DNA from: Janthinobacterium sp. PAMC25594
GTDB lineage: Bacteria; Pseudomonadota; Gammaproteobacteria; Burkholderiales; Burkholderiaceae_D
Direction of reading: 5' to 3'
NCBI RefSeq assembly: GCF_019443505.1
Contig: NZ_CP080377.1
Span: forward strand, 3,968,001 to 4,032,000
DNA length: 64,000 nt
The translations under genes and the position numbers were made by a program. Position 1 is the first letter of the stretch, and the number at the start of each line of letters is the position of its first letter. This document shows positions 1 through 64,000 of the stretch, one piece after another. Below the pieces are notes generated by a model. The model saw only the letters and a list, made by a program, of their open reading frames with translations. It was not told the DNA's origin and did not search any database.

Positions 1-593
1 GCCAGGCGGCTGTGCGCCAGCCAGCGCGCGCGCTGCAAGTCGGGCAAGCTGGCGATGTCCCTGGCGGGCAGGCTGGCCAGGTAGGCGGGCGAGGCGACGG
101 GCCAGATCGCATACGGTTCGATCAGCGCGGCGCGGTAGCTCGAATCGTTGAGGGAACCCATGCGGATGGCCAGGTCGTAGCGGCCCGAGATCAGGTCTTC
201 ATGCGACGATGAAGACGAATGCTGGATCTGCAGCTGCGGGTGGGCGGCGGCAAACGCGATCAGCGCGGGGATCACCGTGCGGCCGCCGTATTCGACGGTG
301 GTGGTCAGGCGCAGGGTGCCGCGCAAGCCCTGCTGGCCCTGGCGCGCCGTCTCGATGGCGCCGTGCGCTTCGCTCAGCACGCGCTGGCAATCTTCGTAAA
401 AACGCCGTCCCACGTCGGTCAGCGCCAGGCTGCGCGTGCTGCGCGTGAGCAGCGACACGCCCAGCTCCGCCTCCAGCTGTTTCAAGTTAAAACTGACGAC
501 GGCCTTGCTCTGGCCCAGCACGGCGGCGGCCGCCGTCAGCGAGCCGGCGTCGACGATGGCGATGAAAATACCCAAGCGGTCAAGACTGATCAT
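1..593 (-). CDS. LysR-family transcriptional regulator (C-terminus cut by window edge)
   Basis: The reading frame on the minus strand starts at the ATG at 593-591 (MISLDRLGIFIAIVD) and stays open to the window edge, giving 197 codons. The N-terminus is a LysR winged helix-turn-helix (SLTAAAAVLGQSKAVVSFNL, then LEAELGVSLLTRSTRSLALT). It is followed by the start of the substrate-binding domain. The gene is divergent from the MFS exporter gene at 721, a standard arrangement in which the LysR protein controls the neighbouring transporter. A perfect palindrome lies in the gap (630-648). The effector cannot be told from sequence. Confidence 0.9.
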   Translation of the reverse strand, partial: MISLDRLGIFIAIVDAGSLTAAAAVLGQSKAVVSFNLKQLEAELGVSLLTRSTRSLALTDVGRRFYEDCQRVLSEAHGAIETARQGQQGLRGTLRLTTTVEYGGRTVIPALIAFAAAHPQLQIQHSSSSSHEDLISGRYDLAIRMGSLNDSSYRAALIEPYAIWPVASPAYLASLPARDIASLPDLQRARWLAHSRL

Positions 594-629
594 AAATAAG
601 AATGAGGAGGCATGCGGGTTGTAGAGGTT

Positions 630-648
630 TGTCAAAATTTATTTGACA
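630..648. promoter_or_regulatory. Palindromic candidate LysR operator
   Basis: TGTCAAA-ATTTA-TTTGACA is a perfect 7-5-7 inverted repeat in the 127-bp gap between the divergent LysR and MFS genes. LysR proteins typically bind interrupted palindromes with a T-N11-A core in such gaps. Assignment to this LysR is inference. Confidence 0.55.
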
Positions 649-720
649 GTGTAATCGGGGCTGGCCCGTTACGCAAATGGCCTGTGGCGCTTAAGCTGGC
701 CGTTTGCCATTCGGAGCACC

Positions 721-2142
721 ATGGACTATCGCAAAAAAGTGGCGGCCATCTATCTGCTGGGTTTTTTCGTCGACCTGATCAACATGTTCATCACCAGCGT
801 CGCCTACCCCGACATCGGCCATGCCCTGCACGCTTCGGTGGCGCAGCTGGCCTGGATCAGCACCGGCTACATTCTCGGCCTGACCATCGTCATCCCCGCC
901 AGCGCCTGGCTGGCTGCCTATTATGGCAGCAAAACCGTGTTTATGGCATCGTTGCTAACTTTTTTATGCGCCAGCATCGGCGCCGGCCTGGCGCCCTCGA
1001 TCGAGGCGCTGATCGTCTGGCGCTGCGTGCAGGGTTTGGGTGGCGGCTTGCTCATTCCGCTGGGCCAAAGCATGACTTACCATCTGTACCAGCCTGCCGA
1101 GCGCCCTGGCCTGTCCTCCGTCATCATGCTGGTGGGCTTGCTGGCGCCCGCGCTGTCGCCCGCGCTGGGCGGCGTGATCGTCGACAGCCTGTCGTGGCGC
1201 GCGATTTTCTATCTGAACGTGCCCTTCGCCGCGCTGGCGCTGCTGCTGGCCGCCTGCTGGCTGCGTCCCGACCCGCCGCGCGCGCAAGTGCCCCGCCTCG
1301 ACGTGGGCGGCCTGCTGGCGGGCAGCACGGCGATCTTGCTGCTGTTGCTGGGCCTGACGATGCTGGGCACACCGGGCGAGCTGGCGGCCGGCGCCGGCGT
1401 GCTGGCGCTGGGTGCCCTCTGCGCCTGGGCCTACGTGCGCGGCGCCTTGCGCAAAGCCACGCCGCTGCTGAACCTGCGCCTGGCCGCCGAACCGCTGCTG
1501 CGCATTGCCATGCTGATGTATTTGCTGGTGCCCGGTGTCTTCATGGGCGTGAGCCTGCTGGCCATGCTGTACCTGCAGGGCGTGCTGGGCATGTCGGCAT
1601 CGACGGCGGGCGCGCTGATGCTGCCGTGGGCGCTGGCCTCGTTTGCGGCCATTTCACTGACCGGCAAAAGCTATCGCCGCGTGGGTCCGCAACCGCTGTT
1701 CATTGCCGGTGCGCTGCTGCAGGCGGCGGGCATGCTGATGCTGCTGCGCGTGGATGCGGCGGGCCAGTTATTCTGGCTGGCGGGCGCGTATGCCGTGATG
1801 GGTTTTGGCGGCGGCTTGTGCAGCAGCACGGCGCAAAGCACGGCGTTTTTGCGCACGCCGGACGGGCAATTGAGCCAGGCCAGCGCCGTGTGGAATATCA
1901 ACCGCCAGCTGGGCTTTTGCCTGGGCGTGGCGCTGCTCAGCGTACTGCTGAATGGCTTGCTGGCGGCGCATGGGATTGCGTCGCTGGACGACCCCGCCCA
2001 GCACGCGCGCGCGGTGCAGGTTTTTCACTGGTGTTTTGCCCTCGCCGCCGCCTCGTGCGTACTGCCTTTGGTGCTGTGCGCGCGGATCGATAACCGCGCC
2101 GTTCTCGACCTTTTACATCACCATGGAGTAGCGAAAAAATGA
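721..2142 (+). CDS. MFS drug exporter, DHA2 (EmrB/QacA) type
   Basis: The 473-residue protein has about 14 hydrophobic segments, the number expected for the DHA2 drug:H+ antiporter family in the inner membrane. Motif A-like and motif C-like signatures are visible: GSKTVFMASLLTF near residue 65, and GLLAPALSPALGGVIVD near 140, the proline/glycine-rich antiporter motif in TM5. The ATG at 721 follows CGGAGCACC, a moderate ribosome binding site. The gene overlaps the next by ATGA, so the two are co-translated. A divergent LysR gene probably regulates it. The substrate is unknown. Confidence 0.88.
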   Translation: MDYRKKVAAIYLLGFFVDLINMFITSVAYPDIGHALHASVAQLAWISTGYILGLTIVIPASAWLAAYYGSKTVFMASLLTFLCASIGAGLAPSIEALIVWRCVQGLGGGLLIPLGQSMTYHLYQPAERPGLSSVIMLVGLLAPALSPALGGVIVDSLSWRAIFYLNVPFAALALLLAACWLRPDPPRAQVPRLDVGGLLAGSTAILLLLLGLTMLGTPGELAAGAGVLALGALCAWAYVRGALRKATPLLNLRLAAEPLLRIAMLMYLLVPGVFMGVSLLAMLYLQGVLGMSASTAGALMLPWALASFAAISLTGKSYRRVGPQPLFIAGALLQAAGMLMLLRVDAAGQLFWLAGAYAVMGFGGGLCSSTAQSTAFLRTPDGQLSQASAVWNINRQLGFCLGVALLSVLLNGLLAAHGIASLDDPAQHARAVQVFHWCFALAAASCVLPLVLCARIDNRAVLDLLHHHGVAKK

Positions 2143-2537
2143 ACGCAACGAACCCCTGTTTTGACGATGTTTTATCCACGCATGTGCTGATCCGCGAGTG
2201 GCTTTCCGGCGAGGCTGCGGCGCCCGAACATTGCGCTGATTTGCTGGCGCGTTTTTCACCCGCTTTCACGATGGTGGCGCCCGGTGGCAAGCAGCTCGAT
2301 CACGCCGGCTTGACGGCGTTTTTCCGCGCCGCCGGCGGTAGCCGTCCGGGTTTGCAGATGCGGCTTTCCGACCTCGTTGTAATCCAGGACAGCGCGGCCG
2401 GCGCCACCGTGTCCTACCGCGAATGCCAGTCGCTGCCGGGGGGAGAAAACACCGAGCGCCTGTCGACCGTCGTGTATGACAAAACACCCACTGGCGCCCT
2501 GCTGTGGCGCCATCTGCACGAAACGTGGGTGGTTTAA
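2139..2537 (+). CDS. SnoaL/DUF4440-like small protein
   Basis: This 132-residue soluble protein has a layout typical of NTF2-fold, SnoaL/DUF4440-type proteins: an N-terminal helical stretch (LIREWLSGEAAAPEHCADLL), a central GLTAFFRAAGG segment, and a C-terminal strand ending LLWRHLHETWVV. Its start overlaps the stop of the MFS gene (ATGA), so it belongs to the same operon. Members range from enzymes to binding proteins and no catalytic set can be assigned here. It may act on, or shield against, whatever the exporter handles. Confidence 0.7.
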   Translation: MNATNPCFDDVLSTHVLIREWLSGEAAAPEHCADLLARFSPAFTMVAPGGKQLDHAGLTAFFRAAGGSRPGLQMRLSDLVVIQDSAAGATVSYRECQSLPGGENTERLSTVVYDKTPTGALLWRHLHETWVV

Positions 2538-2538
2538 T

Positions 2539-3114
2539 TTAGCTCAAATCATGCAAGTCTTTTTGCTGCGCCGGAGCGATGGAAAACTGCGAAAAAACCA
2601 CCTCCAGGCCACCACGTTCCGGCGTGCAGCACATGGGGCCGACAAGGTAGCGCGATGCCGTGGGAAACGGCGCCAGGCGCAGCAGCGGCCAGCGCTGGCC
2701 ATCGGTGGAATACTGCACGCGGATCACGCCTTGCGCCACCGTCACGCGCAGCCAGAAACCATCGGGCATGGCGGGGGCGATGCTGACGGCCCAATCCGAT
2801 TTGTCCAGGGTCAGTACGCTGCTCAATAGCAGCTGGCCGTCGGAAAATTCGACACCGCATTTGATCCAGTTTTCCGCATCGATGCGCACCATCATGCCGG
2901 CCTGGTCATACAGCGAAGAGTACTGCGCCGCCACGTGCAGCTGCGCCGTGAAATCGCCGCCGATTTCCGTGCCGAAAAAGTGGCCGCTGTCGCGGATAAA
3001 ACCATACGAGGTCTTGCGCCAGAAATCGGTTTTTTCATCGGTCGTCACGCGCAGTTGCGCCGCGTCGCGGGTGAAATTTTCCGGTGGATTGAGCCAGCTG
3101 CCTTGCGTGAACAT
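2539..3114 (-). CDS. DUF1349 family protein (concanavalin-like fold)
   Basis: I place the start at the ATG 3114-3112, preceded by GGAAAGG at good spacing. A longer upstream frame runs into the outer-membrane protein gene and has no ribosome binding site. The 191-residue product begins MFTQGSWLNPPENF. It shows the DUF1349 hallmarks: FWRKTSYGFIRDSGHFF, an AGMMVRIDAENWIKCGVEF core, and a PDGFWLRVT segment. The family has the jelly-roll fold of the beta-xylosidase C-terminal domain, and its members are mostly uncharacterised cytoplasmic proteins. It converges on the SnoaL-like gene with one base between the stops. Confidence 0.85.
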   Translation of the reverse strand: MFTQGSWLNPPENFTRDAAQLRVTTDEKTDFWRKTSYGFIRDSGHFFGTEIGGDFTAQLHVAAQYSSLYDQAGMMVRIDAENWIKCGVEFSDGQLLLSSVLTLDKSDWAVSIAPAMPDGFWLRVTVAQGVIRVQYSTDGQRWPLLRLAPFPTASRYLVGPMCCTPERGGLEVVFSQFSIAPAQQKDLHDLS

Positions 3115-3139
3115 CGCGCCCCTTTCCGAGCTAAAAAGA

Positions 3140-4528
3140 TCACATAGTTTGCCCCCATCCCAGCGCCTTGTACAGGGCAATCGCATCGATGTAGGACGCC
3201 GTTTCCGCCAGCAGCGCTTCGCGCCGGATATCGAACAAGGCGCGCTGGTTTTCCAGCACGGCCTGGTAGCTGCCGGCACCGCCCTGATAGCGCGTGCTGG
3301 CGATGCCGAGCGCCGCATTGCCGTGGCGCGCCGATTCCAGCAGGGAGGCCAGGCGCGTTTGGTTTTCCGCTAGCTGCGTGACGGCGTTTTCCACGTCTTC
3401 CTGCGCCAACAACATCGTTTGTTCATAGCGCGCCAGCGCGCCGTGCGCCTCGGCCTGCGTGCCGCGCAAGCGTGCCCGCACGCTGCCCAGGCGGAAGGCC
3501 GGATAGCTGACAATTGGTGCCACCTCAAAGGCGCGCGCGCCGCCGTCGAACACGCCGCTGCCGCGCAGGGCAAAGAAGCCCAGGAAACCACCGAGGCTCA
3601 GGCGCGGATACAGGTCGGCCGTGGCGGCGCCCACGTCTTCGCTGGACGCGGCCAGCAGGCGCTCGGCGCGCACCACGTCGGGCCGCTGCTTGATCAGTTG
3701 ATTCACGTCGCCGAGCGGCAGCTGGCCCGCCAGCGGCGCCTGTTGCCGCGGCGTGGTGGCCAGCGCGATGGCGCCCGGCGGCTGGCCGCTCAAGACATCG
3801 AGCCGGTACTGCGCCTGGCGCAAGAGCGCCTGCAACGGCGGCAAGGCCGCCTCGCTGCGCGCCAGGTTGGCCAGCGCATTGTGGCGTTCTTCCGGCAAGC
3901 CGCTGCCGGCGCGGATGCGCGCGTCGGTCAAGTCCACCGTGTCGCGCCAGCTTTGCACCTGCGCCTGCGTCAGCGCCAGGTTTTGCTGGTAGCCCAGGGC
4001 CTCGTAGTAATTGCGCGCCACCTCGGCGGCTATCGTCAGCTGCACTTGCCGCAAGTCCGCCTGCGCCGCGTCGGCGCGCGCCTGCGCCGAGCGGGAAATA
4101 TGCGCCAGGCGGCCGAACAGGTCGATCTCCCATTGCGCGTCGAAACCCACGCGCGTGCTGGCGCTGGCGGTGCGGCTATCGGGGGTGTTTTGCCGCACCT
4201 GGCGCTGCCAGCCCGCCTGGCCCGTGACAGTGGGCAGTTCATCGAGGCGGCGCTCGTCGAAGATGGCGCGCGCGGCCAGCAGATTCGCTTGCGCCTGGGC
4301 GATATCGAGGTTGTGTTCGAGTGCGCTGGCGATCAGTTGCGACAGGCGCGCATCGTCGAAAAACGTCCACCACGCGGTCTCGCTGACGGCGCCCGTACCA
4401 GGTGCGAATTGCGCTTGCTGCGGACTGGCCAGGGCGATGTCGGGCGTGCCCGGCGTGACGTAGGCGGGGCTGACGGCGCAGCCGGCCAGCACGGGGAAAA
4501 GGGCGACGAGATAGCGGTACTTTTTCAT
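3140..4528 (-). CDS. RND efflux outer-membrane lipoprotein (NodT/OprM family)
   Basis: The 462-residue protein starts MKKYRYLVALFPVLAGCAVS. It has a lipobox (LAGC), so the mature protein should be acylated at Cys16. The body carries the duplicated OEP domain of TolC-like channels, with coiled-coil helices such as LDIAQAQANLLAARAIF and YYEALGYQQNLALTQAQVQ. The OprM-type segment AQWEIDLFGRLAH precedes the second repeat. It is the last gene of the adaptor-pump-channel operon and overlaps the stop of the pump gene by 4 bases. It would form the outer-membrane duct of the tripartite pump. Confidence 0.93.
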   Translation of the reverse strand: MKKYRYLVALFPVLAGCAVSPAYVTPGTPDIALASPQQAQFAPGTGAVSETAWWTFFDDARLSQLIASALEHNLDIAQAQANLLAARAIFDERRLDELPTVTGQAGWQRQVRQNTPDSRTASASTRVGFDAQWEIDLFGRLAHISRSAQARADAAQADLRQVQLTIAAEVARNYYEALGYQQNLALTQAQVQSWRDTVDLTDARIRAGSGLPEERHNALANLARSEAALPPLQALLRQAQYRLDVLSGQPPGAIALATTPRQQAPLAGQLPLGDVNQLIKQRPDVVRAERLLAASSEDVGAATADLYPRLSLGGFLGFFALRGSGVFDGGARAFEVAPIVSYPAFRLGSVRARLRGTQAEAHGALARYEQTMLLAQEDVENAVTQLAENQTRLASLLESARHGNAALGIASTRYQGGAGSYQAVLENQRALFDIRREALLAETASYIDAIALYKALGWGQTM

Positions 4529-7500
4529 GGGGATTCCTTCAGCGCCTGCGACAGGTCGCGGGCACGCGGCGTGGCATGGTCGGCCGTGTGGCGGCGGGCC
4601 AAAAAGGTGTACACGGTGGGCAGCACGAACAGGGTGAAGAAGGTGCCGATCAACATGCCAGAGACAATCACGACGCCCAGGCCGAAGCGGCTGTTGGCGC
4701 CCGCGCCCGAGGCGAACAGCAGCGGCACCAGGCCCACCACCATCGCGGCCGTCGTCATCAAGATCGGGCGCAAGCGGATCTGCGCCGCCTTGCGGATGGC
4801 GCTGAGGCGGTCGAGCTGTTCATGCACCTGCAATTCGTTGGCAAATTCCACCATCAGGATGCCGTGCTTGCTGATCAAACCAATCAGGGTCACCAGGCCG
4901 ATCTGCGTGTAGATGTTCACGGTGGCGTAGCCGAGCGCCAGCGGAATCAGGGCGCCGCAGATCGACAGTGGCACCGTGATCAGGATGATCAGCGGGTCCG
5001 TCAGGCTTTCGTACTGGGCCGCCAGCACCAGGTAGATGACGACGACGGCCGCCAGGAAGGCCAGCAGCAGGGCATTGCCTTCCGTGGCGAACTGGCGCGC
5101 ATCGGATTGCCAGTCGTAGCTGAAGCCGGGCGGCAGGGTTTTCGCCACGCCATCGAGGAAGGTGACGGCGTCGCCCAGGGTCACGCCCGGCGCCGGCACG
5201 CCCTGGAAGGTGGCCGCGTTTTGCTGGTTGAACTGCGTCAGCATGTTCGGCTCGATCTGTTCGCTCACCGAGACGACGGCGGACAGCGGTAGCAGGCTGC
5301 CATCGTCGGCGCGCACGTACTGCTGCGTCAGGGCTTGCGCCGTGAGTCGCTGTTCGCGCGGGCTTTGCGCGATGACGTCATACGCGCGGCCATCCATGCC
5401 GAAGCGGTTCAGGTAATTTTCGCCCACCAGCACGGCCAGCGATTCGCCGATGTCCTGCATGCGGATGCCCAGGCTGTTCGCCTTGGAACGGTCCACGCGC
5501 ACCTTCACCACGGGGTTGTTGTAATCGAGGTCGCTGTCGACGACGGCGAACAGGCCGCTGTCGCGCGCGCGCTGCTTGACGTCTTCCATGGTGCGGAACA
5601 GCGTGGCGTAATCCTGCGCGCTGCGCAAGACCAGCTGCACGGGCAAGCCGCCGCTCGATCCCGGCAGGGGCGCCAGCTGGAAGGCGAAAATGCTGGTGCC
5701 TTCCACGTCGCCCACGGCGTGCTGCAATTCGGCCTGGATGACGGCCGCATTGCGCGCGCGTTCGGCCCACGGCGTCAGGTTGATGCCGCCGATGCTCGAC
5801 GCGGGGCCTTCGCCGCCATTGATGATCCAGCGCGAGTGCGTTTCGGGGATATTTTTGTAGATATCATCGAGCTTGTAGGAAAAACGTTCGACGTAATCGA
5901 GGTTGGCGTGCTGCGGTGCCTTGATGGCCGTCAGCACGCTGGCCTGGTCCTCCGCTGGCGCCAGTTCGCGCTGCGGCAGCAGGTACAAAAAGGGCAAACT
6001 GACCATCACCAGCGCGGCGAAACCGGCACTGAGCCAGCGGTGGTGCAGCGAGCGGTCCAGCAGGCGCGCATAGCGCGTGGTCAAGCCTTCGAAGAAATGC
6101 TCGGCGGCGCGCGCCATACGCCCTTCCGATTGTTTCGGTTGCAGCAGCAAAGAGCTCATCACGGGAGACAAGGTCAGCGCCACCACGCCCGACACCACCA
6201 CGGCGCCGGCCAGGGTCAGCGCGAACTCCTTGAACAGCGCGCCCGTGAGACCCCCCATCATGCCGATCGGCGCATACACGGCGGCCAGCGTGATCGTCAT
6301 GGCGATCACGGGACCGGCCACTTCGCGCGCGCCCACCAGCGCGGCGGCCACGGGCGTCTTGCCTTCCTCGATATGCCGGTGCACGTTTTCCACCACGACG
6401 ATGGCGTCGTCGACCACCAGGCCCACGGCCAGCACCATCGCCAGCAAGGTCAATAAATTGATGCTGAAGCCGAAAGCCAGCATCAGCGCCGCCGCGCCCA
6501 GCATCGACAGCGGGATCGTCACGACGGGAATCAGCACGGAGCGCAAGGAACCCATGCACAGATAGATGACGATGACGACGATGAGCAGCGCTTCGAGCAG
6601 GGTGTGCGCCACCTCCTCGATGGACGACTGGATGAAGCGCGCCGTCTCGAACGCCAGCTCGACTTTCACGCCGGGCGGCAGGGTTTTCTGGATTTCGGGC
6701 AGCAGTTTTTTGATGCCGTCGACGATCACCAGCGGGTTGCCGCCCGGCGTGGGCGACAGGCCCAGATACACGGCCGGCACGCCGTTCATGATGCCGCTCG
6801 TTTCCGTGGCGGCCGCGCCCAGTTCCACCGTGCCCACGTCCTTCAAGCGCACGAGCGATGCGCTGTCCTTTTCATCGCCACCCTTGCGGATGACCATGTC
6901 GCGGAACTCCGCCACGCTGGTCAGATCCGTGTTGACGCTGATGTTAGAGACGACGAATTGTCCTTTCACTTTGCCCGGTGCCGCCTGGTAGTTATTGCGC
7001 CGCACGGCGTCGGCCACGTCGGCGGCCGTCAAGCCGCGCGCCGCCAGTTTTACCGGGTCGATCCACAGCCGCATGGCCAGCTGCTGGCCGCCATACACGT
7101 CGACTTTCGCCACGCCGTCGATGGTGGCGAACATCGGCTGCACCACGCGCGCCAGATAATCGGTCAGCGCGGGCGCCGAGACGCTCTCGCTGGCAAAGCC
7201 GACGTAGGCGACGGCCGAGGAATCGCCGGCCGAGCGCTCGATGACGGGGTCAAAAGCGCCTTCGGGCAGCTTGTAGCGCACTTGATTGACCTTGGCCATC
7301 ACTTCCGTCAACGCCTGCGTGGAATCGCGGTTCAATTCCATGCGCACGGTGACCGTGCTGCTGCCCTGCACCGACGACGAGGTCAGGTAATCGATGCCTT
7401 CCACCGACGACACGGCTTGCGCGATCGGCTGCGTGACAAAACCCTGCATCAGTTCCGCCGAGGCGCCCGGATACGTGGTTTTGACCGTGATGGTCGATGA

Positions 7501-7623
7501 TTCGAGCATCGGGTATTGGCGGATCGGCAGCTGCAGGAGGGCGATCACGCCCAGCATCAGAATCAGGGTGCTGATCACCAGCGCCAGCACGGGGCGGCGT
7601 ACGAATAGATCGGTAAATTTCAT
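4525..7623 (-). CDS. RND efflux pump, HAE1 family inner-membrane transporter
   Basis: The 1032-residue protein has the full AcrB/MexB-type layout: two repeats of one TM helix, a large periplasmic loop, and five further TM helices. The proton-relay pair is visible in GLVVDDAIVVVENV around residue 405. The N-terminus MKFTDLFVRRPVLALVISTL is typical, as is the conserved LAPAEDQASVLTAIKAP start of the second loop half. It exchanges protons for hydrophobic drugs or solvents and works with the adaptor gene 15 bp upstream and the channel gene overlapping downstream. The substrate cannot be predicted. No dedicated regulator lies next to the operon. Confidence 0.95.
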   Translation of the reverse strand: MKFTDLFVRRPVLALVISTLILMLGVIALLQLPIRQYPMLESSTITVKTTYPGASAELMQGFVTQPIAQAVSSVEGIDYLTSSSVQGSSTVTVRMELNRDSTQALTEVMAKVNQVRYKLPEGAFDPVIERSAGDSSAVAYVGFASESVSAPALTDYLARVVQPMFATIDGVAKVDVYGGQQLAMRLWIDPVKLAARGLTAADVADAVRRNNYQAAPGKVKGQFVVSNISVNTDLTSVAEFRDMVIRKGGDEKDSASLVRLKDVGTVELGAAATETSGIMNGVPAVYLGLSPTPGGNPLVIVDGIKKLLPEIQKTLPPGVKVELAFETARFIQSSIEEVAHTLLEALLIVVIVIYLCMGSLRSVLIPVVTIPLSMLGAAALMLAFGFSINLLTLLAMVLAVGLVVDDAIVVVENVHRHIEEGKTPVAAALVGAREVAGPVIAMTITLAAVYAPIGMMGGLTGALFKEFALTLAGAVVVSGVVALTLSPVMSSLLLQPKQSEGRMARAAEHFFEGLTTRYARLLDRSLHHRWLSAGFAALVMVSLPFLYLLPQRELAPAEDQASVLTAIKAPQHANLDYVERFSYKLDDIYKNIPETHSRWIINGGEGPASSIGGINLTPWAERARNAAVIQAELQHAVGDVEGTSIFAFQLAPLPGSSGGLPVQLVLRSAQDYATLFRTMEDVKQRARDSGLFAVVDSDLDYNNPVVKVRVDRSKANSLGIRMQDIGESLAVLVGENYLNRFGMDGRAYDVIAQSPREQRLTAQALTQQYVRADDGSLLPLSAVVSVSEQIEPNMLTQFNQQNAATFQGVPAPGVTLGDAVTFLDGVAKTLPPGFSYDWQSDARQFATEGNALLLAFLAAVVVIYLVLAAQYESLTDPLIILITVPLSICGALIPLALGYATVNIYTQIGLVTLIGLISKHGILMVEFANELQVHEQLDRLSAIRKAAQIRLRPILMTTAAMVVGLVPLLFASGAGANSRFGLGVVIVSGMLIGTFFTLFVLPTVYTFLARRHTADHATPRARDLSQALKESP

Positions 7624-7638
7624 GGTCGCGTGCTCCTC

Positions 7639-8751
7639 TTACGAGCCGGCCTTGGGCGCGGCGCGCTTGGCCTCGTCCAGGGTGTTGGCCACGGCCTGCA
7701 CGGCCATGCCGTCGGCCAGTTTCAGCTGGCCCGAAGCGACCACGCGCTGCCCCTCGCGCAAGCCGTCGATAATGGCCACGCGGCCCCCTGCCCGCTCGCC
7801 CAGTTTCACGCCCACGCGCTTGACGGTGAGCGGCTGCTTGCCCTCCTGCTGCGCCACAAACACCGTGTCGCCATACGCGCTGTAGGTCACCGCCGTTTCC
7901 GGCACCGTCAGCTGCTGGCCCGCCTCGCGCGCCACGCGCACATTCGCGTACATGCCCGCTTTTAAAGCGCCGCGCGGATTGGTCAGCGCCGCCTGCACCT
8001 GCACCATGCGCGAGCGGTCGATCAGCGGGTCGATGGCGTTGATCTTCGCTGTAAAAACGTCGTCCGGATAGGCGTCCACCAGCACTTGCACGGCCTGGCC
8101 CGGCGCCAGTTTCGCGCTGCTCTGTTCATCGAGGGCGAAGTTCACCAGCAGCGACTTCGTGTCGATCAGACTGGCCACCGTATCGGCCGCGTTCAGGTAC
8201 TGTCCCGCGTGCACCTTGCGGATGCCCAGCTGCCCGGCGAACGGCGTGCGGATGGTTTTTTGCGCGATCAGCGCCTCCGTCTGGCGCACGTCGCCCAGGG
8301 CCGCGTCGCGCGCGGCCAGCGCAGTGTCGAGTTGCTCCTGCGTGGCCGCCTTTTCCTTGACCATCTGCGCCGTGCGGGCATGGCTGCTTTCCGCATTCTT
8401 CAGCTGCGCGCGCTGGCGCAGCAGCATTGCCTGTTCCGGCGCGTCATTCAGCTGTACCAGCACGGCGCCGGCTGCCACGGTTTGCCCCGATTCGAAGCGG
8501 ATCTGCGTGATCCGCCCGCCCGTTTCGGCGGCCACCTGCACCTGCCGCGCCGCTTCCAGTTCGCCCACGCCCGCAAAAAAGCGCTCCTGCGTGCCCAGCA
8601 CGACGTGCACCAGCGCCACCTTGGTGGCCGGGGAGGCGGTGGCATCGGCCGCATGTGCAGCGGCTTGTGAAGCGGCGCGCGGATACAGCGCGGCACCGGC
8701 GACGGCCAGCGCGATGGCCAGCGCGGAGGCGCCGACGATTTTCGTATTTAT
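7639..8751 (-). CDS. RND efflux periplasmic adaptor (membrane fusion protein), atypical start
   Basis: The protein has the MFP pattern. A hydrophobic N-terminus (KIVGASALAIALAVAGAALY) is followed by a lipoyl/barrel-sandwich half (AAETGGRITQIRFESGQTV), a coiled-coil hairpin around AQLKNAESSHARTAQMVKEK, the second lipoyl half (TIRTPFAGQLGIRKVHAG), and a beta-barrel domain. The coding frame has no ATG, GTG or CTG near this N-terminus. A good AAAGGA at 8759-8764 lies 7 bases before an ATA at 8751-8749, followed by AAT ACG AAA, which would read MNTKIVG. I therefore give ATA as the likely functional start (370 residues). The nearest conventional choice is a TTG at 8784 with no ribosome binding site. 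A G-to-A sequencing error or mutation is possible. Confidence 0.85.
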   Translation of the reverse strand: MNTKIVGASALAIALAVAGAALYPRAASQAAAHAADATASPATKVALVHVVLGTQERFFAGVGELEAARQVQVAAETGGRITQIRFESGQTVAAGAVLVQLNDAPEQAMLLRQRAQLKNAESSHARTAQMVKEKAATQEQLDTALAARDAALGDVRQTEALIAQKTIRTPFAGQLGIRKVHAGQYLNAADTVASLIDTKSLLVNFALDEQSSAKLAPGQAVQVLVDAYPDDVFTAKINAIDPLIDRSRMVQVQAALTNPRGALKAGMYANVRVAREAGQQLTVPETAVTYSAYGDTVFVAQQEGKQPLTVKRVGVKLGERAGGRVAIIDGLREGQRVVASGQLKLADGMAVQAVANTLDEAKRAAPKAGS

Positions 8752-8807
8752 GATGCAGTCCTTTACAGCAGTACAAAAAGACAAAGAAGAGGCGCAGCGG
8801 AGGCTGA

Positions 8808-9290
8808 TCAGGTCCGCTGCGCGTTGAAGGTGAAAAACAGCGCCAGGGTCCACAGCAGCAGCACCAGGTGCGTCGTCTGCAAGCCTTCTTGCGCGATCCA
8901 GTAGCCGAACCACAGGCCGCCCAGGTGCATCAGCAGCAAAAAGGCGGCCATGGCGCACAAGGCCAGGTTCAGCCAGGGCAAGCCGGCGGCCAGGCCGCCG
9001 CCGAAAAACAGCGCCACGCCCGTCCAGGCGGCGATGGCGGCGGCAAGCTGCAGCGCCAGCACCACGCCCAGCGAGAGCCGGTGCAAGGTCAATGAAGTGA
9101 GCGCGCGGCGCAGCAGCGGCGTCTGGATGGTCGGGTCCATGCGCAGCGGATCCATGCGCATGGTGTTGCCGATGGCCCAGACGGAGCCGTGGAAGGCGTG
9201 CAGGTTGTTGATGGCGGCCAGGGTGAGCCAGGTGGCCAGGCCGGTGGCGAGGATGGCGTGAAACAGCCAAATGGAGTGCTGCAGCTGCAT
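8808..9290 (-). CDS. DUF2165 family small membrane protein
   Basis: The 160-residue product starts at the ATG 9290-9288 (MQLQHSIWLFHAILATGLATWL). It has four hydrophobic segments and the DUF2165 features: an N-terminal helix pair, the NTMRMDPLRMDPTIQTPL loop, and a C-terminal FGYWIAQEGLQTTHL segment. The family consists of predicted inner-membrane proteins without a known biochemical role. The gene lies 56 bp upstream of the efflux adaptor start and could be cotranscribed with the pump. It is divergent from the SufR-like regulator gene at 9415, which may control it. Confidence 0.85.
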   Translation of the reverse strand: MQLQHSIWLFHAILATGLATWLTLAAINNLHAFHGSVWAIGNTMRMDPLRMDPTIQTPLLRRALTSLTLHRLSLGVVLALQLAAAIAAWTGVALFFGGGLAAGLPWLNLALCAMAAFLLLMHLGGLWFGYWIAQEGLQTTHLVLLLWTLALFFTFNAQRT

Positions 9291-9414
9291 GGGATTCCAG
9301 TCCAAGAAAGTGTCTTGCCGGCACGCGGACGTGGAAACTCCTCGACAGCGGGGAGCTACCGGCCTATTATGCAAGCAATTAGTTGGTTAACTGGCCCCAT
9401 GATAGTTGAGCGAA

Positions 9415-10074
9415 ATGAATTACACAAGTAAACGTTTGGATAATAGCGAAGCGCCGCAGACGACGGAGCGCATCCTGTATTTCATCAAGACCAAGGGACC
9501 CGTCTCCACGGCGACCCTGGCCAAGACCCTGGACATGACGGGCGAGGCGGCGCGCCAGCAAGTGCAAAAGCTGGTGGCGGCGGGTCTGATCGAAGGGCGC
9601 CAGGAAGCGCAGGCGGGCGCCGGCCGGCCGCGCCAGAACTGGGTCTTGACGGAAGCGGGCAATGCGCGCTTTCCCGACACGCATGCGCAGCTGACGATCA
9701 AGCTGATCGGCTCCGTGCGCCAGCTGTTCGGCGAGGCGGGGCTGGATAAACTGATCACGCAGCGCGAAGAGGAAAGCCGCAGCGCGTACGCGCTCGCGTG
9801 CTCGGCGCCGGACTTGCCCACGCGCTTGCAGCAACTGGCCGCCGTGCGCGATGAAGAGGGTTATATGGCGCGCGTGGAAGCGGACGGCGACGACTGGCTG
9901 CTGATCGAGGACCACTGCCCCATCTGCGCGGCCGCGCGCACTTGCCAGGGCTTTTGCCGCTCCGAACTGCAGCTGTTCCAGGAAGTGGTGGGGCCGAACG
10001 CCAGCATCGTGCGCGAGCAGCATGTGCTGACGAACGCGATGCGCTGCATCTATCGCATTTCGCCGCTGCCCTGA
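9415..10074 (+). CDS. SufR-like transcriptional regulator with C-terminal cysteine cluster
   Basis: The 219-residue protein has an N-terminal winged helix (TERILYFIKTKGPVSTATLA, GRPRQNWVLTEAG), as in the COG2345 regulators that include cyanobacterial SufR. Near the C-terminus it carries C168-x2-C171-x5-C177-x3-C181 followed by SELQLF, which parallels the Fe-S cluster-binding region of SufR. It may therefore sense Fe-S status, oxygen or NO; this is inference from family resemblance. The start is the ATG at 9415. An upstream in-frame TTG (9406) has no better ribosome binding site. The gene ends inside the 3' end of the convergent MFS gene (25-bp overlap). Confidence 0.8.
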   Translation: MNYTSKRLDNSEAPQTTERILYFIKTKGPVSTATLAKTLDMTGEAARQQVQKLVAAGLIEGRQEAQAGAGRPRQNWVLTEAGNARFPDTHAQLTIKLIGSVRQLFGEAGLDKLITQREEESRSAYALACSAPDLPTRLQQLAAVRDEEGYMARVEADGDDWLLIEDHCPICAAARTCQGFCRSELQLFQEVVGPNASIVREQHVLTNAMRCIYRISPLP

Positions 10075-11330
10075 GCCCTGGGAAACAGCGGCCAGGTCAG
10101 CAGCGCCACCAGTCCCGCCAGCCACCACACGACGGGCCAGCTGCTGGCCGCCAGCAGGTGCGGGATGGCCATCGGCGTGAGGAACAGTCCCACGTAGACG
10201 GCTGTGTTCGCCATGCCCAGGGCCGTGCCCGCGTTGGCACCGCCCGCTTCCGTCGCCAGCTCCGTGTAGGCCACGCCATGCCAGGCGGACACGGCGATGC
10301 CGGCGGCCACCACGGCGGCCATCAGCAGCCAGCCTGGCGCATCCGTCCAGGCGATGCATCCCAGCAAAATGAATGACGCCAGCGCCACCAGGGCCGAGCC
10401 GCGCAGGTAGGCGGGCCGGTTCGCGTGGCGGTCCGTGTGGCGCCCGCTCCAGATGCGCATCACCATGGCGCCCGCCTGCAGGGCCACCATCACGGCCGTG
10501 ATGGCCGCCAGGCCCAGGCGGCCATGGTCGTGCAGGAAGACGGTGGCATAGCTGAGCACGGCAAACTGCGGCACGCACAGCAAGCCGATGGCCGCCACCA
10601 TGCGCCAGACCTTTCGATTGCGCAACGGTGGCGGTGGCTTGATCCCGGACAGGCTTTTGGACGCGTTGTGCGGCCCCGTGGCGGCCTCGGCAGAGAAATC
10701 TGGCTCATGCATCCAGCGCCACGTAAAAAACGCCGACAGGCCGCATACGAGGGCCAGGGCGCCAAACACGGGCATGAAGCCGTAGCGCGATGCCAGGCTG
10801 GGCAAGATCAGGGCGCCGAGGCCGCCGCCCAGTGGCACGGCCGTCTGGCGGATGCTCATGGCGAAACCCCGTTCGCCGGCGCCGAACCAGCGCATCACGG
10901 CGCGGCCGCTGGCACCGTTCACGCTGCCGCCCAGCACGCCGACCAGCGCCAGCCCCGCCGCCAGCGCCCATAAGGGCGGCACGGAGCCGTCAGCGGGCGT
11001 GATCCACAGCAGCAAGGCCAGCAGCGCCAGCATGGTGCCCAGCAAGCCCGTCAGCAGCACGGGGCGGTCGCCCCAGCGGTCGGTGGCCATACCCCACGGC
11101 AATTCGGTCAGGGCCACGCCCAGGCCCATGGCGCCCAGCGCCACCCCCAGTTGCGTATTGCTCAGGTGATAGCCGCTGCGCAGCCAGATGGCCGTGGTGG
11201 GCATGCCGTTGGCGGCGGCGGAAAAGCTGGCGTTGGCCGCCACGCCGACGGCGAGTACTTTCCAGCGGTGGGCGTCGCCCAGCGCGGGCGCGGTGACGGG
11301 AACAGGAATGGCTTGGCAGCTGGTGCTCAT
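10050..11330 (-). CDS. MFS transporter
   Basis: The start is placed at the ATG 11330-11328 (MSTSCQAIPVPVTAPAL), giving 426 residues with about 12 TM helices. An MFS motif A is visible as GMATDRWGDRPVLL near residue 85, and its counterpart in the second half is the IWSGRHTDRHANRPAYL region. The family cannot be refined from sequence: it could be a metabolite uptake or efflux carrier. It is divergent from the LysR gene at 11443, which probably regulates it. The ribosome binding site is weak. Confidence 0.85.
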   Translation of the reverse strand: MSTSCQAIPVPVTAPALGDAHRWKVLAVGVAANASFSAAANGMPTTAIWLRSGYHLSNTQLGVALGAMGLGVALTELPWGMATDRWGDRPVLLTGLLGTMLALLALLLWITPADGSVPPLWALAAGLALVGVLGGSVNGASGRAVMRWFGAGERGFAMSIRQTAVPLGGGLGALILPSLASRYGFMPVFGALALVCGLSAFFTWRWMHEPDFSAEAATGPHNASKSLSGIKPPPPLRNRKVWRMVAAIGLLCVPQFAVLSYATVFLHDHGRLGLAAITAVMVALQAGAMVMRIWSGRHTDRHANRPAYLRGSALVALASFILLGCIAWTDAPGWLLMAAVVAAGIAVSAWHGVAYTELATEAGGANAGTALGMANTAVYVGLFLTPMAIPHLLAASSWPVVWWLAGLVALLTWPLFPRAQGSGEMR

Positions 11331-11442
11331 GGCAGGGAGGGAAAAGTGGTTGACCCTGACAGTGTTGCGCAGTACGATCGTTCTGAATATCAGATAATTT
11401 ACGCTACACCATCCCATAAAACAGGACGATTGCATTTGCCCC

Positions 11443-12342
11443 ATGAGCCTGCTGAATTTCGACATCGCCTTCTTGCGCAGCTATGTGGCCGGCATCGAGC
11501 TGGGCAGCTTTGCCCGCGCGGCCGACAAGGTGGGCCGTTCCACCTCGGCCGTCAGCGCGCAGCTGAAAAAACTCGAGGAGCAGGCGGGCATGCCCCTGTT
11601 CCGCAAGGATGGCCGGGGGCTGGCGCTGACGCCGTCCGGCGAAGTCCTGCTCGGCTATGCGCGCCGGCTGCTGGAACTCAATGACGAGGCGGCCGTCGCC
11701 TTGCGCGGCGCGGAACTGGAAGGCTGGATCAGGCTGGGCCTGCAGGAGGATTTTGGCGAAGCCTTGCTGCCCGATGTGCTGGGGCGCTTTGCGCGCGCGC
11801 ATCCGAAAGTGCGCATCGAGGCGCACGTGGCGCGCAACACGGCCCTGATGCAAGGCCTGGCCATGGGACAGCTGGACCTGGCCCTGCTGTGGGGCGGCGC
11901 CTGCATCGCCGACGTGGCCGAATATCCGCCGCAGCAGCGCCAGCATATTGCCGAACCGTCCATGCGCTGGATCGCGTCGTCCAGCCTGGCCTGGCGACCC
12001 GAATCGGGCGAGCCTTTGCCCTTGATTACGTTTGACCGCGACTGCCTGTTCCTGCGCTGCGCCACGCAGGCGCTCGATGGGGCCGGCATCGCCTGGCGCA
12101 CGGCGTTTACCAGTCCCAGCCTGGCGGGACTGTGGGCGGCGGCTGCCGCCGGGCTGGGCGTGACGGTGCGCACGGCGTACGGCCTGCCCTCGACCGTGTG
12201 CGCGCTCGATCATGTGGACGCGGGCTTGCCCGCCCTGCCACCGCTGTCGCTGGAACTGCTGCGTGCCTCAACGGTGTCCAGGCCGCCCGTCGAGCGGCTG
12301 GCTGGTCTGATCATCGAGTCGCTGCAGAATGGGGCGACATAA
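11443..12342 (+). CDS. LysR-family transcriptional regulator
   Basis: The 299-residue protein has a typical LysR HTH at residues 8-67 (SFARAADKVGRSTSAVSAQL, then LEEQAGMPLFRKDGRGLALT) and a periplasmic-binding-protein-like effector domain with a GLGVTVRTAYGLP segment. It is divergent from the MFS gene with a 112-bp gap, the usual pairing of a LysR activator and its transporter target. The gap contains an AT-rich stretch (GAATATCAGATAATTTAC) that could hold the operator. The ligand is unknown. It converges on the methyltransferase gene, 12 bp apart. Confidence 0.92.
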   Translation: MSLLNFDIAFLRSYVAGIELGSFARAADKVGRSTSAVSAQLKKLEEQAGMPLFRKDGRGLALTPSGEVLLGYARRLLELNDEAAVALRGAELEGWIRLGLQEDFGEALLPDVLGRFARAHPKVRIEAHVARNTALMQGLAMGQLDLALLWGGACIADVAEYPPQQRQHIAEPSMRWIASSSLAWRPESGEPLPLITFDRDCLFLRCATQALDGAGIAWRTAFTSPSLAGLWAAAAAGLGVTVRTAYGLPSTVCALDHVDAGLPALPPLSLELLRASTVSRPPVERLAGLIIESLQNGAT

Positions 12343-12354
12343 AACGCCTGCAAT

Positions 12355-13386
12355 TCAAGTGCGCGCAATCAGCACTTGCACGGGTGCCATGGGGAAATCG
12401 CTGGCGCTGTATTGTTCCACTTGCCGCCAGCCCGTGTCGCGCAGCAGCTGCGCCAGTTCTCCCTGCCGTGTCATCGTGCGGCCCAGCATGCGCATCGGCA
12501 AGTAATACGGCAGCACGCGCGCCGCATCCAAGGGCGTCGGCGCGATTTCCGCCTGCACGCAGACAAGCACGCCACCGGGTTTTAACGCCGCATGCATCTT
12601 GCGCAAGGCGCGCGCCATGTCGGGCACGAAATGCAGCACGGACGAGCACCAGATGAGGTCGTAATCGCCGCCGATGTCGTCGCGGTCCAGGTCGCCGCCC
12701 AAGGTCTCCAGGCGATCAGATAATTGCGCATGGGCGATGTTCGCGGCCGCCACGGCCACCGTTTCCGGCCAGTCGAAAACGCAGCCCCGCACGCCCGCAT
12801 GGGCTTGCGCCAGCGCAATGGCCACCCAGCCCGGACCGCCGCCCACGTCCAGCAGGCGCAGCGCCGTGTTGCCGTCTGCAAACGGGGCGATGCGCTGCAT
12901 CACGGACAGGGCCGCGCGCATGGTGACGGCGCGTTGCTCCTGGCCGATCTGCTGTTGTGCGGCAACGGCCCAGTTGACCCCATTTGCCGCGCTGTACGGC
13001 GCCGCCTTGCCGCCCTCGCGCACCAGCGTGTTCAGCTGCGTGGCGAAATGGCGCAGCGCATGCAGCCGGTACAGCCAGGCATCGCCGCAAAAGGCCACGG
13101 AGTCGCGGCAGAAATACTGCAAGGTGGTGGCCGTGCAACGGTAGCGCTGTGCATCTGCGTCGCCCTCGTCGCGTTCCAGCACCTGCATGCTCCAAAGCAA
13201 TTCCAGCAGCAAGGCCGTGTGCGGCGCATGCAGCGACAGGGCGTCGGCCAGTTGCGCCGGCGTGTGCGGCGTGGCCAGTACCTCGAAAATGCCCAGTTCC
13301 AGGGCGGTGGCCAGCCCATCGGCCTGGACGGGAGCGACGGCCAGGTCCCAGTACGGTTGCAAGGCGTGTTGCGGATGGAATGACAT
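12355..13386 (-). CDS. SAM-dependent O-methyltransferase (PF00891-like)
   Basis: The 343-residue protein has an N-terminal dimerisation/winged-helix domain (ATALELGIFEVLATPHTPAQ) and a class I SAM domain with motif I LLDVGGGPGWVAIALA near residue 178. It also has a later acidic loop (DLIWCSSVLHFVPDMARAL) and a C-terminal LLRDTGWRQVEQYSA strand, as in small-molecule O-methyltransferases such as hydroxyindole or phenazine enzymes. The substrate is unknown. The ATG at 13386 follows GGAAG at good spacing. The gene lies about 48 bp downstream of a near-perfect Fur box and is divergent from a siderophore-type AraC regulator. That suggests iron-controlled expression. Confidence 0.85.
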   Translation of the reverse strand: MSFHPQHALQPYWDLAVAPVQADGLATALELGIFEVLATPHTPAQLADALSLHAPHTALLLELLWSMQVLERDEGDADAQRYRCTATTLQYFCRDSVAFCGDAWLYRLHALRHFATQLNTLVREGGKAAPYSAANGVNWAVAAQQQIGQEQRAVTMRAALSVMQRIAPFADGNTALRLLDVGGGPGWVAIALAQAHAGVRGCVFDWPETVAVAAANIAHAQLSDRLETLGGDLDRDDIGGDYDLIWCSSVLHFVPDMARALRKMHAALKPGGVLVCVQAEIAPTPLDAARVLPYYLPMRMLGRTMTRQGELAQLLRDTGWRQVEQYSASDFPMAPVQVLIART

Positions 13387-13433
13387 GATCTTCCTTTCGG
13401 CGAGGTGGGTATCAACGTCATTTTATGCAACAA

Positions 13434-13448
13434 TGAGAATAATTATCA
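13434..13448. promoter_or_regulatory. Fur box
   Basis: TGAGAATAATTATCA matches 14 of 15 positions of the 7-1-7 Fur consensus TGATAATnATTATCA. It lies in the 127-bp gap between the divergent methyltransferase (ATG 48 bp away) and AraC regulator (ATG 66 bp away), so one iron-bound Fur could repress both promoters. The surrounding AT richness contrasts with the GC-rich window. Confidence 0.8.
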
Positions 13449-13513
13449 TTTGCATTTGTATGCGGCACGGCGCATTTCGTATGCGTAACGGTGCGCAGGG
13501 ACAGGGAGGAGCG

Positions 13514-14404
13514 ATGGCAGGACAGGACAGGGAAGCGGCAGGCTGGACGCGGCGCCAGCTGGATCCGGGGTTGAAAGAGTGCCGCGCCGACCAGCGGCAA
13601 GTCGACCAGGGCGTGCTGCTCGTGCATTCCGATTACCGCCCGCGCCTTGCGCTCGTCGAGCAATCGCAGCATGACGACGGGGGCGGCCTGGTCATTACCA
13701 TTGGCCTGGAAGGCGCGTCCGGCTACACCACGCGCGATGGCGGGCAATTGCATTTCCGGAGCGGGCATACGACGGTGACGGCGTTTCACCACGTCAGCGG
13801 CGAGCGCCGTTTTGAGGCAAATCAACGGGCGGCGCAATTGCGCGTGCTGGTCGGCGAAGACGCGCTGGCGCGCTACTGGCCGGAAGGCTTGACTTCCTTG
13901 CTGCCCAACGGCGGTGCGCGCCAGTTGGCGCATGCGGCCACCACACCCACTGCCGCCCTGCACGCGCGCGCGCTGCTACGCGCGACGGACCCGCTGGCCG
14001 TGCATATCGGCGTGCTCAGCTTGCTGGCGGAGCAACTGCGGGCGCTGCGGCCGGCGCCCGTTCTTGTGCCGCGCTGGTCCGAGGCCGATATCATCAAACT
14101 GGAGCGTGTCCACGCGCTGATGCAGGAACAGATGGCGCAGGCACTCACGCTCGACTACCTGTGCGCGCAAGTAGGGTTAAGTTTGTTCAAACTCAAGCAG
14201 GGGTGGCGCTACCGCTACCACGACAGCCCGCAGCGCACCCTGCTGGCGCTGCGCATGCAGCGGGCAAAGTTACTGCTGGAAAATGGGTGTCAGGTGGCGC
14301 AGGCGGGCTGGCAAACGGGGTATCGCCATCCGGCCAATTTCAGCGCCGCGTTCAGCCGTTATTTCGGCTACGCGCCGAAGACCGTGGGACGCGCGGGCGC
14401 GTAA
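13514..14404 (+). CDS. AraC-family regulator, PchR/AlcR-like
   Basis: I chose the ATG at 13514 because AGGGAGGAGCG precedes it directly; upstream in-frame codons are poor starts. The 296-residue protein has a degenerate N-terminal effector domain. Its C-terminal double HTH covers roughly residues 205-292 (LTLDYLCAQVGLSLFKLKQG and QTGYRHPANFSAAFSRYFGY). Domain order and the LSLFKLKQGWRYRY variant resemble PchR-type siderophore regulators, which are Fur-controlled and activate iron-uptake genes when the ferric siderophore is bound. The Fur box upstream agrees. No siderophore receptor is adjacent, so its target is not known from this window. Confidence 0.82.
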   Translation: MAGQDREAAGWTRRQLDPGLKECRADQRQVDQGVLLVHSDYRPRLALVEQSQHDDGGGLVITIGLEGASGYTTRDGGQLHFRSGHTTVTAFHHVSGERRFEANQRAAQLRVLVGEDALARYWPEGLTSLLPNGGARQLAHAATTPTAALHARALLRATDPLAVHIGVLSLLAEQLRALRPAPVLVPRWSEADIIKLERVHALMQEQMAQALTLDYLCAQVGLSLFKLKQGWRYRYHDSPQRTLLALRMQRAKLLLENGCQVAQAGWQTGYRHPANFSAAFSRYFGYAPKTVGRAGA

Positions 14405-14461
14405 AAAGCCGGTGTAGAATTGGCGGGCACGATGTACTCATTCGACCTACAAGGAGACATG

Positions 14462-14866
14462 ATGGCCCGCAAAATCTTTGTCAATCTGCCCGTCCAGTCG
14501 CTCGAACGTTCCGTGGCGTTTTTCACGGCGCTGGGCTTCAGTTTCAATGCCCATTTCACGGATGAAACAGCGACCTGCATGATCGTTGCCGACGACATCT
14601 TCGTGATGCTGTTGACGCACGATAAATTCAAGCAATTCACACCCAAGCAGCTGTGCGACACCACGGTGGCGACGGAAGTGCTCGTGTGTTTGTCGGCCGA
14701 GAGCCGCGGCGAAGTCGATGACCTGGTGGCAAAAGCCGTCCAGGCGGGCGGCAGCATCTACAAGGAGCCGATGGATTTCGGCTTCATGTATGGCCACAGT
14801 TTCCAGGATCTTGATGGGCATCAATGGGAGTTGATGTATATGGAAGCGAATTCAATACCGCAATAG
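14462..14866 (+). CDS. VOC superfamily (glyoxalase-like) protein
   Basis: The 134-residue protein has the two beta-alpha-beta-beta-beta modules of VOC/glyoxalase folds: VNLPVQSLERSVAFFTALGF at the start and FGFMYGHSFQDLDGHQWELM at the end. The second matches the DPDGHxWE metal-ligand region of this superfamily. Two tandem ATGs (14459, 14462) follow AAGGAG. The second has the better spacing of 5 bases. Such proteins are usually annotated glyoxalase or bleomycin-resistance-like, but the reaction is unknown. A REP-like repeat follows 4 bp after its stop. Confidence 0.85.
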   Translation: MARKIFVNLPVQSLERSVAFFTALGFSFNAHFTDETATCMIVADDIFVMLLTHDKFKQFTPKQLCDTTVATEVLVCLSAESRGEVDDLVAKAVQAGGSIYKEPMDFGFMYGHSFQDLDGHQWELMYMEANSIPQ

Positions 14867-14870
14867 CAGC

Positions 14871-14970
14871 GTAGGTCGGATTAGCGGCGGTACGCCGCGT
14901 AATCCGACAATATTGTTGGCCGGTGGTGGTGTCGGATTACGCGCGGCTTCGCCACGCTAATCCGACCTAC
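14871..14970. repeat. REP-like double hairpin, copy 1
   Basis: This 100-bp element starts GTAGGTCGGATTAGCG and ends with its inverse CGCTAATCCGACCTAC. It contains two internal hairpins built on GTCGGATTA/TAATCCGAC. A second copy sits at 26404-26495; the two share about the first 50 bases and the last hairpin arm. Each copy lies just after a gene's 3' end in an intergenic gap. This is typical of REP/BIME-type palindromic elements mobilised by REP-associated transposases, none of which is in this window. Confidence 0.85.
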
Positions 14971-14990
14971 CCGACTGTTAAACCTAAGCT

Positions 14991-17861
14991 TTAGCTGGCC
15001 AGCGCCAGCAGATCGACCACGTCCAGCCCGGCCAGGTCTTGCGTCGTGTTGCCCGCAAACGCGGCGCGGCTTTGCTGGCCGTTTTTCAGCCAGGTGCGCG
15101 TGACGTCCTTGATCTGCGCCAGGGTGCAATTCAGCACGCCGGTGCGGAACTGCTGGCGCACGGCTTCCGTCGTGCCCCGCTGCTGCATGTTCCACGCCGT
15201 CAGCGCTTCCGCGTACGGCGAGTGCGGCTTGTCGAGGCCCTTGATGACGCAGATGATGGCTTCCTCTACCTGCTCTTGCGAGAAGTCGCCGTCGAGGATC
15301 TGATCGAGCGTCGTGCCGAAGTCGGCGAACGTGCCGGCCAGGCGCGGATCGCGGTAGGAACTCAGGGTGAACGTGCCGGCGCCGGCCGCGTAGCTGGCGC
15401 TGCCGCCATACGCGCCGCCTTTTTCGCGCAGCGCCGTATGCAGCACCTGGTTGGTCATCAGTTCGGCGGCCACGGCCAGGGCCGCAGCGTCCGGATTGTG
15501 CACGCCAGGCACGGCCCAGGAAACGAAGCAATGGTTGATCTGGCTCGTCGCATGCAGGGCCGTGTTAGCCAGCGGCAATGCGACCGGTGCGACATCAACG
15601 GCTGGTGCTGCCGCCTGCGTGCTGGCCGCCGGCAATTCCAGCAAGCGGGCCAGGGTGATGCCATCGTGCTCCAGGCCCGCGCACAGCACGGTCGGCTGCT
15701 GGGCGATGATGTGCGCGTGCAAGGTATCGAGTTCGCGCGCGATTTCCTGCAAGCCTGCCGAGGTTTTGCTCAGTTGCTGCAAACGGCGGTAGAACGGCAG
15801 TGCGGCCGGGCCGCCGACGATGTCGTCGAAGCGGCGCGTGGGCGACAGCGGTGCTGCCGAGGCCAGCATGGCGTAGCGGTTGCCCGATTCGGCCAGGCTG
15901 GAGAGTTTGTCCTGCACCAGGCTCTCGATCAGGAAAGCCAGGCGCTCTTCTTCATCGAAGCGGGGCTTGGCGATCCAGGCCGACAGGACGGCGGCAATCG
16001 CCGCGTGTTCTTCGCGCAAGCCGCTGGCCGAGAACGACAATTCCACGCGCATGGCTTGCTGCGGGCGGGGAATGGCTTCCAGGCCGATGTGGAACGAAGG
16101 CACCATGCTCTGGCGCCAGGCGCTGGCGTCGTCGAACGACATGTCGCCCACGCCCAGTTCCGGCGCCAGGTCCGTGTACAGGCGCAGCCAGGGCCACGAC
16201 GCTTCCGGCAGGCTCGACACGTCGTACAGCACGTTGGCATAGCTGATGCCGTTCGAGGCAATGCTGAACGCCACGGCGCCGTCGATCGCCGGGGGAATCG
16301 GCAAGGCCGGGCGCGGCGCGGCGCTGACGTCGCCGGGGCGGATGCGCGGCAGCACTTCCGAATTCGATGGCAGTTGCTGATGCGCTTCCAGCGCGGCGGA
16401 CTCGGCGACAATGTGCTCGCGCTCGGCATCCGTCAAGCGCGCTTGCAGGGCCGCCAGCTTGGCGTCTTCCTGCGCGGCACGGTCGGTAAAATAGGCGCTG
16501 TCGGGCACCACGTGGGTGGTCAAACGGGTCGGATTGGCGATCAGCTCGCGCACCAGCTGCTTGAAGAATTCAGTGCCTTCGATCTGCTGTTCCAGCGTTT
16601 CCAAAATCGCCGCATTGTCGAAGGCGTCCATCACGTCGCCGCCATACATGGCCAGCGGCAAGGCGTGCAGCAAGCGGCCCAGGCCATACGGCATGCGGCC
16701 GCTGCTGATTTCGCGCTGGCTGTATTTGATGTCGCGCAAGGCCGCGTGCAGCACGGCGGCGGGAATGCCCTGTTCCGCCGTCTCTTCCAGCGCCGTCCAG
16801 ATGCGCTGGTGCGCATCGGCGATCTGTTCCTGCGTCAACCCTTCCATGCCGATGTGGAACACCATCTGGCGGATGCCCGCGTCGCGGCCATTCATGTCCG
16901 ATGGGCGGCCATAGCCGGCCGATTCCATGGCGCGCATGACGGGCGCCGACGATTCGCCCAGCAAGCCGTGCGACAGCAGATGCGCGTGGTAGTAGGCGAT
17001 GGGGTCGCTCGACTCGCCCATCAACCAGGCGAATTGCAGGCCGAATTCATCGTCGCGCGCTTCCTGCGACGGAATGTTGACGATGTTTTCCTGCGGCGCG
17101 GTCCAGGCGGGCGCCAGCTGCGGCAGGCGGCGTTCGGAGAAACCGCTGAGCTTGGACAGCACGCGTTCGGCCACTTGTTCCTGCACGGCCGATGCTTCGA
17201 TATTGCCTGCGGTCATGATCACGGCTTGCGACGGATGGTAGTGGCTGGCGTGGAATTCTTTCAGCATGGCATGCGTGAGTTCCGGGATCACCAGCGGATC
17301 GCCGCCCGATTCCACTTCATACGTCGTGCCCTTGAGCAAGGTGCTGGCGATGCCGCTGTCGAGCGCGCGCATGGGGCTGTTGAAGGCGCCCTTCATTTCA
17401 TTGAAGACGATGCCCTGGTACACCAGCTTGTCGCCTTCGAACGCATGGCGCCAGCCTTCCTGGCGGAAATTCAGGTAATCGAGGTTGGGGAAGAAGGCGG
17501 CATCCAGGTACACGTCGAGCAGGTTGAAGAAATCCTTGCGGTCGGTGCTGGCGAACGGGTACACGGTGCGGTCCGGATAGGTCATCGCGTTCATGAAGGT
17601 GGCCGTCGAGCGGCGCAGCATCGAGAAGAAGGGGTCGCGCACCGGGTAGCGCGACGAGCCGCACAAGGCCAGGTGTTCGAGGATGTGGGCGCGCCCGTCG
17701 CTTACTTCAGGCACAGTGGGAAAGGCCACCAGGAACACCATCTCAGCCTGCTCGGTATGCATGTGGATATGGCGCATGCCCGTTGCTGGCTCGACATATT
17801 GCTCGATGGTTGCCTGCAAGACTGGAATGAAGTTGCTGCTGACTTTTTCAAATGTGCTCAT
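14991..17861 (-). CDS. M16C zinc metallopeptidase, presequence-protease (PreP/Cym1) type
   Basis: The 956-residue protein starts at the ATG 17861 (MSTFEKVSSNFIPVLQATIE). It carries the inverted zinc motif H59-x2-E62-H63 in GRAHILEHLALCGSSRYPV and a downstream glutamate in FNEMKGAFNSP. The M16 peptidase fold is repeated across the full length, with the Arg/Tyr-bearing C-terminal segment LREKGGAYGGSASY. The length and the early H-x2-E-H position match the M16C subfamily of organellar presequence proteases, which degrade short peptides in a closed chamber. It has no signal peptide, so I expect a cytoplasmic oligopeptidase. A frame continuing 102 codons upstream is not supported by a ribosome binding site. 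Confidence 0.9.
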   Translation of the reverse strand: MSTFEKVSSNFIPVLQATIEQYVEPATGMRHIHMHTEQAEMVFLVAFPTVPEVSDGRAHILEHLALCGSSRYPVRDPFFSMLRRSTATFMNAMTYPDRTVYPFASTDRKDFFNLLDVYLDAAFFPNLDYLNFRQEGWRHAFEGDKLVYQGIVFNEMKGAFNSPMRALDSGIASTLLKGTTYEVESGGDPLVIPELTHAMLKEFHASHYHPSQAVIMTAGNIEASAVQEQVAERVLSKLSGFSERRLPQLAPAWTAPQENIVNIPSQEARDDEFGLQFAWLMGESSDPIAYYHAHLLSHGLLGESSAPVMRAMESAGYGRPSDMNGRDAGIRQMVFHIGMEGLTQEQIADAHQRIWTALEETAEQGIPAAVLHAALRDIKYSQREISSGRMPYGLGRLLHALPLAMYGGDVMDAFDNAAILETLEQQIEGTEFFKQLVRELIANPTRLTTHVVPDSAYFTDRAAQEDAKLAALQARLTDAEREHIVAESAALEAHQQLPSNSEVLPRIRPGDVSAAPRPALPIPPAIDGAVAFSIASNGISYANVLYDVSSLPEASWPWLRLYTDLAPELGVGDMSFDDASAWRQSMVPSFHIGLEAIPRPQQAMRVELSFSASGLREEHAAIAAVLSAWIAKPRFDEEERLAFLIESLVQDKLSSLAESGNRYAMLASAAPLSPTRRFDDIVGGPAALPFYRRLQQLSKTSAGLQEIARELDTLHAHIIAQQPTVLCAGLEHDGITLARLLELPAASTQAAAPAVDVAPVALPLANTALHATSQINHCFVSWAVPGVHNPDAAALAVAAELMTNQVLHTALREKGGAYGGSASYAAGAGTFTLSSYRDPRLAGTFADFGTTLDQILDGDFSQEQVEEAIICVIKGLDKPHSPYAEALTAWNMQQRGTTEAVRQQFRTGVLNCTLAQIKDVTRTWLKNGQQSRAAFAGNTTQDLAGLDVVDLLALAS

Positions 17862-18143
17862 GCGGTATGGGATCTCTTCAGTAGGTGAAACGGATAGTCG
17901 GTGGGGCTGCATCACAGGTGGGGGCAAAGTGGCGTAATGCCAGGGCGGGCGCCAGTTTGATGCCTGCGTGAAGTTTTTCCCTATTGTACTAGGAGTATTC
18001 GTGCGCCGCCGCCGAGGCTTGCTTGTCGGTCGCAAAAGCAACAATGTTGCCAAATAGCCTCTTTTACGGGTGGCGCCCCGGGATGGCGGCTTAGCGTACC
18101 ATGCGCCTTTTCCCCCTTGCTGACCGAACCGAAGGCGCTTACC

Positions 18144-19556
18144 TTGTCCAGACTGTCCTTTCGCCAACTGTTATTTGCCGCCTTCATTTTGACGACGGGC
18201 ATTTTGACGGCTACCTCCGTGCAAGCCTTGCTGACCCTGGAGCACCTGGCGCGCCTGGGGCGCGAGACGGCGGCGCAGGCGATTGCCCTGACAGAACAGT
18301 CGCAGCGTCTGTCCGAGCGTACCCTGGCCATGGAGCGCAGCGCGCGCCAGTTCCTCGTGCTCGATGATCCCGTGTTCCGCGAGCGCTATGCGGCGGCCCG
18401 CGACGAAGCGACGGCGGCGCTGCAAGTGCTGAACCGCGCCACGCCCGAGTTTGCCTCGCAGCTGGCCGACGAGTGGACGGCGCAGGCGCAAGCGGCGTGG
18501 GAAGTCTTGCAAGCGGGTAAGCGCCGCAAGCGCGATGGCCACGCCGTCGTGTACCGCGCGTTTGCCCGCATGGCGCAGATCAATGACAGCCTGGCGCGCG
18601 AAAGCAAGACGGAAATCGGCAGCCGCAACGATGCCCTGCTGGCCGAGCTGGAACGCCAGCGCCGCGTGCTGGGCGTGCTGGTGGGCGGCGCCGTGCTGCT
18701 GGCGGCCGTACTGGCCACCTGCTTCGGTTTTCTATTGTCGCGCCCACTGCGCCGCATTGAGTCGGCCATCGAGCGCCTGGGCGAGAAGCGCTACGACCAG
18801 CCCATCGTCGTCGGCGGCCCGGCCGATACGCGCCGCCTGGGCCAGCAGCTGGACTGGCTGCGCCAGCGCCTGGCGGACCTCGATGCCGACAAGGAACGTT
18901 TTTTGCGCCACATCTCGCATGAGCTGAAAACGCCGCTGGCGGCCCTGCGCGAAGGCGTGGCCTTGCTGGAAGACGAGGTTGCCGGCAAGCTCAGCGATGG
19001 CCAGCGCGAAATCGCCGGCATCCTGCAGCAAAACACGGCGTCCCTGCAAAATCAGATCGAAGACTTGCTGCGCTACAATACCGCCGCCTTTGACGCCCAG
19101 CATCTGGCGCGCAGCAAGGTCGACTTGCTGGTCTTGCTGCAAGATGTGGTGGCCGGGCAGCGCCTGCAATGGCTGGCGCGCCGCCTGACGGTCGAAGTGC
19201 AGGGCGAATCTCTGATCGTGCAGGCCGACCGCGACAAGCTGGCAACAGTGCTGGCGAACCTGCTGTCGAACGCCGTGCGCTTCAGCCCGGAAGGCGGCAC
19301 CGTGCGTTTTACCCTGACTTGCGAAGGCGGCCGCGTGCGCATCGATTGCATCGACGAGGGGGCCGGCGTGGCGCCCGAGGATGCCGAACGCATCTTCGAG
19401 CCGTTTTACCAGGGCGTGCGCCAGGCGGCCGGCGCGCGCAACGGCAATGGCATCGGCCTGTCCATCGTGCGCGAATATATCGCTGCCCACGATGGCCGCG
19501 TCACTCTTTTACCGCGCCAGGCTGGCGCGCACTTTCGGATAGAACTGCCCTTATGA
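18144..19556 (+). CDS. glrK: GlrK/QseE-like sensor histidine kinase
   Basis: There is no ATG at the N-terminus. I chose the TTG at 18144 because GAAGG lies 8 bases upstream. An in-frame TTG at 18117 lacks a ribosome binding site. The product (470 residues) has TM helix 1 (LLFAAFILTTGILTATSVQ), a periplasmic helical region with MERSARQFLVLDDPVFRERY as in E. coli GlrK, TM2, a HAMP-like linker, the H-box ISHELKTPLAALREG with H259, and an ATPase domain (NLLSNAVRFSPEGG, then GNGIGLSIVREYI). It heads a three-gene operon with a lipoprotein and the response regulator GlrR. In enterobacteria this pair responds to envelope stress. Confidence 0.85.
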   Translation: MSRLSFRQLLFAAFILTTGILTATSVQALLTLEHLARLGRETAAQAIALTEQSQRLSERTLAMERSARQFLVLDDPVFRERYAAARDEATAALQVLNRATPEFASQLADEWTAQAQAAWEVLQAGKRRKRDGHAVVYRAFARMAQINDSLARESKTEIGSRNDALLAELERQRRVLGVLVGGAVLLAAVLATCFGFLLSRPLRRIESAIERLGEKRYDQPIVVGGPADTRRLGQQLDWLRQRLADLDADKERFLRHISHELKTPLAALREGVALLEDEVAGKLSDGQREIAGILQQNTASLQNQIEDLLRYNTAAFDAQHLARSKVDLLVLLQDVVAGQRLQWLARRLTVEVQGESLIVQADRDKLATVLANLLSNAVRFSPEGGTVRFTLTCEGGRVRIDCIDEGAGVAPEDAERIFEPFYQGVRQAAGARNGNGIGLSIVREYIAAHDGRVTLLPRQAGAHFRIELPL

Positions 19557-20089
19557 TGACGAGAACTTCCCTGGCCGGCATGGCCGCCTGCGCGCTGCTG
19601 TTGGGCGCTTGCGCCGCCAAGCCCGCTATCCAGACGCCCGTGCTGGTGCAGACGCCGCCGCGCGTGGTGGTGGTCGCCGATCCCCAGCTGACCGAACTGC
19701 TGGCGTATCAAAGCGCCTTGCGCCTGATGACGCCGTCGGAACTGGTGAAAGCGCAGCTGGACCTGGCGAAGGCCGATCATGCGCCATCCAACACCATCCG
19801 CCGCGCCATGCTGCAGGCCACCGTGCGCGGCACCGGTGACCTGGCCCGCGCGCAAGCCTTGCTGGAACCGCTGGCCACGGCCAAAGATGGTCAACTGCTG
19901 GCGCCGCTGGCGCAATTGCTCAGCAGCCAGTATGCGGAACTGCGCCGCCAGGACGAGAGTATCGACAAGCTCAATGCGCAGCTGCGCGACGCCCAGCGCC
20001 GCAACGAGCAGCTCAATGAAAAACTCGAGGCGCTGAAAAACATCGAGCGCAGCCTCTCCGTGCGGCCCGCCGCGGGAGCGCCAAAATGA
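19553..20089 (+). CDS. QseG-like lipoprotein of the GlrK/GlrR operon
   Basis: The 178-residue protein starts with a lipoprotein signal (MMTRTSLAGMAACALLLGAC) and has a C-terminal coiled-coil stretch (LRDAQRRNEQLNEKLEALKN). It overlaps the kinase gene stop by ATGA and the response-regulator start by 4 bases, so the three are co-translated. Position, lipobox and coiled coil correspond to QseG, the outer-membrane lipoprotein that in enterobacteria interacts with the GlrK sensor domain. Sequence conservation of that family is low, so equivalence rests on context. Confidence 0.75.
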   Translation: MMTRTSLAGMAACALLLGACAAKPAIQTPVLVQTPPRVVVVADPQLTELLAYQSALRLMTPSELVKAQLDLAKADHAPSNTIRRAMLQATVRGTGDLARAQALLEPLATAKDGQLLAPLAQLLSSQYAELRRQDESIDKLNAQLRDAQRRNEQLNEKLEALKNIERSLSVRPAAGAPK

Positions 20090-21465
20090 GCGAGCACGCC
20101 CACATTTTGTTGGTCGACGACGATCCCGACCTGCTGCGCCTGCTGACCATCCGCTTGAAGGCGGGTAATTATCGGGTCACGGCCGTGGGCAGCGCGGAAG
20201 CGGCGCTGGCGCGCCTGGCCGTGGAATTGCCGGCCCTGGTCATTACCGACGTGCAACTGCCGGGCCGCGACGGCCTGGCCCTGTTCGATGAAATCCGCCG
20301 CCAGCATGCGGCCCTGCCCGTCATCCTGCTGACCGCCCACGGCACCATTCCCGACGCCGTCGACGCCACGGCGCGTGGCGCGTTTGCGTATCTGACGAAG
20401 CCGTTCGACGGCAAGCTGCTGATGGAAAAAGTGGCATATGCCATCAACTTGTCCACCGTCATGCCGGCGCCCGCGTCCGGCGACGAAAGCTGGCGGGCCG
20501 AGCTGATCAGCCGCAGCGCGCAGATGGCCGAGCTGCTGGCCGAAGCCAAGCTGGTGGCCGCTTCCGACGCCAGCATTTTGATCCGCGGTCCCAGCGGCAC
20601 GGGCAAGGAATTGCTGGCGCGCGCGCTGCACAACGCCAGCCGCCGCGCCAAGGCGCCGTTCATCGCCGTCAACTGCGGCGCCATCCCCGAGCAGTTGCTG
20701 GAATCGGAACTGTTCGGCCACGTGAAGGGCTCGTTTACGGGCGCCGTCGGCAACCGCGAAGGTTTATTTCAGGCGGCCGATGGCGGTACCCTGTTTTTAG
20801 ATGAGATCGGCGACATGCCGCTGCCGCTGCAAGTCAAACTGTTGCGCGTGCTGCAGGAGCGGGCCGTGCGGCCCGTGGGCGCCGACCAGACGCGGCCCGT
20901 CGACGTGCGCTTATTGTCCGCCACGCATCGCGACCTGGACGTGGCCATGGCGGAAGGGCAGTTCCGTGAAGATTTGTATTACCGCCTGAACGTGGTCACC
21001 CTGACCCTGCCGCCGCTGGCCGAGCGCCGCGAAGATATTTCCCTGCTGGCGAACCATTTCCTGCAGAAACTGGCGGCCAAGTACGACAAGCCGCTGAACG
21101 GCTTCGCGCCCGATGCCCTCACGGCCCTGGTGGCGGCGCCATGGCCCGGCAACGTGCGCCAGCTGGTCAATGTGGTCGAGCAAGTGTGCGCGCTGGCCAC
21201 GGCGTCGCTGGTGCCCTTGTCCCTGGTGCAGCGGGCCTTGCGCGTGCCGTCGCTGGAAGCGCTCAGCTACAACGAAGCCAAGCAGCGCTTCGAGCGCGAC
21301 TACCTGATTCAATTGCTGCGCCTGACGGATGGCAACGTGGCCGACGCGGCCCGCCTGGCCGACCGCAACCGCACGGAGTTCTACCGTTTACTGCAGAAAT
21401 ACGAGCTGACGCCGGCCCTGTTCCGGGGGGATGGCGACCCTGTCGCTGATGAGCGACAAAAATAA
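20086..21465 (+). CDS. glrR: Sigma-54-dependent response regulator GlrR (QseF)
   Basis: The 459-residue protein has an N-terminal receiver with phospho-acceptor D55 (ALVITDVQLPGRDG) and the LLTAHG and LTKPFDG motifs. An AAA+ domain follows, with Walker A GPSGTGKE and the sigma-54 contact loop ESELFGHVKGSFTGAVGNRE. The loop reads GSFTGA rather than the usual GAFTGA. A Fis-type HTH ends the protein (GNVADAARLADRNRTEFYRL). It is translationally coupled to the lipoprotein gene. The 3' end of this gene itself contains a TGTC-N10-GACA site, and a second one and a sigma-54 promoter lie just downstream. The BON gene at 21721 is thus its likely direct target. Confidence 0.92.
   Translation: MSEHAHILLVDDDPDLLRLLTIRLKAGNYRVTAVGSAEAALARLAVELPALVITDVQLPGRDGLALFDEIRRQHAALPVILLTAHGTIPDAVDATARGAFAYLTKPFDGKLLMEKVAYAINLSTVMPAPASGDESWRAELISRSAQMAELLAEAKLVAASDASILIRGPSGTGKELLARALHNASRRAKAPFIAVNCGAIPEQLLESELFGHVKGSFTGAVGNREGLFQAADGGTLFLDEIGDMPLPLQVKLLRVLQERAVRPVGADQTRPVDVRLLSATHRDLDVAMAEGQFREDLYYRLNVVTLTLPPLAERREDISLLANHFLQKLAAKYDKPLNGFAPDALTALVAAPWPGNVRQLVNVVEQVCALATASLVPLSLVQRALRVPSLEALSYNEAKQRFERDYLIQLLRLTDGNVADAARLADRNRTEFYRLLQKYELTPALFRGDGDPVADERQK
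21441..21458. promoter_or_regulatory. Candidate GlrR upstream activator site 1 (inside the glrR 3' end)
   Basis: TGTC-GCTGATGAGC-GACA is an exact TGTC-N10-GACA palindrome, the binding consensus known for enterobacterial GlrR at glmY. It overlaps the last codons of glrR and is centred about 205 bp upstream of the predicted sigma-54 start site. Confidence 0.7.
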
Positions 21466-21517
21466 AGCGTGAATAATCAATGGCTTACTGTTAAATATTG
21501 ATTGTCTTGCCATAAGC

Positions 21518-21535
21518 TGTCGTCGTCAGGCGACA
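21518..21535. promoter_or_regulatory. Candidate GlrR upstream activator site 2
   Basis: TGTC-GTCGTCAGGC-GACA is a second exact TGTC-N10-GACA palindrome. It is centred 77 bp from the first and about 128 bp upstream of the predicted sigma-54 start site, a normal enhancer distance. Confidence 0.75.
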
Positions 21536-21627
21536 AAAAGCCCCGATTTTCGGGCCAGATCCGGCGCAAACGCGCTGGAAAAATCGAGTTTGAGTGTAAG
21601 TCTTTGATTTTGAATGCAATTTAAAAG

Positions 21628-21644
21628 CTGGCACGGTGCTTGCT
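21628..21644 (+). promoter_or_regulatory. Sigma-54 (RpoN) promoter of the BON-domain gene
   Basis: CTGGCACGGTGCTTGCT fits the -24/-12 consensus YTGGCACG-N4-TTGCW at every defined position, with GG and GC in the required phase. Transcription should start near 21655, leaving a leader of about 66 bases before the ATG at 21721. Confidence 0.88.
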
Positions 21645-21720
21645 ATATGGGTAGATGTGACGCTTCAACGTGTTGCTTTATCCAAGTAAGAAGCTTTTAA
21701 CTTCATTGAGAGGAACTACC

Positions 21721-22083
21721 ATGCAAACATCGAAACTGTTCAATACCCTGGTCGCCGCTATCGTACTGTCGGGCGCCTCGATCACCGCTTCGCATGCCGC
21801 TGACTCCGCACCAAAAGCACAAGCTCCTGCTGGCACTGTCGTGGCCGCCAACGCCGCCGCCGCCGTCCCTGATGAAACCATCACTTCCTCGGCCAAGGCC
21901 GCCCTGAGCGCCGATGCGCAAGCCGCTGCCCTGCCAGTCAAGGTAGCAACCCAGCAAGGTGTCGTTGTCCTGTCGGGCGATGTACCGAGCGCCGAAGCGG
22001 GTGACCGCATCGTGCAGATCGTCGCTTCCGTGAGCGGCGTGAAAGAAATCAAGAACGAGCTGAAAGTCAAAGCCGCCGGTTAA
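21721..22083 (+). CDS. Periplasmic BON-domain protein (OsmY-like)
   Basis: The 120-residue protein begins with a Sec signal peptide (LFNTLVAAIVLSGASITASH, cleavage probably after ASHAA). It then has one BON domain (ITSSAKAALSADAQAAALPV, VVVLSGDVPSAEAGDRIVQI, VSGVKEIKNELKV). BON proteins bind phospholipid surfaces and help keep the envelope intact under osmotic or membrane stress. The ATG at 21721 follows GAGAGGAAC. The gene sits behind a perfect sigma-54 promoter with two GlrR-type sites, so it is probably part of the envelope-stress output of GlrK/GlrR. A strong terminator follows. Confidence 0.9.
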   Translation: MQTSKLFNTLVAAIVLSGASITASHAADSAPKAQAPAGTVVAANAAAAVPDETITSSAKAALSADAQAAALPVKVATQQGVVVLSGDVPSAEAGDRIVQIVASVSGVKEIKNELKVKAAG

Positions 22084-22112
22084 TCCCCCTCGCGCTGTAC
22101 TTTACTCCGGGT

Positions 22113-22141
22113 TGCCCTGTCTGCGGACAGGGCATTTTTTT
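22113..22141 (+). terminator. Rho-independent terminator after the BON gene
   Basis: A perfect 9-bp stem, TGCCCTGTC with GACAGGGCA around the loop TGCG, runs directly into a T7 tract. Confidence 0.92.
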
Positions 22142-22289
22142 GTGCCATTGTGTCCACAAGTCACGCCTGCTTCCAGGCAGGAAGCTCGGCGATAGGGTTA
22201 GAATAGCCAGCACTGGCGCCGCTCCCGGCGCTGTTTGTCATCCCCGGCACAGCATCTGTTGCAAGGCTGCGCCGCTACCAGGCTACCGC

Positions 22290-23303
22290 ATGTCTTCTTT
22301 CTCTCCCGCTGCCCTGTTGCGCAATCTGAAACCCGATAATTTCACCCTCGCCCTGCTCGTCACCGTGGCGCTGGCCAGCTTTTTGCCCTGCACGGGCCAG
22401 ACGGCCGTGGTCTTCGGCCATATCACCACCGTGGCCATCGGCGCCCTGTTCTTCCTGCATGGCGCCAAGCTGTCGCGCGAAGCCGTGGTGGCCGGCGTCA
22501 TGCACTGGCGCCTGCATTTGCTGGTGCTGGCCAGCACGTTCATTTTGTTCCCCCTGCTGGGCCTGGCCCTGCGTCCGCTGGCGCTGACTTTCCTTACGCC
22601 CGATCTGTACGTGGGCATCCTGTTCTTGTGCGCGCTGCCATCGACCGTGCAATCGTCGATCGCCCTGACGGCCATGGCGCGCGGCAACGTGCCGGCCGCC
22701 ATCTGCAGCGCCTCGGCCTCGAATTTCATCGGCATCTTCCTTGCCCCCATCCTGGTCGGCTTGCTGGTGGCGAAAGGCGCGGAAAGCAAGTCGTCGGTCG
22801 ACGCTGTTTTATCGATTGTCATGCAATTGCTGCTGCCCTTCCTGGCTGGCCAATTCCTGCGCCGCTGGATCGGCCGCTGGGTCGACCGCCACAAGGCCAT
22901 GCTGAAATTCGTCGACCAGGGTTCCATTTTGCTGGTGGTCTACACGGCCTTCAGCGAAGCCGTCAGCGAAGGCCTGTGGCACACGATCTCGGTGGAAACG
23001 CTGGTGGCCCTGGGCCTGTTCAGCATTTTGCTGCTGGCGCTGGTGCTGGGCCTGATGACATTCATCAGCCGCCGCCTGGGCTTTAGCAAGGAAGACGAGA
23101 TCGCCATCGTCTTTTGCGGTTCGAAGAAAAGCCTGGCCAGTGGCGTGCCCATGGCCAAGGTCTTGTTTGCCACGCACTCGCTGGGCATGGTGATTCTGCC
23201 GCTGATGCTGTTCCACCAGATTCAGCTGATGATTTGCGCCGTGATTGCGCAGCGCTATGCGCGGCGCAAGGATGATCTTGTCAGTGAGAAAGTGGCTGCC
23301 TGA
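22290..23303 (+). CDS. BASS-type symporter, SBF-like (YfeH family)
   Basis: I place the start at the ATG 22290 (MSSFSPAALLRNLKPDNFTL). The 50 codons upstream are GC-rich and show no membrane pattern. The 337-residue product has about 9-10 TM helices and SBF-like motifs: HGAKLSREAV in the first third, ALPSTVQSSIALTAMARGN in the sodium-site crossover helix, and VFCGSKKSLASGVPMAKVLF in the second crossover. Such proteins are usually annotated as bile acid:sodium symporter family. The natural substrate in soil or water bacteria is probably an organic anion but is unknown. A -10-like TAGAAT lies at 22199-22204. Confidence 0.87.
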   Translation: MSSFSPAALLRNLKPDNFTLALLVTVALASFLPCTGQTAVVFGHITTVAIGALFFLHGAKLSREAVVAGVMHWRLHLLVLASTFILFPLLGLALRPLALTFLTPDLYVGILFLCALPSTVQSSIALTAMARGNVPAAICSASASNFIGIFLAPILVGLLVAKGAESKSSVDAVLSIVMQLLLPFLAGQFLRRWIGRWVDRHKAMLKFVDQGSILLVVYTAFSEAVSEGLWHTISVETLVALGLFSILLLALVLGLMTFISRRLGFSKEDEIAIVFCGSKKSLASGVPMAKVLFATHSLGMVILPLMLFHQIQLMICAVIAQRYARRKDDLVSEKVAA

Positions 23304-23361
23304 GGCTGCACGGGGCGTGCTTGAAGCAAGTTCAGCCGTCTTGACCTGTGCCGTGGCAGAA

Positions 23362-23385
23362 CGCTATATATAAGTGTATATTACG
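23362..23385. promoter_or_regulatory. ModE operator upstream of modA
   Basis: The 24-bp site has half-sites CGCTATAT and ATATTACG separated by 8 bases. That is the same 8-8-8 spacing as the E. coli modA operator, and CG..TATAT...ATA..CG is conserved. It ends 36 bp before the modA start. The modE-like gene is the last of this operon, so molybdate-bound ModE probably represses it. Confidence 0.75.
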
Positions 23386-23421
23386 GTCCTTGTTCACCGT
23401 TCACTTTACAAGGATACGATC

Positions 23422-24180
23422 ATGCGCCTCACCTCCCTCGCCCAACTCCTCAGCGCCGCCCTGCTCGCTACCGCCGCCACCTCCGCCTTTGCCGGCGAAG
23501 TGGTGGTGTCGGCCGCGGCCAGCCTGACGAATGCGTTCAAGGATGCGGCGCAAAGCTATGAGGCGCAATATCCGGGCAGCAAGGTGTCCCTGAACTTCGC
23601 CGCTTCGGGCGTGCTGCTGCAACAGATCGTCAAGGGCGCGCCCGTGGACGTGTTTGCTTCGGCCGACCAGGAAACCATGGATGCGGCGCAAAAGCAGGGC
23701 CTGGTGCTGCCGGCCGACCGCATGGACTTCGTCAGTAACAGCCTGGTGCTGATCGTGCCGCACGATAGCAAGCTGGGCATCAAGAGCCTGGCGGATCTGA
23801 CGCACAAGGGCGTGACGCGCGTGGCCATCGCCAATCCGGCCAGCGTGCCCGTCGGCCGTTACTCCGAAGGCGCGCTGAAGAAGGCGAAGCTGTGGGATGC
23901 CGTGCAGCCGAAAGCCATCGGCACGCAGAACGTGCGCCAGTCGCTCGACTACGTGGCGCGCGGTGAAGTCGATGCGGGTTTTGTCTACGCCACCGACGCG
24001 GCCATCATGAAAGACAAGGTCAACGTGGTGCTGGACGTGCCGCTCGACGCGCCCGTGCTGTACCCGATCGCCACCATCAAGGGCAGCGGCAATGCGGCCG
24101 AAGCGAAGCGCTTCGTCAGCTACCTGCAGACGGCGCCGGCGCAAGCCATCCTGGCCAAGTACGGCTTCAAGAAGCCCTGA
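23422..24180 (+). CDS. modA: Molybdate ABC transporter, periplasmic binding protein
   Basis: The 252-residue protein has a signal peptide (LLSAALLATAATSAFA) and the ModA ligand motifs: VVVSAAASLTNAFKDAAQSY, LNFAASGVLLQQIVKGAPVD, and FASADQETMDAAQKQGL. The C-terminal half has the RVAIANPASVPVGRYSEGAL segment and a late DAGFVYATDA segment that contacts the oxyanion. It captures molybdate or tungstate for ModBC. AAGGATACGATC before the ATG at 23422 gives the ribosome binding site; an upstream in-frame start at 23374 falls within the ModE operator and is less likely. It is the first gene of modABC-modE. Confidence 0.95.
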   Translation: MRLTSLAQLLSAALLATAATSAFAGEVVVSAAASLTNAFKDAAQSYEAQYPGSKVSLNFAASGVLLQQIVKGAPVDVFASADQETMDAAQKQGLVLPADRMDFVSNSLVLIVPHDSKLGIKSLADLTHKGVTRVAIANPASVPVGRYSEGALKKAKLWDAVQPKAIGTQNVRQSLDYVARGEVDAGFVYATDAAIMKDKVNVVLDVPLDAPVLYPIATIKGSGNAAEAKRFVSYLQTAPAQAILAKYGFKKP

Positions 24181-24199
24181 TTTTGAGGTAAGCGTCTGC

Positions 24200-24871
24200 A
24201 TGGATATCGCCTGGACCGCGCTGGCCCTGTCGCTCAAAGTTGCGGCCTGGGCCACGGCGCTCAATTTGCTGCTCGGCATCGGTACGGGCTATCTGCTGGC
24301 GCGCACGCGTTTTCCCGGGCGCGAGCTGCTCGACGCCCTGTTGACCCTGCCGATGGTGATGCCGCCCACCGTGCTCGGCTATTACCTGCTGGTGCTGCTG
24401 GGCCGGCGCGGCACCCTGGGCATCTGGTTGCAGGATAACTTCGGCATCAACCTGATCTTTACGTGGCAGGGCGCCGTCATCGCTTCCACGGTGGTCGCTT
24501 TTCCCCTCGTCTTCAAGCCCGCGCGCGCCGCCTTCGAGGCGGTCGACGGGCAGCTGGAGCAGGCGGCCCGCGTGCTGGGCCTCCCGGAAATGGCGATTTT
24601 CTTCCGCGTCACCTTGCCGTTGGCCTGGCGCGGCATTCTCGCGGGCGTGCTGCTGGGATTCGTGCGCGCGCTCGGTGAATTCGGCGCCACCCTGATGGTG
24701 GCCGGCAGCATCCCCGGCAAGACGCAAACCCTGTCGGTGGCCGTGTATGAAGCCGTGCAGGCGGGCCAGGACGACGTCGCCAATACGCTGGTGGTGATCA
24801 TCTCCTTTGTGTGCATCGTGGTGCTGCTGTCGGCTGGCCGCCTGGCACCCGGGCGCATCGCGCACAAATGA
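24200..24871 (+). CDS. modB: Molybdate ABC transporter, permease
   Basis: The 223-residue protein has about five TM helices, starting MDIAWTALALSLKVAAWATA. It carries the permease EAA loop LEQAARVLGLPEMAIFFRVT-LP and the conserved RALGEFGATLMVAGSIPGKT segment of ModB. It forms the homodimeric channel of the molybdate importer. It begins 19 bases after modA and overlaps modC by ATGA. The ribosome binding site (GAGG) is rather distant at about 11 bases. Confidence 0.95.
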   Translation: MDIAWTALALSLKVAAWATALNLLLGIGTGYLLARTRFPGRELLDALLTLPMVMPPTVLGYYLLVLLGRRGTLGIWLQDNFGINLIFTWQGAVIASTVVAFPLVFKPARAAFEAVDGQLEQAARVLGLPEMAIFFRVTLPLAWRGILAGVLLGFVRALGEFGATLMVAGSIPGKTQTLSVAVYEAVQAGQDDVANTLVVIISFVCIVVLLSAGRLAPGRIAHK

Positions 24872-25590
24872 CGCTGATGATGACGCCCATGCAACTCGAC
24901 CTCGACATTCGCGCCACCTTGCGCTCCGGTAAACGCCGTTTCGACATGCACGTGCAATGCACCTCGAACAGCCAGCGCATCGCCGTGTATGGTCCGTCCG
25001 GCGCCGGCAAGAGCATGACCCTGAAAGCCATTGCCGGACTGTTTACACCGGATGCGGGGCATATCCGCCTGAACGGCCGTACCCTGTTCGATTCGGCCGC
25101 CGGCATCAACCTGCCGCCGCAGCAGCGCAACGTGGCTTACCTGTTCCAGGATTACGCGCTGTTCCCGCACCTGACGGTGCGCCAGAACGTGGGCTTCGGC
25201 CTGAGCCGCGGCTGGTTCAACCCGCGCGCGCGCGAAAAATTGCAGAAGGTCGAGCATTGGCTCGACGCATTCCACTTGCAGGAACTGGCGCACCAGTTTC
25301 CCGACGAGTTGTCCGGTGGCCAGCGCCAAAGGGTGGCGCTGGCGAGGGCGCTCGTGGCCGAGCCAAACGCGCTGCTGCTCGACGAACCGTTTGCCGCCCT
25401 CGATCCGGCCCTGCGTGTCAAAATGCGTCTGGAGCTGAGCCAGTGGCAGCAGCGCCTGGACGTGCCCATGATCCTGATCACCCATGATCCGGAAGATGCG
25501 CGCATCCTCGGCGAGCATGTGCTGTACTTGCGCGATGGGCAGATCGATAACAGGGAAGAACACATGGCATTGGGTGAACGCATTGGATAA
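24868..25590 (+). CDS. modC: Molybdate ABC transporter, ATPase, without the TOBE domain
   Basis: The 240-residue protein has Walker A GPSGAGKSMTLKAIAGLF, Q-loop AYLFQDYALFPHLTVRQNVG, signature LSGGQRQRVALARAL, Walker B NALLLDEPFAALDP and the switch His in ILITHDPEDA. It lacks the C-terminal mop/TOBE domain of classic ModC proteins (about 350 residues), as in other short ModC variants. In this operon the mop domains are found only in the ModE protein encoded next. Translation is coupled to modB, and the last codons overlap the modE frame. Confidence 0.93.
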   Translation: MTLMMTPMQLDLDIRATLRSGKRRFDMHVQCTSNSQRIAVYGPSGAGKSMTLKAIAGLFTPDAGHIRLNGRTLFDSAAGINLPPQQRNVAYLFQDYALFPHLTVRQNVGFGLSRGWFNPRAREKLQKVEHWLDAFHLQELAHQFPDELSGGQRQRVALARALVAEPNALLLDEPFAALDPALRVKMRLELSQWQQRLDVPMILITHDPEDARILGEHVLYLRDGQIDNREEHMALGERIG

Positions 25591-26398
25591 ATCAGCGGCA
25601 GCGGAAATCGGCCTGCAAGGCTCGGTATGGATGACGGTGGGCGGAGAAAATCTGGGCGGCGCCGGCAGGGTGGAATTGCTGGGTGCCATCGCCGAGTGCG
25701 GCTCCATCACGCAGGCGGCCAAGCTCGTCAAGATGAGCTACAAGGCGGCCTGGGACGCCATCGACGCGATGAACAACCTGGCTGGCGAGCCGCTGGTCGA
25801 GCGCTTGACGGGCGGCAAGGGTGGCGGCGGCACGCGGCTGACGCAAAGGGGACGCCAGCTGGTCGATAATTTCCGTATCATCGAGCGCGAGCATGCCCGC
25901 TACCTGCGCCAGCTGGGCAGCCAGGCGGAAGGCATCGCCGACGATCTTTTACTCATACGGAGAATGGCCATGAAAACCACGGCACGCAATCAATTCCTCG
26001 GCAAAGTTGTTGAACTGAAACAAGGCGCCGTCAACGATGAAGTGACCTTGGAATTGCCGGGTGGACAGCACATCGTTGCCATCGTCACGCAGGGCAGCAG
26101 CGCCAGCCTGGGCCTGGTGCCGGGCGCGGAAGCGTTTGCGCTGATCAAGGCGTCGTCCATCATCCTCGTGGCGGACAGCGCAGGGGCGCGCTTTTCCGCG
26201 CGCAACCAGCTGTCCGGGCTGGTGACGCGCGTGCAGACGGGTGCCGTCAACACGGAAGTGGTGCTGGACTTGCCGCGCGGCGGCACGATTGCCGCCATCA
26301 TCACGAACCAGAGCAGCACCGACCTGGGCATTGAGATCGGCAGCAAGGTGACGGCGATATTTAAAGCGTCCAGCGTGATTCTGGGCGTGCCCGCGTAA
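25574..26398 (+). CDS. modE: ModE-type molybdate-responsive regulator (HTH plus two mop domains)
   Basis: The protein (274 residues if the GTG at 25574 is used) has a LysR-like winged helix, IAECGSITQAAKLVKMSYKA-AWDAIDAMNNLAGEPLVERL, with the ModE hallmark TGGKGGGGTRLTQRG. Two mop/TOBE domains follow: SARNQFLGKVVELKQGAVNDEV-type (TTARNQFLGKV) and ARNQLSGLVTRVQTGAVNTE. This is the full E. coli ModE layout of DNA-binding and molybdate-binding parts. No ATG lies at the N-terminus. GTG 25574 and TTG 25583 are both possible, while ATG 25630 would cut conserved residues. It overlaps modC and probably represses the operon through the site at 23362. Confidence 0.9.
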   Translation: MNALDKSAAAEIGLQGSVWMTVGGENLGGAGRVELLGAIAECGSITQAAKLVKMSYKAAWDAIDAMNNLAGEPLVERLTGGKGGGGTRLTQRGRQLVDNFRIIEREHARYLRQLGSQAEGIADDLLLIRRMAMKTTARNQFLGKVVELKQGAVNDEVTLELPGGQHIVAIVTQGSSASLGLVPGAEAFALIKASSIILVADSAGARFSARNQLSGLVTRVQTGAVNTEVVLDLPRGGTIAAIITNQSSTDLGIEIGSKVTAIFKASSVILGVPA

Positions 26399-26403
26399 AT
26401 TGG

Positions 26404-26495
26404 GTAGGTCGGATTAGCGGCGGCACGCCGCGTAATCCGACAATATTGTTGGCGAATCATGTCGGATTACGCGCTTGCGCGCTAATCCGACCTAC
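26404..26495. repeat. REP-like double hairpin, copy 2
   Basis: This 92-bp element starts GTAGGTCGGATTAGCGGCGG and ends GCGCTAATCCGACCTAC. It matches the copy at 14871-14970 almost base for base over its first 50 bases (one change, T to C, in the first loop), then differs in the spacer. It sits between the convergent 3' ends of modE and the hybrid kinase gene, 5 bp from each. Confidence 0.85.
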
Positions 26496-26499
26496 TCTT

Positions 26500-29400
26500 T
26501 TAATCCTTCAGCCTGGACAACCAATCCGCCGCCGCCGCCAGCGCCAGTTCCAGTTCCTGCGCCGTGTGCGCCAGCAGGCTTGGCACCTCGTCCAGGCGGC
26601 CCGCGTCGATGGCTTCCTCGGTGGCGAACGCGGCGCGGATCAGGCGTTTCGTGCCCAGGGTGCCGACGGAGCCGCGCACGCCGTGCAGGATGCGCGCCAC
26701 GTCGCTGTGGCGGCCCGCCTGCAACGCCGTTTCGGCGTCGCGCACGGGCGTCATGCCCTTGTTCAGCGCGTCTTCCACCATGCGCCGCAGCACGCCGCGC
26801 CCTTTCGCATCGCGGCCCATCACGCGCATCAGCGGCGCCATGGAAAATACTTCCTCATCGGCAAGGGGCACCGGCCCGGCCGTCTGCACGGGCGGGCGCT
26901 TCGGCAGGTGGCGCAGGATGACTCCCATCATCTCTTCCACCACCACGGGCTTGGCGATGAAATCGCTGATGCCGGCCGTCATGCAGCGCTCGCGTTCGGA
27001 CGCCAGCACGCCGGCCGTCATGGCGATCACGGGCAAGTTCAAGCGCAGTTCCGTGCGGATGATGTGGGTGGCGCTGAAGCCGTCCATGACGGGCATCTGC
27101 ATGTCCATCAGCACGATGTCGTAGCGCAGCGCTTCCGTGCGCAGCCGTTCCACGGCTTGCAAGCCGTCGCCCACCACGTCCAGCGTGGCGCCCATGTGTT
27201 CGAGGATGCCGCGCGCCACGGCCTGGTTCAAATGATTGTCTTCCACCAGCAGGAAATGCACGCCGGCCAGCTCTGTGCCCAGCGGCTGGTGCAGGATGCG
27301 CTGCTCGCCGCCGTCGTTCTTGGCGATCAGCGCCTGGTGCAGGGCATCGAACAGGCTCGAGCCCGTGATCGGCTTCATCAGCACGACATCGGCCTCGGCG
27401 GCGCTGGAGATTTCCTCCAGGTGGTTGCGGGCGAAGGCGTTGACCATCACCACGATGGGCTGGCGCTGGCCGCTGGCCGCCTGGCGGATGGCCTTGGCCG
27501 TGGCCAGGCCGTCCATGACGGGCATGTGCCAGTCGGCCAGCACCACGTCGTATGGTTGTTGCTGCGCCAGGCGTTCGCGGTACAGTTCGATGGCGGCAAA
27601 GCCGGAGTCCACTTCGTCGGCCAGCCAGCCCCAGGCCTCGATCAGTTTGACGATCAGTTCGCGCGTGGTGCGGTTATCGTCGGCCACCAGCAGGCGCAGC
27701 TGGCCCAGGGCCGGCGTGCGCCGCGTTTCGGCCGGCTGCGCCAGCATCTCGAACGGCACGCTGAACCAGAAGCGGCTGCCCTTGCCTTCGCTGCTGGCCA
27801 CGGCGATATCGCCACCCATCATGTGGATCAGCTGCTTGCTGATGGCCAGGCCCAGGCCCGTGCCGCCGAAGCGCCGCGTGATGCTCTGGTCGCCCTGTGA
27901 AAAGGCGGCAAACAGTTGCTGTTGCTGCAGGTCCGTCATGCCGATGCCCGTGTCGCGCACTTCGAAGCGCAGCCAGGCGCGGCCGTTCTCTTTCTCGGTC
28001 AGGCTGACGGCCACCACCACTTCGCCGCTCTCGGTGAACTTGATGGCGTTGCCGGCCAAATTGACGAGGATCTGCTGCAGGCGCTGGGCATCGCCCACCA
28101 GGCGGCGCGGCACGTCGGGCTCGACGGCGATGGCCAGTTCCAGCTCCTTTTCACCCGCATTCATGGTCATCGTCGTGGCCAGCGTGTTCATGACTTCGTC
28201 GAGGTCGAATTCGACGGGCGACAATTCCATGCGGCGCGCCTCGATCTTCGAATAGTCGAGCACGTCGTTGAGGATGCCCAGCAGCGACTGGCCCGCCACG
28301 CGCACCATGGTCAGATACTTGCGCTGTTCCGTATCGAGCCTGGTATTGCCCAATAAGTACACCATGCCCAGCACGGCATTGAGGGGCGTGCGGATTTCAT
28401 GGCTCATGTTGGCCACGAAATCGCTCTTCGCCCGGTTGGCCGCCTCGGCCCGGTCGCGCTCCTGTTCCAGTTCCGCCGCGCGCGATTCGAGTTCCTGCTG
28501 CAGGCGGTCGCGTTCGCTCATCAGGCCGTTGAACGCTTCCGTCAGTTCGCCGATCTCGTCGCGCTGCTGCACCGGCACGGGGGTGAAGCGGCTGCCGCTG
28601 GTGTGCAGCGCCCGCAGGGTGTCGCGCAGGCGTACCAGCGGCGACAGCAGGCGCACGGTGACCCAGCCCAGAACGGCTGCGGCCAGCAGCGAGGCGAGGG
28701 TGCTCCACAGCACCAGCCGGTACAGCACGCCATCGAACGGTTCGAAGGCATCGTCGAGGGGCAGCGAGGCGGCCAGCAGCCAGTTCACCGATTTCAGGCG
28801 CTTGAAGCTGTTGACGGCCGTGATGCCGCGGCTGTTGGTGCTGACCATGCTGCCTTCGCTATCGTTCTTCAGCAGCTGGGTCGTCGTCAGGTTGGCGTTC
28901 GGCTGGCGTGGCTGCAGCAAGCGGTCGGTATCGGGGTGCAGCACGTAACGCGGCACGGCGCCGCGCGTGAGGATGAAGTAATAGCCGCTCTTGCCGATCT
29001 TTTCCGAACGCAGGCGTCCCAGCAGGTTGTCCTTGTACAGGCGCAGCACGCCGATCACCACGCCGGCCACCTGGCCATCGGCCGTGAGCACGGGCGCGAC
29101 CATCTGCACGATGGGCATGCCGCTCGATTTGCCCAGCATCGGCTCGGTGATCATGGGCTGGCGCGTGCGCAAGACGGTCTGGAAATATTCGCGCTCGGCC
29201 ACGTTGATGCCGATGCGGCCCGTGACCAGCGGCATGTCGGCCACGACGGCGCCGTGCGCATCGAGCACCAGCACGTCGTCGAACAGCACCAGCATCGCGC
29301 GGCGCGAATAGTATTCGCGCAATTGGGCGGGCTGGCCGATCAATTCCGGCGGCTGCTGCCTGGCCGTCAGCGTGACGATCTGCAGCAGCATGCCCAGCTT

Positions 29401-29574
29401 GTCGTCGAGTTCGGCAGCGGTACGGGTGATCAGGGCAGATTGCTGGCTCAGCAGTACTCGGGTGAAGTCGGCGCGCATGTGCTGCAGCTGGATCATGGTG
29501 ACCAGCGCGATCATGGCGATCGAGGTCAGGCTGGTGGCCAGCGCGACTTTTACTTTGATGCCGAGTGGCTTCAT
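26500..29574 (-). CDS. Hybrid sensor histidine kinase with two receivers and an HPt domain
   Basis: The 1024-residue protein has TM1 ([20 protein letters not shown]), a periplasmic dCACHE-like sensor region (residues about 35-275), TM2 and HAMP. A kinase core follows with H-box [20 protein letters not shown] and ATPase motifs ([27 protein letters not shown]). Two receiver domains come next ([13 protein letters not shown] and [13 protein letters not shown]), then a C-terminal HPt with the phospho-acceptor His in [13 protein letters not shown]. This is a complete internal phosphorelay of the BarA/EvgS class. No partner response regulator is adjacent, so its output is unknown. The ATG at 29574 follows AAAAGGAAATC. 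Confidence 0.92.
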
Positions 29575-29813
29575 GATTTCCTTTTCAGTACCGGGCGGCA
29601 CAGGCGGCAGATAATGCTGTCAGGAATTTTCCTATCAATGCCCCAGCTTGGCAAGCGCCACCGCGCAAATTGCCCTCCCCGCATGGGCTTTTGACGATGT
29701 TGCCATATAATCAAAGTCAGAACGTCGTTTATTCAGCGGAAATGCGGTGAAATTGGCACACGGCAACCCTGTATGCAGTAAACTTGTTGTTGCATTTTCT
29801 AAAAGGTACCGAC

Positions 29814-30572
29814 ATGACTGAAGCGCTACTCACTCCCACCATGCCCACAGTGACCGTGGAAGCGTTGCGTGCGCGATGCTCGACCTGCAGCATGCATCAA
29901 TTGTGCCTGCCAATGGGCCTCGATGTGGGCGACATGGACAGGCTGGACCAGATCATCGGCCGCCGCCGCAAGATCGTGCGCGGTGCCTCGCTGTTCCGCA
30001 TCGGCGACTCGTTCCAGAACCTGTACGCGATCCGCCTGGGGCACTTCAAGACGTACCAGATCAATCCGGGCGGCGAAGAGCAGGTGACGGGTTTCCAGAT
30101 GGCTGGCGAACTGCTGGGCATGGATGCCATCAGCGCCGACCGCCACCACTGTAATGCGGTGGCGCTGGAAGACAGCGAAGTGTGTGAAATTCCTTTTTCC
30201 AGCCTGGAACAATTGCTGGGCAATATGCCGACCCTGCTGCGCCATTTCCATCGCATGATGAGCCAGGAAATCACGCGCGAACAAAGCGTCATGCTGTTGC
30301 TGGGCAATATGCAGGCGACCCAGCGTTTTGCCGCCTTTATCGTCAACCTGGCCTCGCGCTATGAAGCGCGCGGCTATTCGGCCAGCAAATTTCAGCTGCG
30401 CATGTCGCGCGAGGAAATCGGCAATTACCTGGGGCTGACCATCGAGAGCGTCAGCCGTTTATTGTCGAAATTCAAGAAGGAAGGCTGGCTGCGCGTCTCC
30501 AACCGCGAGATCGAGATCTTGCAGCCGGCCAAACTGAAGGCCATTACGGCCGGTACCGACGTCTGCAAATAA
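29814..30572 (+). CDS. fnr: FNR-type oxygen-sensing transcription factor
   Basis: The 252-residue Crp/Fnr protein has the four cluster cysteines of FNR: C22-x2-C25-x5-C31 near the N-terminus and C113 in the sensor barrel. It also has a DNA-recognition helix with the FNR signature E-S-V-S-R (GNYLGLTIESVSRLLSKFKK). It should bind TTGAT-N4-ATCAA sites when its [4Fe-4S] cluster is intact, that is, at low oxygen. Two exact such sites lie in this window, before ccoN and before the chemoreceptor gene. It converges on fixH with 3 bp between the stops. The ATG at 29814 follows AAAGGTACCGAC. Confidence 0.95.
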   Translation: MTEALLTPTMPTVTVEALRARCSTCSMHQLCLPMGLDVGDMDRLDQIIGRRRKIVRGASLFRIGDSFQNLYAIRLGHFKTYQINPGGEEQVTGFQMAGELLGMDAISADRHHCNAVALEDSEVCEIPFSSLEQLLGNMPTLLRHFHRMMSQEITREQSVMLLLGNMQATQRFAAFIVNLASRYEARGYSASKFQLRMSREEIGNYLGLTIESVSRLLSKFKKEGWLRVSNREIEILQPAKLKAITAGTDVCK

Positions 30573-30575
30573 GGC

Positions 30576-31100
30576 TTACAGCTCTTCATCGGCGTGCAGC
30601 GCGATGCTGCGCTGCAGCGGCCAGGTCCAGATGCCGGACAGGCGCCACTCGCGTTTGTCGTTTTCCACCAGTACTTGCCAGCGGCTGCGTTCGAGCATCG
30701 GCAGCGCTACGGAAAAATTGCCGGCCGCATCGGGCTGCACCAGCAGCTTGATATCCTTTTCCGGCAGGGTCGCATGCGCCAGATGCAGCTGCAACGGACC
30801 CTGATAAGCCTTGCCGAAGCTGTGCACGGAACCACTGAGGCGCGCTGACGCCACATCATAGGACAGGCTGGTATCCATCGCCAGGTCGCTGGCGATCGTG
30901 TCGCGCCGCAAGTCCTGGTTGATCGCCTTGCCCTGCTTGTAATAATCACCTACCACCAGCGCATCGGGCTGCGTAAACGCGATATACGCCATGCAGCTGC
31001 CGACGACCACGGACAGGCCGGGACCGATCATCAGCAGCCAAGGCCAGCGATGCTTGTACCACGGTGCAACGGGAGGTTGCAGTTTCAGACTGTCGGACAT
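30576..31100 (-). CDS. fixH: FixH/CcoH-like cbb3 oxidase assembly protein
   Basis: The 174-residue protein has one N-terminal TM helix (WPWLLMIGPGLSVVVGSCMA) followed by a FixH domain (TQPDALVVGDYYKQGKAINQ, a signature of the family). FixH/CcoH supports assembly or stability of the cbb3-type oxidase in the inner membrane. It is the last gene of the ccoNOQPG-fixH series, but 146 bp separate it from ccoG. That gap holds two palindromic hairpins. I chose the ATG at 31100 (AAGGAGAACAAA precedes it). Confidence 0.88.
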   Translation of the reverse strand: MSDSLKLQPPVAPWYKHRWPWLLMIGPGLSVVVGSCMAYIAFTQPDALVVGDYYKQGKAINQDLRRDTIASDLAMDTSLSYDVASARLSGSVHSFGKAYQGPLQLHLAHATLPEKDIKLLVQPDAAGNFSVALPMLERSRWQVLVENDKREWRLSGIWTWPLQRSIALHADEEL

Positions 31101-31111
31101 TTTGTTCTCCT

Positions 31112-31140
31112 TGGGGGCGGACCCTGTGGGTCTGACCCCA
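31112..31140. repeat. GGGGTC palindrome, copy 1
   Basis: TGGGGGCGGACCC and GGGTCTGACCCCA form a 13-bp stem with two mismatches around the loop TGT. A related perfect palindrome lies 69 bp away (31210-31238). There is no T tract, so it is a repeat-type hairpin rather than a clear terminator. It overlaps the ribosome-binding region of fixH. Confidence 0.65.
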
Positions 31141-31209
31141 GCTTTTGCTTCCGGGTTGAAAATCAAGTGACCCTAACGCATGATTGATGATACCCCTACG
31201 GCGAAATAC

Positions 31210-31238
31210 CGGGGTCGGACCCAGAGGGTCCGACCCCG
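31210..31238. repeat. GGGGTC palindrome, copy 2
   Basis: CGGGGTCGGACCC-AGA-GGGTCCGACCCCG is a perfect 13-bp inverted repeat located 8 bp after the ccoG stop codon. It has no T tract. Together with copy 1 it brackets a 69-bp stretch in the ccoG-fixH gap. Confidence 0.7.
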
Positions 31239-31246
31239 AATCAACA

Positions 31247-32629
31247 TCACCGCGGCACGATGAAGACCGCGCTTTCACGCACATGCAGCGATGGGTCGTC
31301 CAGCGAGTGCAATTCGATCGCAATCTTGTTCGACCCCTTTTCTCCCACGCCGTGCGGCACGCGCAGGCGGATCGGCCAGCCCAGCGTTTCCGTCGGCTGC
31401 AAGGTCACCTCTTCGCGCGTCAGCAAGGTCAGGCCCGGCAAGCCGGAAGCGCTGATTTTGAAATGCTGGGTTTGCTCGGACGTGTTCATGATCTGCAGGC
31501 GGTAGACGTTTTCGATCATGCCGTCTTCCACTTCGCGTCCCATCGAACCGCGGTCGCGGATCACGTCCATTTTCAGGGGCGTGCGCAGGGCCAGCGAGGT
31601 ACACACGGCGATGATGATCAGGGCCAGGATGGAAGTGTAGATCAAGACGCGCGGGCGCATGGCGCGCTGGCGTATCTGCTTCGAATTGAAGTTGTTTTCC
31701 ATCGCATGGTCGGTACTGTAGCGTACCAGTCCCCGTGGCCGCTCGACCTTGTCCATCACGGTATTGCAGGCATCGACGCAGGCGGCGCAGCCGATGCATT
31801 CATACTGCAGGCCGTTGCGGATATCGATGCCGGTCGGACACACCTGCACGCACAGCGTGCAGTCGATGCAATCGCCGAGCTTGTCGTTGTTGCCGGCCTT
31901 CTTGCTGATGGCGCCACGCGGTTCGCCGCGCTTGGCATCGTAAGTGATGATCAGGGTGTCCTGGTCGAACATGGCGCTCTGGAAGCGCGCGTAGGGGCAC
32001 ATGTATTTGCACACCTGCTCGCGCAGCCAGCCCGCGTTGCCGTAGGTTGCCAGGCTGTAGAACAAGACCCAGAACCATTCCCAGGGACCGAAATTGAGGG
32101 TGGTCACCGCCTGCGCCAGTTCCTTGATCGGCGTGAAGTAGCCGACAAAGGTAAAGCCCGTCCACAGGGCGATGGCGCCCCATACCAGGTGCTTGGCCGT
32201 CTTCTTGACGGCCTTGCGCACGGAGGGCCCCTGCTTGTCGAGGGCCATGCGCGCGCTGCGCGTGCCCTCGATGCGGCGTTCGACCCACAGGAAGATTTCC
32301 GTGTATACCGTTTGCGGGCAAGAGAACCCGCACCACACCCGCCCGGCAATGGCCGTGACGAGGAACAACAAATACGCACAGATGATCAGCAGGGCCGCCA
32401 GATAGATGAAATCCTGGGGCCACAGCACGACGCCGAAAATGTAGAACTTGCGCGTGGTCAAATCGAACAGCAGGGCTTGCCTGCCATTCCAGGTCAACCA
32501 CGGCAAGCCGTAGAACGCCAGCTGGGTAAGCCATACGCATACCCATCGCCAGGTAGCGTAGCGTCCTTTGGCCTCGCGAGGGTAGATCTGCTCGCGGGCC
32601 GCATACATCTTGATGACTTGAGGTTCCAT
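31247..32629 (-). CDS. ccoG: CcoG/RdxA/FixG-like cbb3 oxidase accessory protein
   Basis: The 460-residue membrane protein has several TM helices in the first half, the cysteine motifs GFSCPQTVYTE and CKYMCPYARFQ, and two [4Fe-4S] ferredoxin motifs (CIDCTLCVQVCPTGIDIRNG and CIGCAACVDACNTVMDK). A C-terminal Ig-like FixG domain follows. CcoG reduces Cu(II) to Cu(I) for the oxidase. It lies 4 bp downstream of the ccoP stop on the same strand, so it is cotranscribed. Confidence 0.95.
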   Translation of the reverse strand: MEPQVIKMYAAREQIYPREAKGRYATWRWVCVWLTQLAFYGLPWLTWNGRQALLFDLTTRKFYIFGVVLWPQDFIYLAALLIICAYLLFLVTAIAGRVWCGFSCPQTVYTEIFLWVERRIEGTRSARMALDKQGPSVRKAVKKTAKHLVWGAIALWTGFTFVGYFTPIKELAQAVTTLNFGPWEWFWVLFYSLATYGNAGWLREQVCKYMCPYARFQSAMFDQDTLIITYDAKRGEPRGAISKKAGNNDKLGDCIDCTLCVQVCPTGIDIRNGLQYECIGCAACVDACNTVMDKVERPRGLVRYSTDHAMENNFNSKQIRQRAMRPRVLIYTSILALIIIAVCTSLALRTPLKMDVIRDRGSMGREVEDGMIENVYRLQIMNTSEQTQHFKISASGLPGLTLLTREEVTLQPTETLGWPIRLRVPHGVGEKGSNKIAIELHSLDDPSLHVRESAVFIVPR

Positions 32630-32633
32630 TACA

Positions 32634-33554
32634 TCATTTCACGGGCGTCTGAGGATTCGACAGGCTCCAGACATACGCCGACAGCACGTGGACCTTGGAC
32701 TCGCCGAGGAAATCGCTGAAGGCCGGCATGGTGTTGTTGCGTCCCTTGCGGATGGTTTCCATGATGGTATCGGCACTGCCGCCGTACAGCCAGATCTTGT
32801 CCGTCAGGTTAGGCGAACCGAGCATCTGGTTGCCCTTCGCATCGGCGCCGTGACAGGCCATGCAGGCGCCGAACTTGGCCTTGCCCAGCACGGACTTGAC
32901 GGGATCCGAGGTGGAACCGGACAGGCTCAGCACATAATGGGCCACGTTCTCGACATCCTTTTCGGAACCCAGTGCGGCGCCCATCGGCGGCATCTGCCCA
33001 TTGCGGCCGTGCATGATGGTGGTCTTGATGATGTCGGGATCACCGCCATACAGCCAGTCCTTGTCGGTCAGGTTGGGGAAGCCCTTGTTGCCGCGCGCAT
33101 CCGAACCGTGGCATTGCGCGCAGTAGGTCAGGAACAGACGCTGGCCGATGGCTTGCGCCTGCGGATCGGCGGCCACCGTCTTCAAGTCCTGGCTCAGGTA
33201 CTTGTTGAACAGGGGACCGTAGTCGGCTTCCGCCTTCTTCAGCTCTTCCTCGTACTGGCCCGTCGATTTCCAGCCCAGGCTGCCGGCATAGGTGCCCAGG
33301 CCCGGGTACAGGAACAGATACGCCAGGGCGAAGACGATGGTGATGTAGAACAACCACATCCACCAGCGCGGCATCGGCGTATTGAGTTCCTTCAAGTCCT
33401 CGTCCCAGACGTGGCCCGTGGTGCCGTCGGCAGGCGCGCCTTCGACCACTTTGATTTTCGACTGCGAGTACAGCAGCACGCCGCAGCCGATGATGCCCAG
33501 CAGGGACAGCACGATGATGTAGATATTCCAGAAGCCATTGGTAAAGTCAGCCAT
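32634..33554 (-). CDS. ccoP: cbb3 cytochrome c oxidase, dihaem subunit CcoP
   Basis: The 306-residue protein has two N-terminal TM helices and two class I cytochrome c domains, with haem motifs YCAQCHGSDARGN and ACMACHGADAKGN. Axial methionines lie in NGQMPPMGA and NNTMPAFSD. It passes electrons to CcoO and CcoN at the membrane. The ATG at 33554 lies within the last codons of ccoQ (8-bp overlap), so translation is coupled. Confidence 0.96.
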   Translation of the reverse strand: MADFTNGFWNIYIIVLSLLGIIGCGVLLYSQSKIKVVEGAPADGTTGHVWDEDLKELNTPMPRWWMWLFYITIVFALAYLFLYPGLGTYAGSLGWKSTGQYEEELKKAEADYGPLFNKYLSQDLKTVAADPQAQAIGQRLFLTYCAQCHGSDARGNKGFPNLTDKDWLYGGDPDIIKTTIMHGRNGQMPPMGAALGSEKDVENVAHYVLSLSGSTSDPVKSVLGKAKFGACMACHGADAKGNQMLGSPNLTDKIWLYGGSADTIMETIRKGRNNTMPAFSDFLGESKVHVLSAYVWSLSNPQTPVK

Positions 33555-33747
33555 GGTTGCGCTCCCCTTGTGCCGGCGCGGCATCGGCCGCGTAGTCGAG
33601 CGCCTCGTCGTCGAACGGCAGGCGCGCCGCCGCGTCGAAGTCGCTATTGCTGCGGCTGAACGTCCACCACAGGATACCTACGAACGTCGTAAAGGAAACC
33701 ACCGTCATGACGCTGCTGGCGCTGTCAAACAGGTTTTCGATTGCCAT
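33547..33747 (-). CDS. ccoQ: cbb3 oxidase small subunit CcoQ
   Basis: The 66-residue protein has one TM helix (SSVMTVVSFTTFVGILWWTF) followed by the acidic cytoplasmic tail DFDAAARLPFDDEALDYA, as in CcoQ/FixQ, which stabilises the oxidase against oxygen. It sits between ccoO and ccoP and overlaps ccoP. Confidence 0.92.
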   Translation of the reverse strand: MAIENLFDSASSVMTVVSFTTFVGILWWTFSRSNSDFDAAARLPFDDEALDYAADAAPAQGERNHG

Positions 33748-33748
33748 G

Positions 33749-34363
33749 CTAATTCCTTGTTTTGATTAATGTACCGAGGCCTTGCAGATAGGCGACCAGG
33801 GCGTCTTCTTCCGTCTTGTCCTGCAGCTGCGCCGGGCCGGCGGTGATTTCCGCATCGCTGTACGGCTGGCCCAGGCGTTTCAGGGCGCGCATCTTCGGCA
33901 TGATGTCGTCAGGCACCAGCTTGGTCTTCGCCAGCCATGGGTAGGCCGGCATGTTCGACTCGGGCACCACGTCGCGCGGATTGTTCAAGTGCGTGCGGTG
34001 CCATTCATCGCTGTAGCGGGCACCCACGCGGGCCAGGTCCGGCCCCGTGCGCTTGGAACCCCACTGGAACGGACGGTCGTAGACGAACTCGCCAGCGACC
34101 GAATAGTGGCCATAGCGTTCCGTTTCCGCGCGCAGCGGACGCACCATCTGCGAGTGGCAGTTGTAGCAGCCTTCGCGCACGTAAATGTCGCGGCCCGCCA
34201 GGCGCAGCGGCGAATACGGCTTCAGGCCGGCGATCGGCTCCGTCGTGCTCTTCTGGAAGAACAGGGGAACGATCTCGACGGCGCCGCCGATGCTGATCAC
34301 TACCGTGACCAGGGCGATCAGCAGCCAGGGGTTTCTCTCAATCCATGCATGTGAAAATTTCAT
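33749..34363 (-). CDS. ccoO: cbb3 oxidase monohaem subunit CcoO
   Basis: The 204-residue protein has an N-terminal TM anchor ([20 protein letters not shown]) and one haem c motif in [20 protein letters not shown]. The family motif [20 protein letters not shown] and a late methionine ligand region ([12 protein letters not shown]) follow. The length matches CcoO. It lies 15 bp after ccoN and directly before ccoQ. Confidence 0.96.
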
Positions 34364-34378
34364 TTGCTTTCGCTCCTA

Positions 34379-35806
34379 TCAGGCGTGCGCCGCGTTCAGT
34401 TCTGGAATGCGGGCGACGGGGAGTTTGCTGCCGCGCAAGGTCATCCAGGTGTTGTAGCCCATGATGCACATACCCGACAGGTACAGCAGGCCACCGGCCA
34501 CGCGCACCACGTAGTACGGATACGTTGCTTTCACGCTCTCGACAAAGGTGTAGGTCAGGGTGCCGTCCGGATTGACCGCACGCCACATCAGGCCCTGCAT
34601 CACGCCGGCGATCCACATTGCGGCGATGTACAGCACGATGCCGATGGTGGCCACCCAGAAGTGCACGTCGACCAGACGCGTGCTGTGCATCTGCGTGCGG
34701 CCCGCCAGGCGTGGCAGCAGATAGTAGATCGAACCCATGGTGATGAAGCCCACCCAGCCCAAGGCACCCGCATGCACGTGGGCAACGGTCCAGTCGGTGT
34801 AGTGCGACAGCGAGTTGATGGTCTTGATCGACATCATCGGACCTTCGAAGGTGGCGATGCCGTAGAACGACAGCGAGACGATCATGAATTTCAGGATCGG
34901 ATCGGTACGCAGCTTGTGCCAGGCGCCCGACAAGGTCATGATGCCGTTGATCATGCCGCCCCAGCTTGGTGCCAGCAGGACCAGCGAGAAGACCATGCCG
35001 ATCGATTGCGTCCAGTCAGGCAATGCCGTGTAGTGCAGGTGATGCGGGCCCGCCCACATGTAGGTGAAGATCAGCGCCCAGAAGTGGACGATCGACAAAC
35101 GGTACGAGTACACGGGGCGCTCGGCCTGTTTCGGGATGAAGTAGTAGACCATGCCCAGGTAGCCGGCGGTCAGGATGAAACCCACCGCGTTATGGCCGTA
35201 CCACCACTGGATCATGGCATCCTGCACGCCCGCATAGGCGGAATACGACTTGGTGAACGAGGCTGGCATGACGGCGCCATTGACCACGTGCAAAATCGTC
35301 ACGGCCAGGATGTAGGCGCCGAAGAACCAGTTGGCCACGTAGATGTGCTTGACCTTGCGCTTGATCAGGGTGCCGAAGAACACGATGGCGTAGGCGATCC
35401 AGACGACGGCGATGAGGATGGCGATAGGCCATTCCAGCTCGGCGTATTCCTTGCCGCGGGTCAGGCCCATGGGCAGGCTGACGACCGCGCACAGGATCAC
35501 CGCTTGCCAGCCCCAGAACGTGAAGGCGGCCAGTTTGTCGGAAAACAGGCGCACCTGGCAGGTGCGTTGTACAACGTAGTACGAGGTGGCGAACAGGCCG
35601 CAGATGCCGAAGGCGAAAATCACCGCATTCGTGTGCAGCGGACGCAAGCGTCCGTATGTCAGCCATGGTATGTCGAGGTTCAGGGCAGGCCAGGCCAACT
35701 GAGCGGCGATGATAACGCCAACCAGCATGCCGATGATGCCCCATACCACAGTAGCGACCGCGAATTGCTTCACGATCTTGTAGTTATAGTTCAGCGATTG
35801 ATCCAC
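34379..35806 (-). CDS. ccoN: cbb3 cytochrome c oxidase catalytic subunit CcoN
   Basis: The 475-residue protein has about 12 TM helices and the haem-copper ligand set of cbb3 subunit [21 protein letters not shown] early on, [36 protein letters not shown], and [17 protein letters not shown]. It reduces oxygen with high affinity while conserving energy. It starts the ccoNOQPG-fixH operon. An exact FNR box lies 69-82 bp upstream with a well-placed -10 element, so the operon is probably induced at low oxygen. Confidence 0.97.
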
Positions 35807-35846
35807 AAAGACTCTCCCTGGAATTACTATTTATGATGGTGGCCAG

Positions 35847-35888
35847 AGAGTAAGTGTTTGACCGCGAAAAAACTTTGATGTGGATCAA
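35847..35888 (-). promoter_or_regulatory. FNR-dependent class II promoter of ccoN
   Basis: TTGAT-GTGG-ATCAA at 35875-35888 is an exact FNR box. Reading toward ccoN, exactly 22 bases separate it from TACTCT at 35847-35852, the spacing of class II FNR promoters (site centred at -41.5). The leader before the ccoN ATG would be about 34 bases. Confidence 0.85.
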
Positions 35889-36052
35889 AATTCCCCGGAT
35901 GAAATAAGCGTATCTAACTGACATCGAAATAAATTGTGATTTGGGTAAAAAAAGCCATGCAAGATCCCTGCAACCGCTGGCTTGACATGGCGTAAAACGT
36001 GCGTGGAGGCAATGACTTAGAGTGGTTTGTCCAGACACGTCCAAGGCCCGCC

Positions 36053-38191
36053 ATGGAAGACCCGGAACGCCGCGATTCGTTGAATGCCCAGGTAGACCTG
36101 GTCGTCGGCAAGGCCGAGGGCACGACCCTGTTCGATCACGGCAAGCTCGCTTGCCTGGTGCAGGCGCCGTCGCCGGGCATCGTTATCTTCGTGCATGGCG
36201 TCAATTCCGAGGGCGAGTGGTACCGCGCGGCCGAAGCCGGCCTGTGCGCCGGCCTGAACACGCGCATGAAGCGCTGCGACGAGCACATGGCGCATGCCAC
36301 GGCGCAGGGCGGGCAGCTGACGCCGGTGGGCTATCGGAGCGAACTGAGCGATGACGGCTATGTCGATCCCGACTATACGGCCGCCACCTTCATCGGACCG
36401 CAAGCGCATTTCTCGCCCGTGATCCAGTTCCGCTGGGGCTACAAGGCCAGCGACAGGGAATTGCAGCAATATGGCGATTCGGTCTACCTGAACGAACACG
36501 CTTACTGGGGCGGCGGCCCGTTCGCCAATGGCTGCTCATCGCTGCCGGATCTGTGGGGCGAGGGCCTCTCGGACGCCCTCTTCCTGTTCATCCATATCGA
36601 GCATCTGAATCCCGTCAACGACCGCATCGTGTATGCCTGCCCGCCGCGTCCCTACTTCGTGCTGGCCGCGCTGCGCCTGGCGCACCTGGTGGCGGCCATC
36701 CGCCGGCAGCAGGCCGACGTCCCGATCACCCTCGTTTGTCACAGCCAGGGCAATATGGTGGGCATGGCGGCCGCGTTTCTGGGCAATAAGATGGCCGAGG
36801 TGCAGGATGCGGCAGGCAAAAGCGGCCGTTGCGTGGCCGATACTTATGTCTTGTGCAACCCTCCGTACAGCCTGTTGCGCAGAAATGACACGGAAGGCTG
36901 GCTGCAGGGGCAAGTCAGGGATGTCGATGGCAATGTGGGCCGGCAAAGCGGCGAGGCGCGCCGCAAGACCCTGGCGGCATTTTTCGACATCGTGCGCGGC
37001 CAGGCCAGGGAGCCGCCCCTGTCTGCCGCCTTGGCGTGCATGGCCGCCAACGTGCGCCATGATTTCACGCTGGACAAGGACAAGGCTAGCTATGCCTGCG
37101 GCCCGCAGCCGACGACGCGCGGCCGCGTCACCCTGTATTGCAATCCGCACGATCAGGTGATTTCCGCCACGCCCATCCAGGGCATCGGCTGGTTGGGTCT
37201 CAGCGCCGAACAGATCAAGGCCACGCGCGGCGACGGCGTGTTTACCCAGCGGGTGTTTGCGCAAGGCTTTCCCGTTGGCCAGCACGGCGATTATGACTAT
37301 TGGAGCAATCACTATCGCCAGCCCGCGCGGGGCAGCGCCGATTTCTGGCATCCTCATTCGCCGATCTCCAAATACGATCCAGACAAGGGCGTGCGCGCCA
37401 GTACCAGCGCGGCCGGCAAGGCGGCGAGCGTGCGCACGGCCGCCGCCATGTCGGCCCTCATGAAGATGCTGAAGACGCCCATCAATGCCGTGCCGCCCGA
37501 TGACTGGCACATCCCCGTGACGGCGCCCGCCTTGCCGGAAGTGTTTATACCGCAGGCCGTGCGCTTTGGCGTACCCAGCCTACAGTTCGATCAGGATATC
37601 GAGCCGCCCGGCACGCACCGCCAGGCGGGCAAGGCACGTCAGAAAGGTGAGCCGTATGCCGATACAAGCGTGGGCGGCAAGCCGCAGGGCGACCGCGATA
37701 CCGAGGCGGCACTGCGCTACGAAGACCATGCCCGCCTGCGCATGAAGGCCCGCCGCGAGAAGCTCGACGGCCTTGACGGCAAGGCGATGATGGAAGACGA
37801 CCTGTCCACCGCCACGCCGGAATATTTGCAATGGCGCAAGCAGGAAATCCAGGCGCAACTGGTGGCGACCTGCGACACGCATGCCACCGACCACTCCACC
37901 ATCCTGACCAATCCCTGGCACGCGGAAAAGGCGCTGGCGTATGACGTGGCGATTGGGGTGTGTCATATCAGCGAGGAGGCGATGCGGGAATTGAGAGTGA
38001 TTGCGGATTGGCGATTGTTGAAGGAGCTGGAAAAAAGGGGTAATCCAAACAGAATTTTTCTTGAGTATTTCAAGCTTGGTTTGTTTAAGAAAAAGCCGTT
38101 ATTGGAGTGGGTTAAAAGTGATGGCAGCACAGGGCGCATGCCTTCTGAAATTGTGGATGAGCGCATGTACAAGCGCCCGGAGACATCCTGA
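36053..38191 (+). CDS. Tle3-type type VI secretion lipase effector (DUF3274-like)
   Basis: The 712-residue protein (ATG 36053, AAGG 8 bases upstream) has an alpha/beta-hydrolase core. The oxyanion strand-turn IVIFVHGVNSEGEWYRAAEA lies near residue 48. The nucleophile elbow is LVCHSQGNMVGMAA with S231, where the usual first Gly is Cys. The FVHGVNSxGEW motif, the size and the following gene match the Tle3 family of antibacterial phospholipase effectors, which often end in a DUF3274 domain. It has no signal peptide, PAAR or VgrG fusion, so it would need an adaptor for loading. It lies head-to-head with ccoN and is foreign to the oxidase cluster. GC content drops near its 3' end. The family call is from memory of motifs, not a search. 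Confidence 0.7.
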   Translation: MEDPERRDSLNAQVDLVVGKAEGTTLFDHGKLACLVQAPSPGIVIFVHGVNSEGEWYRAAEAGLCAGLNTRMKRCDEHMAHATAQGGQLTPVGYRSELSDDGYVDPDYTAATFIGPQAHFSPVIQFRWGYKASDRELQQYGDSVYLNEHAYWGGGPFANGCSSLPDLWGEGLSDALFLFIHIEHLNPVNDRIVYACPPRPYFVLAALRLAHLVAAIRRQQADVPITLVCHSQGNMVGMAAAFLGNKMAEVQDAAGKSGRCVADTYVLCNPPYSLLRRNDTEGWLQGQVRDVDGNVGRQSGEARRKTLAAFFDIVRGQAREPPLSAALACMAANVRHDFTLDKDKASYACGPQPTTRGRVTLYCNPHDQVISATPIQGIGWLGLSAEQIKATRGDGVFTQRVFAQGFPVGQHGDYDYWSNHYRQPARGSADFWHPHSPISKYDPDKGVRASTSAAGKAASVRTAAAMSALMKMLKTPINAVPPDDWHIPVTAPALPEVFIPQAVRFGVPSLQFDQDIEPPGTHRQAGKARQKGEPYADTSVGGKPQGDRDTEAALRYEDHARLRMKARREKLDGLDGKAMMEDDLSTATPEYLQWRKQEIQAQLVATCDTHATDHSTILTNPWHAEKALAYDVAIGVCHISEEAMRELRVIADWRLLKELEKRGNPNRIFLEYFKLGLFKKKPLLEWVKSDGSTGRMPSEIVDERMYKRPETS

Positions 38192-38325
38192 TGCGTAACT
38201 TGATTGCTACCTTTCCGCGCCGGCTGGGTTGGAGCATGTGCGTATTCAGTCTTGCGTCTGGTATTGCACTCTGGTCTGTATTGCAGACCGGGCCAACCGA
38301 TGTTCCTCTTGAAGGAGGATTGCTG

Positions 38326-39663
38326 ATGAAACGACTATTGTTGATGCCGGCATTACTGGCGCTTGCCGTGCTTTTTTTAACGTCGGCCAGCGCCAGCAAG
38401 GCGCCGGTAGCCATACCGATTGCCGCCGTCGCGCCCATTGCGCAAGAGCAACCGTACATGGCGCAGGTCGTGGGCGTGCAGTGGCTCAATCCCCTGCAGC
38501 GGCGCGATTATCCGACTGAATGGCAACTGTTGTGGACACTGGGGCTGGCGAAGCCGAACAAGGACGATAGCAAAGTAAAGGAAAATCCTGTGCGTTTTGG
38601 CAAGGTGCAATCGATAGGCATGATTGCTTCCGGCAACAAGGGGCGGGAAACATTCAATGGGTATCATGAAAAGTATGTGGAAGAATTGATCACGCTGTTT
38701 CATGATATTTATTTTTCGAACGAAGAATATTTTTACAACGCCCATTCGCTGACCAACAAATCCACGCGCCGTGAATTGGCCGGCATTCGCGTTGAATATG
38801 CATTGCCGGCCGGGCGGCTTGATCCTGTGGAAGTGGCGGAATATTTGCGCGAGGAGATTGTCGATACCTTCAGCATCGGCAACCCCTCCTTCCCCGATTC
38901 CTGGACCACAGCCACGCCGCCCGACGTGCGCGTCACCATGGGCGGCGCCAATGCGGGCTTTACGTCACTGGCGGCTGGGATGGCTTATCTGCAGGCGAAC
39001 CCCGACAAGACGGTGTGGGTGATGAACTGGGACGCGCCCAGTTATCCGCCCAAGGATGAGCAGATCAATGAAAACATGGTCTTGCTGGTGCTGGCCGGTC
39101 CTGGCTATAAGACGGACCGCGCGCCGTTGGCCTGGCTGGGCTTTCCCGCCACGCGCAAGGTCGCCGATTTCACCGCCGACAAAGGCGCTTCCCCACGCGT
39201 CGTGCAGGCCTGGAGCCACGCCATCGATGCTGCCGCCCGGAACGCGCAATTGAACGATGACGCCATCGGCTACGTCATCCACGATGCCGGCAGCACCTAT
39301 CCGGTCTCGTCAGAACGGCTCGGTCCGCTGGCGCAAAGCCTGACGCAGCAATTGCCCGACTTCGATTTCAACAAGCAGACCTTCAACATGCCGGCGCTGC
39401 TGGGCGAGACGGGCGCCGGCACGGCGCTGACCAACGTGGCGCTGGCCATCGGTTATGCGAACCACGTGGGCCGGCCCGTGCTGGTGGCGGGCAGCAGCGA
39501 CAGCGAGAGTGTGACTGCCGTGGTGGTGGCGCCGCCGGCCGTCGTGCGGCCCGTCGACCACGAACAACCGTGGTTCCGCGCGCGCGGCGGCAATACCGTG
39601 TTTCTGCCGTGGTGGGGCCGGCGCTTCGATGCGCGGCCGGGGTCGCAGGGCTATTCGCGCTGA
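38326..39663 (+). CDS. Tla3-like partner of the Tle3 effector (putative T6SS lipase adaptor)
   Basis: I chose the ATG at 38326, which follows GAAGGAGGATTGCTG. An in-frame ATG at 38191, overlapping the effector stop, would add 45 residues including a second hydrophobic stretch. The 445-residue product starts with a signal/TM segment (RLLLMPALLALAVLFLTSAS). The body has QVVGVQWLNPLQRRDYPTEW, GGANAGFTSLAAGMAYLQAN and GETGAGTALTNVALAIGYAN. The last two recall thiolase-like folds. Proteins of this kind are encoded directly after Tle3 in other bacteria, where the adaptor Tla3 loads Tle3 on VgrG. I place it there by context and motif memory. An immunity role is the alternative. Its stop overlaps the convergent ccoS by 13 bp. 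Confidence 0.55.
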   Translation: MKRLLLMPALLALAVLFLTSASASKAPVAIPIAAVAPIAQEQPYMAQVVGVQWLNPLQRRDYPTEWQLLWTLGLAKPNKDDSKVKENPVRFGKVQSIGMIASGNKGRETFNGYHEKYVEELITLFHDIYFSNEEYFYNAHSLTNKSTRRELAGIRVEYALPAGRLDPVEVAEYLREEIVDTFSIGNPSFPDSWTTATPPDVRVTMGGANAGFTSLAAGMAYLQANPDKTVWVMNWDAPSYPPKDEQINENMVLLVLAGPGYKTDRAPLAWLGFPATRKVADFTADKGASPRVVQAWSHAIDAAARNAQLNDDAIGYVIHDAGSTYPVSSERLGPLAQSLTQQLPDFDFNKQTFNMPALLGETGAGTALTNVALAIGYANHVGRPVLVAGSSDSESVTAVVVAPPAVVRPVDHEQPWFRARGGNTVFLPWWGRRFDARPGSQGYSR

Positions 39664-39833
39664 GGCGCGGGCGGGGTAGCCGCTTCCGGCGGCGTATCGT
39701 CGTCCTGCAGCACGCGCAGGCCCGGTCCGACGAGGTCGTCGAACTGGCCGCTGTCCGAGGCCGTGAAATACACCCACAGCGCGATGAAGACGACCACGAC
39801 GCTTAAGGGGATGAGGAGGTACAGTGCTTCCAT
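39651..39833 (-). CDS. ccoS: cbb3 oxidase maturation protein CcoS
   Basis: The 60-residue protein starts MEALYLLIPLSVVVVFIALW, one TM helix, then VYFTASDSGQFDDLVGPGLR. This is the near-invariant CcoS/FixS pattern W..a..sgQFdDl..p. CcoS is needed to fit haem and copper into the cbb3 oxidase. It starts 2 bp after the ccoI stop, in the same operon. Confidence 0.93.
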   Translation of the reverse strand: MEALYLLIPLSVVVVFIALWVYFTASDSGQFDDLVGPGLRVLQDDDTPPEAATPPAPQRE

Positions 39834-39835
39834 GT

Positions 39836-42277
39836 TCAGGCTTTCCGCAAGCGCAGGGCGTTGGCGATGACGACCGCCGAACTGGCAGCCATGCCGACGC
39901 CGGACAGCCAGGGGTTGAGGTAACCCAGCGCGGCGGCCGGGATGGCCGTCAGATTGTACAGGGTGGCCCAGCCCAGGTTTTCGCGGATGATGCGCATGCT
40001 GCGCGCGGCCGTTTTCGCCGTGTCGAGCACGGACACCAATTGGCTCGACAGCAGCACCGTGTCCGCATGCGCCTGCGCCAGCGCGGCGCCGGAACCCATG
40101 GCGAACGAGACGTCGGCCGCGCTCAGCACGGCGGCGTCGTTGATGCCATCGCCGACCATCGCCACGACGGCGCCCGTCGCCTGCAATTGCTGTACGAAAT
40201 CGAGCTTTTCATCGGGCAGGCATTCGCCGCACGCCGTGTTGATGCCCAGTTCCGTCGCCACGCTTTGCGTCAGCGCTTCCTGGTCGCCGCTGAGCAACAC
40301 GACTTGCTTGCCGCGTCGCTGGAAATACTCGACCACCTCGCGCGCCTCGGGACGCAACGCATCACTGAGCAGGAAGCGCGTCAACCAGCGCCCCTGCGTG
40401 CCCAGGTATAGCGGCGTCATGCCTTGCATGCCGACGGCCGTGTCGCCCAGCGGCGGCCCGGCGATGGCGGCGACAAAGGCCGCATTGCCCAGGCGATAGC
40501 GCACGCCGTCGATCACGCCTTCGAGTCCCTGGCCCTGCACTTCCTGCAGGTTTTCCGCATGCGCGCGCGACTGCTGTCCTGGCAACCCTTCGGCGGCTGC
40601 CAGGATCGCCTGCGCCAGCGGATGGGCGCTGCCCGCTTCCAGCGCGGCGGCCACTTGCAGGCAGTCGTCCTCCGTCATGCTGCCGAGTCCCTCGATCTGT
40701 TGCAGCACGGGCCGGCCGAGGGTCAGGGTGCCCGTCTTGTCGAAGACGATGTGGGTGGCGCGGTGCAGGGTTTCCAGCACATGCGGCTGGACGATCAGCA
40801 CGCCGCGTCGCAGCAGGCTGTCGGTGGCGGCAGCCAGCGCCGTCGGCGTGGCGAGAGAAAGCGCGCAGGGGCACGACACGACCAGCACGGCGATGGCCAC
40901 GGGCCAGGCCCGCGACGCATCGTGCCAGCTCCAGAAGGCGAACACGGCGATGGCAAACAGCAGCAGGCCCAGCACGAACCAGGCGGCCACTTTATCGGCC
41001 CACTGCGCGATCTGCGGCTTGCCGCTGCCGGCCCGTTCGATCAGTTTCAATAAATCGGACAAGGTGCTTTCGCGCGCCGGTTTCAAGACGCGCAGGATCA
41101 ATGCCGCGCTGGCGTTGATGGCGCCGCCCGGCACCTGTTCGCCCGTCTTGCGCCGCTGTGCCGCGCTCTCGCCCGTCAGCAGCGATAAATCGAGCGCGCT
41201 CGTGCCTTCGATGATGACGCTGTCGGCGGCGATGGCCTCGCCCGGTTTGACTAAAATGATGTCGCCCACGTCCAGCGTACCGGCCGGCACCAGGGTGGTG
41301 GCGCGGTTGTCGGGAAAGCCCGCCATCAGCGAGGCCGAGGCGGGCAAGGCGTGCTGCAAGCGCTCCAGCGCCGAGGCTGCCTTGCGGCGCGCCTGCAGCT
41401 CGTAATAGCGGCTGCACAGCAGCAGGAAGATGAACATCGTGGCCGAGTCGTAATACACCTCGCCACGGCCCGTAAAGGTCGCCACCACGCTGCCGAAGAA
41501 GGCCGCCAGGATGCCCAGCGCCACGGGCACGTCCATGCCCAGGGTACGCGCGCGCAGGCTGGCCCAGGCGCCCTGGAAAAACGGCATGGCCGAATAGCAG
41601 ATGGCAGGTAACGTCAGCAGCAGGCTGGCCCAGCGCATCAGGCTGGCCATACTGTCGTCCAGGGTGCCGTCTTCGGCGGCCAGGTAGGCGGGCGCCACGT
41701 ACATCATCACCTGCATCATCGACAGGCCCGCCACGAACAGCTGGCGGCCCAGGGTCTTGCTGGCTTTTTGCAGGCGCTCGCCATGGCGCACGGCGTCATA
41801 CGGATACGCCGTGTAGCCGACTTGCCGCACGGCTTGCAGGATGTCGCCCGGCTCGCATTCGGCACGGCTCCAGCGCACGTACAGGCGTTCCGTGGCGACG
41901 TTCAGGCTGGCGGCCTGTACGCCGGGCAGGCGCGTCAATTGACGCTCGATCAGCCAGACGCAGGCGGCGCAGCGGATGCCTTCGACGGACAGGGTCGCTT
42001 CGCAGCTGCTGGCGTCGCGCGCGAATTGCGCATCGTCATTGCTGTACAGGCGCAATTCGGGCGGCATCAGGGTGGCATCAAACGCGTTGACGGCGTATTC
42101 GTCGCGGTCGCGGTAATACGCGCTCTGGCCGATGTCGACGATGGTTTGCGCCACCGCTTCGCAGCCGGGGCAGCACATGGCGCGCGGCAGCTCGTCGATG
42201 GTGACGTTCCAGCTGGAACCGCTGGGGACGGGCAAGCCGCAATGGAAGCAGGCGGACGGTTTTAACACAGCATTCAT
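39836..42277 (-). CDS. ccoI: Copper-exporting P1B-type ATPase for cbb3 assembly (CcoI/FixI)
   Basis: The 813-residue protein has an N-terminal cysteine-rich region (CFHCGLPVP and MCCPGCEAV), a heavy-metal-associated domain (VEGIRCAACVWLIERQL) and eight expected TM helices. The copper-site motif is LVVSCPCALSLATPTALAAA. It also has the TGES loop (LLTGESAAQRR), phosphorylation site FDKTGTLTLG, and hinge MVGDGINDAAVLSAADV. The N-terminal C-x2-C...CCxxC extension marks the FixI/CcoI type that supplies copper to the oxidase rather than general CopA. It lies between the TauE/SafE-like gene and ccoS. I chose ATG 42277. Confidence 0.94.
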   Translation of the reverse strand: MNAVLKPSACFHCGLPVPSGSSWNVTIDELPRAMCCPGCEAVAQTIVDIGQSAYYRDRDEYAVNAFDATLMPPELRLYSNDDAQFARDASSCEATLSVEGIRCAACVWLIERQLTRLPGVQAASLNVATERLYVRWSRAECEPGDILQAVRQVGYTAYPYDAVRHGERLQKASKTLGRQLFVAGLSMMQVMMYVAPAYLAAEDGTLDDSMASLMRWASLLLTLPAICYSAMPFFQGAWASLRARTLGMDVPVALGILAAFFGSVVATFTGRGEVYYDSATMFIFLLLCSRYYELQARRKAASALERLQHALPASASLMAGFPDNRATTLVPAGTLDVGDIILVKPGEAIAADSVIIEGTSALDLSLLTGESAAQRRKTGEQVPGGAINASAALILRVLKPARESTLSDLLKLIERAGSGKPQIAQWADKVAAWFVLGLLLFAIAVFAFWSWHDASRAWPVAIAVLVVSCPCALSLATPTALAAATDSLLRRGVLIVQPHVLETLHRATHIVFDKTGTLTLGRPVLQQIEGLGSMTEDDCLQVAAALEAGSAHPLAQAILAAAEGLPGQQSRAHAENLQEVQGQGLEGVIDGVRYRLGNAAFVAAIAGPPLGDTAVGMQGMTPLYLGTQGRWLTRFLLSDALRPEAREVVEYFQRRGKQVVLLSGDQEALTQSVATELGINTACGECLPDEKLDFVQQLQATGAVVAMVGDGINDAAVLSAADVSFAMGSGAALAQAHADTVLLSSQLVSVLDTAKTAARSMRIIRENLGWATLYNLTAIPAAALGYLNPWLSGVGMAASSAVVIANALRLRKA

Positions 42278-42287
42278 ACGATTCTTT

Positions 42288-43043
42288 TCATGGATGGCCC
42301 GTGACGCACAGGGCGTCGAGCCAGCCCAGCGACACGCCATTCGCGGCGCGCAGCAGGCCCAGCAAGCCAAAGCCCAGCACCAGCAAACCGCTGGCGATGC
42401 GCACGGGACGGCGCTGCATCTGCGCGCGCAAGCGCGTGCCCAGCAAGCCCATGCCCAGCAGCATGGGCAGGGTGCCCAGGCCGAAGGCGCCCATGGCGGC
42501 CGCGCCTTGCAGCGCCGAACCCTGCAGCATGGCCGTCAGCAGGGCGCTGTAGACCATGCCGCACGGCACCCAGCCCCACAGGCCGCCCACGGCCAGCGCT
42601 TTGAATGGCGTATCCATCGGCATCAAGGGCTTCAACAGGGGGCGCACGCGGCGCCAGATGACGTTGCCGGCCGCTTCCAGGTGGGCCAGGCCGCGCCAGG
42701 CATCCATCAGGTACAGGCCCAGGGCGACGAGCATCAGGTTGGCCAGCCAGTAGCCGGCCACTTGCAGGGAAGCCAGGTGCAGCATGCCCGCGCCCGCCAG
42801 GCTGCCGGCCAGGGCGCCGGCCAGCATGTAGCTGGCGATGCGCCCGCCGTTGTAGGCCAGCACGCGCAGCACGTTAGCCTGCAGCGCGGGGCGCGCCACG
42901 GCGATGGCGATCACGGGACGCGCTGGCGCTGGCGCACCGCCGCTGATCGACAGGGCGCCCACGATGCCGCCGCACATGCCGATGCAGTGCACGCTGCCGG
43001 CCAGGCCGACCAGGAACATGGGCACGAGGCTGAGGGCGTTCAT
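42288..43043 (-). CDS. TauE/SafE-type (DsbD-like) membrane protein of the cbb3 cluster
   Basis: The 251-residue protein has about six TM helices and begins MNALSLVPMFLVGLAGSVHC followed by IGMCGG, the H-C-x-x-M-C-G-G signature of the family found in cbb3 clusters. A second motif is GGLWGWVPCGMVYSALLTAM. Members are annotated sulfite exporter TauE/SafE, but the cysteine pairs and gene context suggest a role in copper or thiol handling for the oxidase. That role is inference. It sits 10 bp after hemN and 10 bp before ccoI. Confidence 0.85.
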   Translation of the reverse strand: MNALSLVPMFLVGLAGSVHCIGMCGGIVGALSISGGAPAPARPVIAIAVARPALQANVLRVLAYNGGRIASYMLAGALAGSLAGAGMLHLASLQVAGYWLANLMLVALGLYLMDAWRGLAHLEAAGNVIWRRVRPLLKPLMPMDTPFKALAVGGLWGWVPCGMVYSALLTAMLQGSALQGAAAMGAFGLGTLPMLLGMGLLGTRLRAQMQRRPVRIASGLLVLGFGLLGLLRAANGVSLGWLDALCVTGHP

Positions 43044-43052
43044 CGGGCGGCG

Positions 43053-44501
43053 TTACACCGTTTTCGAGTAGCGCAGCGGCTGCACCGCGTCCGGCGCCGC
43101 GTTGGCGCGGGCCATGGTCAGGTAGCGGTCGAAGACCATGCAGATATTGCGGATCAGCAAGCGCCCTTTCGGCGTCACCGTCAGCCAGTCTTCCTCGATG
43201 ACGAGCAAGCCATCGCGCGCCAGTTCGCGCAGCTTTTCCAGCTCGGCGGCGAAATAGCTGCGGAACTTGACGGGGTGGGCTTGCTCGATGGTGGCGATCG
43301 ACAATTCGAAATTGCACATCAGCATTTGGATGATGATACGGCGCAACAAATCGTCCGTATCGAGCTTGATGCCGCGCGCGATCGGCAACACGCCTTCGTC
43401 GAGCTTTTCGTAGTAGGCGTCGAGCGTCTTTTCATTCTGGCTGTAGACGGCGCCGACGGAACTGATGGCCGACACGCCGCAGGCGATCAGATCGGCTTCC
43501 GCGCGCGTCGAATAGCCCTGGAAATTGCGGTGCAAGCGGCCCTGGCGCTGCGCCACGGCCAGGTCGTCCGTCGGCTTGGCGAAATGGTCCATGCCGATGT
43601 ACACATAGCCGGCTGCCGTCAGGCGCGCGATGCACAGTCCCAGCATGGCCAGCTTGGTGGCGCTGTCGGGCATGTCGGCGTCGAGGATGCGGCGCTGCGG
43701 CTTGAACAAATGCGGCATGTGCGCGTAATGGTACAGGGCGATGCGGTCGGGGCTGGCGTTGATCACCTTGCGCAGGGTTTCCGTCATCGTCTCCAGGTTT
43801 TGCTTCGGCAAACCGTAGATCAGGTCGATGCTGATCGAGCGGAAACCGGCGTCGCGCGCCGCCTGCATGATGGCCACCGTTTCCGCTTCCGGCTGGATGC
43901 GGTTGACGGCTTTTTGCACGTCGGCGTCGAAATCCTGCACGCCCAGGCTGATGCGATTAAAGCCTTGCGCGCGCAGCGAAAACACGCGTTCGCGCGACAC
44001 GGTGCGCGGGTCGATTTCGATCGAATACTCGCCGTCTTCATCGGAAGCGAACTCGAAATGCTGGCGCAAATGCAGCATCAGCTCATCCATCTGCTTTTCG
44101 CTCAGGTAAGTCGGCGTGCCGCCGCCGAAATGCAGCTGTTCGATCTGGTTCATGCCGGAAAACAGCTTGCCCTGCATGGCGATTTCCTGTTTCAGATAAC
44201 TGAGATAGGTGGCGGCCTTGCTGCGGTCTTTGGTGATGATCTTGTTGCAGGCGCAGTAGTAGCACAGGGTATCGCAGAACGGCACGTGCACGTACAGCGA
44301 CAGCGGACGACGGCCGCCGCGCATGCGCAGCGCGGCCAGCGCTTCGAGGAAATTGCCGTAGCCGAAGTCGGCATTGAAACGGTCGGCGGTCGGGTACGAT
44401 GTGTAGCGGGGGCCGGACTGGCTCATCTTGCCGATGATGACCGGGTCGAATTCGACGACGGCGTCCAGGTCGGCGGAAGCACTGCTGAGTAGTGTAGGCA
44501 T
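43053..44501 (-). CDS. hemN: Oxygen-independent coproporphyrinogen III dehydrogenase HemN
   Basis: The 482-residue radical-SAM enzyme has the cluster motif C76-x3-C80-x2-C83-x-C85 in HVPFCDTLCYYCACNKI, the GGGTPTYLS strand, IEIDPRTVS, and the C-terminal HemN domain (RGIKLDTDDLLRRIIIQMLM). The N-terminal PRYTSYPTADRF is the classic bacterial HemN signature. It makes protoporphyrinogen IX without oxygen, supplying haem for the cbb3 oxidase at low oxygen. It lies 24 bp after the chemoreceptor gene on the same strand, so the FNR promoter at 46256 probably serves it too. Confidence 0.96.
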   Translation of the reverse strand: MPTLLSSASADLDAVVEFDPVIIGKMSQSGPRYTSYPTADRFNADFGYGNFLEALAALRMRGGRRPLSLYVHVPFCDTLCYYCACNKIITKDRSKAATYLSYLKQEIAMQGKLFSGMNQIEQLHFGGGTPTYLSEKQMDELMLHLRQHFEFASDEDGEYSIEIDPRTVSRERVFSLRAQGFNRISLGVQDFDADVQKAVNRIQPEAETVAIMQAARDAGFRSISIDLIYGLPKQNLETMTETLRKVINASPDRIALYHYAHMPHLFKPQRRILDADMPDSATKLAMLGLCIARLTAAGYVYIGMDHFAKPTDDLAVAQRQGRLHRNFQGYSTRAEADLIACGVSAISSVGAVYSQNEKTLDAYYEKLDEGVLPIARGIKLDTDDLLRRIIIQMLMCNFELSIATIEQAHPVKFRSYFAAELEKLRELARDGLLVIEEDWLTVTPKGRLLIRNICMVFDRYLTMARANAAPDAVQPLRYSKTV

Positions 44502-44525
44502 GGTGTGTTTGTATTCTTGAAAGGT

Positions 44526-46184
44526 TTAGGCGGCCAGGCGTTTCATGGCAGGTTTGCCGGCGTTCGCGGCGCCTCCCTTGCCGCCAGGCATGGCGACGCG
44601 GCGCGGTGGCGGCATCTTGCCGAAATTGAACAGACTCACGGCTTGCGACAGGCTGGCCGCTTCTTCCGCCAGGCGCGTGGCGGCCGCGGCGGCTTCTTCC
44701 ACCAGGGCCGCGTTCTGCTGCGTCACCTGGTCCATGTGGGCGATGGCCTGGTTGACCTGGTCGACACCGATGCTCTGTTCGCGCGAAGCGATGGAAATTT
44801 CCTGCATGATGGCAGTGACTTGCTTGACGGAACTGACCACCTGCTCCATGGTGGCGCCGGCGCGGTTCACCTGCAGCATGCCGGCGCCCACCTTGCCGAC
44901 GGAAATTTCAATCAGCTGCTTGATGTCCTTGGCCGCCACGGATGAGCGCTGCGCCAGGTTGCGCACTTCGCCCGCCACCACGGCGAAGCCCCTGCCCTGT
45001 TCGCCGGCGCGGGCCGCTTCCACGGCCGCGTTCAGGGCCAGGATATTGGTCTGGAAGGCGATGCCTTCGATCAGGGCGATGATGTCGACGATTTTCTTCG
45101 ACGAGGTGTTGATCTCGTCCATGGTGGTGATGACTTCGGCAACGATCTCGCCGCCCTGCACGGCCACTTTCGAGGCGGCCACGGCCAGCTCGTTGGCCTG
45201 CACCGAGTTGTCCGCGTTCTGTTTCACCGTCGACGAGAATTCCTCGATGCTCGAGGCCGTCTCTTCCAGACTGGCCGCCTGCGATTCCGTGCGGCCCGAC
45301 AGGTCCATATTGCCAGCGGCGATTTGCTTGGTGGCGACAGCCATGGTTTCCACGTTGATGCGCACGTCGCGGATGGTGGCGATCAGGTTGCTGTTCATCT
45401 GTTGCAGCGCGCGCAGCAATTGCCCCACTTCATCCGTGCTGTCCGTTTCGAAACTGCCCGACAGGTCGCCGGCGGCAATCGCCCGCGCGCCGTTCAGGGC
45501 CTTGCCCAGCGGCTTGAGCACGGACATGCGCAAGGTGTACCAGAGGAAAACGTTGATCAGGAAGCCGAACAGGGTGGCGCCGAAGATGGCGTAATTGGTG
45601 ATCTTGCCGCCGCTGGCGAACAGGCTGATGACGCACACCAGCAGTTGCAAACAGTTGACGATGGAGGTGGCGGCCCAGATGCGCAGGTTGAGCGACATGT
45701 GCGTCAGGTTGTGCAGCAGGTGCGCCAGGCCCGGACGCACGATTTGCCCGTTCTTGATGACGATATTGCCGCCTTCCTTGTTGCGGATGGCCGCGTAGGC
45801 TTCCTCGGTCGCCTTGACCTGATCCTTGTCGGCCTTCACGCGCACCGACATGTAGCCGATGGTCTTGCCCGCTTCGCGGATGGGCGTGACGTTGGCGCGC
45901 ACCCAGTAAAAATCGCCGTTCTTGCAGCGGTTCTTGACCAGGCCCGTCCACGGCGTGCCGGCCTGGATCGAGGTCCACAGGTCGGCAAACGCTTCGGCCG
46001 GCATGTCCGGGTGGCGCACGATATTTTGCGGCGAACCGATCAGCTCTGCCTCGCTGAAGCCGCTGACCTGGCTGAAGTACGGGTTCACATACACGATATT
46101 GCCGTTCATATCCGTTTTCGACACGATGGCCTGATCGTCCAAGACGAGAACTTCACGGTTAGTCACTGGCAAATTTTGGCGCAT
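44526..46184 (-). CDS. PAS-domain methyl-accepting chemotaxis protein (Aer-like energy sensor)
   Basis: The 552-residue protein starts at ATG 46184, with AGGAAG upstream. It has an N-terminal PAS domain ([52 protein letters not shown]), as in the aerotaxis receptor Aer. A membrane segment lies near residues 170-220, then HAMP, then the MCP signalling domain with the invariant hairpin [35 protein letters not shown]-terminal Gly/Ala-rich tail follows. The absence of a periplasmic ligand domain and the PAS sensor suggest redox or oxygen taxis. An exact FNR box with a 22-bp spacer to its -10 lies about 100 bp upstream. Confidence 0.9.
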
Positions 46185-46255
46185 GGTCGCGGCTTCCTGA
46201 TCAGTTAAAGAGCTAATTGGTGAGTAAGACTTGCACGATTGCAAGAATGGAGATC

Positions 46256-46297
46256 AGTGTAAGGAGTCGCCTGCGCAAATTTATTGATGTAGATCAA
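46256..46297 (-). promoter_or_regulatory. FNR-dependent class II promoter of the chemoreceptor-hemN-cco genes
   Basis: TTGAT-GTAG-ATCAA at 46284-46297 is an exact FNR box. Exactly 22 bases separate it from TACACT at 46256-46261 in the direction of the chemoreceptor gene, the same geometry as at ccoN. The leader before ATG 46184 would be about 65 bases. Confidence 0.85.
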
Positions 46298-46379
46298 AAT
46301 CCTCCAGATTGGTCGTGCTTGCACGCATTTAGCGATAGCAATGCGGCATTGTTTTAAAGTTACTGGTTGCCGGTGATTA

Positions 46380-48491
46380 CTAATCCACGCCCGCCGTCAG
46401 GGGCCGCAAGCCGCCCACGGCGTAGCCTTGCGCGTAGTCGATGCCCAGTTCGCGGATGACGGCCAGGGTTTCCGCGTTTTCCACGTATTCGGCCACCGTT
46501 TGCAGGCCCATCACGTGGCCGACTTCATTGATGGCCTTGACCATGGCGCGGTTGATGGCATTGGTGGCGATGCCGCGCACGAAGATGCCGTCGATCTTTA
46601 AATAGTCGACGGGCAGGGCCCGCAGGTAGCCGAACGAGGAAAAGCCGCTGCCGAAGTCGTCGAGCGAGAAGCGGCAACCCATGGCCTTGAGCTGGCGCAT
46701 GAACACTTGCGCCTTGGGCAGGTTGGCGATGACGGCCGTTTCCGTGATTTCAAAGCAGATTTGTTCGGGCGCGATCGCGTATTGCACGAACTGCGCCGTG
46801 ATGTAGTCGTGCAGGCCGGGGTCGGCCAGCGACATGCCCGACAGGTTGACGGAATACAGGGCCGGTGCCCGGCGCCGGCTTTCCGCCAGCGCGGCCAAGG
46901 GCGGCAGGCTGTCGCGCACGCTCTGGATATGCTGGCAGACGGCGCGGATGACCCAGCGGTCGATGGACAGCATCATGTCGTAGCGTTCGGCGGCGGGAAT
47001 GAATACACCGGGCAGTATCAGGTCGCCCTTGCCGTTGCGGATGCGGATCAGCACTTCGTCGTGGTGTTCCTCGCTGTCGTGCAAGTGCACGATGGGCATG
47101 GCGTACAGGCGGAAATAATCGTGCGTGAACGCTTCGTTCAGGCGCGAGATCCACAGCATTTCGCCATGCCGCTGCGCCAGCATGACGTCCGACTCCTGGT
47201 ACACGTGCAGGCGGTTGCGGCCCTGCTCCTTGGCCAGGTAGCACGCCTGGTCGGCGGCGCTCAGCAGCTCGCTCATGGACTTGCTGTCCTGGTTGATTTC
47301 CACGATGCCGATGCTCACGCCCAGTTCGAAGCTGCGTTCGTCCCAGGTGAAGGGGAATTCGTGGATGGCCTGACGCAGCTGTTCGCCGATCAGGCGCGCA
47401 TGGTCGAGCGGACAGTGGGGCAGCAGCACGCCCAGTTCATCGCCGCCCAGGCGCGCCAGGATATCGCTGTCGCGCATCTTCCCCTGCAGCATCTTGGCCA
47501 GCAGCCGCAGCAGCACGTCGCCGGCGGCGTGGCCGCAGGTGTCGTTGATGACCTTGAACTGGTCCAGGTCCAGGTACAGCAGCGCATGCGCGTGGCCTTC
47601 CTGCTTGGCCGTGCGCAGGGCGCCAGCGACCAGGTGTTCGAATTCGCGCCGGTTGATCAGCTGCGTCAAGGTGTCGTGCGTGGCTTGCCACGACAGTTGC
47701 CGGCTTAATTTCCGTTCGTGGCTGACGTCGCGAAACACGATCACGGCGCCAAGGATCTCGCCGTCGCGCGACCAGATGGGAGCGGCGGAGTCCTCGATTG
47801 AAATACGCCGTCCTTTGCGCGTGATCAGTTGCGTGTGCGTGGATACGCCGATGGCCTGGCGCTGCTGCAGGCATTTCAGGGCCACGTGCTCGAGCGCTTC
47901 GCCCGTGTTTTCATCGATCAGCTGCAGCGTTTGCCGGATATCGAGGCCCTCGGCCAGTTGGCTGCTCCAGCCCGTTAATTGTTCCGCCACGCGGTTCAGG
48001 TAGCGCGTCTTGCCCTGTGGATCGGTGGTGATGACGCCGTCGCCGATGGAGCTGAGCGTCACTTCGGCCAGTTCCTTGCGTTCGGCGATCATCAGCTCGC
48101 GCGCCATGTGCTCGGTGATGTCCCAGATGATGCCCAGCGTGCGTTCGGGCTGTCCGGCGTCATCCATGAAGATCCGCGCCTTGGCCGCCAGCCAGTGTTC
48201 GCTGCCGTCGGGCCAGATGACGCGGTATTGCAGCGCGTAGCCGCCGCGCCGGCGCACGCCGTCTTGCAGTACTTTGATTACCTTGTCGCGGTCGCTGGTA
48301 TGCACGCTGTCGAGAAAACTGCGGAACGGCTGCGTCAGCGCATGTTCTTCCAGGCCCAGCAAGGCGGCACCCTTGGCCGACCAGATGACCGTGCCGTCGA
48401 TGACCTGGCCATCGACGATGCGCGAATCCCAGATGGCCATGTGCGCTGCTTCCAGCGCCATCTGTAAACGTTTCTGCTGGTCGCCCATCAT
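46380..48491 (-). CDS. PAS-PAS-GGDEF-EAL cyclic-di-GMP signalling protein
   Basis: The 703-residue soluble protein has two PAS/PAC units (residues about 10-130, YALQYRVIWPDGSEHWLAAK; and about 145-260, SSIGDGVITTDPQGKTRYLN). A GGDEF domain follows whose active loop reads RLGGDELGVLLP, so the last position is Leu instead of Phe. The EAL domain reads EVLIRIRNGKGD but keeps the expected metal and catalytic positions (VNLSG, FEITET, LDDFGSGFSS, LKIDG, AEYVE, YAQGYAVGG). I expect phosphodiesterase activity, with GGDEF activity uncertain. Two tandem ATGs (48491, 48488) follow GGAGAGG; the second has better spacing. It is upstream of the chemoreceptor on the same strand. Confidence 0.9.
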   Translation of the reverse strand: MMGDQQKRLQMALEAAHMAIWDSRIVDGQVIDGTVIWSAKGAALLGLEEHALTQPFRSFLDSVHTSDRDKVIKVLQDGVRRRGGYALQYRVIWPDGSEHWLAAKARIFMDDAGQPERTLGIIWDITEHMARELMIAERKELAEVTLSSIGDGVITTDPQGKTRYLNRVAEQLTGWSSQLAEGLDIRQTLQLIDENTGEALEHVALKCLQQRQAIGVSTHTQLITRKGRRISIEDSAAPIWSRDGEILGAVIVFRDVSHERKLSRQLSWQATHDTLTQLINRREFEHLVAGALRTAKQEGHAHALLYLDLDQFKVINDTCGHAAGDVLLRLLAKMLQGKMRDSDILARLGGDELGVLLPHCPLDHARLIGEQLRQAIHEFPFTWDERSFELGVSIGIVEINQDSKSMSELLSAADQACYLAKEQGRNRLHVYQESDVMLAQRHGEMLWISRLNEAFTHDYFRLYAMPIVHLHDSEEHHDEVLIRIRNGKGDLILPGVFIPAAERYDMMLSIDRWVIRAVCQHIQSVRDSLPPLAALAESRRRAPALYSVNLSGMSLADPGLHDYITAQFVQYAIAPEQICFEITETAVIANLPKAQVFMRQLKAMGCRFSLDDFGSGFSSFGYLRALPVDYLKIDGIFVRGIATNAINRAMVKAINEVGHVMGLQTVAEYVENAETLAVIRELGIDYAQGYAVGGLRPLTAGVD

Positions 48492-48532
48492 CCTCTCCCG
48501 ACATGGATACAGAATAGATGCGCCGCTGCTGT

Positions 48533-48964
48533 TTAAGTTCCCGGCGTCTCGGCCGAGGTGGCGGGCGCGGCGCGTGCCACGTCACGCACATTCTTTTGCA
48601 CGGCCACGGCGGAAAACAGGCTCAGCAGGAATGCCATGGCATAGAAACCCTTTTCGCTGTTCTGCAGGCTGGCGTTCCACAGGCCCACCGTCAATAACAG
48701 CAAGGCCAGCAGCACGGAAATCCAGCACAGGCCGAAATACATGCCCGTCACGGCGATGCCTTCCGAGCGGTCGCGCACGGATTTTTGCAGCGAGACGGCG
48801 GCGAACAGGCCATACATCAGGAGCGTAAAATAATAGCCCTTCTCATTGAGGGCCATGCCGGCGTTCCACAGGCCGGTCAAATAGGTGATGGCGCCGATCA
48901 GCAGTGCCGCCCAGGAGGCACCGATGAAGGCGCTGCTGGGACGTTGGATGGGGGAAGTCTGCAT
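48533..48964 (-). CDS. YiaA-like inner-membrane protein (two YiaAB domains)
   Basis: The 143-residue protein has four TM helices arranged as two copies of the YiaAB two-helix unit: [20 protein letters not shown] with [12 protein letters not shown], and [20 protein letters not shown] with [11 protein letters not shown]. The function of this family is unknown. The ATG at 48964 follows GGAGACCCT. A longer in-frame start at 49015 would add an Ala/Pro-rich stretch without a ribosome binding site. It is followed 41 bp later by the GGDEF/EAL gene on the same strand. Confidence 0.87.
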
Positions 48965-49048
48965 AGGGTCTCCATGGGCAGCGGGCGCCGCCGGCATGGC
49001 CGGGGCGGCAGGCACGGATGCGCCTGCCGCCCCATCAGACCAGAAAGC

Positions 49049-49996
49049 TTATTTGTTTGGCTTGATCATGCGCAATAAAGCCGACACGGCCGTGACGCCG
49101 GCCAGCACCAGGCCACCGGCGATGAGACCGGCCACTGCGTTGATCAGGCTGGGCGTGACGGCGGCCAGCACGGGGCCGATGCCGGCCACGCCGGCCACCG
49201 CTTCTTCCGCGTGGTGCAGCATGGCGCTGGCCCACGGCCAGCCGTGCGTCAAAATGCCGCCGCCGACCATGAACATCGCCAGCGTGCCCACCACGGACAG
49301 GAATTTCATCAGTTTCGGCGCCGCCGACACCAGCATGCGGCCAAATGCGCGCACGCCGTTCATCAGCGCGCCGGCGCCCTTGCGCGCGGCCAGGTAGAAG
49401 CCCGCGTCGTCGAGCTTGACGATGCCGGCCACCAGGCCATACACGCCCACCGTCATGATGATGGCGATGCCGACGACGACGGCCACCTGCTCGGCGAAGG
49501 TGGCCGTGGCCACCGTGCCGAGCGCGATGACGATGATTTCCGCCGACAAAATGAAATCGGTGCGGATGGCGCCCTTGATCTTGTCCTTTTCCAGCGCCAC
49601 CAGGTCGACCTGCGGGTCGCGCAGCGCCTGCGCCAGCTCGGCCTTGTGGCTGTCGTCCGGATGCAGGTATTTATGCGCGATCTTTTCGAAGCCTTCGAAG
49701 CACAGGTAGGCGCCGCCCACCATCAGCAGTGGCGTGATGGCCCACGGCGCAAACGCGCTGATGGCCAGCGCGGCGGGCACGAGGATGGCCTTGTTCTTCA
49801 GCGAGCCGACGGCGACGGCCCACACGACGGGCAATTCGCGCTCGGCGCGCACGCCGGCCACTTGCTGCGCGTTCAGGGCCAGGTCGTCGCCGAGCACGCC
49901 GGCCGTCTTCTTGGCGGCCACCTTGGTCATCAGGGAAACGTCATCGAGGATGCTGGCGATGTCGTCGAGCAGGGCCAGCAGGCTGGAGCCGGCCAT
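49049..49996 (-). CDS. DUF808 (YedI-like) inner-membrane protein
   Basis: The 315-residue protein begins [20 protein letters not shown], followed by [20 protein letters not shown], the defining N-terminus of the DUF808/YedI family. It has about six to eight TM segments and the [20 protein letters not shown] motif. No biochemical function is established for this family. It is divergent from the LysE gene at 50188 and upstream of the YiaA gene on the same strand, so a small membrane-protein operon is possible. Confidence 0.9.
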
Positions 49997-50187
49997 CTCA
50001 GCGCGCTCCCGCGGTGGTGGCAGGGAATAGTGCGGCGAGGAAAGTGTTGTTTTTCATGATGTTATTCTTGGTTGTACGGCAAGGGGTGACGTGGGTAAGG
50101 CATCCTTGCGATCTTACCCCAGGGATGGCCGGCAGGGCCGCACGGGCTGGGTTAAAATTGCTCCTCGTCACCATTTTTGGACACCGC

Positions 50188-50829
50188 ATGCATTTCGCCA
50201 CCTGGATCACCTTTGTCATCGCCGCTTCCATCATCGCCATCTCGCCCGGCTCGGGCGCCGTGCTGTCGATGTCGCACGGCCTGTCGTACGGGGTCAGAAA
50301 GGCCAGCGCCACCATTCTCGGCTTGCAGCTGGGGCTGCTGGTGGTGCTGGGCATTGCCGGCGCCGGCGTGGGCTCTTTGCTGCTGGCCTCCGAAGTGGCG
50401 TTCAATATCGTCAAGACGGTGGGCGCCTTGTATCTGATCTACCTGGGCCTGTCGCAGTGGCGCGCCAGGGTGGCCGTCACGGGCGACCTGCATGCCGACG
50501 CGGTGGTGCCGTCCATGGGCCGGCGCGTGCTGACGGGTTTTCTGACCAACGTGACGAATCCGAAAGGCATCATCTTCATGGTGGCGGTGTTGCCGCAATT
50601 CATCAGCCCCACGGCGCCGCTGTTGCCGCAGTTGCTGATCCTGGCCGTCACCATGTGCACGATCGATCAGATCGTCATGCACGGCTACGCTTTCCTGGCA
50701 TCCTCGATGCAGCGCTTTTTCCGCGATGCCAAGGCCGTGAAGAAGCAGAACCGCTTCTTTGGCGGCTTGCTGATGGCCGTCGGCACGGCATTGTTCTTCG
50801 TCAAGCGCGGTGGCCAGGCGGCGTCCTGA
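50188..50829 (+). CDS. LysE/RhtB-family amino-acid exporter
   Basis: The 213-residue protein has six TM helices and LysE-family motifs: AISPGSGAVLSMSHGLSYGV near residue 17, VGALYLIYLGLSQWRA near residue 80, and GFLTNVTNPKGIIFMVAVLP near residue 118. It probably exports an amino acid or homoserine-type metabolite; the substrate is not predictable. I chose the ATG at 50188. The frame is open further upstream but without family similarity. Confidence 0.92.
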   Translation: MHFATWITFVIAASIIAISPGSGAVLSMSHGLSYGVRKASATILGLQLGLLVVLGIAGAGVGSLLLASEVAFNIVKTVGALYLIYLGLSQWRARVAVTGDLHADAVVPSMGRRVLTGFLTNVTNPKGIIFMVAVLPQFISPTAPLLPQLLILAVTMCTIDQIVMHGYAFLASSMQRFFRDAKAVKKQNRFFGGLLMAVGTALFFVKRGGQAAS

Positions 50830-50932
50830 GCCAGGTCAATATGCAAACAGTTGTAAGCCCGCTTGCGATGCCCGCACTATGCGGATGTAATCGATAGCAA
50901 TCATCCTTGTACGTCTTGCCTGGAGCGCTGCC

Positions 50933-52552
50933 ATGCGTCCTATCCTGTCTCTCCCCCTCTTGAACACCGTATGCGCCATGCTGCTGTCGTCGGCGTGCAC
51001 CTTCGCCCTGGCGCAGGACCCGCCTGCCCGCGTGGGGCGCATTTCCACCGTCGAAGGGCAAGTGCTGGTGCGCGCCGGCGATGGCGAGGCGCAAAACGCC
51101 CTGCTGAACTGGCCCGTCACGACGGATAACCTGCTCAGCACCATGCGCGGCGCGCTGGCGGAATTTCGCGTGGGCGCGGCCGCCGTGCGGCTCGATGGCG
51201 ATTCCGAGCTGGAAGTGAGCGAGCTCGATGACGACAGTTTTAAATTGCACCTCAGCTATGGCACGGTCAGCGTGCGCGTGCGCAATCCCGACGCGCTGCG
51301 CGGCTTCGAGCTGACCACCGCCCAGGCGCGCGTGACTCTCGCCCAACCGGGCTGGGTGCGCATCGAGGCGGGGCGCCAGCCCGGCACCAGCGTCGTCAGC
51401 GTGCTCGAAGGGGCGGCCGACGTGGATGGCGCGACGGGCAGCGTGACCTTGCGTGCAGGCAAGCGCGCGGAATTGACGGACGAGGAATTGCGCACGGGCG
51501 CCGTGCAGCGCGTGGCGTTTGACAACTGGCCCGAAGCCTTGTCCGCCGCCGCGCCGGCCTTGCGCTATGTCACGGACGATACCACCGGCTATGAAGAGCT
51601 GGACCGCTACGGCGCCTGGCAGGACGATGCGCAATACGGCCCGTTGTGGCTGCCCAGTGCGGTGCCAGCGGGCTGGGCGCCGTACAGCGACGGGCGCTGG
51701 ACGTGGATCGCGCCATGGGGCTGGACCTGGGTCGACAATGCGCCGTGGGGCTACGCGCCCTCGCACTATGGCCGCTGGGTGCTGCTGGGCCAGCGCTGGG
51801 GCTGGGCGCCGGGGCGCGAGCGCGGCCGCGTGCCGTGGGCGCCGGCCCTGGTGGGCTGGGTCGGCGGCAATCACGGGGCAAACCATGGCCAGCGCCCCGG
51901 CGTCGGCTGGTTCCCCCTGTCGCCGCATGAGCGCTATGTGCCCGGCTATCGCGCCAGCGCCGAGTATGAACGCCGCATCAATCGCGTCGCCGAGGGGCGC
52001 CGCTCCGTGGCGGGTGAACGCGAACGCCGCGAAGGCATGACGATGCTGCCGGGCGAGCGTTTTGGCGGCTCGCGCACGGTCGATGTGCCGCGCCGCAACC
52101 GCACCACCATGCCGCCGCCCGTCATGCAAAGCTTGCCTTTGAGCACGGCGCCTGCGCCGGCGGGCAACTGGCAGCGTCCCGTTGATGCGCCGCGCGGCGA
52201 CCGGGAACCCCGGCGCGACTGGGTCAACCGCCCTGGCCGCCTGCAGACGGACGATGGCCAGACGCAGATGGCGCCGCGTCCCATGCAGCCGAACCGGCCG
52301 CCCGTGCCGGCCCAGCCGCAGCAGCCGCCGATGCCGGCCCAGCCCCTGATGCCAGCGATGCCGGCCTTGCCGCCCGTGCAAGACCAGGTGGGTCGCCCCG
52401 GGTGGCGTGGCGAAGAACGGCCGCGTGCCGAGCGGCCGCAGCCGCGTCCCGTCAGCGAACGCAGCGGGCCGCCACGTGAACGCAGTAATGACAGAGTCAA
52501 CGAGCGCGGCGGTCCCGGCCGCAATGGCCGGACGCAGGAAGCGGAGCGTTGA
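50933..52552 (+). CDS. FecR-domain protein with tryptophan-rich and proline-rich regions (DUF6600-like)
   Basis: The 539-residue secreted protein has a signal peptide ending near FALAQ. A FecR domain follows (RVGRISTVEGQVLVRAGDGE through residues about 35-190). The striking Trp/Gly/Tyr-rich segment (about 220-320) has repeated units of the type GWAPYSDGRWTWIAPWGWTW, NAPWGYAPSHYGRWVLLGQR and WGWAPG. The C-terminus from about 330 is basic, Arg/Pro/Met-rich and probably disordered. Here FecR is not part of a sigma-factor system. Such proteins are widespread in Oxalobacteraceae and Burkholderiales but uncharacterised. A cell-surface or matrix role is plausible. Confidence 0.85.
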   Translation: MRPILSLPLLNTVCAMLLSSACTFALAQDPPARVGRISTVEGQVLVRAGDGEAQNALLNWPVTTDNLLSTMRGALAEFRVGAAAVRLDGDSELEVSELDDDSFKLHLSYGTVSVRVRNPDALRGFELTTAQARVTLAQPGWVRIEAGRQPGTSVVSVLEGAADVDGATGSVTLRAGKRAELTDEELRTGAVQRVAFDNWPEALSAAAPALRYVTDDTTGYEELDRYGAWQDDAQYGPLWLPSAVPAGWAPYSDGRWTWIAPWGWTWVDNAPWGYAPSHYGRWVLLGQRWGWAPGRERGRVPWAPALVGWVGGNHGANHGQRPGVGWFPLSPHERYVPGYRASAEYERRINRVAEGRRSVAGERERREGMTMLPGERFGGSRTVDVPRRNRTTMPPPVMQSLPLSTAPAPAGNWQRPVDAPRGDREPRRDWVNRPGRLQTDDGQTQMAPRPMQPNRPPVPAQPQQPPMPAQPLMPAMPALPPVQDQVGRPGWRGEERPRAERPQPRPVSERSGPPRERSNDRVNERGGPGRNGRTQEAER

Positions 52553-52871
52553 CGGCCGTGCCGTCTGTCGCGCCGTAGCGACGTTCAGGCCGCGAAAGGC
52601 GCAGTTCGTCACATGCCGGAGGTAAAGCCGGCGTAGTTTGCTTACAGTACGACCACTGCTTATCCTCCAAGTGACAGCACGACTTTTCCGGCTATTTTGT
52701 CTAAACGAAATAGTTTTCCGCCAGCTTACCCAGCTGGCTTTTTTTGCCTTGCCGTATGCGCCATGGCGGCGGGCGCATGCGCCCCCAAAGTTGGCTACAA
52801 TACGCTTTTATGCAGCCGTCGCGCGATGTATGCCGCGCCGCCTGTCCTGACCGGCACTGATTGGATTTCCC
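52553..52871. other. 319-bp gene-free stretch
   Basis: No convincing reading frame is present. It holds a terminator hairpin at 52720-52745 and, further on, a -10-like TACAAT at 52796-52801 about 70 bp before the ybeD-like start, without a recognisable -35. Confidence 0.6.
52720..52745 (+). terminator. Rho-independent terminator
   Basis: GCCAGC-TTACCCA-GCTGGC is a 6-bp stem followed directly by T7. It lies 170 bp after the FecR-protein stop and before the ybeD-like gene. Confidence 0.8.
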
Positions 52872-53168
52872 ATGCAAACCACCCCTCCCACCGAACACAT
52901 CATTCCTCCCAGCGAATCGCTGATCGAATACCCGAGCGACTTTCCCATCAAGATCATGGGTCCGACGCACGTCGATTTCGCGCCGACCATGCTGGAGCTT
53001 GTGATCAGCCACGATCCGACCTTCCACGTGGGCCGCATGGAAGAGCGTCCATCGCCCAAGGGCAATTACACGGGCCTGACCGTGACCGTGCGCGCCATCA
53101 GCCGCGAGCAGCTCGACGCCCTGTACATGGCGCTGTCGGGCCACCCGATGGTCAAGATCGTCATGTAA
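52872..53168 (+). CDS. ybeD: DUF493 (YbeD) family protein
   Basis: The 98-residue protein has the ferredoxin-like DUF493 pattern: LIEYPSDFPIKIMGPTHVDF, SPKGNYTGLTVTVRAISREQ, and LDALYMALSGHPMVKIVM at the C-terminus. In many proteobacteria ybeD precedes lipB and lipA. Here it lies 2.9 kb upstream of them on the same strand, with a divergent MFS/MocR pair in between. A regulatory role linked to lipoate metabolism has been suggested for the family but is not settled. Confidence 0.92.
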   Translation: MQTTPPTEHIIPPSESLIEYPSDFPIKIMGPTHVDFAPTMLELVISHDPTFHVGRMEERPSPKGNYTGLTVTVRAISREQLDALYMALSGHPMVKIVM

Positions 53169-54360
53169 GGCTGGCTGCCGCCACGCTGGCCCGGCTCTTC
53201 GTGAGCAGCCAGACGGCGGCAAAGGCGCCACTGGCCGCCGCCGTCACCCACAGCAGGGGCTTTTCGCTGCCGTCCGTGATGGCGGCGATGACGGCGCCGC
53301 AGGCGGCCGTGATCGCCATCTGCACGAAGAAGAACAGGCCCGAGGCGCTGCCCGCCTGGGCGCCGTACGGCTGCAGCACGGCCAGCTGGCAGGCGGGAAT
53401 CGCCATGCCCACCGACACCATCACCAGCAGCATGGGCGCCACCAGCGAGGCCACGTGCTGCGGCGCCAACGTACCCGCCAGCAACAGGCTGGCCGCCCCC
53501 GCCACATTCAGCAGCACCGCCACGCCCAGCATGTGATCGGCGCCCAGGCGCGGTCCCAGCGCGCGGAACAGGCTCGACCCCGCGATATAGCCGCTCACCG
53601 TCAGCCCGAACACCAGCGCATACGCGCCGGGCGACAGATGCATGCCCCTTTGTAACAGCACGGACGATTCCGCGATGAACGGGAAATACGTGCAATACAC
53701 ACAGCCGATGGCCAGCGCATAGCGCAGGAAATATCTGTCGCTCAGCAGGCGGCGGTACAGCGCCAGGGTATTGCCCTGTGGCACGATGCTGGCCGGCCTG
53801 GTTTCCGGCACCCAGGCGGCGATCAGCCACAGCGACAGCGCGCCCAGCCCGCACAGCACGCCAAACACGGCGCGCCAGCCGAACGCCGCGTCGAGCGCGC
53901 TGCCGGCCAGCGGCGCCAGGATCGGCGACAGGCCCATCGCCATCGAGATTCTGCCCAGCATGCGCGCCTGCGTGGCGGGATCGAAGCGGTCGCGCACCAT
54001 GACCCGGCCGATGATGGTGCCGCTGCAGCCGCCGAACGCCTGCAGCACGCGCGCGGCGATCAGCACGTGCACGTCGCTGGTGAAGGTGCAGACGATGCTG
54101 GCGAGCACAAAAATGCCCGTGCCGGCCAGCAGCACGGGACGGCGTCCGTAGCGGTCGGCCAGCGGCCCGCAGGCGAGCATCGAGGCGGCCGAGCCGGCCA
54201 TGAACAGGCTCAGGGTCAGTTGTAACTGGGCATCGCTGGCATGCAGGGCATCGGCCATGGCCGGCAGCGAAGGCAAATAGATGTCGATGCTGATGCGCGA
54301 CAGGCAGACCAGCAGCAGCACGATGCCGCCCCAGGCCCATACAGCGAGTTGTTTCTGCAT
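53161..54360 (-). CDS. Bcr/CflA-type MFS multidrug exporter
   Basis: The 399-residue protein has 12 TM helices and the Bcr/CflA N-terminal pattern IDIYLPSLPAMADALHASDA. Motif A is GPLADRYGRRPVLLAGTGIF, followed by VLQAFGGCSGTIIGRVMVRD as in Bcr-type drug:H+ antiporters. It is divergent from the MocR regulator gene at 54486 with a 125-bp gap, and its stop overlaps that of ybeD by 8 bp. The neighbouring regulator probably controls it. Confidence 0.92.
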   Translation of the reverse strand: MQKQLAVWAWGGIVLLLVCLSRISIDIYLPSLPAMADALHASDAQLQLTLSLFMAGSAASMLACGPLADRYGRRPVLLAGTGIFVLASIVCTFTSDVHVLIAARVLQAFGGCSGTIIGRVMVRDRFDPATQARMLGRISMAMGLSPILAPLAGSALDAAFGWRAVFGVLCGLGALSLWLIAAWVPETRPASIVPQGNTLALYRRLLSDRYFLRYALAIGCVYCTYFPFIAESSVLLQRGMHLSPGAYALVFGLTVSGYIAGSSLFRALGPRLGADHMLGVAVLLNVAGAASLLLAGTLAPQHVASLVAPMLLVMVSVGMAIPACQLAVLQPYGAQAGSASGLFFFVQMAITAACGAVIAAITDGSEKPLLWVTAAASGAFAAVWLLTKSRASVAAASLT

Positions 54361-54463
54361 TGTTTTACACGATCCTTGCAAACGTGCGCCCCGTTGGCGC
54401 ACCGGAACGGTGAGAGTAGGATGGTTGTGGTGTAATGCGAAGTGCCAGTCATCAGAAAATTCA

Positions 54464-54480
54464 TTGGACCACTTGGACGA
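54464..54480 (+). promoter_or_regulatory. Tandem TTGGAC repeat, candidate MocR operator
   Basis: TTGGACCA and TTGGACGA are direct repeats 9 bp apart, ending 5 bases before the MocR-type gene start. MocR/GntR proteins often bind direct repeats in such gaps. No binding evidence beyond position. Confidence 0.35.
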
Positions 54481-54485
54481 TCATC

Positions 54486-55958
54486 ATGCCGCGAGGAAAA
54501 TCACCGCACGCCCTGGACTTGCCCCGTCCCACCAGCTGGCTCGACAAGGCGGGCGTCAACAAGCAGGATGGCGCGTATGAAGCGCTGCGCTCGGCCATCC
54601 TGACGAAGATGCTGCCGGCGGGCAGCCGGCTGCCGTCGAGCCGCACCCTGGCCGAGCGGTGGGAGTTGTCGCGCGGCACCATCGAAACCGTGTTCGACCG
54701 CCTGCACGCGGAAGCGTACGTGACGCGCGTGCCCGGTTCCGGCACGCGCGTGTGCGCCGTGGTGCCGGAACGCTTCTTGATGGCGGGATTTACAGATACC
54801 ACCCCAGTCGGGCCATTTTCCGAGCCGGTACCTGTGTCCGATATGGGCGTGCGCGACGGCTTGCCGTTTGTGGCGCGGCGCGCCGACGCCAGCCTGTTTC
54901 CCATGGCGGCCTGGTCCAAGTGCGCCACGCGGGCGCTGGCGGCCGCCACGCCGGAGCAGCTGTGCAGCGCCGATCCGGCCGGCCTGCTCCAGCTGCGCCA
55001 GCAGATCGCCGACTTCCTCGCCAAATACCGCGGCATCCGCTGCGACCCGCAAGACATCGTTGTCACCACCGGCATCCGCCACGCGATCGACTTGCTGGCG
55101 CGCGGCATCGTGCGCGATGGCGACAAGGTGTGCCTGGAAGAACCGGGCTACCCGGCCGCGCGCGCCCTGTTCGCCCTGGCCGGTGCCGTGCCGGTGGACA
55201 TTGCCGTCGACGCCGAGGGCATCGATTGCGCCGCCCTGGCCGCGCACACCGACGCCTGCCTCGCGTATGTGACGCCGGCGCACCAGTCGCCGCTGGGCGT
55301 GACCATGTCCGTCACGCGCCGCCTGGCGTTATTGGAGTGGGCGAACGACAGCGGCGCCTGGGTGGTGGAAGACGATTACGACAGCGAATTCAATTACCAG
55401 AGCGCGCCGCTGGCGGCCCTGAAGGCGCTGGACCAGTACCAGCGCGTGATTTATTGCGGCAGTTTCAACAAGACCCTGTTTGCCGGCCTGCGCGTGGGCT
55501 TCATGGTGCTGCCGCCCCCCTTGCGCCCGCAACTGTTGCGCATCGTGCAGTTGACGGGCCGCTCCGTGGGCGTGATGCAGCAGCTGGCGCTGGCCGCCTG
55601 GATGGAGGAAGGCGCCTTCGTGCGTCATTTGCGCCAGGCCCGGCTGGCGTACAAGGAGCGGCGCGACCTGTTGCTGGCCTGCCTCGAGCAGACGGCGCCC
55701 GGGCGTTACACGATTTCCGGCCAGCAGGCGGGCTTTCATTGCGTGCTGTGGCTGCCGCCGGACAGCGACGAACGGGCGTTTTGCGCGCGCGCCGCGCAGG
55801 ACGGGCTGGCGCTGCAGCCGCTCGGCGATTTTTGCCACAGCGCAAAATTGGCGCCGGCCGTGCTGCTCGGCTACACGGCCCTGAATGGGACCCAGATACG
55901 TCATGCTGCACAAAAATTGGGCAGATTGCTGTTGTTGCCAGAGTCCGCCCCGGAATGA
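54486..55958 (+). CDS. MocR-family (GntR HTH + aminotransferase fold) regulator
   Basis: The 490-residue protein has an N-terminal GntR winged helix (AYEALRSAILTKMLPAGSRL, PSSRTLAERWELSRGTIETV). A type I aminotransferase fold follows, with EEPGYPAARALFALAGAVPV, the Asp in VVEDDYDSEFNYQSAP and the PLP-lysine in YCGSFNKTLFAGLRVGFMVL. The usual Ser before that lysine is Asn here. Such proteins (PdxR, GabR, TauR) use PLP-ligand adducts as signals and control a nearby gene, here probably the divergent MFS exporter. The ATG at 54486 has no clear ribosome binding site. Confidence 0.9.
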   Translation: MPRGKSPHALDLPRPTSWLDKAGVNKQDGAYEALRSAILTKMLPAGSRLPSSRTLAERWELSRGTIETVFDRLHAEAYVTRVPGSGTRVCAVVPERFLMAGFTDTTPVGPFSEPVPVSDMGVRDGLPFVARRADASLFPMAAWSKCATRALAAATPEQLCSADPAGLLQLRQQIADFLAKYRGIRCDPQDIVVTTGIRHAIDLLARGIVRDGDKVCLEEPGYPAARALFALAGAVPVDIAVDAEGIDCAALAAHTDACLAYVTPAHQSPLGVTMSVTRRLALLEWANDSGAWVVEDDYDSEFNYQSAPLAALKALDQYQRVIYCGSFNKTLFAGLRVGFMVLPPPLRPQLLRIVQLTGRSVGVMQQLALAAWMEEGAFVRHLRQARLAYKERRDLLLACLEQTAPGRYTISGQQAGFHCVLWLPPDSDERAFCARAAQDGLALQPLGDFCHSAKLAPAVLLGYTALNGTQIRHAAQKLGRLLLLPESAPE

Positions 55959-56033
55959 AACGGCGGCCTGGCTTATAATCACGGCTTCGCCGCAGCGTCC
56001 GCAGGGCGCCGGCAGCTGATTACAGAATCTGTC

Positions 56034-56738
56034 ATGACCACCACCCGCACCGAAACGGCGCTGATCCGCGAGCTGGGCCGCGTCGATTACGAGCCGACCT
56101 TTGCCGCCATGCGCGCGTTTACCGACGCGCGCACGACCGACACGCGCGACGAACTGTGGATCGTCGAGCATCCGCCCGTGTTCACCCTGGGCCTGGCGGC
56201 CGACCGCGGCCATCTGCTGGCCGGCGCGGACGCGATCCCCGTAGTGCAGACGGACCGTGGCGGCGAAGTGACGTTCCACGGCCCCGGCCAGGTGGTGATT
56301 TACCTGTTGATGGACTTGCGCCGCAACAAGCCGGGCGGCAAGCTGTATGCGCGCCAGTTCGTGCATAAAATCGAGCAAGCCATCATCAACGTGCTGGCGG
56401 CGTATAATCTTGCTGGCGAACGCATCGATGGCGCGCCTGGCATCTATATCGCCGGCGGGCCAGACAAGGGTGCGAAGATCGCCGCGCTGGGATTGAAAGT
56501 GCGCGGCAACGGCTGCACCTACCATGGCGTATCGCTCAATGTGGCGATGGACCTGGCGCCGTTTTCCTGGATTAACCCCTGCGGCTATTCCGGTCTGAAG
56601 ACGGTGGACATGCGCAGCATGGGCGTGGTGGCGCCGCTGGCCGAGGTGCAGCGGGCCCTGGCCCAGGAATTGACCGTATTACTCGATGTAAGCGAAGTAA
56701 ACAGCGCCGCAGGCGCGCCTCAGGCAGCGGATGCCTGA
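56034..56738 (+). CDS. lipB: Octanoyl-ACP:protein octanoyltransferase LipB
   Basis: The 234-residue protein has the LipB motifs: [40 protein letters not shown], and the catalytic Lys/Cys region [20 protein letters not shown]. It moves octanoate from ACP to lipoyl domains of 2-oxoacid dehydrogenases and GcvH. It is directly followed by lipA. A -10-like TATAAT lies at 55974-55979. Confidence 0.96.
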
Positions 56739-56775
56739 GCAAACAAACCAACACGCCCTTCAAGGGCTTGCAGCC

Positions 56776-57792
56776 ATGACTTCTGAGACCATTTCCAGCA
56801 CCGCCCCCGCCGCTACTGCCGCTCCAGCGTACAACCCGAGCGAAAAGCAAAAAGGCGCCAGCAAGACGTCGCGCATCCCGATCAAGATCATTCCGATCGA
56901 GCAAGTCGAGCGCCTGAAAAAGCCGGACTGGATCCGCGTCAAGGCCGCGTCGGCTTCGACCCGTTTCTATGAAATCAAGGACATCCTGCGCGAAAACAAG
57001 CTCGTGACCGTGTGCGAGGAAGCCAGCTGCCCGAACATCGGCGAGTGCTTCGGCAAGGGCACGGCCACCTTCATGATCATGGGCGACAAGTGCACGCGCC
57101 GCTGCCCGTTCTGCGACGTCGGCCATGGCCGTCCGGATCCGCTGGACAAGGAAGAGCCGGCCAACCTGTCGAAAACCATCGCCAAGCTGCGCCTGAACTA
57201 CGTCGTCATCACCTCCGTCGACCGCGATGACTTGCGCGACGGCGGCGCCGGCCATTTCGTCGAGTGCATCCAGCAAACGCGCGCCCTGTCGCCGAACACC
57301 CGCATCGAAGTGCTGGTGCCCGACTTCCGTGGCCGCCTGGAAAAAGCGTTGAATTTGTTCAAGGATGGCTTGCCTGACGTCATGAACCACAACCTGGAAA
57401 CGGCGCCGCGCCTGTACAAGGAAGCCCGTCCCGGTTCCGACTACATGCATTCCTTGAAACTGCTGAAGGATTTCAAGGCCATGTACCCGGACGTGAAAAC
57501 CAAGTCCGGCATCATGGTGGGCCTGGGCGAGACGGACGAGGAAATCCTGCAAGTGATGCGCGACATGCGCGAGCACGATATCGACATGCTGACCATCGGC
57601 CAGTACCTGGCGCCATCGAACAGTCACCTGCCCGTGCGCCGCTACGTGCACCCGGACGTGTTTAAAATGTTCGAGGAAGAAGCCTATAAAATGGGCTTCA
57701 CCCACGCCGCCGTAGGCGCCATGGTACGCAGCTCGTACCACGCGGATGAACAGGCGCACAGCGCCGGCGTGGAATCGGCGCTGAATTTCTAA
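56776..57792 (+). CDS. lipA: Lipoyl synthase LipA (radical SAM)
   Basis: The protein (338 residues from ATG 56776; an ATG at 56731 overlapping lipB would add 15) has both cluster motifs: the auxiliary C-x4-C-x5-C in [15 protein letters not shown] and the radical-SAM C-x3-C-x2-C in [15 protein letters not shown]. It also has the conserved [29 protein letters not shown] and the C-terminal RSSYHADE serine motif. It inserts two sulfur atoms into the octanoyl group made by LipB. A strong terminator follows 18 bp after the stop. Confidence 0.97.
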
Positions 57793-57810
57793 GCCCCTTG
57801 CGCCGTATCA

Positions 57811-57842
57811 AAGCCACCTGCTAACGCCGGTGGCTTTTTTTT
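57811..57842 (+). terminator. Rho-independent terminator after lipA
   Basis: AAGCCACC and GGTGGCTT form a perfect 8-bp stem around a 10-base loop, running into T8. Confidence 0.92.
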
Positions 57843-57934
57843 GCCTGTTCGTATCGTGTCCACTTCATGCGGCTGAGCGTTCTATACTGGCATGCTGAAA
57901 AAGCATGGTTGGTGAATAAGCTATGAGGTGAGGC

Positions 57935-58603
57935 ATGGACGTACGCATCGACGCATCGTGGAAGGCGCGGCTGGAGGGGGAATTCGCCCAGCCGTACTGG
58001 GAACGCCTGGCGGCCTTCGTGAAGGAAGAGTATGCGGCGGGGCCGTGTTTTCCGCCTGGCAAGGCCATTTTTCGGGCATTCGACCTGACGCCGTTCGGGC
58101 AAGTCAAAGTCGTGATCTTGGGGCAAGACCCGTATCACACGCCGGGCGCCGCCATGGGGCTGTGCTTTTCCGTGCCGGATGGCCATCCCGCGCAGCCGAG
58201 CCTGCAGAATATCTTCAAGGAGTTATCCGCTGACGTGGACGTGGCGCGCACGCGCACGGATTTGTCCGACTGGGCCGAGCAAGGCGTGTTCCTGCTCAAC
58301 AGCGTGCTGACCGTGCGCGCCGGGGCAGCCGGCTCGCATGCGGCCAAGGGCTGGGAAAAGCTGACGGACAGCGCCATTCGCCACCTGTCCGCCGAGCGCG
58401 AACACCTCGTGTTCCTCCTGTGGGGCGGCTATGCGCAAGCCAAGCGCAGCCTGATCGACCCCGGCAAGCACCTTGTGCTGGCGGCACCCCACCCTTCGCC
58501 CTTGTCGGCCAGCAAAGGTTTCTTTGGCAGCAAGCCGTTCAGCCAGGCGAATGCCTACCTGCAGGCGCACGGGCAGGCGCCCATCGTCTGGGGCGATAGC
58601 TGA
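57935..58603 (+). CDS. ung: Uracil-DNA glycosylase, family 1
   Basis: The 222-residue enzyme has the water-activating loop VVILGQDPYHTPGAAMGLCF with catalytic D65, the uracil-recognition motif FLLNSVLTVRAGAAGSHAAK, LVFLLWGGYAQAKRS, and the leucine-intercalation loop AAPHPSPLSASKGFFGSKPF. It removes uracil from DNA in base-excision repair. Length matches the family. The ATG at 57935 follows GAGGTGAGGC. Confidence 0.97.
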   Translation: MDVRIDASWKARLEGEFAQPYWERLAAFVKEEYAAGPCFPPGKAIFRAFDLTPFGQVKVVILGQDPYHTPGAAMGLCFSVPDGHPAQPSLQNIFKELSADVDVARTRTDLSDWAEQGVFLLNSVLTVRAGAAGSHAAKGWEKLTDSAIRHLSAEREHLVFLLWGGYAQAKRSLIDPGKHLVLAAPHPSPLSASKGFFGSKPFSQANAYLQAHGQAPIVWGDS

Positions 58604-58618
58604 AGCATGACGGCAACC

Positions 58619-58650
58619 GACAGCGGCAGGCGTTGCACCCTGCCGCTGTC
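58619..58650. terminator. Convergent hairpin between ung and the TonB receptor gene
   Basis: GACAGCGGCAGG and CCTGCCGCTGTC form a perfect 12-bp stem with an 8-base loop, in the 61-bp gap between two convergent stops. There is no long T tract on either side, so intrinsic termination may be incomplete. Confidence 0.65.
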
Positions 58651-58664
58651 TTCGCGCGTAACTT

Positions 58665-60821
58665 TTAGAAGCTTGTGGACAGACCTGCGTACAGGCTGCG
58701 GCGGGCGCCGTACTGCGGTGCCCCCACGCCCACGCCGGAACCGTCGCGCAGCAGGTACGACTTGTCGAACAGGTTGATCAGGGCCAGCCGTCCTTCCACC
58801 TTGCCCACGGGCGTGTTTTTCCACGTGTGCGTGAGCGCCGTGTTGACGGTGAAGTAACTGGGCAAATGGCCGGAATTCGGTGCGCCACCGTCCGGCGTCA
58901 TGCGCAGGCCGCTGCCGTAGAGGAAGTCAGCGCTCACTTGCGAGTCGCCGAAGTGATAATGGCCGCCACCGGACAGCGTGTATTTCTGGTCATGATCGAG
59001 ATAGACATAGTGCTGGCTGATGTAGTTCAACTCATCGGCGCCAAACAGGGCCTGGCCCGAATTGATGTTGCGCCCTTGCGCCTTTTGCGTGCTGGCGTTG
59101 AGGAACAGGCCCCAGTTTTTCTCGCTGTAGATGGCCGACAATTCCAGGCCCTTGGCGTAGCCGTCCGCATAGTTGAACGGCGTCAGGATCAATGCCTGGC
59201 CGAACTGGCCTTCATCGAGCAGGTTGTTGATCTTTTTATAGTACACATCGGCCGTCACGGTCAGTTTTGAACTCACTTGGTGGCTGATGCCCACGTCGTA
59301 GTAGTGCGTGCGCTCGGCCTTGACGTTGTCGGACTGGCCGATTGCCGGCGCATTCGTCGTGTTGGCGTACAGGTCGATGTTGGCTTGCGCCGCCAGTTCC
59401 TGCGGCGGCGGCGTGAAGTAGCGCGAATAGCCCGCGTGCAGGGCCGTGCCCGGCGCGATCTGGTATGCGAGGTTGACGCGCGGGCTCCATTGCTGCTCGC
59501 TCGTGTAGGCCGAGACCTTGTCGAAGCGGGCGCCATAGTTCAGGGTCAAGGGTTTACTGATATGCCATTCATCCTGCAGGTAAAAGCTGGCCAGGGTGCC
59601 CGTCTTGCCGCTGTTGTCCAGGATGCTGACCGGCGTGGTGGACGTTTGCGCACCGTCCATGGCGGGGAAGACGGCCACCGTGTTGTCGCTGGTCGTCTTC
59701 TGGCGCGTGTAGGCCAGGCCCGCGCGCACGGTGTGGTCCTGGTGCAATTTGTAGCTGAGGTCGAACTGGGCACCGGAAGCGCTGTTGGCACGGCGCGAGT
59801 CCGAGGCCACGCCGTTGTAGATCAGGTCGCCGATGGCGTCGGGCGTGAAGTGCAGTTCCGAATACTGGTGGAAGGCGGACACCTGGTAATTCACGTCGCC
59901 CAGGCTTTTTTGCAGCGACAACACCAGAAAACGGTTCACTTCGCGCTGGTTTTCATTCAGCTGCGACGACGGCAAGGTGGACGTGCCCGCCTGCGCATCG
60001 CTGTGGCCGTCCAGCGAGAAGCCCGGCGCCTGGTTCGGGTTGTTCGGGATCTGGAAGCGGCCGTTGTAGGTGCCGAACATGGCGCCCAGGCGCGTATTAT
60101 CATCAAGAAAATACGACAGGCTGCCGAACGATTTGTTCTGGCGCGTCTTGTCGTGCAGGGCGCTGCGCGTGGCTTGCGGGTTTTCCACGCCCAGCGCATT
60201 GCCCAGGTAGCTGCCGGACAGGTAGTAATTGAACTTGCCCACGCTGCCGAAAAATTCGGCACTCGGCTCCACATGGTCGTGGCTGCCGACCATGATGCCG
60301 ATGCGCCCGCCCGGCGTCATGCCGCCCTCCTTCGTTTCAATATCGACGATGCCCGCCGTGCGCAGGCCGAACTGGGCCGGCAAGGCGCCCGTCATGAAAT
60401 CCGTGTGGTCGATCAAGCGCGTGTCGATCGACTGGCCGAAGCCGCTGATACTTTCGGGCAGTTGCACGCCATTGATGCGGTATTGCACGTTGGCATGGTC
60501 GTCGCGCACGTGCAGGGCGCCGGAGCCCTTCGAATCCTGCGATACGCCCGGCAGGCGCAGCAGCACTTCATTGAATGGCGTGTTGTCGCCCTGGCCCAGC
60601 ATGTCGACCATGTGACTGTCGATGCTGTAGATGGTGGTGCCGACTTTCGGCGACAGCTCGATGCGCGCGCTTTTCAGATGGGCGGAGGTGACTTCGACCT
60701 TTTGCATGTCTTGTGGGGCGGCATCGGTATTGGCCTCGGCAGGTTCGGCGGCGTGGGCGGAAAAGCTAAACAGGCTGGCAAGGGCGAGCGACAGCGCGCT
60801 CAGGCGTGGTGTGTGTTGCAT
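58665..60821 (-). CDS. TonB-dependent outer-membrane receptor
   Basis: The 718-residue protein has a signal peptide ending near FSAHAAEP. A TonB-box-like MQKVEVTSAHL follows, then the plug domain (FNEVLLRLPGVSQDSKGSGA, YRINGVQLPESISGFGQSID) and a 22-strand-type barrel. The terminal aromatic is in RRSLYAGLSTSF. It carries a large ligand (ferric siderophore, other metal complex or vitamin) across the outer membrane using TonB energy. The ligand is unclear. Downstream of it on the same strand nothing is coupled. Upstream, on the same strand, lies a DUF2946-like gene, which suggests metal uptake. Confidence 0.93.
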   Translation of the reverse strand: MQHTPRLSALSLALASLFSFSAHAAEPAEANTDAAPQDMQKVEVTSAHLKSARIELSPKVGTTIYSIDSHMVDMLGQGDNTPFNEVLLRLPGVSQDSKGSGALHVRDDHANVQYRINGVQLPESISGFGQSIDTRLIDHTDFMTGALPAQFGLRTAGIVDIETKEGGMTPGGRIGIMVGSHDHVEPSAEFFGSVGKFNYYLSGSYLGNALGVENPQATRSALHDKTRQNKSFGSLSYFLDDNTRLGAMFGTYNGRFQIPNNPNQAPGFSLDGHSDAQAGTSTLPSSQLNENQREVNRFLVLSLQKSLGDVNYQVSAFHQYSELHFTPDAIGDLIYNGVASDSRRANSASGAQFDLSYKLHQDHTVRAGLAYTRQKTTSDNTVAVFPAMDGAQTSTTPVSILDNSGKTGTLASFYLQDEWHISKPLTLNYGARFDKVSAYTSEQQWSPRVNLAYQIAPGTALHAGYSRYFTPPPQELAAQANIDLYANTTNAPAIGQSDNVKAERTHYYDVGISHQVSSKLTVTADVYYKKINNLLDEGQFGQALILTPFNYADGYAKGLELSAIYSEKNWGLFLNASTQKAQGRNINSGQALFGADELNYISQHYVYLDHDQKYTLSGGGHYHFGDSQVSADFLYGSGLRMTPDGGAPNSGHLPSYFTVNTALTHTWKNTPVGKVEGRLALINLFDKSYLLRDGSGVGVGAPQYGARRSLYAGLSTSF

Positions 60822-60912
60822 GGTAAACCTCGAAAATAGTCAACGCCAGGCGGCCCGGCGCGCATGCAAGCGCGACAAGGGGCAGCCTGAAAAAGGAAAA
60901 ACGGCGTGGGAA

Positions 60913-61251
60913 CTACAGTGAGGCGGCAGGCGGGCCGCGCACGGGCGGCAGGACGAGGGCGGCGACGGGCGCCAGGGTGGCGGGCGCGAGGGCCAGCAGA
61001 CGGTACGGCAGTAACTGGACGGGCGGCTCGACGATGGCCGGCGGCACGGCGAGATCGGCCACCTTGTCGATGACGGTGGCGCACAGCGCGCACTCTTCCG
61101 CGTCGAGCGTCGTCTTGTGCAGGTGCGAGGCGGCCGTCGACAGCAGGAACACGAGGGCCAGCGCACTGAACAGAGCCACGCACAGCCGCCACGGCGTGCG
61201 CGCGAGGGCGGACGCCGGGTAAGGCTTGCGGGTGGGCTGGCGGGAAGACAT
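60913..61251 (-). CDS. DUF2946-like small membrane/secreted protein
   Basis: The 112-residue protein (ATG 61251, MSSRQPTRKPYPASALA) has one hydrophobic segment (WRLCVALFSALALVFLLSTA) followed by SHLHKTTLDAEECALCATVI. This His/Cys cluster is typical of DUF2946 proteins, which often accompany TonB receptors and PepSY proteins in metal-uptake loci. A Pro/Ala-rich tail with a second hydrophobic stretch ends the protein. It could bind copper or haem; no direct evidence. It lies 91 bp upstream of the receptor gene and is likely cotranscribed. Confidence 0.65.
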   Translation of the reverse strand: MSSRQPTRKPYPASALARTPWRLCVALFSALALVFLLSTAASHLHKTTLDAEECALCATVIDKVADLAVPPAIVEPPVQLLPYRLLALAPATLAPVAALVLPPVRGPPAASL

Positions 61252-61318
61252 GGGCGCATAGTAGCAAGAAAATCGCCGCCTTGTCAGCGCTTGTTGCGTG
61301 ATTTGCGCCAGAGCGGGC

Positions 61319-62140
61319 TTACACGGTGGCGCGCAAGTCGCGCGGCGACAGGCCGTAATGCTGGCGGAAACGGGCCGCGAAGCGCGATGGCGAGGCGTAG
61401 CCGCAGGCGGCGGCGATGTCGCCGATGGGCAAGATGCCCGATTGTAATTCCTGCAAGGCCAGTCCCAGCCGCACGTCTTCCAGGATGGCGCGGAAGTGCC
61501 GCTGCTCCAGGGCCAGCTGGCGGCGCAGGGTGGAGGCGCCCAGGTGCAGATGGCTGGCAACCTTGGCCACGCTCCAGTCGGCGCCCGGGTCCAGCAGCAG
61601 CACTTGCTGCACGCGCGCGGCCAGCGGATCGCGGCGGTCCAGCAGCAGCGGGCCGCAATGGCCGCCCAAGGCCAGGGCCAGCAGCAAGCCTTCCGCCTGG
61701 TGCGCCAGCAGCGCGGGCGGTGTGCTGCTCGCCAGGCTGGCCGTCAGCTGGTCCCAGGCCAGTGCCGCGTGGGCATCGAGCGGCACACACAGGCTGGCCG
61801 TGGCCGCCTGGCGCAGCTGGGTATCGACGAGGCCGCCGTGGCGCGCGCGGAAACGGGCGATCAGGGCCGGCGAAAAACTCAGCACTTCCGCCCGGTAGCC
61901 TTGCGCGCCGGGCAGGTTGGCCACGCCCAGTTCCTGTCCCGCCGGCATCAGCACTACATCGTGCATGCCAGCGCGTGCCTGGCGCGCGCCCCACTCCAGC
62001 AGTTTCGTTCCCTGCCGCACGCGGCACAGGGCGCTCTGGAAGACGGGCACGCGGCGCAGGGTTTGCGCGCGGCGCGCCTCGATGGTGCCGTGCGCGATAC
62101 GCAGCTCGCTCAGGGCCACCGTTTCCATGTCATCGGCCAT
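61319..62140 (-). CDS. AraC-family transcriptional regulator
   Basis: The 273-residue protein has an N-terminal cupin-like effector domain and a C-terminal AraC double HTH (WSVAKVASHLHLGASTLRRQ, then ILPIGDIAAACGYASPSRFA with ARFRQHYGLSPRDLR). Its start overlaps the stop of the YbhB gene by about 10 bp, so the two are one transcription unit. It lies upstream of the DUF2946-like gene and TonB receptor on the same strand and may activate them. An alternative start is ATG 62128. Confidence 0.88.
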   Translation of the reverse strand: MADDMETVALSELRIAHGTIEARRAQTLRRVPVFQSALCRVRQGTKLLEWGARQARAGMHDVVLMPAGQELGVANLPGAQGYRAEVLSFSPALIARFRARHGGLVDTQLRQAATASLCVPLDAHAALAWDQLTASLASSTPPALLAHQAEGLLLALALGGHCGPLLLDRRDPLAARVQQVLLLDPGADWSVAKVASHLHLGASTLRRQLALEQRHFRAILEDVRLGLALQELQSGILPIGDIAAACGYASPSRFAARFRQHYGLSPRDLRATV

Positions 62141-62675
62141 ACAGTCCCGTCAGCTGTGCCTTGCCCAGCGCGTTGGCGTTGAGCATGTAGCCGAGCATGG
62201 CGCCGCTGGCGTGCTGGTCCAGCGGCAGCTTGTCTGTTTTCAGCGCCCACACCGTGATCTCGTAGCGGTGCGGCTGGTCGCCCGGTGGCGGACAGGCGCC
62301 GCCGTAGGCGCTATCGCCGTAATCGTTGCGTCCTTGCACGGCGCCCACTGGCAAGGTGGACGTTGTCGTCCCCGCAGGCAAGGAGGTGGTGCTGGTTGGC
62401 AGATTGAACACGCTCCAGTGCCACCAGCCGCTGCCCGTGGGCGCGTCGGGATCGTACAGGGTGATGGCAAAGCTGCGCGTGCCGGCGGGAGCATTGCTCC
62501 ACGACAATTGCGGCGCCAGATTACCTCCCGTGCAGCCGAAGCCCTGGAATACTTGCGCGCTCGCCAGGCTCTGGCCGGGAGCGATGTCGGTGCTGGTGAC
62601 GGTGAAATCGGCCGCGTGGGCACCCAGGTGAAGGGCGAAACCCAGCGTGACGGCGAGGAGGCGGGAAGTGGTCAT
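62130..62675 (-). CDS. YbhB/YbcL family protein (PEBP fold), secreted
   Basis: The 181-residue protein starts at ATG 62675 after AAAGGAAAACC, with a signal peptide (LLAVTLGFALHLGAHA). The PEBP/YbhB motifs follow: FGCTGGNLAPQLSWSNAPAG, TLYDPDAPTGSGWWHWSVFN, and ACPPPGDQPHRYEITVWALK. These proteins resemble eukaryotic Raf-kinase-inhibitor proteins. Their bacterial role is unknown, probably small-ligand binding in the periplasm. It is translationally coupled to the AraC regulator. Confidence 0.92.
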   Translation of the reverse strand: MTTSRLLAVTLGFALHLGAHAADFTVTSTDIAPGQSLASAQVFQGFGCTGGNLAPQLSWSNAPAGTRSFAITLYDPDAPTGSGWWHWSVFNLPTSTTSLPAGTTTSTLPVGAVQGRNDYGDSAYGGACPPPGDQPHRYEITVWALKTDKLPLDQHASGAMLGYMLNANALGKAQLTGLYGR

Positions 62676-62889
62676 GGTTTTCCTTTCGATAAGTATAGGG
62701 GAAAGTGTATGCCGTGCAAGCTGTACCCGCGATGCCGATGCGCTCGCTGATGGTGCTGAAACGCTCGTTTTCAGCCAGTACCAACGTTTCCATGAGCGTG
62801 TTGTGCGGTTCTTCCCTTTCTTGATGCGCATGATTTTTACTGTGGGGCTTTCATGCTATCGTTCCGCAGCCCTGTTCCCCAAAGTTTCC

Positions 62890-64000
62890 ATGTCACAACG
62901 CTCGATCAAGTACTTGCTCAGCAAACTGCACCTGTATGCGGGCCTGTGGTTTGGCGCCCTGTTCGTCCTCTTGGGCTTGACGGGTTCCGCCATCGCCTGG
63001 ATGCCGGAACTCGACGCGTATCTGAATCCGAATTTGTTGCAGGCGAGCACGCCCGCGCCCGGCCAGGTGTTCCAGGTGACGCCGCGCTCCGTGCAGGCGG
63101 TGGTGGATGCACTCACGGCCGACCCCGCCTACGGCAAGCCGGCCCAGCTCAATCCGCCCGCCGATGCGCGCGACGTGTACGTGGCCTCGTATCGCCAGGC
63201 CGGCAAGCCGTCCCCGTTCAGTCAGGCCATCGTGCGCCAGGTGATGGTCGACCCCTACACCCTGCAAGTCAAAGGCGAGCGTGACTGGGGGCGTTTCGGC
63301 TTCACGCGTCCGCTATTGATGTCGGGCATGTTTCATTTGCACCGCTATGTATTGTCGGGCGACGCGGGCAAGACCATCACGGGCATTTCCGGCGTGATGC
63401 TGCTGATGATGGCGCTGAGCGGCATCTATCTGTGGTGGCCGCGCCTGCAGTGGATGGCGATCAAGCGCGCGCTGACCGTGTCGCATGGTGGCTCCTGGCC
63501 CCGTTTTTATTACACGTTTCACAAGGCGGCGGGCTTCTTTGCCGCGCCCGTGCTGGCCGTGATCGCCTTTTCCGGCATCTATTTCAATTTGCCGCAATTG
63601 ATCGTGCCGCTGGTGGAGCTCGTGTCGACGGTGCCGGAGACGGCAAAATTGAAAAATGTGGCCCAGGACGGCGCCCTGCTTGATGCGGGCCAGGCGATGG
63701 CTGCCGCGCAACTGCTGTATCCGCAGGCGCGCGTGTCGCGCATCGTGCTGCCGGCCAGGAAGGACCAGCCGTATGACGTGCGCGTGCGCCAGCCTGGCGA
63801 AATCGCCCACGGCGACGGCGCCACGCGCATCACCCTCGACGCGCGCAGCGGCTTGCCCCTGCGCATCCGCGATCCGCTCATGGCCTCGTATGGCGAGCGC
63901 TTCCTGGGCTGGCAATTTCCCCTGCATTCGGGCCAGGCGTTCGGCGTGGCCGGGCGCGCCTTTATTACGGTATTTGGCTTGATGCCGCTGCTGTTCCTGT
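62890..64000 (+). CDS. PepSY-associated TM protein (C-terminus cut by window edge)
   Basis: The frame from ATG 62890 is open to the window end (370 codons). It starts with a TM helix (LHLYAGLWFGALFVLLGLTG), followed by a PepSY-type periplasmic domain and the family motif MSGMFHLHRYVLSGDAGKTI. A pair of TM helices comes next (TGISGVMLLMMALSGIYLWW) with the FYYTFHKAAGFFAAPVLAVI segment. A second PepSY-like stretch ends SGLPLRIRDPLMASYGERF. Such proteins, similar to PiuB and FsqB, are found in iron-siderophore loci and may act in reductive iron release at the inner membrane. It is divergent from YbhB. Confidence 0.88.
   Translation, partial: MSQRSIKYLLSKLHLYAGLWFGALFVLLGLTGSAIAWMPELDAYLNPNLLQASTPAPGQVFQVTPRSVQAVVDALTADPAYGKPAQLNPPADARDVYVASYRQAGKPSPFSQAIVRQVMVDPYTLQVKGERDWGRFGFTRPLLMSGMFHLHRYVLSGDAGKTITGISGVMLLMMALSGIYLWWPRLQWMAIKRALTVSHGGSWPRFYYTFHKAAGFFAAPVLAVIAFSGIYFNLPQLIVPLVELVSTVPETAKLKNVAQDGALLDAGQAMAAAQLLYPQARVSRIVLPARKDQPYDVRVRQPGEIAHGDGATRITLDARSGLPLRIRDPLMASYGERFLGWQFPLHSGQAFGVAGRAFITVFGLMPLLFL

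Follow-up and report, generated by a model that had tools for sequence, protein, structure and literature searches.

The locus described here belongs to Janthinobacterium sp. PAMC25594 and lies in a 64,000-nucleotide stretch of DNA that was analysed as a whole (64 kb; hereafter the window). Genes of a glrK-glrR (qseE-qseF) type system are followed by a compact control region and a gene for a small BON-domain protein, with the following features:

18117-19556, forward strand: glrK (qseE)-type sensor histidine kinase (Pfam HAMP, HisKA and HATPase_c; start codon approximate)
19553-20089, forward strand: qseG-like lipoprotein (LLLGAC lipobox recognised by eye; position between the kinase and regulator genes)
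20086-21465, forward strand: glrR (qseF)-type sigma-54 response regulator (Pfam REC-AAA+-Fis HTH; recognition helix RNRTEFY)
21441-21458, no strand: UAS1, GlrR-type site TGTC-N10-GACA, exact match, inside the 3' coding end of glrR
21475-21487, forward strand: predicted IHF site 1, an exact match to WATCAANNNNTTR situated between UAS1 and UAS2
21518-21535, no strand: UAS2, GlrR-type site TGTC-N10-GACA, exact match
21597-21609, reverse strand: predicted IHF site 2, lying between UAS2 and the promoter as an exact consensus match whose right edge is 19 bp ahead of TGGCAC
21628-21644, forward strand: sigma-54 -24/-12 promoter CTGGCACGGTGCTTGCT, matching YTGGCACGNNNNTTGCW at 13/13 positions
21708-21714, forward strand: ribosome binding site GAGAGGA, read directly
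21721-22083, forward strand: secreted single-BON-domain protein of 120 aa (Pfam BON; signal peptide by eye)
22113-22141, forward strand: intrinsic terminator of the BON transcript (9-pair stem, then a T run)

The first three genes follow the order kinase-lipoprotein-regulator, with a lipoprotein that is only marginally QseG-like. It scores 19.6 bits against NCBIfam QseG (cut-off 234) and 17.1 bits against the Pfam YfhG lipoprotein family (cut-off 27), while its residues 101-172 align to solved QseG chains at E values of 0.56-0.76; the protein encoded at 19553-20089 may thus bear a weak resemblance to the C-terminal part of QseG. The regulator scores above the Pfam cut-offs for Response_reg, Sigma54_activat and HTH_8 (the last with 22.1 bits, cut-off 22). 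Its best NCBIfam family is GlrR (590 bits), which leads 108 families by 179 bits, but this score lies below the GlrR equivalog cut-off of 763 bits and hence we name the regulator 'GlrR-type'. The nearest GlrR in the named comparison set is from Janthinobacterium (99% identical). The recognition helix RNRTEFY is common to the window GlrR and both Erwiniaceae GlrR rows examined, and occurs in 86/89 genome-contig rows, 138/156 order-side rows and 12/16 rows of other orders.

A first-pass annotation had reported behind these genes two exact TGTC-N10-GACA palindromes 77 bp apart, one of them in the glrR stop-codon region, together with a full-match -24/-12 promoter. All of this is borne out: the palindromes occupy 21441-21458 and 21518-21535 (77 bp start to start), UAS1 is wholly within the glrR coding sequence with the stop codon TAA at 21463-21465, and the promoter matches YTGGCACGNNNNTTGCW at 13/13 positions from 21628. 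That description of the control region, correct for the UASs and the promoter, overlooked the two IHF sites (21475-21487 and 21597-21609). With WATCAANNNNTTR, which we take to be the IHF consensus, exact matches on both strands of the 64 kb window number two, and both fall in this 200-bp unit. Predicted IHF sites are hence present between the activator sites and the promoter.

The number of UAS sites is no proof by itself. The window has two where 0.60 would be expected, and two or more were reached in 9/100 shuffles of the 64 kb, so that site count alone was rejected as an argument; in the entire genome there are 111 sites against 79 for the reversed pattern. The signal above chance is the pairing of the sites with the promoter together with their conservation. 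A loose UAS-plus-sigma54 pattern has four matches in this genome, only one of them, at this locus, with TGGCAC-N5-TTGC, and an exact UAS followed by TGGCAC-N5-TTGC within the distances searched likewise occurs once in this genome, at the same place. No E. coli DNA matches the cassette at blastn level.

Whether relatives that share this gene order keep the sites was a check set beforehand, and on running it the sites proved to be kept in both the family and the order. Among 116 genomes of the family GlrR was identified in 19, and these 19 loci have both sites exact in 14 cases; in three more, one or both members of the pair carry a single mismatch, and in two a single site is recognisable. All 19 possess a promoter matching at 10/13 positions or better, and a small BON gene stands behind glrR in 18 of them. 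In the order sample (GTDB order; 300 genomes, GlrR in 122) the exact UAS pair was observed in 60/300 genomes versus 4/300 for the reversed pattern, and it follows the regulator closely (54/122 GlrR-positive versus 6/178 GlrR-negative genomes; Fisher p 8e-19). We examined the DNA behind 128 of 130 order GlrR matches, two partial matches being left out, and one further locus was too short, leaving 127. The pair plus promoter was found directly behind glrR in 60/127 (30 exact, 21 with one mismatch and 9 with two); shuffling each locus 10 times gave none, and the reversed pattern 0/127. The pair was absent from this position in the other 67/127. Likewise, no UAS pair was found behind glrR in 16 loci from other orders of the class (L072-L087). 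As a separate observation, a gene of P-II (GlnB) type follows glrR in 7 of these 16 loci.

The position of UAS1 relative to the end of glrR indicates what is being conserved. Pooling the loci from the genome searches and from the scan (164 in total, with a few genomes counted twice) gave 108 loci with an exact pair and 56 with none. Among the 108, the glrR stop codon falls inside UAS1 in 33, UAS1 is wholly coding in 44, and it begins after the stop in 31. UAS1 is exact even in the 33 loci where the stop lies within it, and therefore the DNA rather than the C-terminal peptide is under selection.

The BON-domain target gene proposed in the first-pass annotation is confirmed as an open reading frame at 21721-22083 (Pfam BON, 62.7 bits; cut-off 27). 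By sequence, the nearest solved structures to its product are OsmY (8rjx) and YraP (7a2d). It is not a member of the OsmY family (NCBIfam 51.9 bits versus 174; one domain), and it scores below the NCBIfam YraP-type cut-off. This genome has five BON matches in four frames, the present protein included, and no plasmid-borne homologue was found in the plasmid collection searched. Judged from its remote similarity to OsmY and DolP, the protein probably protects the envelope. The 66-nt leader noted earlier is consistent with what is seen in Erwiniaceae, where GlmY begins 12-13 nt past the same promoter element in 5/5 loci among the matches listed, and the start of the BON transcript is therefore placed near 21655.

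The small RNA GlmY is the best known target of GlrR, and it might be asked whether a regulatory RNA in the BON transcript is the real product here and the BON protein secondary. For instance, in two relatives (L212 and L213) a second cassette drives a 44-aa open reading frame, after which come a long inverted repeat and a terminator. However, neither GlmY nor GlmZ (RF00128, RF00083) was found in this genome by models that both detect the E. coli RNAs, and the Rfam search of 17500-24500 gave nothing at gathering level (one match of 18.5 bits against 82 needed). Moreover, the 66-nt leader folds no better than its shuffles (z +0.96), in agreement with the earlier statement that it holds no GlmY-like hairpin RNA. 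A GlmY small-RNA output is hence not found in this genome, and a BON gene behind the promoter in nearly every family locus (18/19) further argues against an RNA product, which we consider improbable.

With the BON gene as the favoured output of this locus, the genes behind the same cassette elsewhere can be compared. A scan of GTDB species genomes for the pair plus promoter gave at least 116 loci, and in at least 83 of them the cassette comes immediately after glrR; L201, counted among the latter, has a regulator at only 44% identity. Outputs were classed by similarity to representatives, which were confirmed by Pfam and NCBIfam. Among the matches listed they are BON (36), OpgG (24), OpgH (11), glycine zipper (8), bactofilin (7), glmY (5), EF-hand (3), cyanophycin synthetase (1), acyltransferase (1), other (16) and incomplete (4). 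Which gene is driven depends on the lineage. Among the matches listed, BON is driven in 27/28 Oxalobacteraceae (cyanophycin synthetase in the remaining one) and 7/7 Chromobacteriaceae, opgG or opgH in 23/25 Comamonadaceae (two incomplete), Opg in 5/5 Sphaerotilaceae, and glmY in 5/5 Erwiniaceae, where each is an Rfam GlmY match and serves as a positive control; glycine-zipper proteins are the driven genes in other betaproteobacteria. These lineage counts are not natural frequencies, because searching with an exact pattern preferentially picks up well-kept cassettes and well-sampled genera. In the order sample (60 cases, similarity within 900 bp) the outputs were BON alone in 14, glycine zipper in 9, OpgH in 8, OpgG in 3, BON, EF-hand and glycine-zipper hits, mixed or single, in 10, and no match in 16. 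The suggestion that the betaproteobacterial output differs from that of enterobacteria accordingly holds with BON for Oxalobacteraceae and Chromobacteriaceae, but does not extend to all betaproteobacteria in that form, as other lineages have opgG/opgH, glycine-zipper or bactofilin genes instead. The 'envelope-stress' role attached to it, and the dependence of the output on GlrR, we infer from sequence.

The link between GlrR and Opg seems to exist in another arrangement as well, since in G300 glrR and an opgH-opgG cluster are convergent, and opgH there has a UAS pair and promoter of its own. MdoG was found in 43/300 order genomes, including G026, whose glrR is followed by a BON gene; we therefore do not claim mutual exclusion of the BON output and opgG.

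In a few cassettes the driven gene encodes a PEP-CTERM-system acyltransferase or a bactofilin, and this would be expected if another sigma-54 activator, such as the PEP-CTERM regulator PrsR, used the sites and their place behind glrR were incidental. PrsR is a related response regulator (TIGR02915 gives 366 bits to the window GlrR). However, the UAS pair tracks GlrR across genomes, 83/116 scan loci lie directly behind glrR (among the matches listed), and the DNA-reading helix equals that of the GlrR that drives glmY. In the passages available from PMC1569441 the site described for PEP-CTERM genes is 17 nt long and ends in TTTACA, and on this motif PrsR was rejected as the reader of the sites. 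A reader other than GlrR is accordingly very unlikely.

Among the matches listed, 40 of the 83 scan loci directly behind glrR have an exact IHF site between the UASs, where shuffles predict 0.2, and 48/83 have one between UAS2 and the promoter, where they predict 0.3. These 83 loci were chosen by an exact pattern, and the order sample is less biased; there, exact sites are rarer (IHF1 11/60, IHF2 14/60), and allowing up to one mismatch gives uncontrolled raw counts of 44/60 for IHF1 and 37/60 for IHF2. The classes compared for spacing comprise 36 BON, 35 OpgG or OpgH and 8 glycine-zipper scan loci (among the matches listed). The distance from the end of an exact IHF2 to TGGCA is 19 bp in 26 BON and 21 Opg loci and 18 bp in three Opg loci, and no exact IHF2 was found in the eight glycine-zipper loci, all among the matches listed. 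With up to one mismatch, IHF1 keeps to set positions, namely offset 16 with plus orientation (26 BON loci, 4 Opg loci) and offset 4 with flipped orientation (3 BON loci, 21 Opg loci), again among the matches listed.

The distance of UAS1 from the glrR stop varies between the groups because the stop codon moves, and we used the aligned GlrR end instead. Measured in this way, UAS1 starts at -22 in 23/31 BON, 14/21 OpgG, 5/10 OpgH and 1/7 glycine-zipper loci (among the matches listed). The BON and Opg groups share this UAS1 position as well as the IHF2-promoter spacing, indicating that the switch was probably kept while the gene behind it changed. The distances between the sites were compared in one locus per 90% GlrR identity cluster (49 loci). 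The UASs are 63-69 or 77 bp apart, start to start, in 48/49 of these cluster representatives, and the UAS2-promoter gaps lie near 64, 75, 84 and 94 (scan window 64-94), both among the matches listed; 0/20,000 random draws were as periodic, for periods of 9.5 to 11. Gaps outside 64-94 also occur. Of the pairs in the order sample, 55/60 are spaced at 63-68, two at 77 and three at 96-98. The sites, their spacing and conservation, and the identity of the driven genes are direct observations. Least probable of all is that the sites are remnants, or serve the autoregulation of glrKR, and that another promoter drives BON, for although UAS1 lies within glrR and such sites can act at a distance, a consensus scan of 21380-22300 found no sigma-70-like promoter, and the sigma-54 promoter faces BON and, in relatives, stays in constant phase with UAS2 and IHF2.

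The exchange of outputs was also traced on a GlrR tree of 86 rows, made by a quick method and with long branches flagged. The outputs cluster strongly on it, requiring 18 changes where shuffles require 50.4, with the 'other' and incomplete cases counted among the 10 classes; without these two classes 11 changes are needed. The BON class needs at least three. Between Oxalobacteraceae and Comamonadaceae, the switch probably stayed and the driven gene changed. We lean slightly towards a more general picture, in which the enhancer on the 3' end of glrR is a fixed socket behind which unrelated envelope genes (BON, periplasmic glucan enzymes, glycine-zipper, cyanophycin synthetase) have been exchanged while the switch was kept; GlmY would then be the enterobacterial version of such an output and not the founding role of GlrR.

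The presence of the same parts as in the enterobacterial system, together with the same helix RNRTEFY, leads us to propose that GlrR, IHF and sigma-54 drive the BON gene. GlrK, aided by the QseG-like lipoprotein, would sense an envelope condition and phosphorylate GlrR, which would bind UAS2 and also UAS1, in the final stretch of glrR itself. IHF would bend the DNA at two fixed places and so bring GlrR to the sigma-54 RNA polymerase at the -24/-12 promoter. Activation would yield a monocistronic mRNA starting at about 21655 and encoding the small periplasmic BON protein, which may then protect the envelope in the manner of OsmY and DolP. The switch would be older than its present target, with opgG/opgH behind glrR in related families and other envelope genes or GlmY elsewhere. 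Dependence on GlrR, IHF and RpoN, as well as the signal and the role of the BON protein, we infer from the arrangement of the parts. That the locus is a self-contained regulator-plus-output unit in which GlrR, IHF and sigma-54 drive BON, with a switch that predates its target, we hold at a probability of about 0.83.

GlrKR/QseEF has been studied mainly via glmY and rpoE in enterobacteria, and even there its role is called weakly defined in the portion of PMC6075780 available. Among the matches listed, the titles, abstract openings and passages contained no published tie of GlrR/QseF to BON or opg genes. The readable enhancer pattern hence names likely direct targets in many genera that have none in the titles, abstract openings and passages searched. 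The BON, OpgG/OpgH and glycine-zipper targets have a common envelope theme, which hints at the signal sensed, and the locus represents a clean case of a regulatory switch that is more conserved than the gene it drives.

OsmY and DolP carry two BON domains each, and DolP is a lipoprotein. The window protein has this domain in common with OsmY and DolP (YraP), but it possesses only one, and it differs from DolP in having, as judged by eye, a plain signal peptide. The opgG/opgH (mdoG/mdoH) genes of Comamonadaceae and Sphaerotilaceae have the same kind of cassette behind glrR, whereas an MdoG-family gene was not found in this genome by a search that detects that of E. coli. The qseEGF operon is described in parts of PMC12691602 as widespread in Gammaproteobacteria, Betaproteobacteria and Acidithiobacillia, and the betaproteobacterial form is the same three-gene operon as here. 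The same passages report that QseG stimulates QseE in enterobacteria, an activation followed with a glmY reporter, and name no output genes outside the enterobacteria. Phosphorylated QseF together with IHF at its sites activates the sigma-54 promoter in enterobacteria, according to passages of PMC6075780. The enterobacterial glmY region differs in that its cassette is placed before glrK and not behind glrR, and in having three reported GlrR sites where this locus has two. It also drives a small RNA, whereas the present locus drives a BON protein and has no sigma-70 promoter by consensus scan. Shared by both are the TGTC-N10-GACA sites, the IHF sites and the -24/-12 promoter (for the enterobacterial side, from passages of PMC6075780, PMC8745638 and PMC4987338), as well as the type of regulator and its recognition helix.

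GlrR is patchily distributed in the family sample, where 19 of the 116 genomes searched were positive (E <= 1e-100). The protein also differs in length by a few residues between relatives (window 21441-21465 and relatives), because its stop codon shifts in or out of UAS1, the first of the paired GlrR-type sites (TGTC-N10-GACA), and the palindrome itself is kept intact. Downstream of the BON unit the window holds the following, apparently unrelated neighbours:

Window 22290-25590: an SBF-like transporter; a molybdate-binding protein of the ModA type, with ABC-transporter-like ORFs after it.

An additional UAS pair with a sigma-54 promoter, apart from glrR, was observed in two loci from relatives (L212:1500-2150 and L213:1500-2150). 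In both, the gene driven by this second cassette is an ORF for a secreted peptide of 44 aa, followed on its 3' side by a long, conserved inverted repeat recognized by eye (GCGGCTAACAAAACCC / GGGTTTTGTTAACCGC) and then by a GC-rich terminator. No Rfam family matched the unit at the gathering level; it is possibly a small RNA or peptide gene under the control of GlrR.

Several other genes carry the cassette. Cyanophycin-synthetase-like genes possess it in L150:3976-6015 (Noviherbaspirillum), where gene and cassette lie directly 3' of glrR, and in L229, L230 and L231, where they are apart from glrR within the locus DNA examined. The cassette was also found at bactofilin-type genes, tested against Pfam in L122 only, in L122, L146, L168 and L195, with glrR about 2.1 kb away in the opposite orientation; L109, L141 and L154 resemble these loci and are without glrR within the locus DNA examined. 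A PEP-CTERM/exosortase-associated acyltransferase gene (L189:5257-5997) likewise lies 3' of a UAS pair and sigma-54 promoter.

One genome of the order sample, G300, has the opg genes in this arrangement:

G300:C23:153117-158087 (partly in L227): opgH then opgG, convergent with glrR; opgH has its own UAS pair and promoter.

This organization differs from that of opgG and opgH in Comamonadaceae.
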